Source: Dolomedes plantarius
Lineage: Eukaryota > Arthropoda > Arachnida > Araneae > Dolomedidae
Direction: 5' to 3'
Assembly (NCBI GenBank): GCA_907164885.2
Contig: OU015493.1
Location: forward strand, 57,486,302-57,550,301
DNA: 64,000 nucleotides
Positions 1 to 64,000 of the stretch are shown one piece after another. Below the pieces are notes generated by a model that made no database searches, was not told the origin of the DNA, and saw only the letters and a program-made list of their open reading frames with translations. How positions within the stretch are numbered: the stretch's first letter is position 1; each line of letters opens with the position of its first letter. Made by a program: the position numbers and the translations under genes.

Positions 1-1346
1 GGATATAATTATTTATTAAGAATCGGGAAAAACTCGACCCGCCTTTGAATAAATTATTAAGAATCGGGATTGACCCCCCAAAAAAATCCCGCCTCTAGAT
101 AAAAAAAAACCCACGAATGAACGCTCTTTTGAGTGGGACAAATCTTTCCACGCCAATTTTGGTGTTCGGGAGCGAAATGTCGCCAAAATCTGGCGAAAAC
201 GGTCCTAATTCGGTACCACACCCACGATGTTATTATCTATTTTTATTGCAAATATCAATTGCATCTAAGAACAGGGAAAACAAAATTGTTGAAGGGTATT
301 CATTCTCGAGTTTTTGTTCGTGCTTCCACGTAACAGTCATGAATCTTTCGCTAGTAAAGCAGAAAAACAGATAAAGCGTTACAGAGCCCCATTAATTTTT
401 AATCTGAATTATTTTCTTCGATTAATTAAATCCTGAATACCATGTTCACTTGCAAGGCTTGCTCATACTACCCAAGACATCCGTGTGCTCATAAGACATC
501 TTAACGTTCTATCCTAAAATCACCTTAAAACTTACATATTTATATTAAATACAGTGTTATAAACAGTTGAGTGCGACCATAACTTCAAATCTTGGCTTGT
601 AATATGTTATTCTATGTCTTTTCATAAAAGAGAAATAGGAAAAGAAAGGCAATCTGACTCAGTTTTTGGAAAAAGTTAGCATAATTTCATCCATTAGGAA
701 AACTCCTCTTTTAATGAACTGTAGCTTAACAAAATATTCCATTTTCCATCCACCTAAACTATCCTTGCTTCTTCGTATTCTGATGGTACAATAATCTCAG
801 TAACACGAGCATACCTACTTTGGGTCACTGAAATTCATTGAACTTTCCAATAAAGCACCACGTTTAAAATAATGTTTTTTTTTTTTAATGCATTCATTTG
901 TTTCCTTTTCTTGTACATATTAAGGTAGTGCAAGTATATTTATGGTACAAGCAGTTAAAAAAATGTTTAAGTTAAAAATATTTAAAACTTTTTTATTGAA
1001 ATTTACTAATGCTTGATAGCCTGCAAATTGAATCGCTAGAAAAGAATAAATATCGATTAAAAGAACCATTTTGTTTTACAAATATAAGAACATTCATAAA
1101 AAAGGGTAGTAATTTTTGTCTACCCCTTTTGAAAATTAGAAAAAAAAAAGGCATAGGACTGTCCCAATTTGAAACACTGCCTAGGATAGTGTTTCGAATC
1201 GTGACCCCTTTTCTGTTTAAAGAGTATTCTGAGAGCTCTTGCTGCGATTTTATGAAAAGAAAATTTTAATAGGGTCAAGATGACGCATTAAAAGCATATT
1301 CTCAAGAATAAAAATTCAAACTAATGTTTGTTTGACATAAAATTAT
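1..1346. other. AT-rich intergenic DNA
   Basis: No convincing gene. Open frames here are short, overlap each other in different frames and show no recognisable domain. The only structure is a degenerate two-copy tandem repeat at the extreme left (listed separately) and homopolymer T and A runs. Confidence 0.5.
9..110. repeat. Degenerate two-unit tandem repeat
   Basis: Two units of about 50 bp, each containing ttattaagaatcggg followed by a pyrimidine-rich stretch and cccgcct, lie head to tail at about 9-56 and 57-110. The second unit carries C and A run expansions. It is probably the edge of a repeat that continues left of the window. Confidence 0.5.
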
Positions 1347-1721
1347 ACAATTAAATTAGGGCAAGGTGGCACAGTTGGCAAGAGCAACGGGCCAGTGATC
1401 TGAACGTCCCTGGTTCGATGCTCATCCTGCAAATCCACCACCATGTTCACTAATGGTGGCCGGTGCACGTAAAATATGTCGTGGATGCAATGTCTTCCAA
1501 GTCCTAAAATTTATTTCTGGAGGTGCGGGGTCAAGTGTTCCGGTCTCGTCCTTTGACTCGGTTCAAAATTTCGGGACCGGTCATTTAGCCAAGTCGGACT
1601 CCGACCCTCGTGGTGCTAATTCAAAACAGGAGCCACCCCTTTCAGCCCAATAGGACCTGGTGATTAGGACCTGGTGAATGGAACCTCCAACATGGTGGCA
1701 TTAGCAACAACAATTAAATTA
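1347..1721 (+). mobile_element. tRNA-derived SINE, family A, copy 1
   Basis: The body (about 1359-1709, 351 bp) starts with a tRNA-like head: an A-box-like tggcacagttgg and a B-box-like ggttcgatgc about 45 bp later. It continues into a non-tRNA body and ends in a CAA-rich tail. A perfect 12-bp direct repeat acaattaaatta flanks it at 1347-1358 and 1710-1721, the mark of LINE-assisted integration. A second copy of the family is at 19805-20234. The internal promoter implies RNA polymerase III transcription. No protein is encoded. Confidence 0.8.
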
Positions 1722-3497
1722 ATAACCAACAATTAAATTAATATTTTATGTAGAAAATAAAATATAAAGTTTTTATACATGAACACGGAGGGCTGTTAAA
1801 AAAAAAAAAAACTAGTTGGTACCCGTCAAAACATAACGGCTGGATAGTAAATAAATGTATTAATACACAAATTATACTCAACACATCATTTCCAAATGTT
1901 AAAAATTATGATATTAAGAATAGAGAAATGCACTTTGAAAAATTACCATTGCAAAATTACTCCAGCAAAAAGAAATATGGTTAGTCAACAGCGCGAAATA
2001 AACAATTTCTGTCAGGTTTGATTCTATATGTCACAAATATAATTAAAAATAAAAATGATAGAAAGGGAGCTAGAAAGATTTTTCGGATTAAACAAATTAA
2101 CGTGTTTATGGAGCTGCGTGCTTAGTGAGTACCTAAAGCAAGATTTAAACATGTCACTAAGCATGCGGCGAAAAAAAAAGTGTGTTTATTCCATCTCGTG
2201 CTAAGTGAGTATATAAAGCCAGATTTAAACATGTCACTGAGCATGCGCAGAAAGCAAATTTTAACTGTAAATTATCACTAATTCATAGAATTTGCCGTTG
2301 TAAAAAGCAAATTTGACAAATCTACAGATTACAATCTTTCATTTAATACCAAATTAAATAAATTGAGGCAGTAGTTTTTTCTCATGGACTGCCCAAAAAA
2401 TCGGCTTAGGAACTTAAATGCATCCACAAAATTTAAAGCATAAGCAAAGAGAACCTTTCATCACTTCCTTTTCTTTGTAAGTTTTACAACGCCTTGTTGA
2501 ATATTCCCTTGTAGATCAGTATTGTTGAAATACATCGTATTCCAATGTCCCATAAAAATAAGAGCAACGGAAAAATAAAGTCTGCAACTTCCAAGAAAAC
2601 TCTTTATTAAAACATTTTATTTAATTTCCTACATGAAATCGAGATACTCAGGTTAACCTCTATGAATACAAACTGCTTTAATCTGACCCTGGCGACAGAG
2701 TCACAAATGATGGGTTCGTCACCATAGTTTGTGGGATGAAATACGTACTCTTTCTATCAAAATGGTTTTTGTTTTTGTTTTTCAAGAATATTTTCATAGA
2801 TTCGGGTTAGCTGTTAGTTTTAAGTGGTCATTTTTCGACAATTAATTGTTTGTTTGATAGGTATTAAATATTTTAAAAAAATCGGACTGGGAGATGATAG
2901 AACTGTGTAAGTTGACTAAGTTCTAAGGGTTGTACAGTAAAGGTGAACCAAAAGGTTTAATTTTCAGTTTAGAATTATTTCCCTGGGGTAGACATTATTC
3001 TCCAGATGTTAACGAAAATACAACCAAGATCGGCGGTAAAAGACGCAAAATTACGCGGGATTTTCTATTGTGATAAAAATAATTAATTACATTTTCAATC
3101 GCCAGATCATATTATAACAAAGAAATGATAGGTATAAAAGGTATTAGGGCCATAGTTAAAATGCATATGCCTGTGGGAATAATAGCTAGAGCTGCAGCCT
3201 CTTTTATTGTTGCCACTTTTCAACATTATAAATTCCTCCTGTAGCGCCATCTGGTGGCCAGGAATGTAATTCAAGATTGCAAACCTTTTCCAACTTTGCA
3301 ATAATAAATAAAGGAATCGTAAAAATATTTCAGAGAAATATTGAAATCTTTTCTTTTACGGAAATTTTGGATCTCCGCATGTCTATTATGCAAAGAACAT
3401 AATATTTTACCCGCTAATTTACTCAAAAATTTACAGTGGGGAGTGTTAACTATACTTGCAAGCGGCAATATTAAATATGGTATGTTTCTTACGATAT
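1722..3497. other. Intergenic DNA without a recognisable gene
   Basis: AT-rich sequence with an A13 run near 1798 and the tandem duplication at 2103-2262. Reading both strands I see no domain, splice-bounded exon or RNA gene. Confidence 0.45.
2103..2262. repeat. Tandem duplication, about 80-bp unit
   Basis: Two adjacent units share gtgtttat, gtgagta, a block agatttaaacatgtcact and agcatgcg. They lie at about 2103-2178 and 2182-2262 and differ by scattered substitutions and an A9 run between them. The shared block is long enough to exclude chance. Function unknown. Confidence 0.65.
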
Positions 3498-3985
3498 CTG
3501 ATTAATAGGGATACGTAATTTTCGTATTTACGAAATAGATGCGAATAAATGCGAAATTTGCCGATATCAGCGAATAAATGCGAAAATGATTTTTTCACTA
3601 CTTTTCGGTGAAAACTCGGTGATAAATGGCTTTTTAATTGAAATTAGGTAATAATAGTAATGCAATTTATTAACATAATTGCTTATTTAAGACCATCCAC
3701 GGTCTTTGACTGAGAGATCTCCGTCTCGAAATTTGCTTATTACTAATTGCTAAAGACTTAAGGAAGAGAATATGGAGACTACTACAATGTTAGTTTAAAC
3801 TAAGAATTTTGATACTTGCCTAACCAAGTAAGTACAATTGTGATTTTTTTAATAAATGCGAAATTTTTGAATTTATATACATAAATATTTATTTTTGCAA
3901 ATTAATGCGAAATTTTATATATTGTAAATTTTTTTTGCGAAATTTCGATATTTTTATTCGAAATTTACGCACCCCTGCCGATTAA
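3498..3985. mobile_element. Non-autonomous hAT-type DNA element
   Basis: The 472-bp element spans 3506-3977. Its right end reads, inward on the minus strand, caggggtgcgtaaatttcg and the left end is the related tagggatacgtaattttcg. The flanks carry an 8-bp target duplication with one mismatch: ctgattaa at 3498-3505 and ccgattaa at 3978-3985. CAGGGG-type ends and 8-bp duplications are typical of hAT. The interior is made of repeated gcgaaattt-like motifs and codes for nothing, so mobility would depend on a transposase elsewhere. Confidence 0.7.
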
Positions 3986-5202
3986 TAAAAGATAGGTTAA
4001 TTTGAATTTTTCTCAGCTTTTAACTCCGACGTTAAACTAAGAACCTCTCGACAAACTAAAAATTATACCGTCTCCATACCTCCTTTTACATACGTTGTAA
4101 AATTTCGGGGGCTCCATTCACGGTAATGACCGAACTCTTTTAAACTCAAATCCTTCCCCAATCCATCTCCGTCGGTCTTGTTATAAAAGAGGAGCCGGAC
4201 AAACAAACCAGCGGTCAGCTTTCGCCATCCATCGTCTCAAATTTCTGGATGAGAATTCACAACGACGGACTCCAAAACCGATGGAGAAGTTGAAAAAAAA
4301 AAAAAAAAAAACAGGAAAAAAAACCCCGAAACATCACAAGCCATTACCTTTTCACTACAAACAGGGTTTCAAACTTCATTGAAAAGTTTTCGCTCACACA
4401 CAAAATAATATTTTTCTGTCGTCAAAGGAGGAAAAACTTACTTATAATCTTTTGTAACGAGAGCCTCTCCGATAGAGGGACTGACTCTCTATATATGTGG
4501 ACTTTTTCTTTCTTCGAATTCTGTTTTCGGCGAGTTGTGGTGATCAAAAGTCTTGAGCTATGGGGGTAGAAAAAAAAAGCGTTCTCACACCTGTCTAAAA
4601 GGATATTTGGAGTAACAATTTTTGATCTTCGAGTATAGTTAGTTTTCGGAATGGTATATATATTTATAACACTGACGTGTGTCGCATTTCTTCGATTGGA
4701 TAGGCTTTAAGAAAATAACTCGGTGCTTTCTTTCTGACAAAAGCTTCGCGTTGTACTAAAGAATCGAAATGTGTGTTTTCGGCATCCTGACAGATAGGGC
4801 ATTTGGGAAATCCTTGGGCAACAACTTGAACTTTTTTACGAAATATCCAGATAATGTATGAATTAGGATTTAGGTAAAGGCATTAAACGTAATTAGCGAA
4901 ATTTCTGTGTCAAATTGACTCATGACTTACCGAATTTTTTTCCAATTTTCTGAGTTTAAATATGTTAGTGTGGGTTAATTCTGGGCTCATAAAAGCAACT
5001 TTACATTTTTCCTAGCAAAGATACCGTATATGCCGCATCAGCCGACGGCAAAATATTAAACGTTCTGTATTGATTTGAGCGAGCCTAAAGTATTTTCTTC
5101 ACCTTTGAAAAGTCGCGTTTTTTAAGTTAAAAATAATTCTTTTTAAATTTCGACTATATTGTATAACTAAACAAACACACTCACTACAATCTAATTCAAA
5201 TA
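3986..5202. other. Intergenic DNA with one arm of a diverged duplicate
   Basis: No gene recognised. An A18 run lies near 4291. The block around 4408-4615 has a diverged partner at about 8141-8310 (see the repeat entries). Confidence 0.45.
4408..4615. repeat. Diverged dispersed repeat, copy 1
   Basis: It shares ordered blocks with 8141-8310: aatatttttctgt, then aatcttttg-aac-agag-ctc, then gatcaaaag, then ctgtctaa. Spacing is similar but substitutions and small indels are many. Boundaries are approximate and the family is unknown. Confidence 0.4.
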
Positions 5203-5718
5203 CACCCATACCTCGCTTTAAGGCCTAGATACGTTCCGGAAAAGTTGGCCGTAAAGCGAAAAGCCGTATAGCGAATGAATTATTTTGATACAAACCCATA
5301 TACATTTAATTGGATCTGTTCCAATTTTTTATAAATAATGTAGTTCTTACTTCATAAAGCACTTTATTCTTTTTATTTCCTATAAAAATTCTTACATAAA
5401 AATAAAAGTGCAAAACAGTGTAATAATAAACAGATATTAAAAAATGAACACATATATAAAAAAACAAAAGAAATCACATGCACATATGTATACATATAAT
5501 AAAAAACATAAAATAAAATGTTTAAAAACTGTTTTAATCTGATAATGAACATTAACATGAAGAATCACTAATCTATAATATGTTGTCATCATTACTTTCC
5601 ACTGTTGTGGCTGTATAACGAAATATTGTGGGCCGTAAATCGAAAAAGTGCCATAATTAAAAAAGGCCGTTATAGTGAAATGCCGTTTAAAGAGCGGCCG
5701 TATAGCGAGGTATAGGTG
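5203..5718. mobile_element. TA-flanked TIR element, pogo/Tigger-like, non-coding
   Basis: Inverted ends cacccatacctcgcttta (left) and, read inward from the right, cacctatacctcgctata bound a 516-bp element. TA dinucleotides lie immediately outside both ends. The subterminal regions repeat gccgtaaagcg and gccgtatagcg motifs. TA duplication and cctcgctata-type ends recall pogo/Tigger families. There is no transposase reading frame, so this is a MITE-like derivative. Confidence 0.65.
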
Positions 5719-6502
5719 TATTTCCGCATTCCAGTTATGCCAGTTCATATGATTTTTTTACTTGTCCATAGGAATCTGCCCCCTCCCCCCTCCTCACTAA
5801 AGTTAATTATTTCACTTACGACAACTTAGCCATGAATAAGGATAAAAGGGGTAAAATCTATTCGAAAGGAAACGTCGAAAAGGCTATGTGATTAAGGTCT
5901 CGCAAAAAATTATCATTGTATGATCCCTTCAAAAGTTATATTGAGCTGGTCTCTAAGAGCAAAGAAATTAGAAAATTTTGCACGTAAACGCTTTACGAAG
6001 ACAAAATTAAATTGTTACGTTGTAGGAGCCGTTGTGTATGCAAACACACACACTTCGGGGTTTCATTTCTAAATATGTGTAAAAACCTCGGAAAGTGTCT
6101 TGAAAAGGATTGAAACACAATTAAAAAGAACTCCCGAAACGTGTTGTCACTTTGACATATTATGATTTTGAAACAGCTCCTGTTTAGTTAAGGTCTTTGA
6201 TTATATATTCAACCGAAAATAAACACCTAACAAATATGTTATGAGGTTTGAGAGTATCATAATTTTTGAAAAAGGATTTGACGTGCATACGAATTTATAT
6301 ACTACACGAAAAAATGAGGCACAATTCATAATGATGTTGTAGTTTTAAAATTTTCTTTGATATGCAGTTGTTTTTAAATACAAAATACAAGCAGTCACCA
6401 ATAGTAAATAATAATAGGGAAAAAGAAACTCACGTTAAAAGATTCACTATGAATTAGTAATAAAACACTTTTTTTTTTTCCGAATTCCAAAAGCCGATGC
6501 TC
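5719..6502. other. Intergenic DNA, nothing recognised
   Basis: Mostly AT-rich with no open frame of note, no obvious repeat with another part of the window and no RNA gene. Confidence 0.4.
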
Positions 6503-6701
6503 CGTTCTTCATCGGTTTGGTTTGGAGCGCTACGGTGAATTTTTGCTACACGAGAGCTAATTAGACCGGGACCTACGGCTTAAAGCCGATTCCAAACGGC
6601 TACAAACGTCCATGTCAAGATTGGGATTCGAACCCACAGACTCTGGTACCGAAGGCCAGGGCACTAGCCATTAGGCCATCATCCGGATCGTTCTTCCTCG
6701 G
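6503..6701 (-). mobile_element. tRNA-derived SINE, family B, copy 1
   Basis: On the minus strand the 173-bp body (6516-6688) begins atccggatgatggcctaatg, an A-box-like head, followed by a strong B box gggttcgaatccc and a short unique body. Direct repeats cgttcttcatcgg (6503-6515) and cgttcttcctcgg (6689-6701) flank it with one mismatch. A related copy is at 38994-39164. It could be mistaken for a tRNA gene, but the acceptor arm does not close and the sequence continues past the T arm into a shared SINE body. Confidence 0.75.
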
Positions 6702-9470
6702 AAGGTGAGAAACAGCTGGTTATGTTCTATAGGTGCTCATATGTTTAGGCTACTGAAAAGGGAGTTTTTCTTCTGGTGTTTAAAATCAGTAATGCAATTT
6801 TCATACAATTCTGGGCTCATAACGTTATTTCTGCTCGTACGCGTACGGCGGCTGATAATTTAATAAAACTGGGAGAAAATAGGGTCAACCTCTCCTCTCT
6901 CCGGAGCTGAAAAATCCACTTTAAAAAAGATTATTTCCAGTGTCGCAGACCTAGAAACGGGAATTTTCCCCGCCTCCCTCAAGAAAAGGGAAAATCCGCT
7001 TTAGGAAGGCATTCTGCTGACGACGAAGGCTGTTGTTACATGAACATTTCCGTCTCCATAGTAACTTTTTCATAGACTTTTTCAGTAAATGCTAATTATT
7101 TTCAACCATAAATATTTGTCAAGTGCTTTTGAATCTGTATTCATTGCAATGGTCTAATGCCGTTTATAAAGTTTCATCTACAAATGGTTAATGGCATTTG
7201 GACAAGAAAGCGAACTCGGGATATCTAACATCGAGGTCGGTAATATTATTAATAAAATGATATCGCCAATGATGAGCAATCCTCTCGTTTTTCAAATCCC
7301 GTTACTTTCAACTCATTCGCAGTTCCATCCGTAATTTGACGACGCTGCGAATCATTGGATTGGTATGATGTATTTAAATATCCACGACACATGGTCGAGC
7401 TGCGTGGCCGCAATTCGGCATCCCCAGAGTCCCTACCCTGACCCCGATTTTTGAATCTCCAATTGAATCTTTCTGTTCTCAGCATAGGTAGGTGAAAGAA
7501 TACGCTCACGAGGAACCAAGACATTTCTGACCAGATTTTTGGGTGGGTGGTAAGCGACCTCTCACTGCTCCGTCACTGCTGACATTACATGAGTGGTTCG
7601 GAGTTTGTTTGTTTTTTCATTTCACTAGCACAGGGAACAATCCTTGAATTAGTTTTGAATTTCGAGTTCGTTTTCATTTGAAGACTTTTCTTGACTTGCA
7701 ATTTCTATGTCGCGTTCATCTCCTATTAGGATCATACAAGTTATCATGCAATTTATTTCCTTCTATGACCGAGGATCGGTCATATTAAGAACCCTCCCTC
7801 CTCCCTCCCCGGTCCTTGAAAAAAATCTTCCTTCACAAAATACATAGTAAACCTCGTGAGACTAGTCACAATTGCAAATATATACACCTCCAGCTTATCC
7901 ATCAACCTTGGTACCTTACGTTTCACCTTGTTAAAGGCTCCTCAGCAAGGCATTGGCTGATAAGTATGTTAGAGGGAAAATAATTCCTTATTTCGAAATT
8001 TCCCTAAATTTTAACTGATGACTGACTTATTCTATTCCTTGTTTTATATTTTTTAACCATAAATATCCCACGGCTTTCGCAACTCGTAACAAAGCCTTTC
8101 TAGCACCCAAAACGAAGACCAGAGAGTAACATTTTCAGGGAATATTTTTCTGTTTTCAAAAGTACAAACTCTCTTTCAATCTTTTGAAACAAGAGTCTCC
8201 GATTAACGTTAAAGAGAGACTCCTTTTCCCGAGGACAACCCTCTTTAGCGTAAAGAGTCGTTGATCAAAAGCAGAGAGGAAGAAAGATGTCATCGCGTAT
8301 CTGTCTAAGAAAACTTGTGCTGCCGAGTCACTGATGTTTACAAGTAAGGGTTTGCTTTTCAGTGAGTTAATGTTTGCACAAGGGGGTAGAGGTAGTGATA
8401 AAGCACTGTAAGGTTCTCAGATCCTTCTCGACTGTGAAGGATATATTTTTTTTCTTCTTGTCTTCTTTGCAAAAGAGTCGTAGAAAGTACAATGATATCT
8501 GAGGAAAAAAAATTCCTCAAAAATGTTAAAATAATTTTAATATGTTAACAAGCTTAATGGTTCCGGTGTCAAAAATATCGAAAATTCCCAATGTCACTCA
8601 AAATATCGCTTTGTAATTTCCGCTTTCTGAATGGGCAGATTCAAAAGATCAAGTATTTTCAGCAGTTAGCTTTTTATATTTCAAAAATAAACTTTAGTGT
8701 AATGATAGGCAAATGTTTGTCTGGACGAAGAATAGCGTTTATTTTTCTTTAAAGCTATTTCATTTATTTATGATGCTATTGTAACAATTTAACTATACCA
8801 GAGCCTGGCCTTTTAAAAATAAATCGGAATATTCCATCATTTCACAATGAATATTTCTCTTGGCTTGAGCTATGTATAAGTTATATCTTTGGGATGTATT
8901 AATATCCGATTTAATATTTAACACTTGATTCTCGAGTGTAGATCACCATTCTCACAAATTCGAAGTCTGCTTTTCATCTGTAGCAAGCGTTTAAAAGCCC
9001 TCGCACAAAGGAAAGTAGCATGAAAAAAAAATACTGTTAGATTTTTGTTTTAGGTTAATTATAGGTAAACATTTTTTGTCAACAACCAAGAATAAAAGTT
9101 TTGTTGTTTAAATATATGTTTATCACCGACAGATATAAGTTATACTTAGAGGAATTTAGTCACTATTCAAAGTTATCATGCCGTAGCTATATGGGTAAAC
9201 AACACAGTCCATTTTAAATATGTGAATTTTTTGTTACTATGCCCATACGTTAAATTTAAGGGAAAAAAAGTATCCAGGCTTATTCTATAAACCAGACAAA
9301 TGCAAAAAAACTGTTTCTGTTCAGAATTACTACAGTTAATCCTGGTCACCCATATTAAATTTTTTTAAAAACATATCAAGTCATTTATTTAACTTGACAG
9401 CAACTCATTAAACGGATATTAGTATTCACATAATGATAAAGTATAATATTATTTTAATGACCGTAACAAA
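6702..9470. other. Intergenic DNA, nothing clearly genic
   Basis: The longest open frame in the GC-richer part (7249-7524, minus) has no recognisable domain. Pyrimidine-rich blocks occur near 7790-7830. The 8141-8310 block is a diverged duplicate of 4408-4615. I see no exon, RNA gene or clear transposon end. Confidence 0.4.
8141..8310. repeat. Diverged dispersed repeat, copy 2
   Basis: Partner of 4408-4615, with the same order of short conserved blocks beginning aatatttttctgt and ending ctgtctaa. The two copies are too diverged for boundaries to be set by eye. Confidence 0.4.
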
Positions 9471-9735
9471 CAGTGGTACCTCTGTAATCGTCTTAAATTG
9501 GGTCCAGAAGGCATGACGAGTACCAAAAACGATGAGCAAATTTTTCCCGTAAGGAGTAATGTAAATCGAATTAATTCGTTCCTGTAAACCAGAAATTTCA
9601 TATTTTACTGGGCAGTATATAAACTGATGAGGTTTTTTCTTTATGACAAAATCTTTAAACTAGACAGACATAACTTAAAACAATAATTATATAAAACAAT
9701 AATTAGATAAAATAAAATTTTTCTTTACTCAACCA
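9471..9735. mobile_element. Truncated end of a Tigger-like TIR element
   Basis: It begins cagtggtacctctgtaatcg and continues with atgacgagtaccaaaa and aatcgaattaattcgttcc. The end resembles that of the element at 12268-13139 (cagtggtgccttgacttacg, aattcgttcc). No matching right terminus was found downstream, so this is an incomplete copy. The right limit is approximate. Confidence 0.45.
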
Positions 9736-10332
9736 GTACTGAAAGGAATTGATGGCCTAATGGGACAGTATTAAAGTAGAAGAGGGTTATTGCTGGAAAG
9801 GGGAGTCCATGACTGGCTTTAAACCTTTCGCTGCTCTCAGCACTCGCTCCAGGCTTGTCCTGTAACAGTTCGACATGCATTTATTTTGACTTCTCGTAAA
9901 TTATTGCCCCGAATATGCTATCACCTGCCAACCGTTTCTAATTAATCAAAATATGCAACAATTTCTTCATTTTTTTTCCTAATATGTGTCACCTTTGCTT
10001 GATCGCGGCCTTCACACTTCTAGCAACACTGACTCCTTTGATAGATTTTTTATTTTTCATTATCGAAGAGATCGTTGCTCTAGGCATTTTTTAGCTTTGT
10101 ATAAAAATGCCTCTCGTTGCACTGTATACAGTGCAGCGAGATCAGAGACGTGGCTACCATGCTCATACTTAGCAGTTATCTCTTTTTTTTTTCTGTTCTA
10201 TCGTGATTCTCATAATTTTTCTTTTAATACTGAGAGATATCACTAAACTTCCTCAAACTCATGATAGCTTGTAAGGAAAAAATATAAGCATCAAATGAAA
10301 AAAGCACAAGAAAGGCGGAACGGTGAGATATG
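9736..10332. other. Intergenic DNA, nothing recognised
   Basis: AT-rich with short T runs. The open frame at 9986-10246 shows no domain and no composition unlike its surroundings. Confidence 0.35.
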
Positions 10333-10334
10333 TA

Positions 10335-11096
10335 CTGTCCGACCACAGTACGAAGAACCACGGTTGGCATAGTGCCAAGACGATTCTATTCACGCTGTAG
10401 GTAAGGCTGCTGAGGAAGGAGGGGGAAAAGTCTCGTAGTGTCTCGACATTCTTTAGAATCGGTTACTAACTGCGCTTGCTTGCTTTTTCTTCGTCTGTTA
10501 TTTTGATTATTATATTAAATTACTGGATCCTTTACCCAACAAAACTGCTCGGAATAAGCCGTTCCGTAGTGATTGTAAACGTATAAATACACAATGTAAT
10601 TAAATTGTGTGATAAAGAAGCACTAGAAGGAAATGTTATTGTTCCACTTTCGCAATCCCTAAAGAGAGCTAATGAAATGACCGGGATATCAATGTCCAGT
10701 GTAAAAAGAATACGCAGAGAAGCAAAGGGTGAAGAAACTCCAAAATTTGAATCTCCGAGGAAACGTCAGAAAAAAAGAACCATCGAAAACGCAGCTTTAG
10801 ATAATTTTGATTTTGATGTAATTCGAAAATATCCACTCCTATAACACTCCTATTTTTTTAAATAGATTTGCTTCTTTCTTTTTATTATTTTGAAATTATT
10901 ATTCACATATTCTATCAAAAATAAGATTTTTAAAAATAACTATAAAATTGCGAACAAAAAGCAGTCTGAAATACATTCCGTATTTCATAAGCAAACACAT
11001 CCGAAAATATGACGTTTTCCCCTATTTTCTAAGTAGACTAGCTTTTCTCGCGCATGCGTAACAGCTTCCAGGGACCTTGCTTCCGTGGTCGGACAG
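10335..11096 (+). mobile_element. Internally deleted TA-flanked DNA transposon
   Basis: Terminal inverted repeats ctgtccgaccacag (left) and, from the right end inward, ctgtccgaccacgg bound a 762-bp element with TA on each side (10333-10334, 11097-11098). The interior holds the N-terminal part of a transposase (10608-10844) but no catalytic domain, so it is a deletion derivative that kept coding sequence. The TA duplication points to the IS630-Tc1-mariner group or a relative. Confidence 0.65.
10608..10844 (+). pseudogene. N-terminal transposase fragment with helix-turn-helix
   Basis: About 78 residues. The segment around PLSQSLKRANEMTGISMSSV and VKRIRREA has the pattern of a helix-turn-helix DNA-binding domain. 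It is followed by a basic RKRQKKR stretch and an acidic DNFDFD motif. I recall this order from the start of repetitive arthropod transposase-like proteins in which a DDE domain should follow. Here the frame ends at IRKYPLL and about 250 bp later the element ends. There is no upstream ATG in frame, so translation is doubtful. Because it lies inside a TIR-bounded element, a transposon origin is much more likely than a host regulator. Confidence 0.55.
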
Positions 11097-11235
11097 TATT
11101 TCTCCATACAGAGCGTAAACTACTATGAGAATAGTTAGACAATCTTTCTTTTCTTAAGGAAAGACAGGCGCGGGGGACACCGTCTTGTCTCATACATGTT
11201 TTAGCATGTGCGACGTGTACCGAGCAAACGTCGAG

Positions 11236-11434
11236 TATAGAGGCTGTGGCGTAGCAGGGGGGGGGGGGCAAGGGGTCTATCTTGCCCCGGGCGCCATTCC
11301 CAGAGGGGTGCCAAATGGTCCTTTTCACTAATTCTATATATTATATTACTATATGTTTTTTGGAAGGGGAGGGGGCGCCAAAAAGGTATCATGCTCCGGG
11401 CGCCAGTTATGCTCGCTACGTCACTGTACAGAAG
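11236..11434. mobile_element. Short hAT-like MITE
   Basis: The element (11244-11426, 183 bp) has ends ctgtggcgtagc and, from the right inward, cagtgacgtagc. Imperfect 8-bp flanks tatagagg (11236-11243) and tacagaag (11427-11434) agree at 6 of 8 positions, as in an old hAT target duplication. The interior has a G12 run and two gggcgcca blocks arranged in opposite orientation. Confidence 0.6.
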
Positions 11435-11440
11435 CATTTT

Positions 11441-11621
11441 TTAACGTAGGATTACATTCCTCAATAACGGTCCTCCGGAAAGCAAAATTTCAGCGTTGTC
11501 GCGAGTTATAATTTTGGCAGCGCACCAGACCCAGTAGCAGTAGAACAGTTAAACAGAAAAGTACCAAAATGCGTTAGAAAAAAAAAAAAGTAGTAGGCAA
11601 CGATCAGTAATCCTACGTTAA
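11441..11621. mobile_element. TTAA-flanked MITE, copy 1
   Basis: Ends ttaacgtaggattac and gtaatcctacgttaa are perfect 15-bp inverted repeats that include TTAA at both tips, as expected for piggyBac-type target duplication. The interior (ataacggtcctcc, cgcgagttataa, gtaccaaaatgcgtta) is shared with 14726-14865 and 20909-21186. A short A tract sits where the other two copies carry a (TA)n microsatellite. It does not code. Assignment to piggyBac rests only on TTAA; the CGTAGG tip is not a standard piggyBac end. Confidence 0.6.
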
Positions 11622-11758
11622 TATGCCGTGGCAGTTTCGTTAGAAGTGACTACCTGAAATATTTTCTTCTTTTGTCGTCGAAATGAGAAGAGCACCGAAG
11701 AAATTTTTTCTTGTCGAACTGGGACGAACAGAGGAGTAGTGAGGTACGTCTGTATATA

Positions 11759-12261
11759 CAGGTGGTTATCAAAATAATGGAAACACTAAGAAACATCATG
11801 AAAACCTTTATTAAGACGGCGCAGAATCACCTTTGACATGTAATGTCATCTGATTCCCCTTGGAATTGGATTATACAAGTCATGAATAGTGGTTAAGAAT
11901 ATATTATACCATTATTCAGGGAAAAATCAGGAAATTTCTCGTAGAGATGCTGTGGTGGATATCGATACCTAGCTTTATCCGCTTATACAGATCATAGTGG
12001 TTGGATGATATATAGTCAAGGGGGGGGGGATTATACAGGCCAAGATAAGAACAATGTTTGCACCATAGGATGGACTAGTGAGCTAAAATTTCGACATAGT
12101 CCTTCCCATTCTATCTCCCTTTTAGGGCAATCCGAATAGGGTTACACTATATTATATAAAAAAAAATACCGGTGGCCAGACTTGTTTTTTAAAGAATACG
12201 AAGCATATTCATAAACACCACTGATATTGGTAGGTGTTTCCATTATTTTGATAACCACCTG
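11759..12261. mobile_element. Non-autonomous Tc1-type element (MITE)
   Basis: Perfect inverted repeats of at least 28 bp begin caggtggttatcaaaataat at 11759 and end at 12261, with TA on both sides (11757-11758, 12262-12263). The 503-bp element has no transposase frame; the interior is AT-rich with a G9 run near 12020. Identity of the arms suggests fairly recent movement. It would need a Tc1-family transposase supplied elsewhere. Confidence 0.85.
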
Positions 12262-12267
12262 TAGATG

Positions 12268-13139
12268 CAGTGGTGCCTTGACTTACGAGTTTAATTCGTT
12301 CCATGGCACAGCTCGTAACTCGAATTACTCGTATGTCAAATCAATGTTCCCCATTGAAATGAACTGAAATGCCATTAATCCGTTCCAACCCCCCCCCTCC
12401 CCCCCAAAAAAAACCGTAATTCATTGTTACATGTTTTTAAATAGGAAAAATGTATTTATAAGTAACATATATTGTTTAAAAACACTATACAATAGACTGT
12501 ACTGCAATAAACTTGTTTTATTAAGCATAATGTACAACATTTATTGTGGAGATCGGACGACTTGAAGATGCTGACAGTGGTGGAAGAGAAAGGATGAACT
12601 GAAAAATTGAATCTTATTCGTTGGTTTTTGCCCTTTTCTCCACGCTTTTCTCACTTTCATCTGCGGGGGTTTTCGATAAAAAAATCGTCCAATGAGGTCT
12701 GTTTCATTCCCCCTTTCAGAGTGCTTTTGAAATGAGAGGCTGGATGCTATGGTGGTTTCGGAGGGCGACTCTTGTGTGGGTAGAGCAAGCTGCCCTGTAT
12801 CATAATTGTTGAGAATTAATCTCTCGGTTTAAGACTGAAAAGTAGTCGTAGAATAACATGTATATGATTATATAATAATTATACATAATATATAATTGTA
12901 TAATAATTGTACATAAAGGTTGTAAATATTATGTTTCTCGTGGGCTCATTGGACATGATCGTTACATGGAGTTCGTTCCTCAAACTATCGGTAGGGTATC
13001 TGAAGCTGGCTCGTAACCCGAATTTTAGCTCGCAACTCAAGACAAAAAAAAAAAAAAAAAAAAAAAAAAGGCCGAAAGACTGCTCTTATTAAAAAAAATA
13101 ATTGGTAGGTCGAGACATTCGTAAGTCAAGGTAGAACTG
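12268..13139. mobile_element. Tigger-like TIR element, non-coding
   Basis: The left end cagtggtgccttgacttacg pairs with the right end, read inward, cagttctaccttgacttacg. TA follows the right end (13140-13141). The left flank is the remnant of the neighbouring Tc1 MITE, four bases away, so the two insertions are almost abutting. The interior has C and A runs (A27 near 13043) and no transposase. Motifs such as aattcgttcc recur in the truncated copy at 9471. Confidence 0.6.
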
Positions 13140-13141
13140 TA

Positions 13142-14725
13142 AATGTGTATTGTAATGACTTCTGCATTCCTCACGAGGAAATTCCAATTGATCGGACACA
13201 ATTTTGTAAACTGAACTGTTTCATCAGTGCCGAAAGGTGACCTTACCGTTTAGTGCCACAATAAACTAGGCGCAGAGACTCTTCTGATTACTTCTGGAAA
13301 GGAATATCATTTTGAAAAGTCCCCCCTCGTTGACAATGAGGTCCCGATGACAAAGCCTAGTGCAGACTGGCCGGAGCCTACGAGACACGTGGAAGCAGCA
13401 AGCTGTAACGGAAAGGGCGTAACCTACAGCCTCCTCAAAAGTCAAGAATGCGAGATATACGCAACGGGCATACCAGCGGGCAGTTAGTTGTCCGTTATTT
13501 TCCGAGGTGATAAGTGATCCTGTTAGAAGGTCCCTAGAACGGACGCGTGCCTCGCCAGAGCGGAGAATCCAGCCAACTCATCATGACATCGCGAACCCTA
13601 ATGTTTTTGCAAATTTAATATTATTTTGTACAGTGTACAGTTGCCTTATTTAGCCAAGAAAACTAATGAATGTGATGGTTAATTTTAAAAGGCTGTCAGT
13701 CTCATTTTAGGCAAAGTCCTTACAGTATGTGTGTGTATGGGACCACGAAAAAAATTACGAAAGGTGATGAAAATTCTTTCCCCCACCAAACGAAAAAAAG
13801 AAGGGAAGTTTAAGGGAGAAGAGCAAATAAATAATGAGGAAGAAAACCCCGGGGGAAAAACGCTTATTTAGAGTTCCTCCAGAGAATCAGCCGGGAGAAA
13901 AGGACTTTACAGAAATAGAAAGAAAAAAAAAAGACGGGGGGGGGGGGAGAGGATAGTATCGAAATGAAATAAATGAAGACTGGGTGAGGAAAATAAACAC
14001 AAAATAAAATGGCAGATTTCTCTCTCATCCGAGCTTTTCCGTGTGCACGCAACAACGGAGTGTCTAGAAGTCGCTAACAATGGGGGAGAGACACGGGCGT
14101 CAATTGTCACTGCTGAAGAAGGACGGACAATGCGTGTTCGAAACGTCGTCGGAAATAGAAACTGGAGGTGTTTTCTTTCTTCTCGCGACACAAAAACCCC
14201 CTTCTTTCACCTTGCGTGTACACGTGCCAAGTCGGGAATTTCGCTCGATTTTTGAGAAAAAGAATTCTATATGTACAGTTTTTCCTTTCTTATTTTCTCA
14301 CCCTCTTTTATTTGAGGGGTGGGGGGGATTTCGGAGGAGTACCGGCCCCTCGGCGAGTGATCACGACGTTATGAAAGTCGAACGTGCTGTAAACACTTGC
14401 CTCTGATTATTTGGAACAAGATGGACTAGAGCAGCAATCAGGCGAATTTTTGAAACCAGCATTTGCAGTTAAGTACGGGTCAAGTTCTAAACCGTGAGGG
14501 CAGTGGTTACGCAAGAATGGGGTAGAACACAATTTATGTGTCACTGCTATCAAAAACTGAAATATTTTCATCCTTGTACTCAGGATTTCATTTCCTGCGA
14601 TCAAAGGAATGGACATCTTTAAAGGAAAATGAATAATATTGCGTGGCGGGGAGTATTGATTAAGCAACAACCAAGAATCTACTCTCATTTTAATAAATTC
14701 TTTTAAACGTATGATAATGTTCCTC
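13142..14725. other. Intergenic DNA with purine-rich tract
   Basis: No gene is recognised. 13730-13990 is strongly purine-rich on the plus strand and includes a G12 run near 13937 with potential to form quadruplex or triplex structure. The overlapping small open frames at 13860-14410 are low-complexity and lie on both strands, so I do not call them. Confidence 0.4.
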
Positions 14726-14865
14726 CATAACGGTCCTCCAGAAAGCAAAATTTCAGCCGCTAAAACCGCCCGTCGTCGCGAGTTATAAATTTGGTAGCGC
14801 TTCTGCATCGCTTGGGCAAGCAGTAAATATTTAAACAGAAAAGTACCAAAATGCTTCAAAATTTT
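14726..14865. mobile_element. TTAA-type MITE, partial copy 3
   Basis: It shares ataacggtcctcc, aagcaaaatttcag, cgcgagttataa and acagaaaagtaccaaaatgc with the elements at 11441 and 20909. The left terminus is degraded (aaacgtatgataatg in place of the TTAA end). The right side passes into a microsatellite at the same internal position as in the 20909 copy. Confidence 0.55.
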
Positions 14866-14917
14866 GACATATATATAAATGTATGTATATATATACATAT
14901 ATATATATGTATGTATG

Positions 14918-14994
<77 letters not shown>

Positions 14995-15020
14995 TATATA
15001 TGTGTGTGTGTGTGTATGTG

Positions 15021-15051
<31 letters not shown>

Positions 15052-15052
15052 G
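14866..15052. repeat. (TA)n / (TATG)n / (TG)n microsatellite
   Basis: About 185 bp of nearly pure TA with interspersed gtatgta and a gtgtgtgtgt block. Long open frames through it in several phases are artefacts of TA periodicity and encode only Tyr-Ile repeats. Confidence 0.95.
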
Positions 15053-15104
15053 GGGGGCAATTGCCCCTATTCCCCCCCCCGCCCCCTTGGAGCCGCCAAT
15101 GATG
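15053..15104 (-). mobile_element. hAT-type terminus fragment
   Basis: Read on the minus strand this is cattggcggctccaagggg, followed by a G-rich stretch and the palindrome ggggcaattgcccc. TGGCGGMTCCA ends with a G-rich subterminal region are characteristic of a hAT group common in arthropods. Only one end is visible, abutting the TA microsatellite. Confidence 0.4.
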
Positions 15105-16140
15105 TACGTACGTCTGGGTCAATCCGGTCTGCTTAGAACCTAAAACGCTTATTTCCTTGAAAATTTGAAATTCAGATTTTGTCATGCAGCTGCGAAATCT
15201 AACTTTTTCCAAAGTAAATATAGGGCAGTAAAACAAAACCACAAGGCCAGTTCAACAATGGTTTTCTCCCACTGCCTTTTAAATGAAATAATGACATCCG
15301 CTCCTCCCTCCATGCCGAGTTGAGCGAGTGAAATTGAAAACATTTTAAAATCGTTTCGCGATGACACTCCTGCCATCTAGTGGGGAGAAATTTCATTAAA
15401 CGAGCCTGGACTATAAATAAACAGTTCAGTTGCGCTTTTTCATCGTCGACGTATGAAATGTGAGAGTTTAAATTATATTTTTGTAAAGCTGCACAGCATC
15501 TAAACTACGCAAACTAAAAAAATAAGGTTAGTGTAACTGATAATTTCCCAGTCGCAATAATACTGTAAGAAGGCAGACTTTTGCTACTGCACTCGAATCT
15601 GAAAACTTTATGCTCCATGAAACTGAAGTTTCTAATTTCTCCAGTTCCTAATTTTGTTTAAAAATCTCTCCTACAAAGTGTACATCCACAGGAATATTAC
15701 ATATATTTTCTTAAACATAGGGTTTATCTTCCTTTGATCATGTTTATTGGCTTCTGATGGCGATAGACTGATAAATGGAAATTCTATATATTTTTTTTCT
15801 CCATAACTCATCAGGAGTTTTTTGCCTAAATTTGCCAATTGAATAATATTATTCATTTGTAATTAATCCTGGAATTCAGATCTTATTGTGTGAGCTCTAA
15901 CTGAGAGTAGTATTTTTATTTTTTTTTTAAATCTTTTTAGTCGCCCACACTCTATGGTGGTTAACGTACAAACTTCAAACACGTGGACTTGAGTTTATAT
16001 TCTGGCTGAGGCATGCATGTTGATGTGGCTTTTCCTCCTCTTCATTTGCAATATCTTTGGTTTACCTAATCCGTGCTCCCATTATAAAGTAGCTTACAGA
16101 TTCTGCGGTGAACTGGGGAATATCCTCAGGATAAACGCCA
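15105..16140. other. Intergenic DNA, nothing recognised
   Basis: AT-rich sequence without a convincing open frame, exon or repeat shared with the rest of the window. Confidence 0.4.
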
Positions 16141-17425
16141 GCTAAATTGAATGAAAATTTTTAAAAAGTTCGTTCCATTTATGAAATGGTTAATTTATTT
16201 GTCAGTGTAATAGTAATTGGAATTGCTCCTAAAATGTAAAATTGTTAGTATATAATATAAAATGTAATTGTAAATTGTATTATGTGTGTAGTGTAATTGT
16301 TAAATGCAATAGTAAGTGCATTGGAGGCATATGAGCAAAATAATGTTTGAAATTAATCAAAAAAAAAGAATGATTTAATTACTTTAGAAGAAATAATTAT
16401 TATAAAAATGTTTACCAGTAAACCTGTTTGTTAATCGTTTGTAATACAATTGTATTATGTATGTAATGTAATTGTTTAATGCAATAGTAAGTGTAATTCT
16501 GTTTGAAATTGCATCTTAAATGTAAAATTGTAAGAGTAAGGTAATTGTATTGAAATTTTACCTTGAATGTAATTTGTGAGTATACAATGTAAATTGTAAT
16601 TTAAAATTGCAATGTATCCATAATGTAGTGGTAAATGTAATTGTAATTGAAATGGTCAGGCCCAGATTTCCGCATGGGCAAGTGGGGCACTTGCCCAGGG
16701 CCCCCAAAATTATGGGGCCCCCTAATTTAGTATAAAGTTGTACATAGTTTTGAGAATTTGTTTTTTTGGTTAATATAGTAAAGGGGTGCAGTGGCGGATA
16801 CAGAAAAAAATCCTGGGTGGAGCACAGTGCACCCACTATAGTGAAAGCATGCTTACGTCCATAAGCGTTTCTGGTATAATTTTTTTTTGGGGAGGTGGGG
16901 GGTGGGGGGGGGGGTTGTAATAACTCCAGACTGTGATTTATTTTGAATTTCAAAAGAAAATTTCATGAATTTATTAACATTAAAAAGAAAATTAATTAAT
17001 TAACACTTCTTATTAATATTCATTATTTTCTTCAAATTTTTGACTTGTCGGTCGAAATTTTTTTTGAATTTCTGGTCCCGATTTAAGGGAGGCCTGGGTG
17101 AGTATCCCACATGTTCATGTGGAAATCTGGTCCTGAGGAGGGGGGACATGCCCCCCTCTGGATCTGTCCTTGAAGGGGGCCCCCAAAGTCTGCTTTGCCC
17201 AGGGCCCCATTGTGTCAAAGTCGGGCCCTGGAAATGGTAATTGAAATTGCATCAAAAATGTAAAATTGTTAGTATATAATGTAAATTGAAATTGTAAATC
17301 GTAATATGTTATTAATGCAATGGTGAATGTAATAGTAACAGTAAGAGTAATTGAAAGAGCACCGTGGATGTAAAATTGTATGTATATAATGTAAGCTGTA
17401 ATTGTAAATTGTAATATGTTCACAA
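16141..17425. repeat. Degenerate satellite-like field
   Basis: A motif of roughly 100 bp recurs at about 16215, 16510, 17240 and 17350. Its parts are gaaattgcatc or gaattgctcc, then aatgtaaaattgttagtata, then taatgtaaattg, gtaattgtaaattgtaat and an atgcaat-gt-aatgtaat block. The copies are diverged and interrupted by the hAT element at 16657-17230. It reads like an old tandem array that has lost phase. No coding potential. Confidence 0.55.
16649..17238. mobile_element. Non-autonomous hAT element with perfect 8-bp target duplication
   Basis: The element spans 16657-17230 (574 bp). Its ends are caggcccagatttc and, from the right inward, cagggcccgacttt. The target duplication gaaatggt is exact at 16649-16656 and 17231-17238. 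A second hAT-style tip, cagtggcggatacaga, begins inside at about 16789, suggesting a nested or composite structure. G-rich tracts near 16890-16915 and subterminal gggcccc blocks are typical of such elements. No transposase is present. Confidence 0.8.
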
Positions 17426-18400
17426 GCGACTTTAAATATGCCGTATAAGCTTATCGCTGTGGTCGGCGGAACCTTTAGAATTATATATAATAGTGATCTC
17501 ATCCTTTGAATTATTATAAACATTCGCTTTCTAGATCAGCGGAATTTAAGGGGACATCCACAAAAATGAAAAAAAAAAAAAAAAAAAAGAATATTTTTTG
17601 GTCATGAACCTTTATTAACACCGTTGTGCATTTATAATCTGGGGGAAAAAAAAGAAGAGTAAAACCAAATTCTAAACTTCCGCAATATGCGTAATAAAGT
17701 TATTGAAGTATCTAATTGCAATAACACCACATATAATATGTGATGCAATGGATTCACAGCATTCATACTGCTGCATAGGCCAGTTAAGGCAAAATACTTC
17801 TAATGAGTATAGACGAAAAAAATGAGTATAGACGAAAATATAGAATTTCCATTTAACTATCTATAGACGTAAGACGCCAATAAACATGATCAAATGATAC
17901 AAAATCCTATTTTTTAGAAAATATGTAAGTAATATTCCTGTGGGTGCACACTCAGCAGCAGAGATTTTTGAAAAAAATTAAGAATTTGAGAAACTTCAGT
18001 TTCATGTAACGTTAAGTTTACAGATCTAAGAGCAGCAGAAGTCGCAGAAATTATTGAGGCTTGCAAAAAAACTCATGCGCCATAACACAGTATGCTTTTG
18101 AAAATTTAAATAATTATAATTCTTCTCAAATACCCATAGCATTCCATCCTATAACGAACTTGTTCTGAATTGCTAGTACAGAAACAAAGAGAGCGGATTC
18201 TGTAGACAGGGTGCTCGGCATGAAGTCATTAGTTTTCTTTAACTTTTTCTAGTTTACGAGTGTCGTCTGAAATTTTTCGCACGCAGTTGACAAAAATATA
18301 AATGAAATTCATTTATACTACACAATTTTTCATGAGAAAATTCGAGAAATATCAATCACCAACCCGCAAAAGTCAAGGAGTTTGATTGCATGGTGTTTAT
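17426..18400. other. Intergenic DNA, nothing recognised
   Basis: It contains an A20 run at about 17569 and a short direct duplication atgagtatagacgaaaa at about 17804-17840. No gene or transposon end is seen. Confidence 0.4.
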
Positions 18401-18402
18401 AT

Positions 18403-18408
18403 ATATAT

Positions 18409-18439
<31 letters not shown>

Positions 18440-18440
18440 C
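18403..18440. repeat. (TA)n(GATA)n microsatellite
   Basis: A TA run passes directly into about seven GATA units. Confidence 0.95.
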
Positions 18441-18634
18441 AATTATAACTAGTAAAATATAAATTATTCAACAGGAAAAGATATTAAATAACGGGAAGAA
18501 TATAATGACAGGCAAACGAAATAAACAGAAGTCCTGCTCTTAGAGCTAGGCACACCATAAATGCAAGATTCTATAGCAACATAAAAACTAAACAATATAA
18601 CGAGGCAACCGACCGGTCTCTTCATCAGGGGTCT

Positions 18635-18702
18635 CTTCCTTCTCTCTCTCTCTCACACACACACACATATTTATATATGTGTGTGTGTGTGTGTGTGTTT
18701 GT
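18635..18702. repeat. (CT)n-(CA)n-(TG)n compound microsatellite
   Basis: Runs of CT and CA are followed, after a short atatttatatat spacer, by a TG run. CA and TG arms in opposite orientation make a potential hairpin. Confidence 0.9.
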
Positions 18703-19790
18703 TTATTGAGGGCTGTATGTTCTCATAAGAGTTAGGAACAAAATTATAGACCTTTTTTAAATTACTTTATTTTCCAAGTTCTGTGAAATAATTTAATTAT
18801 ACATAATTATTGTGTGTGAGTTAATTTAATTATATCTGTCATCAATCTCTCCTATATATATCTCTCCTATATATCTCGAGTATCACGAGATTTGTTCCCT
18901 TAGACATCAAAGATTAGCAAAATGTAAGCAAAAATCAGTTAAACGAACCTTTGTCTGAAATCTAATTCCATTTACTTAAAATGATAAAAGAAATAATCAC
19001 TTTGAAAGGAATTGATGACTTGTAGCTGTAAATTTTTTATTTTCATCGTTTTGAGGTTTTAACGATTATTAGGAATCATACTAGTAGGAACTAACGATTA
19101 CAAACACTCGTTTTTATACAGTACGAAGGAAGATTAACATATAAATGAGTTGGTATAGTGACAGCAGATTCCGCAAATGATTTAGTTTTTAAAAATCCTT
19201 CTCCGTTACCATAGAATTATCTCCATTTCACCCGCCAATTATCGTCGTTCCATGCTTGCACAGCAAAAAAAAAAAAAAAAAACTGCGTTAGAGGGCTTGG
19301 CCAAGGATCGAAGTGTCTGCTCAGCTATCTGTTGGTCCTGTAAGCCGTGGAATAGAAGCCCATGGGATGTACCTATTTACTTTCTCGCTTTTGTAGAATT
19401 GGTCATCGGTTGCTTGTTTACGCCTTGATCACACTGCTTCCGTAACGTAGCGTTATGTTCCTCTGTTGACGCCGAGATTGTTGACAAGGCCTGTGACTGG
19501 TTTGACATATCACGTGGTCATTGTGCTGGGCTCTGCGATTGGTTGAGATTTTTATCGCTGACGCAACGCCCCGCTCCAGGTGGAATGGGAATAAGATGTT
19601 ATTATCTTGTTCACGAGATATGCATGAATCACAAAGGGAAAGCATGTGACACCGTTACTGCCGGGTTGTTGTCTTTAATTTTAGCCAGAAAATACTTGAA
19701 AATTTGTAGAGGATATGAATGGTCAAATAAAATAACAAATGGACTTGGTCATGTTCAGTATATAAGAGTGAATTCAAACGGATGCGAAAG
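18703..19790. other. Intergenic DNA, nothing recognised
   Basis: The sequence 19190-19640 is GC-richer than its surroundings, but open frames on both strands overlap and none resembles a known protein. An A18 run is near 19265. Confidence 0.35.
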
Positions 19791-20248
19791 ATTTTAAGGA
19801 GTCAAGGGCGCGGTGGCCCAGTTGGCAAAGGCAGCGAGTCAGTGACCTAAACGTCTCTGGTTCTATGCTGGCCGCTGACAAATCCACCACCGTGTACGTT
19901 AATTGCGGCTGGTGCACGTAAAATTTGTCGTGGCTGCAAAGTCCTCTAAGTTCTCAAACTTACCTCTGGGGTGCTGGGTCAAGTGTATCGGTCTTGACAC
20001 TTGTCTCGGTTCTATACTACGGGACCGGCCTGTAGGGGGTAATGCTGACCGCCTTTACTGTGCCCCTTTCAATGAATGGCCAGTAGTCTCGCGGGGTGAA
20101 TTAGGGCGTCCGTCCGCATTCGATGTTGACCAAAACTGGTCTGGTGTCTGCGAGACGTTGTAAGTCCGGTAATTCATATTCAGGGCGAATGTTTAATCTA
20201 CAATAGCCTCCGCATTATCAACAACAACCACAACATTTTAAGGAGTCA
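19791..20248 (+). mobile_element. tRNA-derived SINE, family A, copy 2
   Basis: The body 19805-20234 (430 bp) starts agggcgcggtggcccagttgg (A-box-like), has a B-box-like ggttctatgc with one base changed, and ends in a CAA-rich tail. A perfect 14-bp direct repeat attttaaggagtca flanks it (19791-19804, 20235-20248). Compared with copy 1 at 1359 it is about 80 bp longer in the 3' body; the first 200 bp align throughout. Confidence 0.85.
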
Positions 20249-20908
20249 CAAAGATTTACGCCATTGCTTTGAGCTCAGTGATTGTTTAAAAAAATTCTGC
20301 TATCATTTAAGTTGTCACGTAAATGAAAACGAGCCCTCACAGGTGCATGCATATTCATTAGCTGCTGGTGGAAAGGTAGTTCATAAGATGATTGGATGAA
20401 ATATTCAAATTTTTTCCAGTCAAAAACCTTCACGAGTAAAAAAAAAAAAAAATAGAAGAAGAAGAAGTATTTTTTAATGACGTAAAATTACCTCTTTGTA
20501 TTTGAATAACACAACTTGAAATAGACTGAGCTTTTGGCAGAAGTGGAATCAGGACATAAAAACCGAGACAAAACTCCCCACTAGGGGTTTGGGAGTAATC
20601 TTCTAAGGATTTCATTTACATACGTAAAAAAAATTCTCTCGGCAAAAACAACTCCTGTAATGCCAATGTAAAATTATATTTAAATGTAAGATATTGAATA
20701 GATGTTTTTAAAATTTACATATATAAAACTAATAATGTTAATTATATTTTGTGAGGGGGAGGGTTAAGATTTATGGAAAAAAAACTCATAGATAAATAAC
20801 TTACATGAAATTTGTGGATGACATTAAATTAAAAAAAAGCTTTTTAAAATCCTCAATCAAAAGTAAAAATGATGGATAACTAGTTTTTAACTAATAAGTA
20901 TTATTTTT
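20249..20908. other. Intergenic DNA, nothing recognised
   Basis: AT-rich, with an A14 run and a gaa repeat near 20440-20470. No gene called. Confidence 0.4.
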
Positions 20909-21086
20909 TTAACGTAGGATTACGTTCCTTCATAACGGTCCTCCGAAAGCAAACTTTCAGACGCTAAAACCGTCCGTCCATCCGCCCTCGCGAGTTATAA
21001 TTTTGGGAGCGCGCCAAACCCAGTCTGTGTCGCTTGGGCAAGTAGTAAACAGTTAAACAGAAAAGTACCAAAATGCGTTAAACGCG

Positions 21087-21126
<40 letters not shown>

Positions 21127-21186
21127 GTACGTACATGCATATGTACATACAAAAGAGGTAAGCAACGATAAGTAATCCTACGTTAA
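20909..21186. mobile_element. TTAA-flanked MITE, copy 2, carrying a (TA)n microsatellite
   Basis: It has the same 15-bp ends as the 11441 copy (ttaacgtaggattac and its inverse) and the same interior blocks. A pure (AT)n run occupies 21088-21125, followed by acgtacgtacatgcatatg. Sequence beyond the right TTAA (acggtagtttcattagaaga) is also similar to that beyond copy 1, so either the unit is larger than the TTAA-bounded core or both entered the same kind of host repeat. Confidence 0.6.
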
Positions 21187-21638
21187 AAACCCACGGTAGT
21201 TTCATTAGAAGATACTACCTGATTTTTTATTTTTTATTTTATTTTACTTATTTTTTTTAAGGCCACAGAGCAGAAATTGTAACCGTTTATTAAGTTAATA
21301 ACGAATGCAAAAATTATTAATATCTTTCGTGTAGACTAGGGAATCTATAAAATTTTCCAGCGGAACTATGTGCGTCGTCAAAAAGGGAGATATAAGTCTG
21401 TCAGTAGAACCAAGGTGATAATCTGTATAGTCACTTACCTGCTTCTACAGAGGGACACAACGTTTGAAACGAGATAAACATACTTATTGGAATATTAGCC
21501 CTAAAACAAGTGAAACAAGTCAAGTAAATGAAAAATCCTATTAAATTTACCTATATTGGTAAGGTGCTTTCGCCAGCCTTCTTTTACAGTGGAGGTGCTC
21601 TCATACTTTGCTCTTGCGAAGGAAATCTGAATATTGGT
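21187..21638. other. Intergenic DNA, nothing recognised
   Basis: AT-rich with T runs. No gene or repeat end is seen apart from the shared flank immediately right of the MITE. Confidence 0.35.
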
Positions 21639-22083
21639 TGTAAAAATAACCTTAAAATAATTTAGGAGTTCATGTGTTGGGGCAATCAAGGAAACAAAGA
21701 GAATTAGCCTTTATCATACATTTATTTGACAATACAAAAAATTCTTTTAAAGTGAAATCAATAATAGAATACGGTTCCCCTTCATATTATTATTTAATAC
21801 ATGAGACATCAGAAGCAGAGACAAAATAGTCGAACAAAGCAATTATTTCTAGGATCTTTGAAAGTTTTATTGTGGGCCATAAAATAACGTCACTATCTAT
21901 CTTGCAATATTTATAGTCTTTTGATCGCTATCAATGGCCACACAGACAGCTTTTCTTTTACACGTCACTTTAGTGTTCAAGTCTCTATTTATTTTTTTGC
22001 CTCTGAAGTTGTTATAAGAGTTTTATCATTGACCGTCTCTCGACCACACACCGCGGTGTATTATAACATTCAGCGCTTATACA
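21639..22083. mobile_element. LTR-like dispersed repeat, short copy
   Basis: It aligns along its length with 34307-35131: a tgta start, then acatacatttatttga, agaagcagag, a block tgtgggccataaaataacg, cgctatca, and a cacaccg end finishing in taca. TG...CA tips and the co-linear match suggest a solo LTR lacking about 380 bp present in the other copy. Its 5-bp flanks do not match, so it is old or truncated. Confidence 0.5.
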
Positions 22084-22380
22084 CTGAACTTGCTTTAGAA
22101 ATTGTGAAACTGACCTTTTAAATTTTTTTCTATTCCCAAAACTTAAATATATTTAATATTTACTTGAAAACACATTTTAATTTTTTACTTCCAAATAATT
22201 AGGTTTTTTTTTCCATTTCCTCAAAAAAAAACAACCCGCTAGGCCATAGGAATGAAGACTTTTTTCCATGAAAAGTAACTGCCCTAAGCTTAATTGCATC
22301 GGACCTACTATGAAGATCCTGCCTACATCTCGATCCACGCTCTCAGTCACAACAGAAAGAAGTCAGAAACTGCCACGCAA
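22084..22380. other. Intergenic DNA, nothing recognised
   Basis: AT-rich, T- and A-run-rich sequence without recognisable features. Confidence 0.35.
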
Positions 22381-22690
22381 AACGTCCCCCCCCCTCCCCT
22401 TCCCCCGCAAAGGAGCCCGGTTGTTGCGTTGAATTGTCTCCGCAAGAAAGAAGAAAGTGGCCCGGGCGGCAAATTGCGCCCTATTCACCCGCCGGTGAGC
22501 GGGGAAACGCGCCGTCTACTTCCGAAAATGGTCTCGGTTCAGACCGGGAACCAAATTGTGCCTGAAAAGCCACTGATTATTTTCCCTTAATGACCCATTC
22601 ATTTGCTTTGTATCGGATGCTTTAAATTTAATTTCGCGACAACGGCCCGCTGACAACTCATTAATTGATTACTTCATCATAATCATATAC
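22381..22690. promoter_or_regulatory. Candidate non-coding regulatory block
   Basis: A GC-richer island in AT-rich DNA. It contains gcaaattgcgcc, gcgccgtctacttccg, cgcgacaacgg and then homeodomain-like cores in catt, aattgatta and taatgacc contexts near 22590-22675. The short open frame across it has no domain. The call is compositional and motif-based only; it would need cross-species alignment to support it. Confidence 0.25.
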
Positions 22691-24820
22691 TCCAACCCGC
22701 CCCGCACCCACTTACTCCGGGAATAAATCCCTTTAATTTTTCTCCGGACCAGAAAAATCCCCCCTCCTCCCTCACCCCACCCCCGCATTCGTCGCGACCC
22801 AATTACGCGCGACGCGTTCCTTTCCGAAGAAAATGAAACTCCCTGAGACACCTTTTGTCGCGCTCCAGGGAAAATCGAGAACAAAATGAAGGGGGAAAAG
22901 AAAGATGAAACAGGAATTAGTATAAAGCCGCTTATAGAATGACTTTTCCAGTTTTTTAATCACCGAGGGCACGGTCTTTTTCTTTTCTCTTTTTATTTCC
23001 CTACATCTTTCGACCCTCCCCCCACCCCCGAAATGAGTGCGTATAAATACAGATATATATATTTATCCATCAGGAACGAACTCCCGAATGTGCAGGAACG
23101 GTGAGGAGCAGCAGCAATCCTTTGCAGGGAACAAAAAATAAACAAACAAAATGAGGAAATTCCAAATCCTTATTCCAAATAATAACAGGAGTGAGAAAGA
23201 GAGAGAGGAAGAGAAAAAAAGGTGATAAAAAACATATTTTCTCTGCACTTCGGCAATTGTTCCGATTTCGTGTAACATTAGACGCGACCATTTCCAATCT
23301 TTAAAGAGGGGGCATATATTCAGTGTGTGTGCCTGCTTGTTTATTTTATCATTCATATATTTCTGAGAGAACACTTCCTTCCCCTTCTTTTCCCCACCCC
23401 TTTAGATTAAAAAGGGGGAATGAAGTCGCATTTTACCCTCCCCCCGCCAACACAGATGAAGAACCCCTGTGTAAAGTCATTCATATCAGCGAAATCGAGC
23501 ATAAACAAGCCATCTAAATACTACGGGGAAAAGTCACTCTTCTTTCTTTTTTTCTATCTAAATCTGTTTTATTTATTTCCCGCCCTACACTCGTCAGGGA
23601 TTGGGATGTAGGGGTGAAGTGGTGGGTGGGTGGAATCATGGGAGTCAACTTCTATCATTTGAGAGTATTTTTTCCCCTCACTCTTTCTTCATTCTCCAGA
23701 GAATGCCTGTGAGATTCCGCTCGGAGTTTAGCGACGGTAAAAGAGAGGGGAACTGTCTATTTCCCCTTTCACTGTGTGATGCTTTCTTGCTCTGTTTTGT
23801 TATTATTTCTCTCTTCTTCTTATGTGCCAAGGGTATTTCACTCCTTTTTTCTTTCTTTTTCTCGCCTTTTGCCGGAGTCGAGAGGGCTAGGTGGAAGATG
23901 GGATACCAAGGAAGATGAAAAAAAAAAAAAAAAAAGCCCCGATAAACAGGGTCTTTGAGGCGGCAAAGCGGGGTGAATTCCGAGTCGAATGCGATGAACG
24001 TCTAGGATAAAGTGCGACACACATACAGAGGATGTTGTCACAAATTTCAGAACGACTTTGATTAGAAAACAAAGTGGCATAATTTGAGACAATTTGTTTG
24101 GCTACAGATTATTATACTCAACCGAAGCTGCGATGTATATTATCACCGCTACGAAGCAGCACACGTCGCTAAGCTCGGGTCGAAAGCTTAGGGCTTTCAT
24201 CTCTTCAAAAAGAAAATTTCGTATTGGGCAGTTAAAAAAAATGTTATAATCATAGAATCAGCCTTTCTAATTCCAAATTAAAAATTACTACTGACTGAAT
24301 TAAAGGTAGGGTTTGTGGTTTGGAGCGCAACATTCATTTTTGCAACACAAAGGCAAAATTGACGAGTATAGGTCTCCTCCGAATGGAAGTTCCCTGAGAA
24401 AGTGGTCACTCGGGAAGAGTTCTTTTTCCATGAGGGGTGGAAAGGTCAACGGGAGGAGATTGTCCCAAAACACCCCCCCCCCCCCCAAATTTTCGCTAAT
24501 TAACCCGGACCCCTCATTTCGAGAATCGACCTCCCCGAGGCAGCGACCTTAAAACCAGGTCTCTTCTCATGGGAGGTGAACTATACCTAGAGTCAATTTA
24601 AAGCGAAACACCCATGGTTGAGGCTGTATGAAACCCGCAGATTTTGATTCCGGTGTCTTGCACCCTAGCAACTCAAGCATAATCCTAATAATAGCACAGA
24701 TTTATCTCTCTGTCTGGAACGCTTTTTCCTTTTTATTGCCATATTCAAATGTACTTTGATTACCACGTTTTAAAAATAAAATAAATTGAAATTAAGCTTT
24801 AATTGTTGAAATATTTTAAT
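22691..24820. other. Low-complexity intergenic DNA
   Basis: Long purine- or pyrimidine-biased blocks (22720-22990, 23170-23230, 23380-23460, 23740-23870) and G or C runs (24471-24486) create many overlapping short open frames on both strands. None has a recognisable domain. A 100-bp repeat is embedded at 23872-23972. Confidence 0.4.
23872..23972. repeat. Dispersed 100-bp repeat, copy 1
   Basis: It shares gccggagtcgagagggctag, then aggtggaagatg, then an A-rich centre, agcccc-ataaacagg and ggc-aa-cgggg with 36975-37071. The A18 run sits where the partner has only six A residues. Family unknown. Confidence 0.55.
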
Positions 24821-24821
24821 A

Positions 24822-24881
24822 CTAGCTGAAAACCCACACTTCGCTACGGAGTACATTCAAATTAAATACTACGGTCAATTA

Positions 24882-24934
<53 letters not shown>

Positions 24935-25607
24935 TTATAATAAATACAACGATCAATGTATGCAATATGTAAAAAAAAAAAATAAATAAATAAATAAATA
25001 TATTTATAAAAAATCGTAAGGGATATTTTTATAGACAAAATAATGTAGAAGAAAATATTCAAATTAAATCCAATTGAACATACTAACGAATATAGTACAG
25101 TTAATATAGTGCAGTTTGAGGAACATATCTTTTAATGTATTTTTGGATAATGTCCAATCGTCTGCCGCATTAGCAAGAAGAATGTCGTTGTTATGCATTA
25201 TTTCGTTGTTATGCACGTGACGATAAATTAATTTAAAGTACCAGAAAAAGAAATCACGTGATCAGCATTTAATAAATTAAATTCTAAAAATTAATCTTTA
25301 AAAATTCATCAAAAATCAAAAAATGGAAGTAAAGATTCGAAAACGATTTCATTTTAAAGGAATTTTTATGATCTTTCTCGTGATATAAATTTTATAACCC
25401 TCAAATTATTATTTTAAAAGCAAACTTTAAAAAGTTACTAAAACAGCTTAAAAATTTAATTTAAAAAATCTAAGAATTTTTCAAAAATCTTTCTTAGTGC
25501 ACCCTTACACTATGAGAAGAATCGCAATGCAAAATTTCAGCCCTTTAGGTCCGGCGGTTTGGTCTGTGCGTTATATGTCAGTCAGTCAGTTACGGAACTT
25601 TTATATA
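24822..25607 (+). repeat. Dispersed repeat, unit 1 (non-LTR- or Penelope-like)
   Basis: It begins actagctgaaaaccc and cacttcgctacgg, carries a (AT)n run (24887-24928), and finishes with ttcagccctttaggtccggc, gtcagtcagtcagttacgg and ttatata. Starts and ends of this style recur in arthropod repeats of RTE or related non-LTR origin; that is recall. The last 290 bp reappear in unit 2 (27210-27517). A Tc1 element is inserted at its 3' tip. No reading frame remains. Confidence 0.5.
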
Positions 25608-27020
25608 CACTCATGGACAAAAAAATTAGCGCACCAAGAAATAATTGCGGGATCGTAACGAAACTTGCAATGAAGGTACATGTCGGGAAGATATGCAAAC
25701 GATTAGAAATGCAGCGTGATTGCGCATTACGTACAGCCGGTAGAAGGCGTTGAACATCGTACTCTGTGGAGTATAAAACAGGTAACCAAAGCTTGTTTGA
25801 GTGTGCTGAATCATTTACAAAGGAAGAGCCGAGATAGACATGCCATTACGCCGTGTTCGAAGACAACATAAGCAGTTGTCGCAGTTTGAGAGGGGGAGAA
25901 TCGTAGGGATGATGGAAGCTGGGTGGTCAGCTAGGCGAGTAGCTCGTCAATTAGGCCGCTCTGATTGTGTTGTGAGGAGGTGTTGGGACCAGTGGGCCCG
26001 AGAGATGTCATGTACACGAAGACCAGGCTCAGGACGCCCTCGACAGAATAGTCGTCGAGAAGACCGCCACATCGTAAGAAATGCACGCGTACAGCCAACT
26101 GCTTCATCGGCCGCCATCAAGGCACAGGTAGCACCTTCACTAGGAGCCTCTGTGTCTTCTCGAACCATACGAAGGCGCCTGGCTAAAGGAAAGTTGGTAT
26201 CGCGGCGCCCATTACGTGTGCTGCCCTTGACGCCCACACATCGACGCCTCCGTTTGGAGTTTTGCCGCGCACGAGGAAACTGGACTGCAGCGGAATGGAA
26301 CCAGGTCGTCTTTAGCGACGAATCCAGATTCAATCTCGGCAGTGATGACAATCGTGTGCGTGTGTGGAGAGCCCGTGGTGAACGCTTCAATCCTGCCTTT
26401 GCTGTACAGCGACACATCGCTCACACAGCTGGTGTGATGGTATGGGGTGCCATTGCCGACAATGCACGGTCGCCCCTAGTATTGTTCCGTGGCACCATGA
26501 CAGCCCAGCGGTATGTTCATGAAATCCTGCAACCACATGTGTTGCCACTCATGCAACGGCTCCCAGGAGCCATTTTTCAACAAGACAATGCTCGGCCTCA
26601 GACGGCAACGGTGTCACAAGACTGTCTCCGCACTGTTACTACCCTTCCTTGGCCTGCCCGATCCCCAGATTTGTCTCCAATCGAGCATATCTGGGATCAT
26701 TTGGGACGACGAGTTGGGCATCCCACGAGTTTGAACGAACTAGAGGCAAGGTTACAGCAAATATGGAACGAAATGTCTCAAGACATCATACAGAACTTGT
26801 ATGACTCAATGCCCGATCGTATCGCATGGTGCATTCGCGCTAGAGGGGGTCCAACGGAGTATTAACTCCTCCGTTCTTTTGCCTTTTTCTCTGAAATAAA
26901 TTATCCTTTTTCTTTGATTTTCTTATCATTTACTTATATCAAAGTAGTCATTATGTATGTATAATTTCGTTTCATTTTGACGACTCCTTCTTAGTGCGCT
27001 AATTTTTTTGTCCATGAGTG
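25608..27020 (+). mobile_element. Complete Tc1-family transposon
   Basis: Perfect 27-bp inverted repeats begin cactcatggacaaaaaaatt at 25608 and end at 27020; after one mismatch the match continues for five more bases. TA lies on both sides (25606-25607, 27021-27022). The 1,413-bp element contains one uninterrupted transposase frame. The coding part is visibly GC-richer than the flanking DNA. Identical ends and an open frame indicate a recent insertion into the tip of dispersed repeat unit 1. Confidence 0.95.
25840..26865 (+). CDS. Tc1-family transposase, intact
   Basis: 341 residues, the usual length for Tc1 transposases, which cut and reinsert the element at TA sites in the nucleus. An N-terminal paired-like helix-turn-helix region (about residues 12-60, RVARQLGRSDCVVRRCW) is followed by a GRPR-type basic motif (RPGSGRPRQ) and a second winged-helix region. 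The DDE domain has D in VVFSDESRF, D in IFQQDNARP and E in SPDLSPIEHIW. I count 32 residues between the second and third, fewer than the 34 of classic Tc1. The usual His in the DNxPxHT motif is Gln here (NARPQTA), which could affect activity. ATG at 25840 gives the expected N-terminus. Flanking 27-bp ends are intact. It closely resembles what I recall of orb-weaver spider Tc1 copies. Confidence 0.93.
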   Translation: MPLRRVRRQHKQLSQFERGRIVGMMEAGWSARRVARQLGRSDCVVRRCWDQWAREMSCTRRPGSGRPRQNSRREDRHIVRNARVQPTASSAAIKAQVAPSLGASVSSRTIRRRLAKGKLVSRRPLRVLPLTPTHRRLRLEFCRARGNWTAAEWNQVVFSDESRFNLGSDDNRVRVWRARGERFNPAFAVQRHIAHTAGVMVWGAIADNARSPLVLFRGTMTAQRYVHEILQPHVLPLMQRLPGAIFQQDNARPQTATVSQDCLRTVTTLPWPARSPDLSPIEHIWDHLGRRVGHPTSLNELEARLQQIWNEMSQDIIQNLYDSMPDRIAWCIRARGGPTEY

Positions 27021-27022
27021 TA

Positions 27023-27517
27023 TATATAGATTATACTTTCCTGTCGATCAAAATATATAAAAATATTTTTCAACTTGTAACATTTTTCATACCGTAAACC
27101 TCAATGATTTATATTTGGTGCCTGTTCATTTATGAATTAAAATTATAAAACATTTATGAAACAACTAAGTTAAATTAAGAATTATGAAACAACTGAGTTA
27201 AAAATTCACCAAAAATCAGAAAATGGAGATAAAGATTCGAAAGCGATTTCATTTTAAAGGAATTTATATGATCTTTCTCGTGATATAAATTTTATAACCC
27301 TCAAATTATTATTTTAAAAGCAAACTTAAAAAAGGTTGCTAAAACAGCTTAAAAATTTAATTAAAAAAATCTAAGAATTTTTCAAAAATCTGAAGTGCAC
27401 CCCTACACTATAAGAAGAATCGCCATAAAAAATTTCAGCCCTTTAGATCCAGCGGTTTGGTCTGTTTGTTATCTGTCAGTCAGTCAGTCAGTCAGTCAGT
27501 TACGGAACTGTTTTATA
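27023..27517 (+). repeat. Dispersed repeat, unit 2
   Basis: It starts tatagattatactttcctg (shared with unit 3 at 29341) and ends with the same 290 bp as unit 1, closing gtcagtcagttacggaactg and ttttata. The GTCA run is longer than in unit 1. Unit 2 sits directly behind unit 1 once the Tc1 element is ignored, so the units form a tandem chain. The tip is occupied by the DD41D mariner. Confidence 0.6.
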
Positions 27518-28819
27518 CAGAGGCTGTTCACATATTTTTTAGACGATGTATATTGTATTCACAAAACTAAATTACATAAAATTCTTGTGTTTTAAATGTT
27601 CTATTTGACATCCCTTAATTCTGAACTATCTTTCGACACCGCAATTTCCAGTATAATAATGCCTTTTGAAGTGTCAGAAGAGGTATTCTATCTCATTCCT
27701 CCTGAACAGCTTTCAAGAGTCCTGTAAGGATTTTGGGACGACGTTTGGATAATGCAGATTTTAAAAGTCCGAAAGCACAAAAATCCATAGGTGATACATC
27801 GGGAGATTTAGTAGGGATATCAGTGAAGGGTATGGCCTTGATACCAGTTTTTTGTTCCATTTCTTTTAGGACATTTACGGTGGATTTTGATGTGTGACTG
27901 CTAGCTTTGTCCTGATGGAGTCTCACAGATTGATGGCACTGTGGGTAAAGCGATGGTATTTCATTCAGAAAAATTGGCGATAAAATATGTTCCTGATAGT
28001 ATTTGGAGTTAATCTTGACATTTTTTCCACTCTCTTTATTTTTAACTTGCCATTATAAGAAAAACCAGCAACAATCATGAATCCCTTAGAAAAAATTTCT
28101 TTCGATTCGTTGAACCATGTACTTAAATTTTTTTCTCCCCTTTTATGATAATAAATGGCTCTTTTTTTGTTGCAATCATTTAAAGACACCCATGATTCAT
28201 CTATTGTGACAATTGTTTTCCATTTTTCTTTGGATAAGTGCTTCTCATATAGAATTCTGCAGCGTGTCCTGCATTCAGCGATATGATTTGGAAGAAGACG
28301 ATGCACATTGCGTTTTTTCGCTTTCTTAAGATTTAAATCAACGTTTATCATTTTGTTTACAGTGGACACCGAGCATTTTAAATGATTTTGCAACTGTCCT
28401 TTGACTAGGGAATTTTCTTTTAACATTAAACAACGTAGCTTTGCAATAGTCGAAGATGTCCGTTTTTTCCTTGGATACTTGTTTGAAATTTTTGTCCCAC
28501 TTGAGGATCCAATTTGACGTGTCTATCCTTTCTTGTTGACGATATTACCTATCGACGCTTTAGATATCACAAAACCATGACTCTCACATCGTTTTTGGAT
28601 AACGGAGTATGCATATTTCTCTCCGGAAAGAGCATAAATGTAGCCTTCGAACCACTGCTTTGTTAAAAACGCCATTTTGAATAAAAACAAAACTTTGAAG
28701 CCGCAGACGATAATTTTGACTTTTAAAAACATAGTGCAATTGCAATTATTTCTTTTGCAGCAAACGATTTTTTATTACCGCTTACCAAAATCGTCTAAAA
28801 AATGTGCGAACAGCCTCTG
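27518..28819 (-). mobile_element. DD41D mariner element, nearly complete
   Basis: Inverted repeats of 30 bp with two mismatches begin cagaggctgttcacatattt (left) and, from the right inward, cagaggctgttcgcacattt. TA flanks both sides (27516-27517, 28820-28821). The 1,302-bp element carries a transposase on the minus strand, broken by one stop and one frameshift. The D,D spacing of 41 places it with the rosa/Visitor-type DD41D mariners rather than the DD34D group. Confidence 0.9.
27693..28675 (-). pseudogene. DD41D mariner transposase, one stop and one frameshift
   Basis: Reading from an ATG at 28675 (MAFLTKQWFEG), a helix-turn-helix region is followed by a premature TAG near 28522, then the catalytic domain. 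The first Asp is in TIDESWVSL. A one-base loss in an A run near 28020 shifts the frame before the second Asp, in RLHQDKASSH. The third is in SPDVSPMDFCAF. I count 41 residues between the last two. Total span corresponds to about 327 residues, near normal mariner length. It could not make a complete protein as it stands, but little decay has occurred, suggesting fairly recent inactivation. Confidence 0.85.
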
Positions 28820-28823
28820 TATA

Positions 28824-29340
28824 CAAAGTGTCTCATTTATTTTGCAACCCCCCAAAAAAACGATGTACAAAGATTAATTTATATTTTACAGAAGTGCTTA
28901 AACGACTACAAAAGGTGTTGAAAGTGACTGCCGTCTTCATCTTTACATATCTGGGCCCGTTTGAGGAGGTTTCGAGACACATTCTGTAATGTTTTTGGTG
29001 TGATAGCGTTTATCTGTTCCGTAATGCGAGTTTTCAGTTCAGTAATCGAGGCTACCGGTTCACGGAACACGCGATTTTTCAAATAGCCCCACAAGAAGAA
29101 ATCGGACAGTGACAGGTCTGGACTGCGTGGAGGCCAGACCTGCACATAGCACCATGACGCAAAACTACCTTTCACTTCGTTCTCCTTAGCACTGAAGTGT
29201 CTCGTACGGTTTGCTAGCGTGTTGGTAGTGTTGCTCTCACGCCCCTCCACACCGCTACCTGCGCTAACGGTGTGCGTGTGCACTCGTGTTGTTCATTTGC
29301 TTCTCGTTTACGCGGGTTGCAAAATAAATGAGACACTCTG
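28824..29340 (-). mobile_element. Internally deleted mariner-family element
   Basis: Inverted repeats of 27 bp with one mismatch start caaagtgtctcatttatttt (left) and, from the right inward, cagagtgtctcatttatttt. TA lies at 28822-28823 and 29341-29342. Only TATA separates it from the DD41D mariner, so the two sit back to back. The 517-bp element retains only the C-terminal third of a transposase. Confidence 0.85.
28906..29283 (-). pseudogene. Mariner-family transposase C-terminal fragment
   Basis: The recognisable part begins at WPPRSPDLSLSDFFLWGYL, which holds the third catalytic Asp, and ends with KDEDGSHFQHLL. The SPDL-SDFFLWG-LK pattern and HFxHLL end are typical of mariner-like transposases abundant in arthropods. 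The first 40 residues of the frame do not resemble a transposase and come from rearranged or deleted DNA. The first two catalytic residues are absent, so it cannot be active. Confidence 0.75.
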
Positions 29341-29535
29341 TATAAAGATTTTACTTTCCTCTCGATCAAAATATATAAAAATATTTTTCAACTTGTAACA
29401 TTTTTCGTACCGAACACCTCAATGATTTATATTTGGCGCGTGTTCATTTATGAATTAAAATTATAAAACAATTATGTAACAACTAAGTTAAATTTTTTCA
29501 CCGCAGTTAATGTATTAATCATTTAGAGTAATAGA
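29341..29535 (+). repeat. Dispersed repeat, unit 3, truncated
   Basis: It restarts with tataaagattttactttcct and follows unit 2 closely (cgatcaaaatatataaaaat, then caatgatttatatttgg) until acaactaagttaaat near 29490. There it stops matching and gives way to DNA adjoining the BEL LTR remnant. Confidence 0.6.
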
Positions 29536-29610
29536 ATTAAGTAAAGTTTTCTTACCTAACTTTTAATGAACTAGAAATTTAAGTGAAGTTTAAATATTGC
29601 TCGGGACACA
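29536..29610 (+). repeat. Remnant of BEL 5' LTR
   Basis: The block ttacctaacttttaatgaac through ctcgggacaca matches the end of the 3' LTR (36376-36446) with few differences. Nothing corresponding to the first 300 bp of the LTR is present upstream, so the 5' LTR was truncated before or during joining to repeat unit 3. Confidence 0.75.
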
Positions 29611-29618
29611 ATATTTAA

Positions 29619-29645
29619 TGGCATCCCTGCCGGGATTCGAGTTGT
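29619..29645 (+). other. Candidate primer-binding site of the BEL element
   Basis: A stretch beginning tggcatccctgccgggattc lies eight bases after the LTR end. TGG start and a segment complementary to a tRNA T-arm (gattcgag) fit a tRNA primer site. The tRNA cannot be named by eye. Confidence 0.5.
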
Positions 29646-29646
29646 T

Positions 29647-31049
29647 TTGAAATTGTTAATAATAGAATTGTTATTAGAATTACTATTTAAGAATTATGGA
29701 TCATTTTTAAAAAAGTTGAGAACACCTATTCGATGTGCATTTACACGCATAGCTACTGTACTTGAGAACAATTTAAACGCCGAAGATAAAAATATTGATG
29801 AAATTGAAATTTTATATGCTCAGTTAGAGGGAAAATGGAACGATCTTAGTTTTAAAGAAAACGAAATTCAAGATCTTATTTTGAAAGAGGAAAATTGTTC
29901 TCAGGAAATGTTTGATAAAGAATATGAAGGTTTTAGTATGTACGAAGAAAAATTTGTTAGGTTAAGAACAGAGGTTCAAAAAGCTTTGAAGAATGTTAAA
30001 ATGTGTGTATAAGTGACTTTCAACTAATTGAAAATCCTATGAAACGGAAGTTTAAACTTCCAAAAATAGCATTTAAATTAACCGGAGAGGAAATTAAAGA
30101 ATGGTTGCCATTTTGGGCACAATTTGAAAAAATACATAACGATGAAGAAATTGCCAACGAAGACAAATATTAATATTTATTACAGGCCACGCTGAAAGGC
30201 TCAAGAGCGCGCGAAATTGTTGAATCTTATCCCGCAACGGGTGATAGTTATGAAAATGTTATTGATTGTTTAAAAGCCCATTTGGGCGGAAGGATATGCT
30301 AATAGAAGTATATATTAGAGAAGTTCTTTCGCTAATGATGAACAACGTGATGCGGAAAGGTACTAAAACACCTCCATTTAAATTGCACGATAAGATTGAA
30401 ACATACTTGAGATCGTTGAATATGTTGGGTGATTCTAGCGAAAACTATTCTTCAATTTTGTACCCATTAATTGAATCTTTCCTGGCTGTCGACATATTAA
30501 GAATTTAAGGAAGAAACTTAAATTCGGTATCCTTGACATCTAATTCGAAAGAAGAAAATGTTAATGAATTAGATACTCTGGTGAAATTTTTACTTCACGA
30601 AATCGAAAGTGATGTAAAAGATTGGCGCGCAGCGGATTTAACCTTGAATCCGAAAGCGTAAACAAACGAATTTCGACCGCGTCAGCTAAGAGGAAACGAA
30701 TTTTGCCGACAGCTGCAGAATTGTTTAACTCTTCGGAAACGAAAAGAGAAGCCTGCGTGCTTAGTAATCGAGTTGGGCATTCGAGCAATTTTCGTAGATA
30801 TGCTGATAATTTTTCTTATGAAGAGAAAATACAAATATTAATGAAAAATAATGCATGTTTTAGGTGCCTTGCAAAAAACCACGTTTCTCGATTATGTAAA
30901 GCGAAAGTTCCACCCGGAGAGTTCTGTGGTGGTAAATCTCATTTTAAAGTTATGTGTACCAGAAAATTCAGTCAGGAATACTCGAGCAAACCGCAACGTG
31001 TTGAAAGAGTAGAAACTGAAAATAGGAAGGACTCAGCTCTGTCCAATAA
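29647..31049 (+). pseudogene. BEL gag polyprotein remnant
   Basis: The Gag protein would package element RNA into particles. The N-terminal part is a charged helical region (EIEILYAQLEGKWNDL). The central region in a shifted frame shows IKEWLPFWAQFEKIH and LKGSRAREIVESYP, hallmark motifs of arthropod BEL gags. Near the end are zinc-knuckle-like motifs, CFRCLAKNHVSRLCK and CGGKSHFKVMC, for RNA binding. Frameshifts near 30012 and 30260 and stops near 30174 and 30508 separate the pieces. A Harbinger-like MITE lies immediately after the last codons. Confidence 0.85.
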
Positions 31050-31238
31050 GGGCCTGTTCACATAGGAGTCCGTTGCGTTGCGTTAAGGAAAAGATGACGT
31101 TGAGACGAAAATAAACCAATCATACGCCTCCAAACAATTAGCAATGAAATTTTTAACGCCTATGATTGGTTTATTTTCGTCTCAACGTCATCTTTCCCTT
31201 AACGCTACGCAGCGGACTCCTATGTGAACAGGCCCTAA
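31047..31238. mobile_element. Harbinger-like foldback MITE, copy 1
   Basis: The 186-bp element (31050-31235) is almost a complete palindrome: arms of about 80 bp begin gggcctgttcacataggagt and the right arm is its inverse. A 3-bp target duplication TAA flanks it (31047-31049, 31236-31238). GGCCTGTT tips with a TWA duplication are characteristic of PIF/Harbinger. It interrupts the BEL coding region. A related, more diverged copy is at 60632-60769. Confidence 0.85.
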
Positions 31239-31832
31239 AACATATACGCGTAAAGTTCTTTTGCAAACATTTATTGTTCGTTTGAGGGGTGAGAATAGAA
31301 CGAAATACATAAGAGTGTTAATTGATTCTGGCAGTAGTAAATCCTACTTATCAAATTTCACTATATCGGAAACGGGATATAAATGCATTGCTGAAGAAAA
31401 TTTGACTCATAGTTCATTCGGCGGCTTAGAAACTACAGAAACACACCAGAGATATTTGATTCGTCTAAGTGACTTTTCAGATACAGATGTAATTTTGAGG
31501 TGTTAAACCAAGAAAAAAATATGTTCCAAAATTCCAAAAATACCACGGGGGAAATTTAACAGTGAAGTTAAGAAGCAAAAATATTTTCTGTCTGACTTGA
31601 ATGATGAGGTGACTTGAAGGATTTGTTATACCAGTTTTCTCCTAGAGAGATTCATGGGCTGATTGGGGCAGATGTTGTAGGTAAATTGTATACTGGGAAC
31701 ATAAAACAGTTGCAATCTGGCCTAGTTTTTATGGAAACGCGCCTGCGATGGACAATGATGGGTAAAACAAATACAGACGAATCTTCAGACAGCACGAATA
31801 GTGTTATGTCGCTACATGTAAACGATGCATAG
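31239..31832 (+). pseudogene. BEL aspartic protease region remnant
   Basis: After the MITE the frame resumes with a retroviral-type aspartic protease: VLIDSGSSKSYLS carries the D-S-G active-site triad (about 31318). A stop at 31504 and a shift lead to a second segment with IHGLIGADVVGKLY, the conserved motif downstream of protease in BEL polyproteins. The segment ends at a single in-frame stop (31830-31832) beyond which the same frame continues into the reverse transcriptase region. The protease would cut the polyprotein inside particles. Confidence 0.75.
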
Positions 31833-33150
31833 ATTTCAGATCTATGGCGGCTTGACACACTTGGAAGTTTAGATCCTGGAGACAAGGGAAATCAACAAGA
31901 TCTGGAGATGGCAGCCGAAGAACATTTTAACAGAAGGGGGAAAGTTGATGATGATGGAAGATACGTTGTAAGTCTCCCGTGGATACAAGGCCATCCTCCT
32001 TTACCCACTTGCAGAAATGTTGCAGAACGAAGGCTGAAGATCTGTGCCGATTCATTGAAGAGTAGTGGAAACTTAGAAGCATACGAAGAAGTGTTAAGAG
32101 AGTGGCTTCAAGAGGAAGTCATTGAAGAAGTCAAGAACTCCTGTACCGATGAAAGTGAACATTACTTGCCTCACCGGGCCGTAGTTAAAGAAAATTCCAC
32201 TACAAGAGTGCGACCCGTCTTCGAAGGATCAGCAAGATAAAAGAATTCTCCCTCTGGTTTATATATATAAACGATTGTTTGGAAAAGGGACCAAATACTG
32301 TCGAGCTCATTCCAGCCATCATGAATAGATTTAGATTGAAGAAATTGGCGTTGTTGCCGACATTCGCAGAGCATTCCTGCAGATTGGACTGAGTGCAGTT
32401 GATAAACCTTATCCGAAATTCTTATGGTGGGAGGAAGGTGATCCGGCCAAGCCTAAAATTTTCCAGCATCGGCGAGTTGTTTTTGGGCTTTCTTGCTTTC
32501 CTTATTTATTGGGAGCAACCATTCGATTTCATTTGCAGAATGTTCCTCAAAATTTTGAAAAAACTGCAGCCCAGTTGTTAGAATCATTTTACGTGGATAA
32601 CTATGTGACTATTGTGGATGACCCCGAAGAGCTTGATAAATTTATCGAGGAATCTAGAACAGTTCTTAGCACTACCAAATTTGAGCTTAGAGGTTGGGAG
32701 CACAGTAATAAAGACTTTGATGATCTTTTGTCAGGAAACGAAAAGAGTATTCCTGTTCTGGGACTTAAATGGAATTTAAAAAAGGATTCTTTGACGGTAG
32801 TTTTACGAGATTATGCTGAAGACGATACACCCGTGACAAAAAGAAAAATTCTGTCAGCTGTGCATAATATTTTTGACCCCCTAGGTTTCACTTGCTCTAT
32901 TACGTTGGGGCCAAAGATACTCCTATAAGAGTGCTGGAAATTGAAAGTGTCGTGGGATGCGGAACTTCCCACCTCCATTGTCAAAAAATTTGAAAGTTGG
33001 AGAACAGATATATCTAAATTGAAAGAAGTAGAAATTCCGCGATGTCTTATACCCGTTTCTGAAGTACCGAGAAGTTTAACGTTGAATGTGTTTCGCGATA
33101 CAAGCAAAGTAGCATATGCTACTTGCATTTTTTTTGAGAAGCGAGACTGA
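31833..33150 (+). pseudogene. BEL reverse transcriptase remnant
   Basis: DLWRLDTLGSLDP, the linker motif of BEL pol proteins, opens the region. It is followed by YLPHRAVVKENS and VRPVFEGSAR, the start of the polymerase fingers. After a stop at 32238 the palm domain continues in shifted frames: ADIRRAFLQIGL holds the first catalytic Asp, FGLSCFPYLLGAT follows, and FYVDNYVT is the catalytic box, with Asn in place of the second Asp of YVDD. I recall YVDN in other BEL copies, so this need not be a mutation. Downstream are FELRGWEHS and a thumb-like segment. Several shifts inactivate it. Confidence 0.85.
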
Positions 33151-33774
33151 AAATTCAACGACCTGTCAACTTGTTCAGGCAAGATGCAGAGTTGCTCCAA
33201 TGAAGTCTCTATCCATTCCAAGATTGGAACTCCTTGCCTGCAGTATCGGCGCTAGATTAGATACTGCACACAGAGTGTCACTACACAGAGTGTGAGTAAT
33301 GATCTAAAGTTGGAGAATGTATCGAAAATTTTCTGGTCTGATTCGGCAAATGCTTTGTATTGGATCAAAGGAACTGAAAATTGGACTCCCTTTGTTTATA
33401 ACAGAGTGCATGAAATTCGTTCCCTAACCAACCCTGAAGATTGGCATCACGTGCCAGGACATTTGAATGCCGCAGATCTTCCATCTCGTGGATTTAGTGT
33501 TGAATCTTTGGCTCAGACGAGATGGTGGGAGGATGTGGACTGGTTAGCAAGACCACCGGAGGAATGGCCGAAATCAATCGCAGTCCCTGATTTCGCTGTA
33601 ATCAATTCGGAAAAAGGAAAACTGTCATTAGCGCAGCTAATCATGCAGAAGCATCTGGGGGAAAACATAACAGATTCTCCTCGTACGATAAGCTTCTTAG
33701 AGTTACTGCATGGATGTATCGATTTTTCACAAATTGTAAAGTTGAAAAGTGTAACCGAATTACTGGCGCCTTAA
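33151..33774 (+). pseudogene. BEL RNase H / connection remnant
   Basis: SIPRLELLACSIGARLD in a shifted frame, then FWSDSANALYWIK with a catalytic Asp, then DWHHVPGHLNAADLPSRG match the RNase H domain of BEL elements, which removes RNA from RNA-DNA hybrids. WWEDVDWLARPPEEWP is the usual linker to integrase. A stop at 33772 and an intervening short out-of-frame stretch precede the integrase. Confidence 0.8.
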
Positions 33775-33894
33775 CACTCGAAGAGATAAATAAAGCAGAA
33801 GTCAGTGCTTAAAATTGTACAGAGCGAATCATTTTCAGGAACGGATGATAAACACTTAAAAGCGCTTTAGTGTTATGTAGATTCAAACGGAATT

Positions 33895-34306
33895 TTGAAA
33901 GTAAAGACCCGAATCTTAATGAGAAAAGATACAGAAAATTTCAGATATCCGACAATATTGCCTTCGCGTCATCCAGTTGCAGAAAAAATTATTCGGACCA
34001 GACATACTAAATTAAACCACGCTGGTGTTCAAATTCTGGTGAGTAACTTAAGAGAAGATTTTTGGATTCTTAAATATCGGAAAACCGTAAGAAATGTAAC
34101 TAGAACATGTGTACGATGTAAACGATTTAAATCATTCCCTAAACCGACAATCGAGGCACCCTTCCCAGAAGATCGCGTAAAGGAAGCTGCGGTGTTCGAA
34201 GTCGTCGGAATAGATTATGCTGGCCCATTAATTCTAAGAAAGGGTCAGAAAGCCTGGATAGTCATTTACACATGTGCTGTTTTCAGAGCTATTCCTTTAG
34301 AAGTAG
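33895..34306 (+). pseudogene. BEL integrase, N-terminal part
   Basis: A zinc-binding region is visible: HTKLNHAGVQ supplies the two His and TCVRCKRFK the two Cys of an HHCC finger. It is followed by the start of the catalytic core, VVGIDYAGPL, with the first Asp of the DDE triad. The frame is cut after RAIPLEVV by the 825-bp LTR-like insertion. The target duplication AGTAG marks the break and the remainder resumes at 35132. Confidence 0.85.
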
Positions 34307-35136
34307 TGTAGGCAATAAAATTACCTTAAAAAAATGGATGCATGCATGGGTTGGAACAAGCAAGGAAGACAAAGCATTGGCCTTAAACATACATTTATTT
34401 GATAACGCACAAATTTCAATTAAATTCTAATAGCTACTAGTACAATAATCTCTTTCATATTAACATTTTTACATATGAGAACTCAGAAGCAGAGGTAAAC
34501 TATATTGTCAAAGATGATTTTTAGAGTCTATGGGGAGGCACTTACTACAGCTGAAGGATGCAGCGATGATGGTGGCATCGACGACCGGGACCCAGAATCA
34601 TGTCATGTATAGGAACATCTTAGCGGGTTACTGGCACTTCTCCTAGAATATGAGGCAGACGAGACTCTCTATCATCTAAATTCTCAGGCAAAAAATAGTC
34701 TGAGATCGATCTGGACCTCCTCTCCTATTCCTTTCGTCTTTGGAGGGGCTGTTGTCCGTTTACAGGGGGGGCCATTCTGGCCCGCCATTTTCATTGGACA
34801 GTGGGCTGTTTTTCTTTCTGTAGTTCCTGCCCCAATTGGTTCCTTATTAAACAGCCTCTGTCCATAGTCTACGAAGTACCTCCCCACCATAATTTTATTT
34901 TGCAAAACAACTTTGACCCTTATCATCTGAAGTTTTTACTGTGGGCCATAAAATAACGACCATCCATCTTGTAATATTTAGACTTTAGATCGCTATCACT
35001 GGCCACACCGACAGCTATTCTTCTATTATCTCCTTGTTTACAAGCCTCTATTTACCCCTGCCTCTGCAGCCTTTATAATAGATTCGTTATTGGCCACACA
35101 CCGTGGGGAATTATACCATTCCACTTCTACAAGTAG
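34302..35136. mobile_element. Solo LTR-like insertion in the BEL integrase
   Basis: The 825-bp element (34307-35131) starts tgtaggcaataaaattacc and ends ttctaca. An exact 5-bp duplication AGTAG flanks it (34302-34306, 35132-35136). TG...CA tips, a 5-bp duplication and no internal coding region are what a solo LTR leaves. It aligns with the shorter copy at 21639-22083 at both ends; about 380 bp in the middle (34543-34922) are unique to this copy. No related internal region occurs in the window, so the parent element is unknown. Confidence 0.7.
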
Positions 35137-36003
35137 CAACTGCCTTAACGACGGACAATTTTTTACAAACATTTCGGAGATTTATTGCCCGAAGAGGTAG
35201 ACCAGCTATTGTCTATTGTGATAATGGAACTAATTTTACAGGTGCAGATTATTTGTTGAAACGAATCAACTGGAATATTATTTCCCAGTACAGTACAAGC
35301 CAAAAAATTGACTGGAAGTTCATACCTCCATCTGCTTCATGGTGGGGTGGATGGTAGGATCGTCTTGTTGGCATGATGAAAGGAACGTTTTAGGGCGGTC
35401 GTCCCTGAATTTAGAAGAAATGACAACCATCTTCTGTGACACCGAGAACATTATAAACAGTCGTCCAATAACTTATGATGACGTGAATGATCTCACCCCT
35501 CTCACACCTTCCACGTTTTTACAGGAACTCAAAGAATCTCGAACTCCTGATTTAGACAATTTAAATTCATGTCTCTCAATAAAAGACTCACTTATAGACA
35601 AAGAATTAGAGAAGATCTACGTAAAAGATTCCGAATAGAATATTTAGGAGATTTGAGACAATCATCTAAGAATGCTAAAAATAACAAACGAATCCAAATC
35701 GGAGATGAAGTTTTAGTTTCTAGCGACAACACCAAGAGATTAGATTGGCCTATGGACAGAGTTGCAGAAGTGTATCCTTCAAGAGGTGGTTATATCCGGC
35801 TTGTAAAAGTTAAAATGAATAATGGCGAGTTTCTTCGTCCTGTGCCTCGACTGATACCATTAGAAGTTACTGAAGAAGGTGTGCAACCCGACCTCGCCCC
35901 GGTCACTGACTCGTTTCCTGCAGATCGGACAATTGACAATGGGACTAATCAAGGTGATGTAGACTGTTCACCACCCGATCACGGACTTAGACGATCCCGA
36001 TAG
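35132..36003 (+). pseudogene. BEL integrase, C-terminal part and terminal domain
   Basis: The catalytic core resumes with LTTDNFLQTFRRFIARRGRP and YCDNGTNFTGA, holding the second Asp. At WWGGW a TGG-to-TAG type stop occurs, and the next residue, where the catalytic Glu is expected before RLVGMM, is Asp. Further shifts follow. The last segment (35569-36003) encodes IGDEVLVSSDN, DWPMDRVAEVYPSRGGYIR and RPVPRLIPLE, the BEL-type C-terminal domain. The stop is at 36001. The element is doubly dead as an integrase. Confidence 0.85.
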
Positions 36004-36068
36004 GATGATTATTGAAGCCTAAAAATAGGGTTTGAGTTTCTCTGGTTCGAAACTCAAAGGTGGGAGTA

Positions 36069-36446
36069 TGTTGTGGAATGCGGCATTTCCCCTGAATTCC
36101 GTTCTGCGCAAGTACGCACGGAAGAAGTGAAGTGAAGTGAAGAGTACATGTAACTTTGATGTTCTTTAGTTTAGTTTAGTTTTTATGTAATGTTCGCGTG
36201 TGTCAAATAGCCTGCCATGTTTTCGTGTTTATTCGTTAAAACTAAAGTGTAAATTCATGTTTTTAGTAATAGATGTCATTAATTAAACAAAGGTCGTCGT
36301 GATCCTTTGATTCATGGGTCTCAACTTTTATTTTAATGCGGAAACAACTACCCGGCCATAAAGATTTTCAGGTAAGACAAGTTTGTTTACCTAACTTTTA
36401 ATGAACTAGAAATTTAAGTGAAGTTTAAATACTGCTCGGGACACAA
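36069..36446 (+). repeat. BEL 3' LTR
   Basis: It starts tgttgtggaatgcgg directly after the purine-rich aaaggtgggagta and ends ctcgggacaca, matching the 5' LTR remnant. The 378-bp length is normal for BEL. It contains a GAAGT run (36121-36145) and agttt repeats near 36168. Confidence 0.8.
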
Positions 36447-38480
36447 TACAAATAATTGGGAGAAAACTTACTCTATAATGATACCAATATAATGATTTGT
36501 TTTCCATATTTAAAGAGGTATATCAACCGTTAACCTGAAGTTAATTCGGTAAGTTAAACTCCATCAAAATAAAGCTACCACAAACATACATCCAAATATA
36601 CTAACAAATCTTTTGCAAACGGATTGAAATATTAAAATGCATAGCTACGCCTGTCAATTATAATGTTTACCGTCAAGGGCTAGAAGAAGCGTTTTACTGC
36701 AGCCCTAAAATAATGTGGATAGTTTATCCCTCGTATTTATGAAATGACCGTTTCGCTCCTAACCAACCAACCTAAAACAATGGATATGGGGCATTAAAGC
36801 TGTAGAAGTAAAGAAGAGGGTAGAAGTAAAATAGCATTATCTCTAAGAAACGTCTTTTTATCTTGGAAAACTTAGATGAAGTTGATAGTCAAAAGAAAAA
36901 AAAACAAATAAAACTTTTAAAATATACAGACTGTTTATTACTTAACCCAACCTTACTCGATGAAATTTTTTTTTCCACCGGAGTCGAGAGGGCGAGGTGG
37001 GAGATGAGATCCAACAGAGAGATGCAAAAAAGCCCTATAAACAGGTATTCAAGGCTTCAAAACGGGGGTTGCTTGATGTATTTTTTTGGTGTAGAAAAGG
37101 GATGGAGTAAAATACCAGCAACTTTGGAAAACGCCCTCTCATATTGGGAAATAAGCATTCAACAATTTCTGAGGTTCTATGCGAACTGCCTCCGCATTAG
37201 TCCCCCCCTCCAAATAAATAAATAAATAAATAAAACTTAAATAAAATAAAATAAATTGAAATTTAGACGAGGTTGATCAGAGTCAAAAGAAAAAAAAATG
37301 TCAGAACATTTAAAAAAATGCAAAATTTTATCATTAACCCAGTCATACTCCTCAAGGGATGGAAAGGCAAGTAGTTTTAATTGTTGAAGGAAATAGACGT
37401 ATAATACTTGGAACTTTGTCAGCGATTGAAAATTTCAAACTTCCAAAAGGATATTAATAACTCATTCGCCCAAATTCGAAAGACACGAATCATTGACAGA
37501 TGAGAATAGAAACAAAGAAAAATGGGTTTATTTAGTGAAACGCGCTTTACTCGCCTTATTTAACATAACTTATTTAACAATAACATATAATTTATTATCA
37601 TTATAAGGGGCTGAATTGTTAGGACAAATAGTCCCCACAGCGCCATATATCCAAAGCTGGGGTATAAGCCACGTCGTATAAAGAGATGAACTGCGCTGGG
37701 GAACACTGCGATACTCTCTTGATCATATTATGTTCGAAACAGTGTGTATAAGCAATATATTGCGTTCCATGACAAAAATGTGGTTACCATGACATTAAGT
37801 TATACACTCCCCGAGACTTGGATTTATTTTGGTTACCTTTTCTATTGTATATTTTCTCAAAAACTGCCTTCTGACGACTATTGATTTGCAAGCACCTTTG
37901 AGGCTTAATAATTCGGAACATCAGCATACCGTATCCATGCGCTCATTTCCATAAAAATGTGTCTCTGCGTAGAAACGATATCCAACTAAATGTTGAAGGC
38001 CAGGACCAGGAGAATTTTATTAAGTATAAAGAAGTATGATTGCTACTGGCCTGAAGTTTCCCATATTATGTTAATAATTTGTGTTGACTTTGTAGAAGAA
38101 TTAAATTTTTAAAGTATCATAGATTAATTACCCCGAAATTTTCGATTGAACATTACTCTTTATCCCTTTTTGTCCGAGCTCTTGGTTTAACACATATCAT
38201 TATCAAAGAGAGAATTTCGAAATCATGCTAGAATAGTGCCTCACTCAAAAACCTCTTTTACTAGAGTTGTTTCGACATAGCACTATCTCCCTCTCACTCT
38301 CTATAAAACGCACTTTGTTCCTCCGCTCCGGAACGAATTCGAATCCTTCTCTGCCTTCGCAATTCGGGACGCCCATTCGATCCTCTCTCATAACTTACCC
38401 TTCTCGATGACTTGTAAAAACGGAAAAGCTGCTACCACTCTTTAAAATGACAAAAGCCTCCACTCCAGCGACATCTGGGG
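36447..38480. other. Intergenic DNA with one dispersed repeat
   Basis: The 100-bp repeat at 36975-37071 is the only shared element; an (AAATA)n stretch follows at 37214-37240. The open frame at 36863-37225 runs through that repeat and has no known domain. No other feature is recognised. Confidence 0.4.
36975..37071. repeat. Dispersed 100-bp repeat, copy 2
   Basis: It matches 23872-23972: accggagtcgagagggcgag, aggtgggagatg, agccctataaacagg and a terminal gggg block, with scattered substitutions. Function unknown. Confidence 0.55.
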
Positions 38481-38640
38481 ACCCAAACGCGTCCCCCCTA
38501 ATCGGCTTATGGGGAGTTCTTCCCTTAAACTCCCTCGCGGGTTCCTGGGACACGTGCCGGACAGGCTCGGCGGATGATTAAAACGTGACGTCAGTGTCCG
38601 GCATCTAGATCTCATCACAAAGGGGTCCCGTCGTCTTCAA
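38481..38640. promoter_or_regulatory. Candidate regulatory module with E-box, CRE and inverted repeat
   Basis: A GC-rich island carries a palindromic E-box CACGTG (38551-38556) and a palindromic CRE TGACGTCA (38586-38593). A perfect 9-bp inverted repeat TGCCGGACA / TGTCCGGCA (38555-38563, 38595-38603) encloses the CRE. No open frame explains the composition. Motifs this short can arise by chance; the cluster is what makes it notable. No target gene can be named. Confidence 0.35.
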
Positions 38641-38985
38641 ATGTTGATTTTTGACCTTAAAATTCTTAAAAGTTGCATCAGTTAATGAGAAAGAAAAATT
38701 TGCAGCTTATCAAACCATTGGTTTGAATCTAAACTGTGAAGGAATACGTAACTTAACTTTTTGGACTAGTGAGAGTAGTGTCATTGGATCATGGTGACAC
38801 AGCAGTGTCTGGGTTACATGCATAAGCAATGTCACGTCAAGAACAATTACGCACTTTCCTTTTTACAGTTATTCAAGAAAAACCCACTACGAATCACTGA
38901 GAAACTAAGATTGAGGAGGTTAGGCTTCCAAATCCGTTTGCTGTTGCGGCGAGCTGTCAGGATCCCCTCTGTATTCCGTAAATTT

Positions 38986-39172
38986 GTAAATTAGTTGGTT
39001 GAGAACGTTACGGTTATCTTTTGCCACACAAGGGCTAATTAGATGGAGCCTATTGCTTAAAGCCAATCCCGAACGGTTGCAAACATTCATGCCAAAAAGG
39101 GCACTCGAACCCACAGGCTCTTGTACCGAATGTCAACGCCCCAATCATTCGGCCATCATCTGGCGTAAATTA
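38986..39172 (-). mobile_element. tRNA-derived SINE, family B, copy 2
   Basis: On the minus strand the head reads atgatggccgaatg, with a B-box-like gggttcgagtgcc, and a body similar to the 6516-6688 copy (cggctttaagc-like block, tctaattagc). It is diverged. The 8-bp flanks gtaaatta (38986-38993 and 39165-39172) are identical. Confidence 0.65.
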
Positions 39173-39739
39173 CTGAAACCCAACTAGATGCAACAACTTC
39201 ATACCATGAAAATTTACCTCTGTGCTTGACGGCTCAAACAGCTTTGTTTTAAATGTGCCATTGTCCCACTTCAAACAGTCTATTAGAAAGGAATAGCGAA
39301 CAACATTAAATTTCACCCAAAACTGCTAAATTTTCAGTTCTCTTCTATCCAGTCTGTGGACTTTCTGAGAGGTGCCAATTATAATATTCCACCGGTTAAA
39401 AAGGTCTACTCTCAACCAGAAAAATTTTAACCGGATCTCTATTATTTGGTTCAGAAAAAATTGTTCATCTAGCGGCAATCTCCAAACAGGAAGAACTTAC
39501 AGATTTCTTGATAATCTCTGTTATTTAGCACCTTAAGCCCTGTTTTTTACCGGATAAAAGAACGGCATCTGATATTAGACTACATAAACACTAGCAATCA
39601 TGAAAACCATAAGGTAATTTCTGCGATTGGTCTGACCGTTGATAACACACTCAATATAATTTTTGAGTCCACTTTGAAGAATATATATACTAGTATCACA
39701 AGAAAAAAAGAAAAAGAAAATAATCCTGCTGAATTTTAA
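39173..39739. other. Intergenic DNA, nothing recognised
   Basis: AT-rich, no gene or transposon end seen before the Tc1 fossil. Confidence 0.4.
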
Positions 39740-39741
39740 TA

Positions 39742-41260
39742 CACTGCTTCACAAATGCTAAGGAACACCCAATTTACGTAAAACTGCGTTTCAGACAGCT
39801 GCGCAATCGCAGAAAAAAGTGTAGAGGGCGATATAAGGCAAGACCTCTGATGTGTACAAAAGGCAGTGCACCCTTTTTGTTTTTCCTTATTTATAATTGC
39901 AAGACGTAACATTTCCGGAAAGAAATCACGGTGTCTGTTTCTGAAGACAGTGTTATAAATTTTCATTTTTGATGGCGAATATGGATTGCAGAATGTCTGT
40001 AAGACATCATTTTAGTGCGTACGGTCGTGGTAGAGTAGTTGGACGTTTTGAGGCAGGGCAAAGTATCAAGTCGCCACAGCAATAGGCGTGTTGAAGGGTG
40101 TGATCTCGCAGTTAAAAAAAGGCCACTGGAAGTGCTGGACGAAAGCATGCTGGAGGCCGTGGGAGAACCATCAATCAAGAGGATATATATGTCTCCCTAG
40201 TGGGAAAAAGGAACAGAAATGCTACTCCTGGCCAGATAGCTGCAGACTTTGCCAACGCTATTGGCACTCACATATCTGCGAGAACCATTTCCCGGCGATA
40301 AAAAAAATAATGTTGACTTATGTGCAAGGAAGCTTATTACATGCATTCTGCTACGAGTACACCATCGTCGGGAAAGATTAAGTTGGTGTAAGGAGCATGT
40401 TCGTTGGGGTCAGCGACAGTGATCCAGGGTCCTGTTCTCTGATGAATCCCGCTTCACCATCAGGATAGATTCTGGACACCAGCTAGTGTGGAGGGAGGGG
40501 AACTCATTACTATCAACAGAATGTCCAGGAAACTGCTCTCTAAGGCCGAGGTGTAATTGTGTGGGCAGGTATCATGCACAGTGGCAGAACTCCTTTTCAC
40601 ATCTTTGACGAAAGCACTGTAACATCACAGCGATGTTGCACTGAAATTCTTCTGGGTCATGTCCGTCTTTACATGCTGCAGTTGGTCCAGACTGTCTGTT
40701 CATGGATGACAATGTACGCTCACGTTTGACAGCTGAAGTGTCCGACACACTAACAGGGGAAGCTATTCAGAGTTGACATAACCTGCATATTCCTCGGACC
40801 TCAATCCCATAGAGCACGCTTGGAATGCACTCGGTAGATGTAATTCTCAAAGAAAAAACTCTCCTTGAACCATACAGGAACTTAAAATAGTTCTGGGAGA
40901 CGAATGGGAGAGAATTCCCCAAGTTTTCCTTAGCTGTGTAGTGGGGGATTGCACGCAGAACAGATGCCAAATGCGCATCAGTGCCAGAGGTGGTCGCACT
41001 CCATACTGGTGGACTCATATCTGTCCTTATTTCGAGCAATACGAGCATTTTTCGGTAACTGCTGAACATTGCTGTAACGAGCATATTATTTTCTTTTGCA
41101 TATTTTGCTTTGCCACGTGGCAATATCTGTACCATTTTGCATAATAAAGATACTTCAGAACCTCTATTAAATATGTACTAAGTCTCATTTTTTTTAAACG
41201 ATGTCTTTCATTATTTATGGCGAAAAATGGTCTCTGTTCCTTAGCAATTATCAAGCAGTG
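39742..41260 (+). mobile_element. Fossil Tc1-family transposon
   Basis: Inverted ends cactgcttcacaaatgctaa and, inward from the right, cactgcttgataattgctaa (3 mismatches in 26 bp) bound 1,519 bp with TA outside both (39740-39741, 41261-41262). The interior is a Tc1 transposase gene shattered by stops and shifts. It is older than, and a different subfamily from, the intact Tc1 at 25608. Confidence 0.8.
39990..41090 (+). pseudogene. Tc1 transposase, heavily degraded
   Basis: Fragments in changing frames can be read in the right order: an N-terminal helix-turn-helix piece (GRGRVVGRFEAGQSI), the first catalytic region VLFSDESRFTIRIDSGH, a second catalytic region with FMDDNVRSR, and a C-terminal RGGRTPYWW motif near 40990. 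At least five stops or shifts lie between. It cannot encode an active enzyme. Limits are approximate. Confidence 0.75.
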
Positions 41261-41262
41261 TA

Positions 41263-42835
41263 TTATTTTACACTAAAAACTTTGTTTGAACATTTACAAT
41301 CTACAAGTCTTTGTTTCAGAGCAATGCACTGCCAAAATATTATTAATTAAATAATATTGATCATATTGGTTATAAATTATTTAAAAATAGACTTAAACTT
41401 AAAGATAGAAACTTAAAGATAGAATAGAAACTTAAAGATAGTTCGTCAACAAACATTTGGAGACAGTTTATGAATTACCTCGTAAAGTAAAGTTTGAGTC
41501 TAGTTCCATTTTGTCTGCTGAGAACAGACAAAATTTAGGTAAAGCATTAAAAAATACGAACTATGAGTTTGACACCAATTGTAATGAAATATTTGAAAAA
41601 GATAGACAATACGGAAGAAGTGTAGAGAAATATAAGCAGTTTGAAATTGATACGCGGCCAATGGAATGTTATCATTTCTATCTGTGTGAGATCCGTTTAG
41701 GCGGGATTTAAAAATTCTTAATTTTAGCAATTTTACCTGATAAAAGCTCGCAGAAAATTTTTTTTTACTGTGATGGAACTTGAAGGAACTTCTACTTACA
41801 AGACAGCTAATTCCTTACACAATATCTTTGTTTATGGAAACTTTATTAACCTTGATTAAAATAAATAAATAGTATCAAGTCTTAACTAGACGATAGACAA
41901 GAACCGAATATTAAAAGATTATTTTGAATATCAGAAAAACTACGGAAGTCTGATAGATTTTCTCTTCATAAATTGTTTACAGTCGAAACAAAGTTTCTAG
42001 TTGCTCTTTGTTCCTATATCAAATGATGGGATATGAATCTGACAGGTGAAGTCTAAAGTCAAAAGATTATTTTCAAAGATCTTTTGACAAACGTTAAAGA
42101 TGCACTCTTTCTCTGTTTAAGATATTCTTTTCTCTGTTACCTTTAACATTTTTTTTCACCAAAACTCTAATTTACTTCTCAGTTTCCGAAACTTTAAGAA
42201 ATATTAATAATCCATTGTAAATCTTTTTTTCCCTTTCTGAAAAGGAAAAATTGTCTGTATTCTTTCAATGCGTCATTAAAAAATTCGGACTTTTTTTTTT
42301 ACCCCAGAGAGAGTTTTATATATTTATATTCATCTGTTTCGTGTAGAGTCGGTTAGTATTGTAAAAGAATTTCGCAATGCATAAGTTCTCTTATTCATCT
42401 CTTTTCTTAAATAAATGATGTTTACACTTTCGAAGGGGGCATGACTGGTTTCTTGAGTGATACTTCCCCAAAGACGTGGTGATGTCTTCAGTCTAGGAAA
42501 ATGTTTCAGTTTATTCAAAAAGTAATGACCGCTTAAAATCTTTTAATCGTGAAACGTTTTGGAGTATGGCTCAAAGGAATATGGGTATGTATAAAGGAAT
42601 ATGGGTATGGTGAGTTCAGGAGAGTTACTGCACAACTGGAATAGATTTTCTTGATGTCCAACCATTTTTCTGTTCTTTCAAAATCTTCAGACGAATTAAT
42701 AAATATAAATTATCTTTCAGGTAGCGCAATAGCATCCAAATAATTTATTGAACACAACCCTATTCACACCTTCCGAGAGTTAGAAAGATGATTTAGGCTC
42801 AATAAATTCCATACAATTTATTGTTCATAAGTGTA
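41263..42835. other. Intergenic DNA, nothing firm
   Basis: The open frame at 41457-41711 (84 codons, charged, no domain) is somewhat less repetitive than its surroundings but lacks splice or start context, so it is not called. A short duplication aaggaatatgggtatg lies near 42573-42609. Confidence 0.35.
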
Positions 42836-43180
42836 CACAGTAAAAATGAAATGCTGTTTCAGGGTGTAATGTTTCTGGGTAGCAAATTTACCTGTTTTGG
42901 GTATCCCCTATTTGCATCTTGAACATGCTTCCGTATCCCTATAGTTCCGTTTTTGTAATATACCTAAAACAGCATGGGCTGAAACTTATATATATATATC
43001 GGCAAACAATCTGGATGATTTACTATAAGCGCATGTATGCTGTTTTAGGTATAGAACAAAAATGGAAGTATAACTAGGAGGGTACGAAGCCTGTTTAAGA
43101 CACAAATATGTGAAACCCAAACAGGTATATTTGCTACCCAGAAACATTACACCATGAAACAGCATTTCATTTTTACAGGG
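42836..43180. mobile_element. Foldback MITE, TA-flanked
   Basis: Arms of about 145 bp face each other (42836-42980 and 43035-43180). Both begin with a gtaaaaatgaaatgctgttt core and continue with tgtaatgtttctgggtagca. TA lies on both sides (42834-42835, 43181-43182). The centre holds a short tata run. TA duplication suggests a Tc1/mariner-related MITE. Non-coding. Confidence 0.75.
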
Positions 43181-43182
43181 TA

Positions 43183-43666
43183 CATATGGCCTTAGGAGAT
43201 TACCAAGACAGATAGGTAAATGAAACAAAAATCAAGTTTTTAGGTCAACTTTTTAGGGTTGTTGTGGAACCCGGGGTTGAAGTGTAGTTCATACCCCCCC
43301 CCCCCCCCATGAACCAAAAATCGGAAGAAAAAGAGTTAGTCCAAGGTAAACTTCATCCACTATCTCCTCCCACTAGAAACGGGGATAGAGGGGTGGGGAA
43401 CTTGAAAGTAATATTAGTTGCGCCTGTGGTTGAGGGAGATATCAAACTCCTAAGAGGCCATTCAAGTATAAAAGTATGAAAACTGTCCTTCAATCATATT
43501 TTCTTTAAAGGAAGAACTGGGTCACGGGCTGGTTTGTCAAGGATAATAGTTTGGGAGTCGCTCGGCAGCTTCAGTAATTTTGTATTGTATCATTTTGATA
43601 AACCCTGGTGTTCACCGAAAATTCTTTTATTTTTAGTTTGTCTAAAAAATCTACTACTGTGGTGCA
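43183..43666. other. Intergenic DNA, nothing recognised
   Basis: It includes a C15 run near 43294. The sequence ending gtgcattggc is the left part of the insertion site of the gag-only element. Confidence 0.4.
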
Positions 43667-43671
43667 TTGGC

Positions 43672-44177
43672 TGTCAGACTCTCGTCTCCCATTCCTAAGT
43701 GGAATTGATGAACGTGAGTAATAGCGTCTTCAATGAACTCAAAAGAAACGCAAACAGGTGTTAAACGATATACACCTTTGGAGAAGTGCGACAATAGTTG
43801 AAAAATCCATGAACGGCGCGCTATGGATTGTCGGCACCTTGGAAAAGTCGGCAGGAAAGAAAATTCGTCATGGATGGTTCGAGAAGGCGCTGAAAAGAAT
43901 GGATAAATAGAGGCGCGAGTAACGAAGGAGGAGGAATAGATTCGGACTGTTGAATGGTCAACACGCTTACGGGAGACGGGGAGCTCGTGGGACTTTGAAA
44001 TAATGAGCCCAGCTCTCACGAGTATTTTTAACGTTCGTCGGAACGAAACTTTGTAAATAACGTATTTAACCAAGATTTTAATATGTTAATAAACCTCATG
44101 AACTAAGAGTTGACTCTACAATTATAATTCCTTCTACATGACAATGATTTGTCGGATCACGACGATAAAGGTTAACA
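43672..44177 (+). repeat. 5' LTR of the gag-only element
   Basis: Starts tgtcagactctcgtctccc and ends aaaggttaaca. A possible polyadenylation signal aataaa occurs within ttaataaacctcatg near 44089. Four substitutions separate it from the 3' LTR, three of them in the first 300 bp. Confidence 0.92.
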
Positions 44178-44178
44178 T

Positions 44179-44196
44179 TGGCGTAGTCGAATTAAA
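44179..44196 (+). other. Primer-binding site of the gag-only element
   Basis: tggcgtagtcgaattaaa starts two bases after the LTR end. TGGCGnAGTCGA-type sites are used by Gypsy elements of the 17.6/297 kind, which supports a Ty3/Gypsy ancestry; that link is from recall. Confidence 0.65.
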
Positions 44197-44498
44197 GAAC
44201 GTGGGAGGACCCCAGCGATACGGAAGGTATCAGGAAAAGATGATCTAGAGTACGAGAGTGGTGATAGATCTTCAAGGAGACGCAGTTTCAAGAGAAGTTG
44301 GATTCCGAACGAGTCTACTGGGCACGACTTCAGCGACAGATATTTACTCGGCAACTGGTCAAGAAAAAGGAGAAATTCAAGGTCGGAGTAAAGTGTGCAT
44401 CAACGACGTGGTTATATACTGAACTCTCTTGAACTGTGATCAAAGTGCGGCAGCGGAGAAAGATTAGAGTGACAGTTTTTCATCGAGGTGAAAAAGGG

Positions 44499-44504
44499 GT
44501 AAGT
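44499..44504 (+). promoter_or_regulatory. Possible splice donor in the element leader
   Basis: ggggtaagtg in the untranslated leader is a near-ideal 5' splice site. It may allow a spliced leader form of the element RNA, but no acceptor is obvious before the gag start. Confidence 0.25.
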
Positions 44505-44882
44505 GATTCTATCTTTTCTCCCTGTGTATGAGATAGCGGTAGTAATTAGTTGAAGGAATCTAATTATTTTTGATAAATTTTGAAGTGTTGATTCATGTGT
44601 ATAATGATGGAAGTAATTTGTTGAGTTATTGAATTTTGGTAAATGGAATAATAATTTAAAAGTGAAAAAGTGTTATTTTGTATAACGGGAAATGTGTACA
44701 AGTGTTCGTACTAGTTATTAGTGGAAGTGGTTTATAATTGTAGTAGTTAAATGCTCTTAGAATTATCATAATTGTGGAAGTAAATAGTTCAAGATAAGTA
44801 TAGTTGGTTAAATTTTGTTATAGTTGTAAAAGTGAATTTGTACTTGTTTGCTGCATTTGTGATTAAGTGGTATAAGCTAAAA

Positions 44883-46364
44883 ATGGCATTCATAGGGAAG
44901 GGGCGGAAAGCCGATTTAATTTTGTTAGCTACAGAGTTAACAGGGATTTATCCGTCTTCGGAGAACAGGACATATACTGATCTTAAGGAAATGATATTAG
45001 GAAGTGAGAAATATGAGGAAGAGTCCGCTAAGGAACGGTTATTTGCCATAATTAATGAGAGATTAGAACGAGAGCAAAGAGAAATAGCAAAACAGGAGAT
45101 GATGTTAAAATTGAAAGAATTGGAAGTTGAAGAATTGAGGATGAGGGCAGCTAAAAGACTTTCAAGTTTAAGGGTCAGAGAAAGTATTGGAATGGTTAAT
45201 AATAATTTCGAAGGAGTTTTGAAAGAGGAAAAAAGGGTTATTCTTGAACCACTAGTTAACACAGATAAGGTATTTGGCAAAATTGAGCAGAAAAAGGAGG
45301 ATAAAAGATGTTTTGTCTGTAATAGTAAAGACCATTTGAAATATAAGTGCCCCAGAAGAGTTCAAAATCTCAGAAATAGAGGGGATCAGAGGGGAGATAA
45401 ATTTGAGATGGAATTTAACAGAGGCGAAATTATTCAACCTGAGAATAAAATTGAAACCAAACAGGAAAGAGAAGTGAGGGATGTAATTACTCAGGGAAAG
45501 GAGGTCCTTGAAGGGGTAGCATGTTCCCAAAGGCATTTGAGTAACAGTATAGATCAGATATTAGATGAGGAGTTGATTATTCCTCCTAATATGTTCGAAA
45601 TTGTAAGGGATACAGAGGAGGAGATGGCTAGTCCCCCGAATAGATTTGAAAGCGCAAGAGACACAGGTGAGGAGATGAACTATAAGGGAGGAGGTAGTGA
45701 ATTATGTCCTAATGAGAATTTAGATGAGACAGAGGAGGAGATGATTATTCCCCTTTATATGTTTGAAATGGGAAGTCAGACGAAGGATGAGGAGATGTAC
45801 TATGAGGGAGGAGGTAATGAATTAAGTCCCAATGAGAATTTAGATGAGGTGCGAGAAATTGATAAAATTTTGGATGGGGAATTAAGTCTCAATGAGAATT
45901 TAGATGAGGTGCGAGAAATTGATAAAATTTTGGATGGGGAATTAAGTCTCAATGAGAATTTAGATGAGATGCGAGAAATTGATAAAATTTTGGATAGGGA
46001 ATTAAGTCTCAATGAGAAATTGGATGAGGTGCGAGAAATGGGATTTTCAACGGAAAACAAGAGGAAAGATCAAATTGATATGTTAAGGAATAAAGGGTTA
46101 GAGGAAACTAATAATGAGAATGGAAATAATCAAAGGGAAACACGAAACGAAGAATTAAGTGCTCAGGGAAGCCCCAGCGATACGGGTAGGAAACAGACGC
46201 AAAGTATGGGAGGAAAGACTTCCGCAGAAAAGGGTGATTTTGTACCGACACTAGATCACAAATTCACAAATTCAAAATTGAACAACAATCATTCAATTCA
46301 GTCAATGAGAGATAGTGAAATAATAAAGCCAAAAACCCGTTCGTATTTATTTAGGGTCCCGTAA
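44883..46364 (+). CDS. Gag-like protein of the non-autonomous LTR element
   Basis: 493 residues from the ATG at 44883 (aaaaATGGC context); an in-frame ATG 51 bp upstream exists but follows a hydrophobic stretch less typical of gag. Residues 1-50 (KADLILLATELTGIYP) resemble the short SAP-like N-terminus of arthropod Gypsy gags. 50-100 are a highly charged probable coiled coil. A single CCHC zinc knuckle CFVCNSKDHLKYKC is at 143-156. The capsid domain expected between coil and knuckle is missing: only about 40 residues separate them. The C-terminal half is acidic and repetitive, with 20-residue repeats (LDEVREIDKILDGELSLNEN) near 315-388. It probably binds element RNA and co-assembles with a helper Gag. 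Intact frame in a young element argues for selection or recency. Confidence 0.8.
   Translation: MAFIGKGRKADLILLATELTGIYPSSENRTYTDLKEMILGSEKYEEESAKERLFAIINERLEREQREIAKQEMMLKLKELEVEELRMRAAKRLSSLRVRESIGMVNNNFEGVLKEEKRVILEPLVNTDKVFGKIEQKKEDKRCFVCNSKDHLKYKCPRRVQNLRNRGDQRGDKFEMEFNRGEIIQPENKIETKQEREVRDVITQGKEVLEGVACSQRHLSNSIDQILDEELIIPPNMFEIVRDTEEEMASPPNRFESARDTGEEMNYKGGGSELCPNENLDETEEEMIIPLYMFEMGSQTKDEEMYYEGGGNELSPNENLDEVREIDKILDGELSLNENLDEVREIDKILDGELSLNENLDEMREIDKILDRELSLNEKLDEVREMGFSTENKRKDQIDMLRNKGLEETNNENGNNQRETRNEELSAQGSPSDTGRKQTQSMGGKTSAEKGDFVPTLDHKFTNSKLNNNHSIQSMRDSEIIKPKTRSYLFRVP
45828..46046 (+). repeat. 60-bp in-frame tandem repeat in the gag-like gene
   Basis: Almost four units of exactly 60 bp, each with ttagatgaggtgcgagaaat and aaaattttggat, encode the 20-residue acidic repeat. 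Units differ by one to a few bases, indicating recent expansion. A longer, more diverged repeat (GGG-S/N-EL-C/S-PNENLDE) lies just upstream. Confidence 0.95.
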
Positions 46365-47130
46365 AAATCACAGAGAGAATCACAAATTTAAGTAATTCCC
46401 AAAGAATTCCGGTAAACTCATGTAATTGTGTATTTTATAAATGTTCTCAAATTGATTTAAGTTGCTCTCGAAGAATTCATTGAAAATTTAATTAAATGTG
46501 TATTTTGGTAATTGCATTGATAACTAATGTTGAATCCTAAGAAAAACGGATTAAATTTTTAAATATAATGGTATGATGAATTTTAAGTGTATGATATTTA
46601 TTTTTTGTTGTTGTTTGTTGTATGAACACTTGGTTTATATTTTTTTTTAAGTGAAGAACTAAATTAATGTTAAGTATTCCCTAGAGATTTGGGGAAGTTT
46701 CATTAAAATATGTAAGTTTAACTGGTTAAGATTAAGCCAGGAAATTCCTAAAGAGTTTGAAAAAAAAAAGGAATCAAAAGTGTAATTAACTTAGAAATTC
46801 TTGCTTTAAAGATAAGTGATTGGTAGGCAAATAATTTGTTAGTGTTTAGGTTAAAGTAAAGAAATGAGCAAGAATTATAATATTAATTTTGTGTCAAGGC
46901 TAAGTGTGAAAAGTAATTTTTGTTACCTGTAAATGTTGTGGCTATCTCATATGCAGATGAAAACATGGAATCATTTACTTGTAAAAATGTGTTATTATTG
47001 TAGCTACAAAGCGTCCCCGTCACAAGTTAAAAAGCGCAGTTATTACTCCATGTGTGTGCCTCGTTATCATCTAATCAACAGGGACTGTTGTTCAAACGTG
47101 AAAACGTCTCAAAGGACTTTTTTCACTTCT
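46365..47130 (+). other. 3' untranslated interior of the gag-only element
   Basis: AT-rich, no frame with any pol motif in either strand. This is where protease, reverse transcriptase and integrase would lie in an autonomous relative. Confidence 0.6.
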
Positions 47131-47143
47131 AAAGGAAGGGGCG
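47131..47143 (+). other. Polypurine tract of the gag-only element
   Basis: aaaggaaggggcg lies just upstream of the 3' LTR (which starts at 47146), in the position that primes plus-strand DNA synthesis. Confidence 0.75.
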
Positions 47144-47145
47144 TA

Positions 47146-47651
47146 TGTCAGACTCTCGTCTCCCATTCCTAAGTGGAATTGATGAACGTGAGTAATAGCG
47201 TCTTCAATGAACTCAAAAGAAACGCAAACAGGTGTTAAACGATATACACCTTTGGAGAAGTGCGACAATAGTTGAAAAATCCATTAACGGTGCGCTATGG
47301 ATTGTCGGCACCTTGGAAAAGTCGGCAGGAAAGAAAATTCGTCATGGATGGTTCGAGAAGGCGCTGAAAAGAATGGATAAATAGAGGCGCGAGTAACGAA
47401 GGAGGAGGAATAGATTCGGACTGTTGAAGGGTCAACACGCTTACGGGAGACGGGGAGCTCGTGGGACTTTGAAATAATGAGCCCAGCTCTCACGAGTATT
47501 TTTAACGTTCGTCGGAACGAAACTTTGTAAATAACGTATTTAACCAAGATTTTAATATGTTAATAAACCTCATGAACTAAGAGTTGACTCTACAATTATA
47601 ATTCCTTCTACATGACAATGATTTGTCGGATCACGACTATAAAGGTTAACA
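47146..47651 (+). repeat. 3' LTR of the gag-only element
   Basis: 506 bp, co-linear with the 5' LTR without gaps. The four differences are single-base changes at positions corresponding to ccatTaacgg, cggTgcgc, gaaGggtc and gacTataa in this copy. Confidence 0.92.
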
Positions 47652-47833
47652 TTGGCTCTTAAACATGCAAGCGACTCCAGATATAACAACACCCAAATTA
47701 TTTCTCTTTGGTGCCCATGTCATCCTCCAGACAATTTTCGACAACTGTTATAGCCCTAAGAATTTTTAAGCAATGAAAATACTCAAAGTAATTTTGTATA
47801 CACGGTACTCAAACTTTCAATTTATTCCTAAAT

Positions 47834-48545
47834 ACAGGATGATTTTTATTAAACTGACACTACTCAGAACCATATGTAGTGCGATCTATCAACCGGAATT
47901 CTACCAAAATTGATCGAGGGACTAAGGGCGACGCGGAAAAGAGTTTCCATGAGAAAAAAAAAAAGTTCCAAAAGTCATCGATAGGGGAAGATATGACGCT
48001 GTTGTTGTCGGTGCAACCGAGAATTTTCACAAAACGCAAGTAAAACATCAAAATGCAAATTCACGACTACGTAGTCGACAGCAGCGCCAGTATTTCGGGC
48101 CATAAAAATAAGGGGTGAATACCGAAAAAGTTGCAATAAGAAGACAAATGAATAACAAAAAAAAATTCATTGCAATACCGCTTTATGCAGCAAATTCACT
48201 TCCTCCTTCAATGTGACCACCATCCTGGTGGTCCGGGATATGTTGTCCTTTAGGGCCGCCAAGTTAGAGACTCCACCAAGATACACCTTGGATTTTAAAT
48301 AACCCCACATAAAGAAGTCACATGGGGTAGGTCCGAGATGGCCATGCAAATGGAAAAAAGCGACTGATGACCCTTTCTTCTGTAAAGCGATGGCGCAACA
48401 GATTCCGCACCGATCTTTATAGCCCAAAATACTGGCGCAGCTGTCGAACACGTAGTCATGAATTTGCATTTTGATGTTTTACTTGTGTTTTATGCAAATT
48501 ATCCGGTGCACCGACAACTACAGCGCCACATCTTCCCGGACATCT
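47834..48545 (-). mobile_element. Palindromic mariner remnant
   Basis: The left tip acaggatgatttttattaaa resembles a mariner end and is preceded by TA-like sequence. Two arms of about 125 bp face each other, 47983-48109 and 48415-48543, sharing gtaaaacatcaaaatgcaaa and gcgccagtatt. Between them lies the C-terminal part of a transposase on the minus strand. No matching right terminal repeat was found, so the element is rearranged. Confidence 0.6.
48167..48380 (-). pseudogene. Mariner transposase C-terminal fragment
   Basis: TPCDFFMWGYLKSKVY carries the third catalytic position and the FxWGYLK signature of mariner-type transposases; about 45 further residues follow to a stop at 48167. Upstream sequence in the same frame comes from the inverted arm and is not transposase-like. 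Earlier catalytic regions are absent. Confidence 0.65.
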
Positions 48546-50161
48546 TCAAATATCCGTATAAATTACCTTAACGTTCGTTTTGGTACGCTGTTGAGAAAAC
48601 CTTGAATTGTTCCCAAGACTTTGACTGTTGTATTTTCCAGTGGGTGGCAGGTGGCTAGGTAAGATTATAATTTCTGAACATATTAATTGCTTTATTTCCC
48701 TTGACCTAAAAGAATATCCTTTCTTTTGCGTGATGGCCTTTAAAATATGAAGTCGTAATACAATAGTTCCGAGTAAACTCGTGTGAAAGCACGACCGACA
48801 ACAAATTAACTTGCATTCGCACATGCATACTATTATGCAATTCGAAAAGCACCAAAAATTGTAAGGTTTCATTACATTAATGTTAGTTGTGTTAGGCAGT
48901 TTTTATTCAACGTAATTTTTTCGCATTTTAGTTTTAACTTTCTATTAGTTTCTAGGTTTTCAGATATTTTATCAATTTCAGCTTAATACATTCGATTACG
49001 AGTTGGCATTTTGTGATTTTCGCATCTGTGGTCTGATGGTGACAAAATCCAAGGTAACAATCGATAAGCAAAACTCGAATGCATTCAGTTTGTAATAGTT
49101 AAATTGTTTGCTTGACAAATTTTTTTATATTTTTTTATTGTCGTTTTTTGTTTTTCTATCTTATTTAGAACTAAGTATTATATATTATTTTCCTTTTTGC
49201 GTGTATTTTTCAAATCGCTTTCAAACGTATTATAAGGGTTTTTTAAATATAAGATAATCTATTAACTAAATTGCGATAGTATTCCAATATAAACTGTCTA
49301 ATATAAGCTGAGAATTCACCTCCCCCCCTTTTTTAGAAAATGTCCAATAAAACGATACTATTTATCGTAGATAATCTTTAAAATAAAAACATTATGAGGT
49401 CACTCAAAATTTGGTAATAAATCGGCCCTAAAGGGAGGAAAGCATGAATGGTAACTAATAGGAACTGTAAACAGTTTTAACTTTTTTTCATAAAGCCTTG
49501 GAATTAAAACGAAAGATATATTAATTTCAAATTTCCTAGCTCCCATCTTTTGGATTAGAGAAAAATATTAGTTAGCTATACTATAACACAGACCTATATG
49601 TATAAATGATATGCTCCAAAACAATTTTATTTTCCCCAAAATGGTGCCAGCTCGAAAACGTGGCTCTAAGCAGAGAAGAATGACAAGAAAACTCTTATGT
49701 ATTTTTGAAAGAGGGCAAATCCATTAAAACTGTTGTTATAAATCCTTTTGTTGAGCTCAGAACATCTACTTCTAAAAATAGGGAGAGATAATTAATTTTG
49801 AATCTTGGATTATCATGAACACAAACATATTGAACTATTTAATTAATTTACCTCAAAATAAACCCCCATTTCCGTGAAATATCGAAGTTAGCTTGAATGC
49901 AACATAACCTATAACTAGGGATGAATAGCGCAGGTTTGACCCTTTGGGTAACAGGTGGTCTATTTAAAATTAAGAGGGAAACAATCACTGTATGTGTTAT
50001 GATGTAAATTGTTTGGTATTATCTAGAACAATGCAAAAATTTTAAGACGGCAACACTAGTGCCTGAATAGCAGAATTTTCATTGTTGACATCTGACCCGT
50101 TTTTTCATTGTCTTTGATTCTCTTTTTATAAATCACCAAAATAGCGTGTTTTTTTTTTCAG
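48546..50161. other. Intergenic or intronic DNA
   Basis: No domain-bearing frame. If 50162-50286 is an exon, this may be its upstream intron. I looked for further exons and found none with both splice signals and an open frame that I would defend. Confidence 0.35.
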
Positions 50162-50286
50162 ATGCTGTACCTCCAGACCGTTCTTTTTTTCAAATTAATG
50201 CAGTTAGAGCTTCAGGGCATTATGACGCATCAATAATCCTTGCTGAATCACTTCCTCAAACAGAAAACAGTTTCTGCAGTAAAACG
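50162..50286 (+). CDS. Probable internal exon of the host gene
   Basis: A 125-bp segment is preceded by a strong polypyrimidine tract and AG (gtttttttttttcag) and followed by a good donor gtgagc. One frame is open throughout: it begins two bases into a codon and reads AVPPDRSFFQINAVRASGHY, then DASIILAESLPQTENSFCSK and T, ending exactly at a codon boundary. The large exon at 53621 starts in the matching phase 0, so the two could be joined directly. The other two frames contain stops. I do not recognise the protein. The incoming phase means at least one more exon lies upstream. Confidence 0.5.
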
Positions 50287-51549
50287 GTGAGCTAAATATC
50301 TTTCTTTTTCGCCTTTACCCAGCATCCAGTCTGATGTTTTTAAGATGCAATACTTCAAATGAATAGGATTCTTTGCCAATCATTTTCTTGACTGACTGAT
50401 TTTTGTTTCAGGGTTTTTTGTTTTGACAAGTATTTCAATTTAAGAAATAGCATTCTGCGTTTTGTTGAGCACAAAAAAAAAAGTTATGTATTTTATCTTA
50501 GCGTCTTAAAAGAAAATTTTTTAACCATTTAGTCGGCCATAGTCGCGTAAAGGGCTAGGCTGAGTTGAATAATTATATATTTTTAGCTCGCATTTTAGAA
50601 TAATACAGGGAATTTTTATGAATGGCCAGCTGAAGCTCATCTTACGATCGGCAAATGATGTTTAATAGAGTTAGCCCACTTTAAAGACGTGAGATAGTAT
50701 ATTTTTTTGTGATTTTTCTCACAGTGGAGGTATTTAATTTACCAATAGTTTTTGTCATAGATCAATGTATCGAAAGTTGTATCCAATGAGAAGCAGGATA
50801 AAATACCGAAAGGGGCAAAAAGGTCTTAGTCCAGTCAGAAACTGCATTGCATGCCAACAATCTATACCGATTTCTGTATATATGTTTGAATAACTGTAAT
50901 CAGTGGAGCGAATATTACGTTATATGACCAGTGCAAGATCTTTATATCTCCGCTATGTTTTTACAGTACTAATGTTCTGTTTTCACTCTATCATCTTCAG
51001 ACGTTCTTTTTAAACGACAAAATAAAAGATAAGGTTCAGAAGAACAAAAAACTTTTGCAAAATCGAAAGTGCTCAGGGGTAAATCAAAATAAAATAGTCA
51101 AAAGAAATCTGATGCACTGTTGAACTTGGAAAAACCTTTTAATGGCACACACAAACAACATAAAAAAAACATAAAGGGAGATCAAAGGTTTAAAAACCCA
51201 ATCAATAATATGAGCATAGAACTCGTTCGCTCATAGGAACACTCATTCCATATCAAAATCTAAATCAAATATATTTTAGGTAGAGAGGGTACGAGATTAT
51301 CTCAGTCAAGCGGCGCCACAAAACGTCGTCTATAATTATTTAAACACAGTAGCGCTACCTAACTGAAACTTTCTCAACAAAACAATGAAAATTTGATATT
51401 TGGAACAAGTTTCCCTTTTTTTTTTTGGGGGGGGGGGGGTAGAGAGTTGGATAGGAACAAATTACGTTTAGGACACCCGTCCAAGCAGCCACCTCGATTT
51501 GATCGGTACCTCATTTAAATAATCCCTTTTTTTAAATTTTATTTTTATT
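50287..51549. other. Probable intron, part 1
   Basis: AT-rich with a G12 run near 51427. No exon-like segment with both splice signals was found. Confidence 0.35.
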
Positions 51550-51770
51550 TTTAATGTGGAGGCACTTGTCGCGAAGACATTCGCCTATAATTTACCGCAG
51601 TTTTACTGGCCATTTTATTATGGGGGCGCCATACAGGCGGACCAGCATTGCCCCCTATGAAGGGACGACACAAACGGAGGCATTTTAGTGGCGCTTCGCC
51701 AGGATTCGATCTGAGCACCCTCAGCACCGAAAACCAGCGCGCTGTACCACAAGGCAGCCACGGCCCCAAT
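51550..51770 (-). mobile_element. tRNA-derived SINE, family C
   Basis: On the minus strand: ggggccgtggctgccttgtg (A-box region), then cagatcgaatcctgg (B-box region), then a body ending in an A/T-rich tail. The short open frames over it are not genes. No clear target duplication. Boundaries approximate. Confidence 0.5.
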
Positions 51771-51916
51771 CCATTATTGTATGATACCCTATTTAGTTTC
51801 AACTATGAATTCTCTTCATACATCTTTAATTCTTCCATAAATATCCACATTATGCTTAAACGGATCTCTTGAAATCGGAAAATTAACATAGCCTAAGATT
51901 TCCAGTCTTTAATTTC

Positions 51917-52347
51917 TTTTTTCAATTCCTACTATTAGTTCAAACTCTCTCAATATATATCTTGTTAAAATTTTCAATCGTTAATAAAAGTACTTTTTAT
52001 TCATCCACTCAAGTTCAAATACATTTTTTTAAACTTGTAGTGGATGACACTTGATGTTAATACAGTTTTTTCAAATATTAATTCATTAATTAAATTTAAT
52101 TAATCAATTTTAGTTTTAGACCTAGAGCGTCTCTTGCTCTTGAATAGTAATTTCCCTCTTGTTATTGTGTAAACGGTAGCACTGCGGTATCGCGGGCTTC
52201 TCCCGTCCTGTAGGTTGCGAGATCGAATCCCCAACCTGACAAACTTTTTCTCTCTCTTTCCCCCCCCCCTCCCCTCCTAATCTCGCACAGTAGGCAAGGT
52301 TCTGGCAGGCAATCCTTTTTTTCAATTCCTACTATTAGTTCACACTC
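51917..52347. repeat. 31-bp direct repeats 400 bp apart
   Basis: ttttttcaattcctactatt and the following bases agttca-actc occur at 51917-51947 and again at 52317-52347, with one mismatch and exactly 400 bp offset. The enclosed 369 bp include a tRNA-like segment (ggtagcactgcgg at about 52174, gagatcgaatcccc near 52209) and a pyrimidine-rich stretch. This may be an insertion with an unusually long target duplication or a local duplication. Confidence 0.5.
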
Positions 52348-53620
52348 AAATTTTTCTTTGTTGACCTAAGTAGGAATTGACTTTAAAAAATTTTTTTTTA
52401 TATATTACTTGTTTATTATTATCATCTACTAAACTTTTTAGTGTTCAGGAAGATAACTTTTAAAATCATTCCTTATTTAAAAACTAAACTTATGCCAAGC
52501 TGTATTCTGAAGCCCAAGAGTTCATACGATTGCCATGGCAACGTAAATGAAAGGAGATACTTGCTTTATAAAACAGGTAGTTCAGGAATTCCAAGCTTAA
52601 AATAATTATCAAAATGATGCGGTTTCTAAAATCGTGAATGTACTGAAAAGAAATTGCAGCTTTCTTTGCAGATTTTTTTTTTCGACGGAAGCTGTATAGT
52701 CATCCTAAAGTTTATTTTATTATGCTTCCTTTTTTCTATATTTTCTTTTCTTTGCGATAATTTCTAACCAGATTTCAGTTTTCAAAAATAAGTTGGAAGA
52801 TTTCAATTTTAAAAGGTGAAATCAGGAATATTTTCAAACCAAGTGAGTATACTTGGCGGTTTACTTGATGATATCAGTCAGTATACTTGATTAAGCCAAC
52901 GCAGTTTGTTCCTGCAACTTCCTGGTCCAATGAGAAGAGCATTAAAATTGTTCCAAAATGTATCAGCTTCGGTTATATTGAGCTGGACATGTAATAAGAA
53001 TATATATTTATTGGAAAAGCTGGGGGGAGGGTTCTTTTGAGGTATAAGTATTTCTATTCCTTCTGAAAATTGTTCGGCATTAAGAATTTTCGGTTGTGAT
53101 ATATTAAAGTCGCTCACATCTTTTCTTCACGACCTTTCTGTTTGAAAAGAAAAGCAAAGAAGTTCTAACTTACAGCAGTTTTTCCTTAGACAAACTTTTC
53201 TTTCCTGTTATTGGACCATATAAACCGCTGATGGACCATACCATAGACAATAAAGGAACTTTCTGGGAAGTCTCTTTTAGAGTCAAGATATCAAAAGAAG
53301 ATTGTGATTGCATCATAGTTATATTAAATAACTGTGTCATTTATAGACTAAAAGGTAATAGACTAAAATGTAAACCTCTCTTTCAATCATGATAGGCATC
53401 CCTTCATATTTTTTTCTAATTAGGAAAAAGTGTCTCTGATAAGAAATTCTATTCTTCATTTTAAAATAATGCATATTACACTAAATATCATATACTCTCG
53501 TATAGAAGGATGACCATAATACTTCAAAAATATTAACCTACGAATGTTGTGAAAAATACGCTGTTCCCCAATTCAACACATCGTTAACATACTATTAATA
53601 TCGATAAAATTACTTTGCAG
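52348..53620. other. Probable intron, part 2
   Basis: AT-rich. It ends with ttactttgcag at 53610-53620, a plausible splice acceptor for the large exon. No internal exon recognised. Confidence 0.35.
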
Positions 53621-55846
53621 GTAATGAATGAAAGAATGGAAAACAATACGACCCCCAATCATTTTACGGCGAAAGACATTTACGGAAAACATTTCAATGA
53701 ATTAGATTACGGACAAAATCTTTCCGGAAATGATTGCGAACAGAGTTACTACAGATCACCTTTCGTAGCAGACAGAGAATTTTGCAGATCTTATGCTAAT
53801 CATGACGAAAAATGCTACTTTGGAATGTCAGGAGATAGAACTCTCTCTAAAAGTCAAGAAAATAGGTCGGTGTTTTCAAGTAGCAACGCGAGAAATCAGT
53901 TTTCAAACAAATGGACAAGCGGTAGTTCCCGGAATGATTGGTACCTCAAAAGCTGCAGTGTGCAAGAGAAGCTTTCTTCCAAAGATGCTTGTGTGCAAGT
54001 TTCCATCGGAGATCTACAAAGTTACAAAAAAATGAACCATATCAATCTATATGAATTCCAAACCGACCTCAGAAATTTTGAAGAAACAGAAGAAGTAATA
54101 CATGGAACATGCAAGTATTGCAGGAAACCTCTTAGTGCTTCCGATTTTGAGTGCGAATCTGCCTCCATGAGCCACACGTTGCAGCCAACTGATGATTACA
54201 GACATCAATTCAGACATGAAAAATCGATTCCAAAATACACTAACACATGCTGTCACCACTTTCCAGAATACCGATATGAGGTATCGTATCGTGATGCCCG
54301 TAACGTAAACGAATGTTTCTCAGATTCTCATCCTAACGAAATGCAGCCGGCTCATTTCTATCCCGGATGCTATTGTTCCTTTGCCCCGTGCAATGCTGCG
54401 TATTTCAACGAGACATATTCAAATGTTTGTTCGAGAGAAATAGTGGGTAACTCGCATCCTTTTCAGTGTAGCTTAAGACCTTATGATGGAGAGGAATTTC
54501 CAGATAACAGATGTTTCCTTCCACATAGCAGCAAAGCAATCCTTTATTATAATTTCCAATGTTCATGTGATAGAACTCCAGAGGGCAGAGATGACAGGCA
54601 CAATCTCGAACCTATCTACGAATTTCAGCGTATTCCAAAGTCCTCCATGCCATCGCCAAATCGAAACAAAAATATTCATAAAATAAGCAATGCGAAATAC
54701 TATGTGGAGTACTCAGAAATATCGGATTTTCACACTCCCCGAGAGAACAACACATGTAAGTATGCATATTGCAACAAAATAACACATAATAGACAAACCT
54801 CCTCTGATTTCAACTTTGACTTTCATCAAGCTGAATGTCGGAAGTCGAACTCAGATGAAAGCGTCACACAATCCAGATATGATAAAGAAACCAACAGTGA
54901 CATGGCAAACAATATGTATTTGTTGTATTTTTCTAAAGCTACTCACAGGCAAGAGCAAAAAGAGGAAAAGTCTAACGACAAGCAGTTCAAAACACCTTCT
55001 GTAATTCGAAATCTCAGTCCTGACACAAAAATTGGAAACACAGAAAAGGATATTGCTTTCTCATCAGACACAGTCACGTCAAAATTGAAAAGGCCTGTGG
55101 TAGAAATTCTGACAAGCCCTGGAGATGGAAGGTCAGGTGCAAGAAAACAAAACTTGCCACCCACATTTCAAAGTGATTTTGAAGGTCAACTGGAGGAAGT
55201 TATGAAAGATATCCATCAAGAGGAACTATCAAAAAAAAGAACGACTTCACAACTTCAGGATGTTGTCGATAGCAACAGGCATAGAAAATCCCCTGGGACA
55301 AGTTTCCGTAGTAACGAATCCAAGGCCACAGAAGGTTTGGCGCATGCCCCTATAATTTTAGAATGTGTCACACCAAGTATGCCTTCTAGGGATCAAACTG
55401 CAACAGCAAACCTCGATGACGATGGACAGATTACTGTTAGAAAAGACACTAAATATGACAAGCCAAAACAAATTCCAAGTAATTTGGCTTCAAGAAACTC
55501 AGAAAGCTCACCGGTTTCCTCCGGTTTATCACAAACTCTATATTTACAAAATCAACCTCCCACTTTCTCAAGAATCCAGCAAGACAAATCAAATGTATCA
55601 GGCTCTTGTCTATCTGAGCCGAAGAGTAATAGGAATGTTAATACTGCAGAGTTAAATGAATCCAATCTTCAGGGGAAAACTGTTAAAAATAGAAGCATCG
55701 CATCGGTACAGCGCGCCACCAACAGCAAGGTTCAGCGACGCTTCAGAAACCCAGAAGTAATGGATGACATTTATAGCTATGCAGACAACGTGCTGCAAGA
55801 AATGAAAAGGGTTCTGATAGAGAAAGGCAAGTGGAACGGGAAATAA
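53621..55846 (+). CDS. Large 3' terminal exon of an unrecognised host gene
   Basis: 741 codons are open from the acceptor ttactttgcag to TAA; an ATG two codons before the acceptor would give 743 residues if unspliced. The N-terminal 400 residues are rich in Cys, His, Tyr and Asn, with CKYCRKP near residue 166 and many isolated Cys, suggesting metal binding or disulfides without a named fold. Residues 400-700 are polar, Ser/Lys/Asn-rich and probably disordered. A short helical C-terminus (MDDIYSYADNVLQEMKRVLI) looks structured and may be a conserved interaction motif. Three AATAAA signals follow within 135 bp. The sequence is not repetitive, not transposon-like and less AT-rich than its flanks, so a real gene is likely. 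I do not recognise the family. Confidence 0.7.
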   Translation, partial: VMNERMENNTTPNHFTAKDIYGKHFNELDYGQNLSGNDCEQSYYRSPFVADREFCRSYANHDEKCYFGMSGDRTLSKSQENRSVFSSSNARNQFSNKWTSGSSRNDWYLKSCSVQEKLSSKDACVQVSIGDLQSYKKMNHINLYEFQTDLRNFEETEEVIHGTCKYCRKPLSASDFECESASMSHTLQPTDDYRHQFRHEKSIPKYTNTCCHHFPEYRYEVSYRDARNVNECFSDSHPNEMQPAHFYPGCYCSFAPCNAAYFNETYSNVCSREIVGNSHPFQCSLRPYDGEEFPDNRCFLPHSSKAILYYNFQCSCDRTPEGRDDRHNLEPIYEFQRIPKSSMPSPNRNKNIHKISNAKYYVEYSEISDFHTPRENNTCKYAYCNKITHNRQTSSDFNFDFHQAECRKSNSDESVTQSRYDKETNSDMANNMYLLYFSKATHRQEQKEEKSNDKQFKTPSVIRNLSPDTKIGNTEKDIAFSSDTVTSKLKRPVVEILTSPGDGRSGARKQNLPPTFQSDFEGQLEEVMKDIHQEELSKKRTTSQLQDVVDSNRHRKSPGTSFRSNESKATEGLAHAPIILECVTPSMPSRDQTATANLDDDGQITVRKDTKYDKPKQIPSNLASRNSESSPVSSGLSQTLYLQNQPPTFSRIQQDKSNVSGSCLSEPKSNRNVNTAELNESNLQGKTVKNRSIASVQRATNSKVQRRFRNPEVMDDIYSYADNVLQEMKRVLIEKGKWNGK

Positions 55847-55876
55847 TTTAGATTCAAAATGCAGTTAGTTCCAGTC

Positions 55877-55980
55877 AATAAAAAGAGAGAGAGAAGATGA
55901 GACTTCATAAATTGTATTTATGACTTGGAAAAAAAGTCAGTAATAGAATGTATGTTCCGCGTAAATAAAGTACCAATAAA
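55877..55980 (+). promoter_or_regulatory. Polyadenylation signal cluster
   Basis: AATAAA occurs at 55877-55882, 55964-55969 and 55975-55980, 31 to 134 bp after the stop codon of the large exon. This supports transcription termination here on the plus strand. Confidence 0.6.
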
Positions 55981-57940
55981 ACAGCTTCCGAAGGAAACAT
56001 TCATACTTAATGTGAATGGCACCTTACTATGAAAATATTTTTATTAAACTCCAATTCTTCGTTTTTGTAATTGTAACATTTTTTCCAAAGTTTTTTTTCA
56101 ACTTTATCAACTTACATACATACATATATACATACATACATGCATACATACAGGTGTATGTACTGATTGCCTTTCTTAAAGATCAACCTCTAGTGAAAAA
56201 TTTGATTTTGATGTCCATTTTAAATTACGCTACATTTTTTTTCAATTTTCAGACAATATCTGTTCTGATGATAAAATCTGGAATGTAAATTTGAGCTCTA
56301 TTCCAAGAACATTTAGATTATTTTCCTTGAAAACATTTATTGACAAGTTTTTTTTAATGAAATCATTACTTTTATAGTATTAGAAAGAGCCCTTTTTTGC
56401 AAGAAAAATTTGCAAGGATTTAAAAAGGGCTTAAATTTTCAACTTATGCCAATCCTTTTTTAACTCTCATGAAATCTCTGAGGTGGTAATTTTTCGAAAT
56501 GAGGGAAAACATAGGTTTTTCCTCATTTGTGAGGTTTTAGGGCATTTTTACCTACAACAGTTTTGCAAAAGTTGTTTTAAATGCGTGTGGGAATAATAGA
56601 GATATTTTTCCAATTTTCATGGCTTAACTTGTAAATTGGTATATCATTGATTTTATACTTTTTACTAACACAGCTGTAAGCGATCAAAATAATAGGTAAT
56701 TTTTTAGTCTGCTCTGAAAAAAAAAATGTTCGTTATATAATATAATCTGATAAAGTGCTGGAAAATTTGCTTGAAGTTTCAGAGAGTTAGTTTTCTTTAT
56801 TTTTCAGATCTCTCATTTGTGTTGAAATGTATAAGCGTTTAATTTGTATTTCTTACGATAACATGGATAAAAGTTTAAATCGTTGTATCCCTATTTGAAC
56901 AACTTTAGGGAGTTTGTAACGTTTCCATATGTTTGACCATATTAGATGGCCTTTGTATTTTCTATTTCCTTTGTATTTCCTATTTCTTCTCATTTGCTAA
57001 AGGTTAATCTTAGTTGTGCTTCACGCTGGCCTTAGATATTAGAGAGAAGTTACCGAAATCCCTTGTTAAGAAAGTTAAAGTGAGACAAATAATTTTTAAG
57101 TTCCTAATTTCATATTTTAATAATCTTTTTTATTCCTCATTCATATTTTCAACTTTTTATTGACTTAAACGTGATGTTTTAAAATTTTTCTGATATTTTA
57201 CAAACCTTTTGAAAGTTTCGTAAATTCTGATGCAGAATAATAACTCGGAATAAACGTGGATATATTTTTAGAAAAGTTGACTTAACAGTTATAGTTCAAT
57301 AGATGGACCGTGTTATGAACATGTTCAAACAGTCGACACAGTCGAAACAGGGAATCTAATTAGCCTCATATTTATGTCCTTATTAATGTTCGTAGGCTTA
57401 GTACCCTTTTTTGATATTTTACGAAAGTATGGTGTTCATACATCAGTGTTATATGAGTATACAAAGCAAAAAGAATCTAATATACAGAAAAATTGCTGGT
57501 CGCTAAAAAGTTGCATACATTCCAGAAACGAGATTGATCTAATAACGTCCCCGTACTATATGAGCACGAGAAAAGACAAAAATTGAAGGTAGGCTTGGAT
57601 CCTATATACCACAAATTCAGCGTTTGTTTCACCATATTAACGTCGAAGGGGGTGTCGGAACAGCCTTTGTTTATTTTTTGAATATTCATAATTTTTGTAA
57701 CATATGGGTTCTCTAACTTATTTCTTTTGTTTCCCTCATCATGTGAGCCGCTAAGTCACAACCATTCTTATGCCTCAATAAAGAAGAAATTAATTACCGC
57801 CCTTCTGCAAATTAAGAACTTTGAATGAACGCTCCTTCCTAGAGTAAAAAGTCACTTTGGTTTTCCGCATGTTCATAAATTGGGGTTAATATAATCACCC
57901 CAAATTACATTAATCTTCGAGAAGAGGAGGGAAAAAAAAT
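55981..57940. other. Intergenic DNA after the host gene
   Basis: Contains an (ACAT)n microsatellite at 56110-56152. Otherwise AT-rich without recognised genes. Confidence 0.4.
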
Positions 57941-58130
57941 ACTGCAAGGCCCCGGCTAATAACCACGCGATGTACTTTACATCTTCATTCACTGAGATTA
58001 CCTAGAGACAAAGGGATATAGAACAGCTGTTGCCATCCACGAATGAGAAATATTATTAATTATGCTCCTGCGGTGAAAGAGCCCGCACAATGGGTGAACT
58101 TTGCAAAGAGTTCCAACAGAAACAAGAACG
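57941..58130. promoter_or_regulatory. Candidate conserved non-coding block
   Basis: A balanced-composition block contains the palindrome aacagctgtt (58022-58031, an E-box CAGCTG inside), followed 20 bp later by tattattaattatgc, a homeodomain or POU-type site cluster. There is no splice or coding logic. It is suggestive only. Confidence 0.25.
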
Positions 58131-59949
58131 CTGCTTTGTGTGCGGTGTATTTTTTAGACATACTCTCCATATAGGATCTCGATTAAAGTCTTTTAATTTT
58201 AGTCCTAAAACTAACGCTGGGAGTTTGTCTTTAGATTTTCTCATTGAAGCGTTAGGAAGCCAAGAAGCCAGGTGTTGTCATCGCACGGGAGACGAAGGGT
58301 TGAAAAAAGTGCAAGGACTGGGCATGGGAAGACATGTTTCGGAACAAAGCTCATTGGACGCTTTGTCGCCGAGGAGTATGGCGGAAAGTTGGGAACAAGA
58401 GCAACATTAAGGACCCTCTTTCCCTTTGAAGCGCTCTTATCCTTGATAAGGTAATGAAATTTTGCGCGGGGAGATGTCGATCCCAAAGAAAAGGGTTATT
58501 ATCCTTCAGTGGGCTTTGTTCTGCCGCAGTATAGAGAAAAGGACAGGCGGGGAGGGGGGACTGCCAAAAAATTGCCAGGCGCTCAGGCTGCATTCATATC
58601 AGGTGCCAATAGATCGTTGGTGAGACCATTTCTGTTTAATTCAAAAGGAATTCTTTTTTCATGGTAAGCTGAGTTAGCAAAGAGTAAATGGATAGCGCTT
58701 TCAACTCCGCAAATCACACAAGGAATTAAAATTAGCTTTTATCGAAGCATGTTTAATCAATCTTAAGGTGGTACAACTAAAAAAGAGATAATTGAAAAGC
58801 GATTTTTCCCTTCTCCATTTTAAATTGTTCTGATTCTTTATTCATTTGTTTTCCTCCTTATGTTGATTTTTTTATTAATTTAATTCTTCTGATTTTTTAT
58901 GAGTATGTAATGTATAATATTTTTTCATATATTTTTGCTCCCCTCTTCAGACTTTGTGAGATTTTTATTGTTTTCTCCAATTTGCCCGACATTATACTCA
59001 AATATCAATTCTTTCTTATTAAGTTTTCGACAATAATCTCTTAAGAGCCTTTAATTATTTACTATTTTTGATTTTATTTCCTTATTTTTGTTTTATGCAT
59101 TTGTTTACCTTAAACTTGGCATAAATATTAGCTGATTTAATTTTTTGACATCGTGGTTTCACACTTTCCCGACTTTTCAACGGGAATTTTCTACTGGGAG
59201 AGAAGCAAATTTTTTCATCATATTTACAATGATTATATCATATTTATTTCAATGTTTCATAAAAGTCATAATAATATTTTTCCCCTTTTTGTTTGTAACC
59301 TTTATCTAACCAAAACTTTGAACGATCATCAGTGTTTATTTCTGTTTCACTCGAAAAATATTAAACTCAAGGCAAATTCCCTTCATCTCTTTTTCTTGAA
59401 GGTTTACATCTTTAAATGCCTTTGTAAAGTATTCAATCTAAGACAATTTATGCAAATAAACTTGGTTAAAGTTTAGTCTAAATTTCCCCCTGAATACATT
59501 AAGATAATGCCTTCTGTTGTTAAACCTTTGCTTCAGAAAGTAGTTTTAAGGTTATAAGAACTAGTTTTAGCTTTTTCTTGTTTTAATGATATTGTTATCT
59601 CATATTTTTCAAAATTCACAATTAGTTCTTATCAAACAAACTCACACACACACATATATACAATTTTTCATTTTCTGCATGCGAAAATAAAGACAGGTTA
59701 GTTTTTACAGTACTTAATTTTTTGCAGTGCATTAAACTATTGATATCTGTCACTACCAAATTAAAACTTTTTTCGATAAAATTAAATTAAAATTAAAATG
59801 TTTTTTTTTAAACAGCCACATTTTGCTTAAAGATTTATTTTCAAATACATTAAACAGAATGCAGAAATGGATTTTTGTTAATATAGGATTAGTGAGATAT
59901 TGAGAGGCAAATTCTCAGTAGAATAAAAGGATTAATGAAGATCTTAGAG
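58131..59949. other. Intergenic DNA, nothing recognised
   Basis: 58090-58600 is GC-richer with overlapping short frames on both strands that lack domains. 58640-59950 is very AT-rich, with a CA run at 59643-59655. Confidence 0.4.
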
Positions 59950-60400
59950 CTCAATTAGAGCGTCGCCTTAAGCGGAAGAATTTTTTGCCATCCTTCTATT
60001 CCTTAAAGATGGAAATGTTCCTGATAGCTCGCTTTGAAATATAAAAACACAATCGGATTTGAGTCTGGTGATTGGGCTGACCACGGGCACACGAAGTATT
60101 TCATGTTGTACCACAGACCACCAGGTGACTACGTTTACCGGATGAATGGGCACAATTATCAAGTTGAACCGTAGTTGGCTGAATAGAAGAAAAACGCGTT
60201 AATACTAGCTGAGGATCTTTTCAGATTGAAACATGCGGCATTCATTGTTCCATTTCAGAATGAAAACCCCAGACTGAGACACGTTTCCCATGCCATTGGA
60301 AATCCGACAAAACCATATGCAGTTGGAAACAAATCCATTGACTTCTAAGATTCCTTCTAACGACGACACAAACTGCTTCCTCAATTTCACTGTAAAAATC
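59950..60400 (-). pseudogene. Degraded Tc1-type transposase remnant
   Basis: On the minus strand, in changing frames: VWGFHSEMEQ, then VQLDNCAHSSGKR resembling the second catalytic DNxxxH motif, then CPWSAQSPDSNPI resembling the SPDLNPIE motif that holds the third residue. The order and spacing fit a Tc1-family DDE domain with several breaks. Terminal repeats were not located. Assignment is moderate because the fragments are short. Confidence 0.5.
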
Positions 60401-60407
60401 TAAACAA

Positions 60408-60462
60408 GGATTCATCGGAGGATAGAACTCATCGAAGGATTCATCGGAGGATAGAAAGAGTC
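60408..60462. repeat. Short tandem duplication
   Basis: Two units of ggattcatcggaggatagaa with a short spacer lie head to tail. Confidence 0.7.
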
Positions 60463-60628
60463 ACTATCGTTTAGTCAGTGCCTTTCGATCTTTGAAAACG
60501 ATGATGCACATTGACTTCCGCGAGGCACCCGACTGTTAAGTCCAACTCCGAGTTTTTCCCGATGCAGAGTTTTGTTTCTCCCGACGTATGCTCATAATTT
60601 TTGTTTCACTCCTCGGCGATAGACCGCA

Positions 60629-60772
60629 TTCGGGTCTGTTCACATAGAATCCGTCAGCGTGAACGTAAAATTTTTTAACCCATTATACACCAATCATTCA
60701 CCCATTCAATCAGTCAGCGCCAAAGTAATCTTTAACGCTGACGCTGACAGATTCATATGTGAACAGACCTTA
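60629..60772. mobile_element. Harbinger-like MITE, copy 2
   Basis: 138 bp (60632-60769) with inverted ends gggtctgttcacatagaat and, inward from the right, ggtctgttcacatatgaat. 3-bp flanks are TTC and TTA. The interior has repeated cgctgacgctgac blocks. It is related to the element at 31050-31235 by its first 15 bases and overall foldback form. Confidence 0.7.
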
Positions 60773-62399
60773 CTTCATTTGTACAGCGCAATGATTCTCG
60801 ATCGCACCTCTCTTTTGCAATAAGAGCTTTGCTCGATCACCTTTCTGCCTTAAATGCTTGTGTAAACATCTACATTTTCCCGACAAAGGCTTTTCCTCTT
60901 GATTGCCCGTCCAATATAGCCTTGACGATTGTTTCTTAATCTACAACAGCTATTTCAGTGGTTCTGATCGCCTTTGCTCCTATCAGTTCGTTTTCCTTTA
61001 CAATCGTGTCGTCGGAACCTCTGAGGTATTCTTTTAATTCCATTTGCCTTTATGCACACGTCATAGACATCGTTGCAGCTACCAACAATAGATTAGACTT
61101 CAAAATGTGACTAGGCCCCTCAGAGTTCCCATTTCTTTGCCCATAATTAGCATAAAGTACCAAACTTGGGAAAATTCTCCTAAATAAATAAACTTCAATT
61201 AACTTGTCATGTTACGCGGATGCTTAAAAAAAAAGAACTTTTAAGGGAAAAACAGTAAACCAACCAACCAGTCCGTTAAAAAAAATGGACAACGACTTGA
61301 TTAAAATGGATGTCAAGCGGGGAGCAAGATGTAGCGGATTTTCGGTCTCAAATGGTCATGAGTAATAACACGCGAAAGGTACTCTAGGTGGTGCACCAAA
61401 TTTGAGTCTTTTAGCTCCATTTCTTTGAGCGTAATAACAATGAGAAATGCCGGATTTTGACTGTATTACTTTTACTCTAAACACCCAGATTTTGTCCCGC
61501 CGTTAAAACTTTTTCAGTAGAGGCGTGATGGGTATGTGACATCCCCCCCCTTCTTCCAAAGCGATTATAATATTTCGAATCACATCAGTACCTGTTTACT
61601 CCAGTAGGAAAAAGTGTTAAGAATTTAACAAAACTCTTACGGCAATTAAAACAACAATTTATTAAGATTTACCTGAAGTTTACTTTCATAATTATGAATA
61701 ATTAGAAACTGTCATTAGCCAGTAAAACTGTAGATGGAATTTACTTTTGTTGTTTCTTCCTTCCGTCTCCAGAGTACCTGTTGACCCCCCACAAAGCTAA
61801 AGAAGCCATAATTAGGGCGAAACCTGGATACGAGGCTGCTGGGCACGCTTGAGATGCTTATAATGTCTTACTTTCTTCTTTGAGGCCAAGAACAGTGTAT
61901 CCAAAGTATTCAAATACACTTTTTGAAAGCATCGCCTGACTCTGGTACTTTTTATTTTCCTTGTCTGGAACGCTTACATTCGGAATACTTTAATGGTATT
62001 TTATACATCACTTTTCATCGCAGATAACACATGGCTGCAAAATTTAAGTCATAGAAAAGTGTTTGAAATGTAATGACTGAATTTTATATCATTTGGTGTG
62101 CTGATTTCAAATATGACATCCATTTTTCTCAATCACGTAAGGATTTTTCACAAAATGGGCTTGAATATATGGACAAGAAAGCCTACTGTACATATTCTGG
62201 GGAGAAAAAGGTCTTTTCAAAATATTTTTAAGTGTTTTATTTACGAATTAATTAATATATAAAACAATTGGAAATGATTTTCTAAATATATTTTAATTTG
62301 AAATTATATATATTAGAACATTTAATTGTTACCATTGTTTAATACATCCTGGATTCATATATCCTTAATGCTTTCTTTTCCCTTTTCTCTGAAAGCTCG
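60773..62399. other. Intergenic DNA, nothing recognised
   Basis: No domain-bearing frame, exon or repeat end seen. Confidence 0.4.
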
Positions 62400-63425
62400 T
62401 TTTGGCACTTAGTCTGTTGTAGTCAGTATGCGGGACTTCTCTGTGTAGCATCCAACAGTAGTCCCCATCATATTGACTTTCCATCTACCTTGGTATCTAA
62501 GCTCCATCTCTTTGATATCTTGGTGAAATCTTTAACCCTGTTCTTCACTAATTGCACCAAGATCACTAACTGCACCAAAAAGGGAAAGTAGTCCAAATGC
62601 AAATTTAAATAATTAACTTTCAAACTCATTGAACAACCCAAGTCTCTGAATTTCATTAACATGTTTTCCACGATAGATTTATAGTTGGGGTCCTTAACGT
62701 TCCCGAGGAATTTTGTGCCGACTTCTTTGAAAGCTCTCCAGGCCTCTTTTTTCCTCGAAAGGATTTTACTTTCAAACACTTCTTCTTTAAAAAGTTTCCA
62801 AATATCTGGACCTACGAAAACACCTTCCTTTTTTTGCTTCCGACAGTCCTGGAAAATTGTTGCCTAGGTATTTAAAGTTCTCTCCTTCTTTTGATAGAGC
62901 TTTAACAAATTGTTTCCTCAAGCCAAGCTTGATGTGAAGTGGAGGCAACAGGACCTTCCTGGGATCAACCAAACTTTCTTTTACTACATTTTTGTTTCCA
63001 GGTGTTAATTCTTTCCTTTGCGGCCACTCCTTTTTGATCCAATGATTCTTTTTATCCAGACTGTCCCATTCACACAAGAATCAACAGTACTTGGTGTTTC
63101 CTGCTTGTTGTCTAAGAAGCATGGAAAGTCCTTTTAGATCACCGCATATCATCCATCCATGTTCTTTATATTTCAAATGGGTGAGAATTAAAGCTAAATT
63201 CTCGTAAGATTCTTTCAGGTACACAGAATGTCCTAATGGCACGGAATCAAACTTGCTGCCATTAGACAGAAGCACTGCTTTGAGGCTTCTTTTTGAGGAA
63301 TCAATAAAGAGCCTCCACTCGTTCACGTCATACTGTATATTAAAATCCTCCATAAATCCAGGGATATTGCTACAGTAAACCAAGGCATTATCTTGAGAAA
63401 AGCATGGAACGAAATCTGTTTATCT
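62400..63425 (-). pseudogene. Broken copy of a repetitive arthropod protein family
   Basis: On the minus strand, segments in order are LVYCSNIPGFMEDFNI, NEWRLFIDSSKRSLKAVLL, a NTKYC / CEWDSLDKKNHWIKKEWP region, LPPLHIKLGLRKQFVKALSK, FPGLSEAKKGRCF, AWRAFKEVGTKFLGN, LGCSMSLKVNYLNLHLDYFP and finally RFHQDIKEMELRYQGRW. I recall this order from a large family of uncharacterised, often multicopy arthropod proteins. Its molecular role is not known to me; multicopy behaviour suggests a mobile-element gene. Frameshifts near 63080, 62830 and 62545 and a stop before RFHQD show this copy is dead. No terminal repeats were found. Confidence 0.7.
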
Positions 63426-64000
63426 TTTTCTGAACCTTTGCTTTAGCCTAGAGCCTAAGAGTTCGGCAGTTTCTTAGTTTGTTTCTTTTTTCCGTTTTTT
63501 TTTCGCACCAGAGACAGAAAAATCTCCAGTTTTCTCCAGTAATGACGACTTATGACGCTATATCCTCATCCCCTTCCTTAATTAACACAATCGATTGGTG
63601 GCTATCAAAATTTTCAATTTGTGAAATTTTCAATTTTTTTAATTTTCAATTTTTTGAAAATATGGTACGTCATGGAATTTTTTTACTATTTTTCCTGAAA
63701 TCAGCGTCCAAAAATCTATCAGTAACAGCTATTGGTTTCTAAACACTTTTTTGGTTGCAGGCCTGTGTAATCAGTCTCTAATCTATGCTACTGGAAACTT
63801 TCCTCTCACATTATTTTTATAATCACATATTAGCAAATGCATATTTTTAACACTAGAAAGACGGGAATTTTTTTTCTTACTAAAGAGACTGAACGCCGTC
63901 ATTTTGACGGTTAATAATAAAATCAAGAATTTAACATATTTAATGTTTTTTAAATGGTTAAATACTGTAAATTTTGAACTATTTCTTACCACAAATTTTT
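63426..64000. other. AT-rich DNA with a possible piggyBac-like terminus at the edge
   Basis: At 63847 ttaacactagaaagacggg is followed by cgccgtcattttgacggtta (63894-63913). TTAA plus CACTAGAA and a CCGTCATTTTGACGG palindrome resemble piggyBac-type ends, but the element would run off the window, so it cannot be tested here. Confidence 0.3.

What the first reader, a model, noticed from the sequence alone, without database searches (positions are those of the whole stretch)
43667..47656. Young gag-only LTR retrotransposon whose Gag lacks a capsid domain
LTRs differ at four of 506 positions, the 5-bp duplication is exact, and primer site and polypurine tract are present, so it moved recently. Yet it encodes only a 493-residue protein with an SAP-like N-terminus, coiled coil, one CCHC knuckle and an acidic repeat tail. 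There is no pol, and no room for a capsid domain. Gag-carrying non-autonomous LTR elements are described in plants (TR-GAG); an arthropod one with a capsid-less Gag would be unusual and implies a hijacked helper Gypsy element.
Basis: partly seen in the sequence, partly recalled or inferred. Interest (0 to 1): 0.75.

Follow-up and report, generated by a model that had tools for sequence, protein, structure and literature searches.

The report
Jumping gene with capsid-less Gag
In what looks like a spider genome, a retrotransposon family of some 250 copies carries one gene, a structural protein that has lost the shell-building part, and it appears to travel in shells made by a rarer, complete relative with the same DNA ends.

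Summary
Window 43672-47651 is a 3,980-bp LTR element: 506-bp LTRs with four differences, 5-bp TSD, PBS, PPT, one 493-codon ORF, no capsid domain, no room for pol. It is no private deletion. The window's own genome (2.78 Gb) holds 260 exact copies of its LTR-end/PBS/leader 37-mer and 251 of its gag start. Of 62 two-ended copies examined (C1 to part of C4), 58 have a 2.8-3.2 kb interior. The ORF is full-length in 10 of 14 loci sampled by LTR.

The Gag is a Gypsy Gag, of a type known in spiders, minus its capsid. A capsid profile finds nothing in it but scores 156-183 bits in three other Gags of the genome.

A likely helper exists. The four long-interior copies, and 6 of 92 PBS sites examined, lead into a capsid. 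In the one copy read in pieces, that Gag's N-terminus is 53.5% identical to this one. Its family's open frames reach 1,499 codons; pol was not read. I infer trans-mobilisation. How the capsid-less Gag helps is unproven. New variant of a known kind.

The parts
43667..43671 (.). 5' target-site duplication TTGGC
   Evidence: siblings show 5-bp TSDs that differ between copies
43672..44177 (+). 5' LTR, 506 bp, TGTCAG...TTAACA
44178..44189 (+). primer-binding site TTGGCGTAGTCG (tRNA-Ser by recall; L063 carries a 20-nt stretch that reads on as a longer tRNA copy)
44178..44882 (+). leader; 44178-44498 45% GC, 44499-44882 27% GC and 5% C, beginning at GTAAGT
44883..46364 (+). capsid-less Gag ORF, 493 codons plus stop
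44883..45068 (+). N-terminal domain of Gypsy Gags known in spiders (residues 1-62)
   Evidence: lowest pN/pS (0.24) of the segments
45018..45287 (+). long helix / coiled coil (residues 46-135; confident for about 51-120)
   Evidence: AlphaFold2; length varies between copies
45309..45350 (+). single CCHC zinc knuckle (residues 143-156)
45411..46361 (+). acidic tail (residues 177-493); no homologue seen in a capped protein search
45612..46039 (+). in-frame tandem repeats inside the tail
46365..47145 (+). 3' region without a long frame; no protease or integrase-C-terminus match
47131..47145 (+). polypurine tract AAAGGAAGGGGCGTA
47146..47651 (+). 3' LTR, 506 bp
47652..47656 (.). 3' target-site duplication TTGGC

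Best explanation
A successful non-autonomous Gypsy-type (Ty3/Metaviridae) LTR retrotransposon family. Shown: many copies, recent insertions, one conserved ORF that is a Gag without a capsid, and a rarer capsid-bearing relative in the same genome, some copies of which have the same LTR end, PBS, leader start, PPT and LTR start. Inferred: its RNA is packaged, reverse transcribed and integrated by that relative's Gag-Pol. Inferred, less surely: its own Gag is a packaging adaptor, joining the helper's Gag through the shared N-terminal domain and coiled coil and bringing its own RNA through the CCHC knuckle.
For: Family and recency: 260 PBS-leader 37-mers, 289 PPT-LTR sites, 251 gag starts. Of 27 complete pairs among 30 loci chosen by Gag match (the window's copy is one), 23 have exact TSDs and 11 have LTRs without a base difference, two of these with a one-base gap. 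Of 14 loci fetched as LTR pairs, 12 have exact (outer) TSDs; 4 of 4 solo LTRs do. ORF kept: 10 of 14 LTR-sampled loci intact. pN/pS over 34 intact ORFs without the repeats is 0.50, against 1.69 and 1.04 in the two wrong frames and 0.75 +/- 0.13 (minimum 0.53 of 100) in a simple neutral simulation; N-terminus 0.24, against 4.09 and 0.80 in wrong frames. No capsid: N-terminal profile 43 bits in this Gag and 33-45 in three capsid-bearing Gags of the same genome; capsid profile 156-183 bits in those, no match here at E<=10 with filters off. Helper: the 4 long-interior copies each hold a capsid match (one partial with a stop, one 4.1 kb from its PBS); 6 of 92 PBS sites lead into it, 69 into the gag-only start, none into both; its N-terminus, read in one copy, is 53.5% identical over 114 aa, E 1e-30; 24 full-length matches at >=93%, 22 of 24 without a stop in the match, open frames up to 1,499 codons.
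Against: The helper's pol was not read; it is inferred from open-frame and interior length. Exact end-sharing is partly by construction, since long copies were found by exact end patterns; of the 15 capsid matches that I entered for C1-C4 only 6 have an exact PBS site within 5 kb, and 17 of 92 PBS sites lead to neither gag. Other Gypsy families in the genome could help as well. Purifying selection is modest: linker 0.77, repeats 0.85, NC 1.23 on few changes. No expression or protein data.
Confidence: 0.85

Rival explanations
1. The ORF is a passenger: the element moves by its cis ends alone, like a TRIM or LARD, and the ORF is only slowly decaying.
For: Repeats evolve almost freely (pN/pS 0.85; pN 0.180 against pS 0.175 in the 117/120 pair). 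4 of 14 LTR-sampled loci lack an intact ORF.
Against: pN/pS 0.50 without repeats, below all 100 simulated neutral values and both wrong frames, and 0.24 in the N-terminus. Intact frames differ in length by whole codons (468-539 aa), though those 34 were picked as intact.
Confidence: 0.2
2. The capsid-less Gag is an interfering or regulatory protein, co-assembling with helper Gag and limiting or biasing it, as Ty1 p22 (recalled) or Drt2 (PDB title only) limit Ty1 in yeast.
For: It keeps the parts likely to contact helper Gag and lacks the shell-forming part.
Against: Ty1-type restrictors are capsid pieces (PDB title 'Drt2, an Endogenised Ty1 Gag CA-CTD Restriction Factor'); this is the reverse. 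An element that blocks its helper would also block itself.
Confidence: 0.15
3. The element makes its own particle without a capsid: an RNP built by coiled coil, zinc knuckle and acidic tail, to which helper Pol is recruited.
For: The coil is long and confidently predicted (mean pLDDT 90 or more in each ten-residue block from 61 to 120); HeT-A of Drosophila lacks pol and likely relies on another element's RT (passages of PMC5537684).
Against: No Ty3-type element is known to me to bypass capsid assembly (recalled). The sharing of LTR end, PBS and PPT with a capsid-bearing element points to the helper's particle.
Confidence: 0.1
4. A private deletion of an autonomous element.
For: None found.
Against:: hundreds of sites with the same ends or gag start; 58 of 62 two-ended copies examined are of gag-only size.
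Confidence: 0.01

Closest known systems
TR-GAG elements of plants (Terminal-Repeat Retrotransposons with GAG)
   Same: Two LTRs, one ORF encoding Gag, no pol; an Arabidopsis member was seen to transpose and has a potentially autonomous relative in its subfamily (abstract and passages of PMC8704663).
   Different: A plant Copia element with a full-length Gag in the Arabidopsis case; here the capsid is gone, the host is an arthropod, and the Gag has an acidic repeat tail. The original TR-GAG paper was not held.
Ectocarpus Copia families with a single gag-like ORF
   Different: Copia, brown alga; capsid status not stated in the passages that I saw.
PbTRIM of the ant Pogonomyrmex barbatus
   Same: Non-autonomous arthropod LTR element with young copies (abstract of PMC3532108).
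   Different: TRIMs are miniature; PbTRIM makes 4-bp TSDs. Here 4 kb, 5-bp TSD and a conserved protein.
HeT-A of Drosophila
   Same: Arthropod element with Gag but no pol, thought to use RT of TART or TAHRE (passages of PMC5537684).
   Different: Non-LTR, telomeric, different chemistry.
Gypsy elements known from spiders (Araneus, Trichonephila) and related families in this genome
   Same: Same Gag N-terminal domain and coil, CCHC knuckle.
   Different: Their Gags carry the capsid and, where the model reaches that far, an aspartic protease; this element has neither.

Membership tests
Gypsy/Ty3-type LTR retrotransposon (cis features) | LTRs TG..CA, short TSD, PBS next to the 5' LTR, PPT next to the 3' LTR | tested here: met
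Gypsy/Ty3-type LTR retrotransposon (protein) | Gag related to Gypsy Gag | tested here: met
   N-terminal profile E 2.2e-12; 53.5% over 114 aa with the likely helper
Autonomous Gypsy/Ty3 element | capsid domain in Gag | tested here: not met
   no profile match with filters off, positive controls in the same genome; no room between coil and knuckle; fold searches alone would be inconclusive
Autonomous Gypsy/Ty3 element | pol (PR, RT, RH, IN) | tested here: not met
   interior 2,968 bp with one long ORF; PR and IN-C profiles no match in that ORF; RT and RH not probed by profile, but no frame is left to hold them
TR-GAG-like element | two LTRs and a single ORF encoding Gag, no pol | tested here: met
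   definition as in passages of PMC8704663
TR-GAG-like element | Gag complete, capsid included (as in the Arabidopsis member called full-length) | tested here: not met
TR-GAG-like element | autonomous relative with matching ends | tested here: inconclusive
   a capsid-bearing relative with matching ends is there, but its pol was not read
TRIM | miniature and non-coding | tested here: not met
   4 kb with a conserved ORF
HeT-A-like gag-only non-LTR element | no LTRs, telomeric arrays | tested here: not met
   LTRs and dispersed TSDs
   none in Pfam at E<=10, but HMMER's filters drop most weak matches

The most novel reading that the evidence does not exclude
Loss of the capsid is adaptive. The capsid-less Gag is a dedicated adaptor that diverts helper particles to its own RNA: it uses the shared N-terminus and coil to enter helper assemblies and the knuckle to choose its RNA, without paying for shell building. 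The two Gags are only about half identical while the ends remain identical in the copies found, so the partnership would be old and kept in step.
Probability: 0.4. Interest if true: 0.85.

Novelty: new variant of a known kind. Interest (0 to 1): 0.72.

Why it matters
Gag-only LTR elements raise the question of what a parasite's Gag is for. Here the shell-forming part is gone and the rest is kept in frame in many copies, next to a likely helper with the same ends in the same genome. That separates the roles of Gag (assembly against RNA choice) by natural experiment and makes helper-parasite coevolution directly testable. My literature searches on spider or arthropod gag-only elements and on capsid-less Gag listed no such element, judging by titles and starts of abstracts; they cover open PMC papers only.

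Tried and rejected
A capsid-less lineage in Araneus. In one search, 30 of 120 listed proteins have the N-terminus without the capsid probe (some are only short fragments). On inspection, many join the same residues (..GAE or similar) to one of two downstream points (..DDWSK/DEWSK or ..DQIKRK). On a tree of 33 proteins the label needs 8 changes against 8.1 in shuffles, and one clade is rejected; 4 others that my script left unlabelled, three of them with the second junction, were dropped. I read these as gene-model introns, not as support.

A remnant of the post-capsid linker (LVNTDK / LVRTDK) between the two Gags: the score is reached by 551 of 1000 shuffles; dropped.

TTAACATTGGCGTAGTCG followed by a base other than A (31 sites) as the helper: the one read (L063) is an LTR variant, not a helper; the other 30 were not read.

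Families with frames of 1,502-1,514 codons (L059-L062) as helper: same Gag type but no matching LTR end or PBS found in the fetched pieces. Not excluded as extra helpers.

Protein search by region 1-215 gave nothing; the viral-contig scans gave nothing. P0066 gave no row in the helper copies that I knew, in a capped list.
Full report
WHAT IS THERE. The element runs from 43672 to 47651 with the TSD TTGGC on either side. Its 506-bp LTRs differ at four positions. The PBS TTGGCGTAGTCG follows the 5' LTR at once, and AAAGGAAGGGGCGTA precedes the 3' LTR. There is one long ORF, 44883-46364. Siblings end in TTAACA and carry other 5-bp TSDs: 12 of 14 loci fetched as LTR pairs have exact (outer) TSDs, L010 differs by one base and L015 is an odd duplication; 4 of 4 solo LTRs are exact.

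HOST. The genome is held without a name: 2.78 Gb in 390 contigs. Of the proteins nearest to this type of Gag (120 listed of 179), all but one nameless record come from Araneus ventricosus and Trichonephila clavipes, so a spider or near relative is likely. This is inference.

THE PROTEIN. Residues 1-62 match the N-terminal domain of Gypsy Gags known from spiders (profile E 2.2e-12 from 64 Araneus sequences). AlphaFold2 (17 sequences, mean pLDDT 58) gives helices 9-22, 25-40 and one long helix 46-135, confident for about 51-120, and little confident structure after that. The relative P0006 has a similar start and then a set of helices at 148-319 (mean pLDDT 57.5), whose best structural matches are RSV, PEG10, Arc, Copia, MLV and PNMA2 capsids or capsid-like domains. 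The window protein then has a CCHC knuckle (143-156) and an acidic repeat tail for which a capped search found no homologue. No SAP match was seen.

THE CAPSID IS ABSENT, NOT HIDDEN. A capsid profile (49 Araneus sequences) run with filters off over 1592 six-frame pieces of the window gave no hit in the ORF at E<=10; its best chance hit elsewhere had 9.4 bits. Held-out proteins (three Trichonephila, one nameless) scored up to 121 bits, and three Gags from the same genome scored 156-183 bits although their N-termini score no better (33-45 bits) than the window's 43.

A FAMILY, RECENTLY ACTIVE. A search with the LTR scored 40 of 1934 first-look places; 29 of the 40 lie 3.4-3.65 kb from another. 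A search with the protein scored 87 of 5217. Exact patterns give whole counts: 260 LTR-end/PBS/leader 37-mers, 289 PPT/LTR starts, 251 gag starts. On C1-C4 up to 94.9 Mb, 62 of 80 PBS sites have a PPT site within 15 kb and 18 do not; 58 of the 62 interiors measure 2820-3163 bp, and four are longer (4847, 5901, 6083, 8876). LTRs are identical in L009, L020 and L022 and without a base difference in 11 of 27 complete pairs (two with a one-base gap) among 30 loci, three more being cut off by the fetched stretch; those 30 were picked by best Gag match and so lean to young copies.

SELECTION. In the 14 loci fetched for their LTR pairs, 10 have a start-to-end ORF. Over 34 intact ORFs, mean pN/pS is 0.64, or 0.50 without the repeats; by segment: N-terminus 0.24, coil 0.42, linker 0.77, NC 1.23 (few changes), 166-230 0.32, repeats 0.85, C-terminus 0.66. 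The same non-repeat columns read in the wrong frames give 1.69 and 1.04, and a star-like neutral simulation gives 0.75 +/- 0.13 with minimum 0.53 of 100. The copies are related and were chosen intact, so I claim modest constraint, strongest in the N-terminus, and no more.

THE LIKELY HELPER. None of the four long-interior copies has the gag-only start 30-mer where it would be expected. A 601-base piece of one (L064) is open throughout in one frame and encodes a capsid (P0110 E 6e-18; capsid profile 31.8 bits; SCAN match below Pfam's cut-off). In a second piece (L065) the Gag start lies 399 nt upstream in the same frame; it encodes an N-terminus 53.5% identical to this element's over 114 residues, and DNA identity is 71.6% over 338 nt. 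Searching the genome with this capsid gave 24 full-length matches at >=93%, 22 without a stop in the match, in open frames of up to 1,499 codons; a match lies in each of the four long-interior copies, in one of them partial with a stop and in one 4.1 kb from the PBS. Of 92 PBS sites on C1-C4 (C4 to 172.5 Mb), 69 lead to the gag-only start, 6 to this capsid, none to both, 17 to neither. Long copies were found by exact end patterns, so identity of ends is partly by construction: of 15 capsid matches that I entered for C1-C4 (some partial, duplicate or distant rows left out), 6 have an exact PBS site within 5 kb.

HOW IT MOST LIKELY WORKS. Shown: LTRs, PBS, PPT, TSDs, many recent copies, a conserved capsid-less Gag, a capsid-bearing relative with copies that have the same ends. 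Inferred: transcription from the LTR; translation of the ORF; packaging of the RNA into particles of the relative; tRNA-primed reverse transcription and integration by its Pol. Most speculative: the element's Gag enters helper assemblies through N-terminus and coil and recruits its own RNA through the knuckle. The Gag N-termini differ by almost half while the ends agree, which suggests an old split with ends kept alike by selection or recombination.

WHAT IT IS CALLED. It works like a TR-GAG element and shares that plan (two LTRs, one Gag ORF, no pol; passages of PMC8704663), but it lacks the capsid that a full-length Gag has. I therefore call it a capsid-less variant of the gag-only kind, not a plain member. 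Papers: PMC8704663, PMC12477816 and PMC5537684 by passages, PMC3532108 by abstract and outline; the first TR-GAG paper is not held. Searches listed no arthropod LTR element of this kind, judging by titles and starts of abstracts.

Noticed in passing
window 44499-44882 and 21 leaders (the window's among them): GTAAGT stands at the start of a C-poor, T-rich half of the leader that holds 7 of 8 upstream ATGs. It is present in 21 of 21 leaders and 383-385 nt before the gag ATG in 20 of 21, although the part before it varies in length: a possible leader intron.
   Followed up: partly
L029-L058, LTRs: LTRs come in lengths of 506-555 bp with a replaced U3 middle (between about LTR positions 112 and 233) around the same kind of interior: LTR subfamilies sharing one Gag.
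   Followed up: partly
G000:C4:112236566-112253212, C4:216522938-216530383, C2:21074453-21085001, C1:160595586-160612685, L013: Runs of neighbouring copies in one orientation with steps of about 3.5-3.7 kb (one of 5.8 kb), in L013 sharing an LTR: tandem arrays.
   Followed up: no
L063 1-100: An LTR end followed by 20 nt that read as a longer copy of a tRNA-Ser 3' end (recalled) and then a second LTR end: probably a primer read-through variant; other sites may be the same.
   Followed up: partly
Araneus ventricosus proteins P0074, P0077, P0101, P0108 and others: Public gene models that skip the Gag capsid with the same junctions. Probably annotation introns, but real splicing was not excluded.
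   Followed up: partly
window 25813-26862: Tc1-type transposase frame, 350 codons without a stop (PF01498, PF13358).
   Followed up: no
window 29587-36003: Open frames, some with RT, Pao peptidase and integrase zinc-binding matches: a decayed BEL/Pao element.
   Followed up: no
window 53591-55843: 751-codon open frame without any Pfam match at E<=0.01.
   Followed up: no
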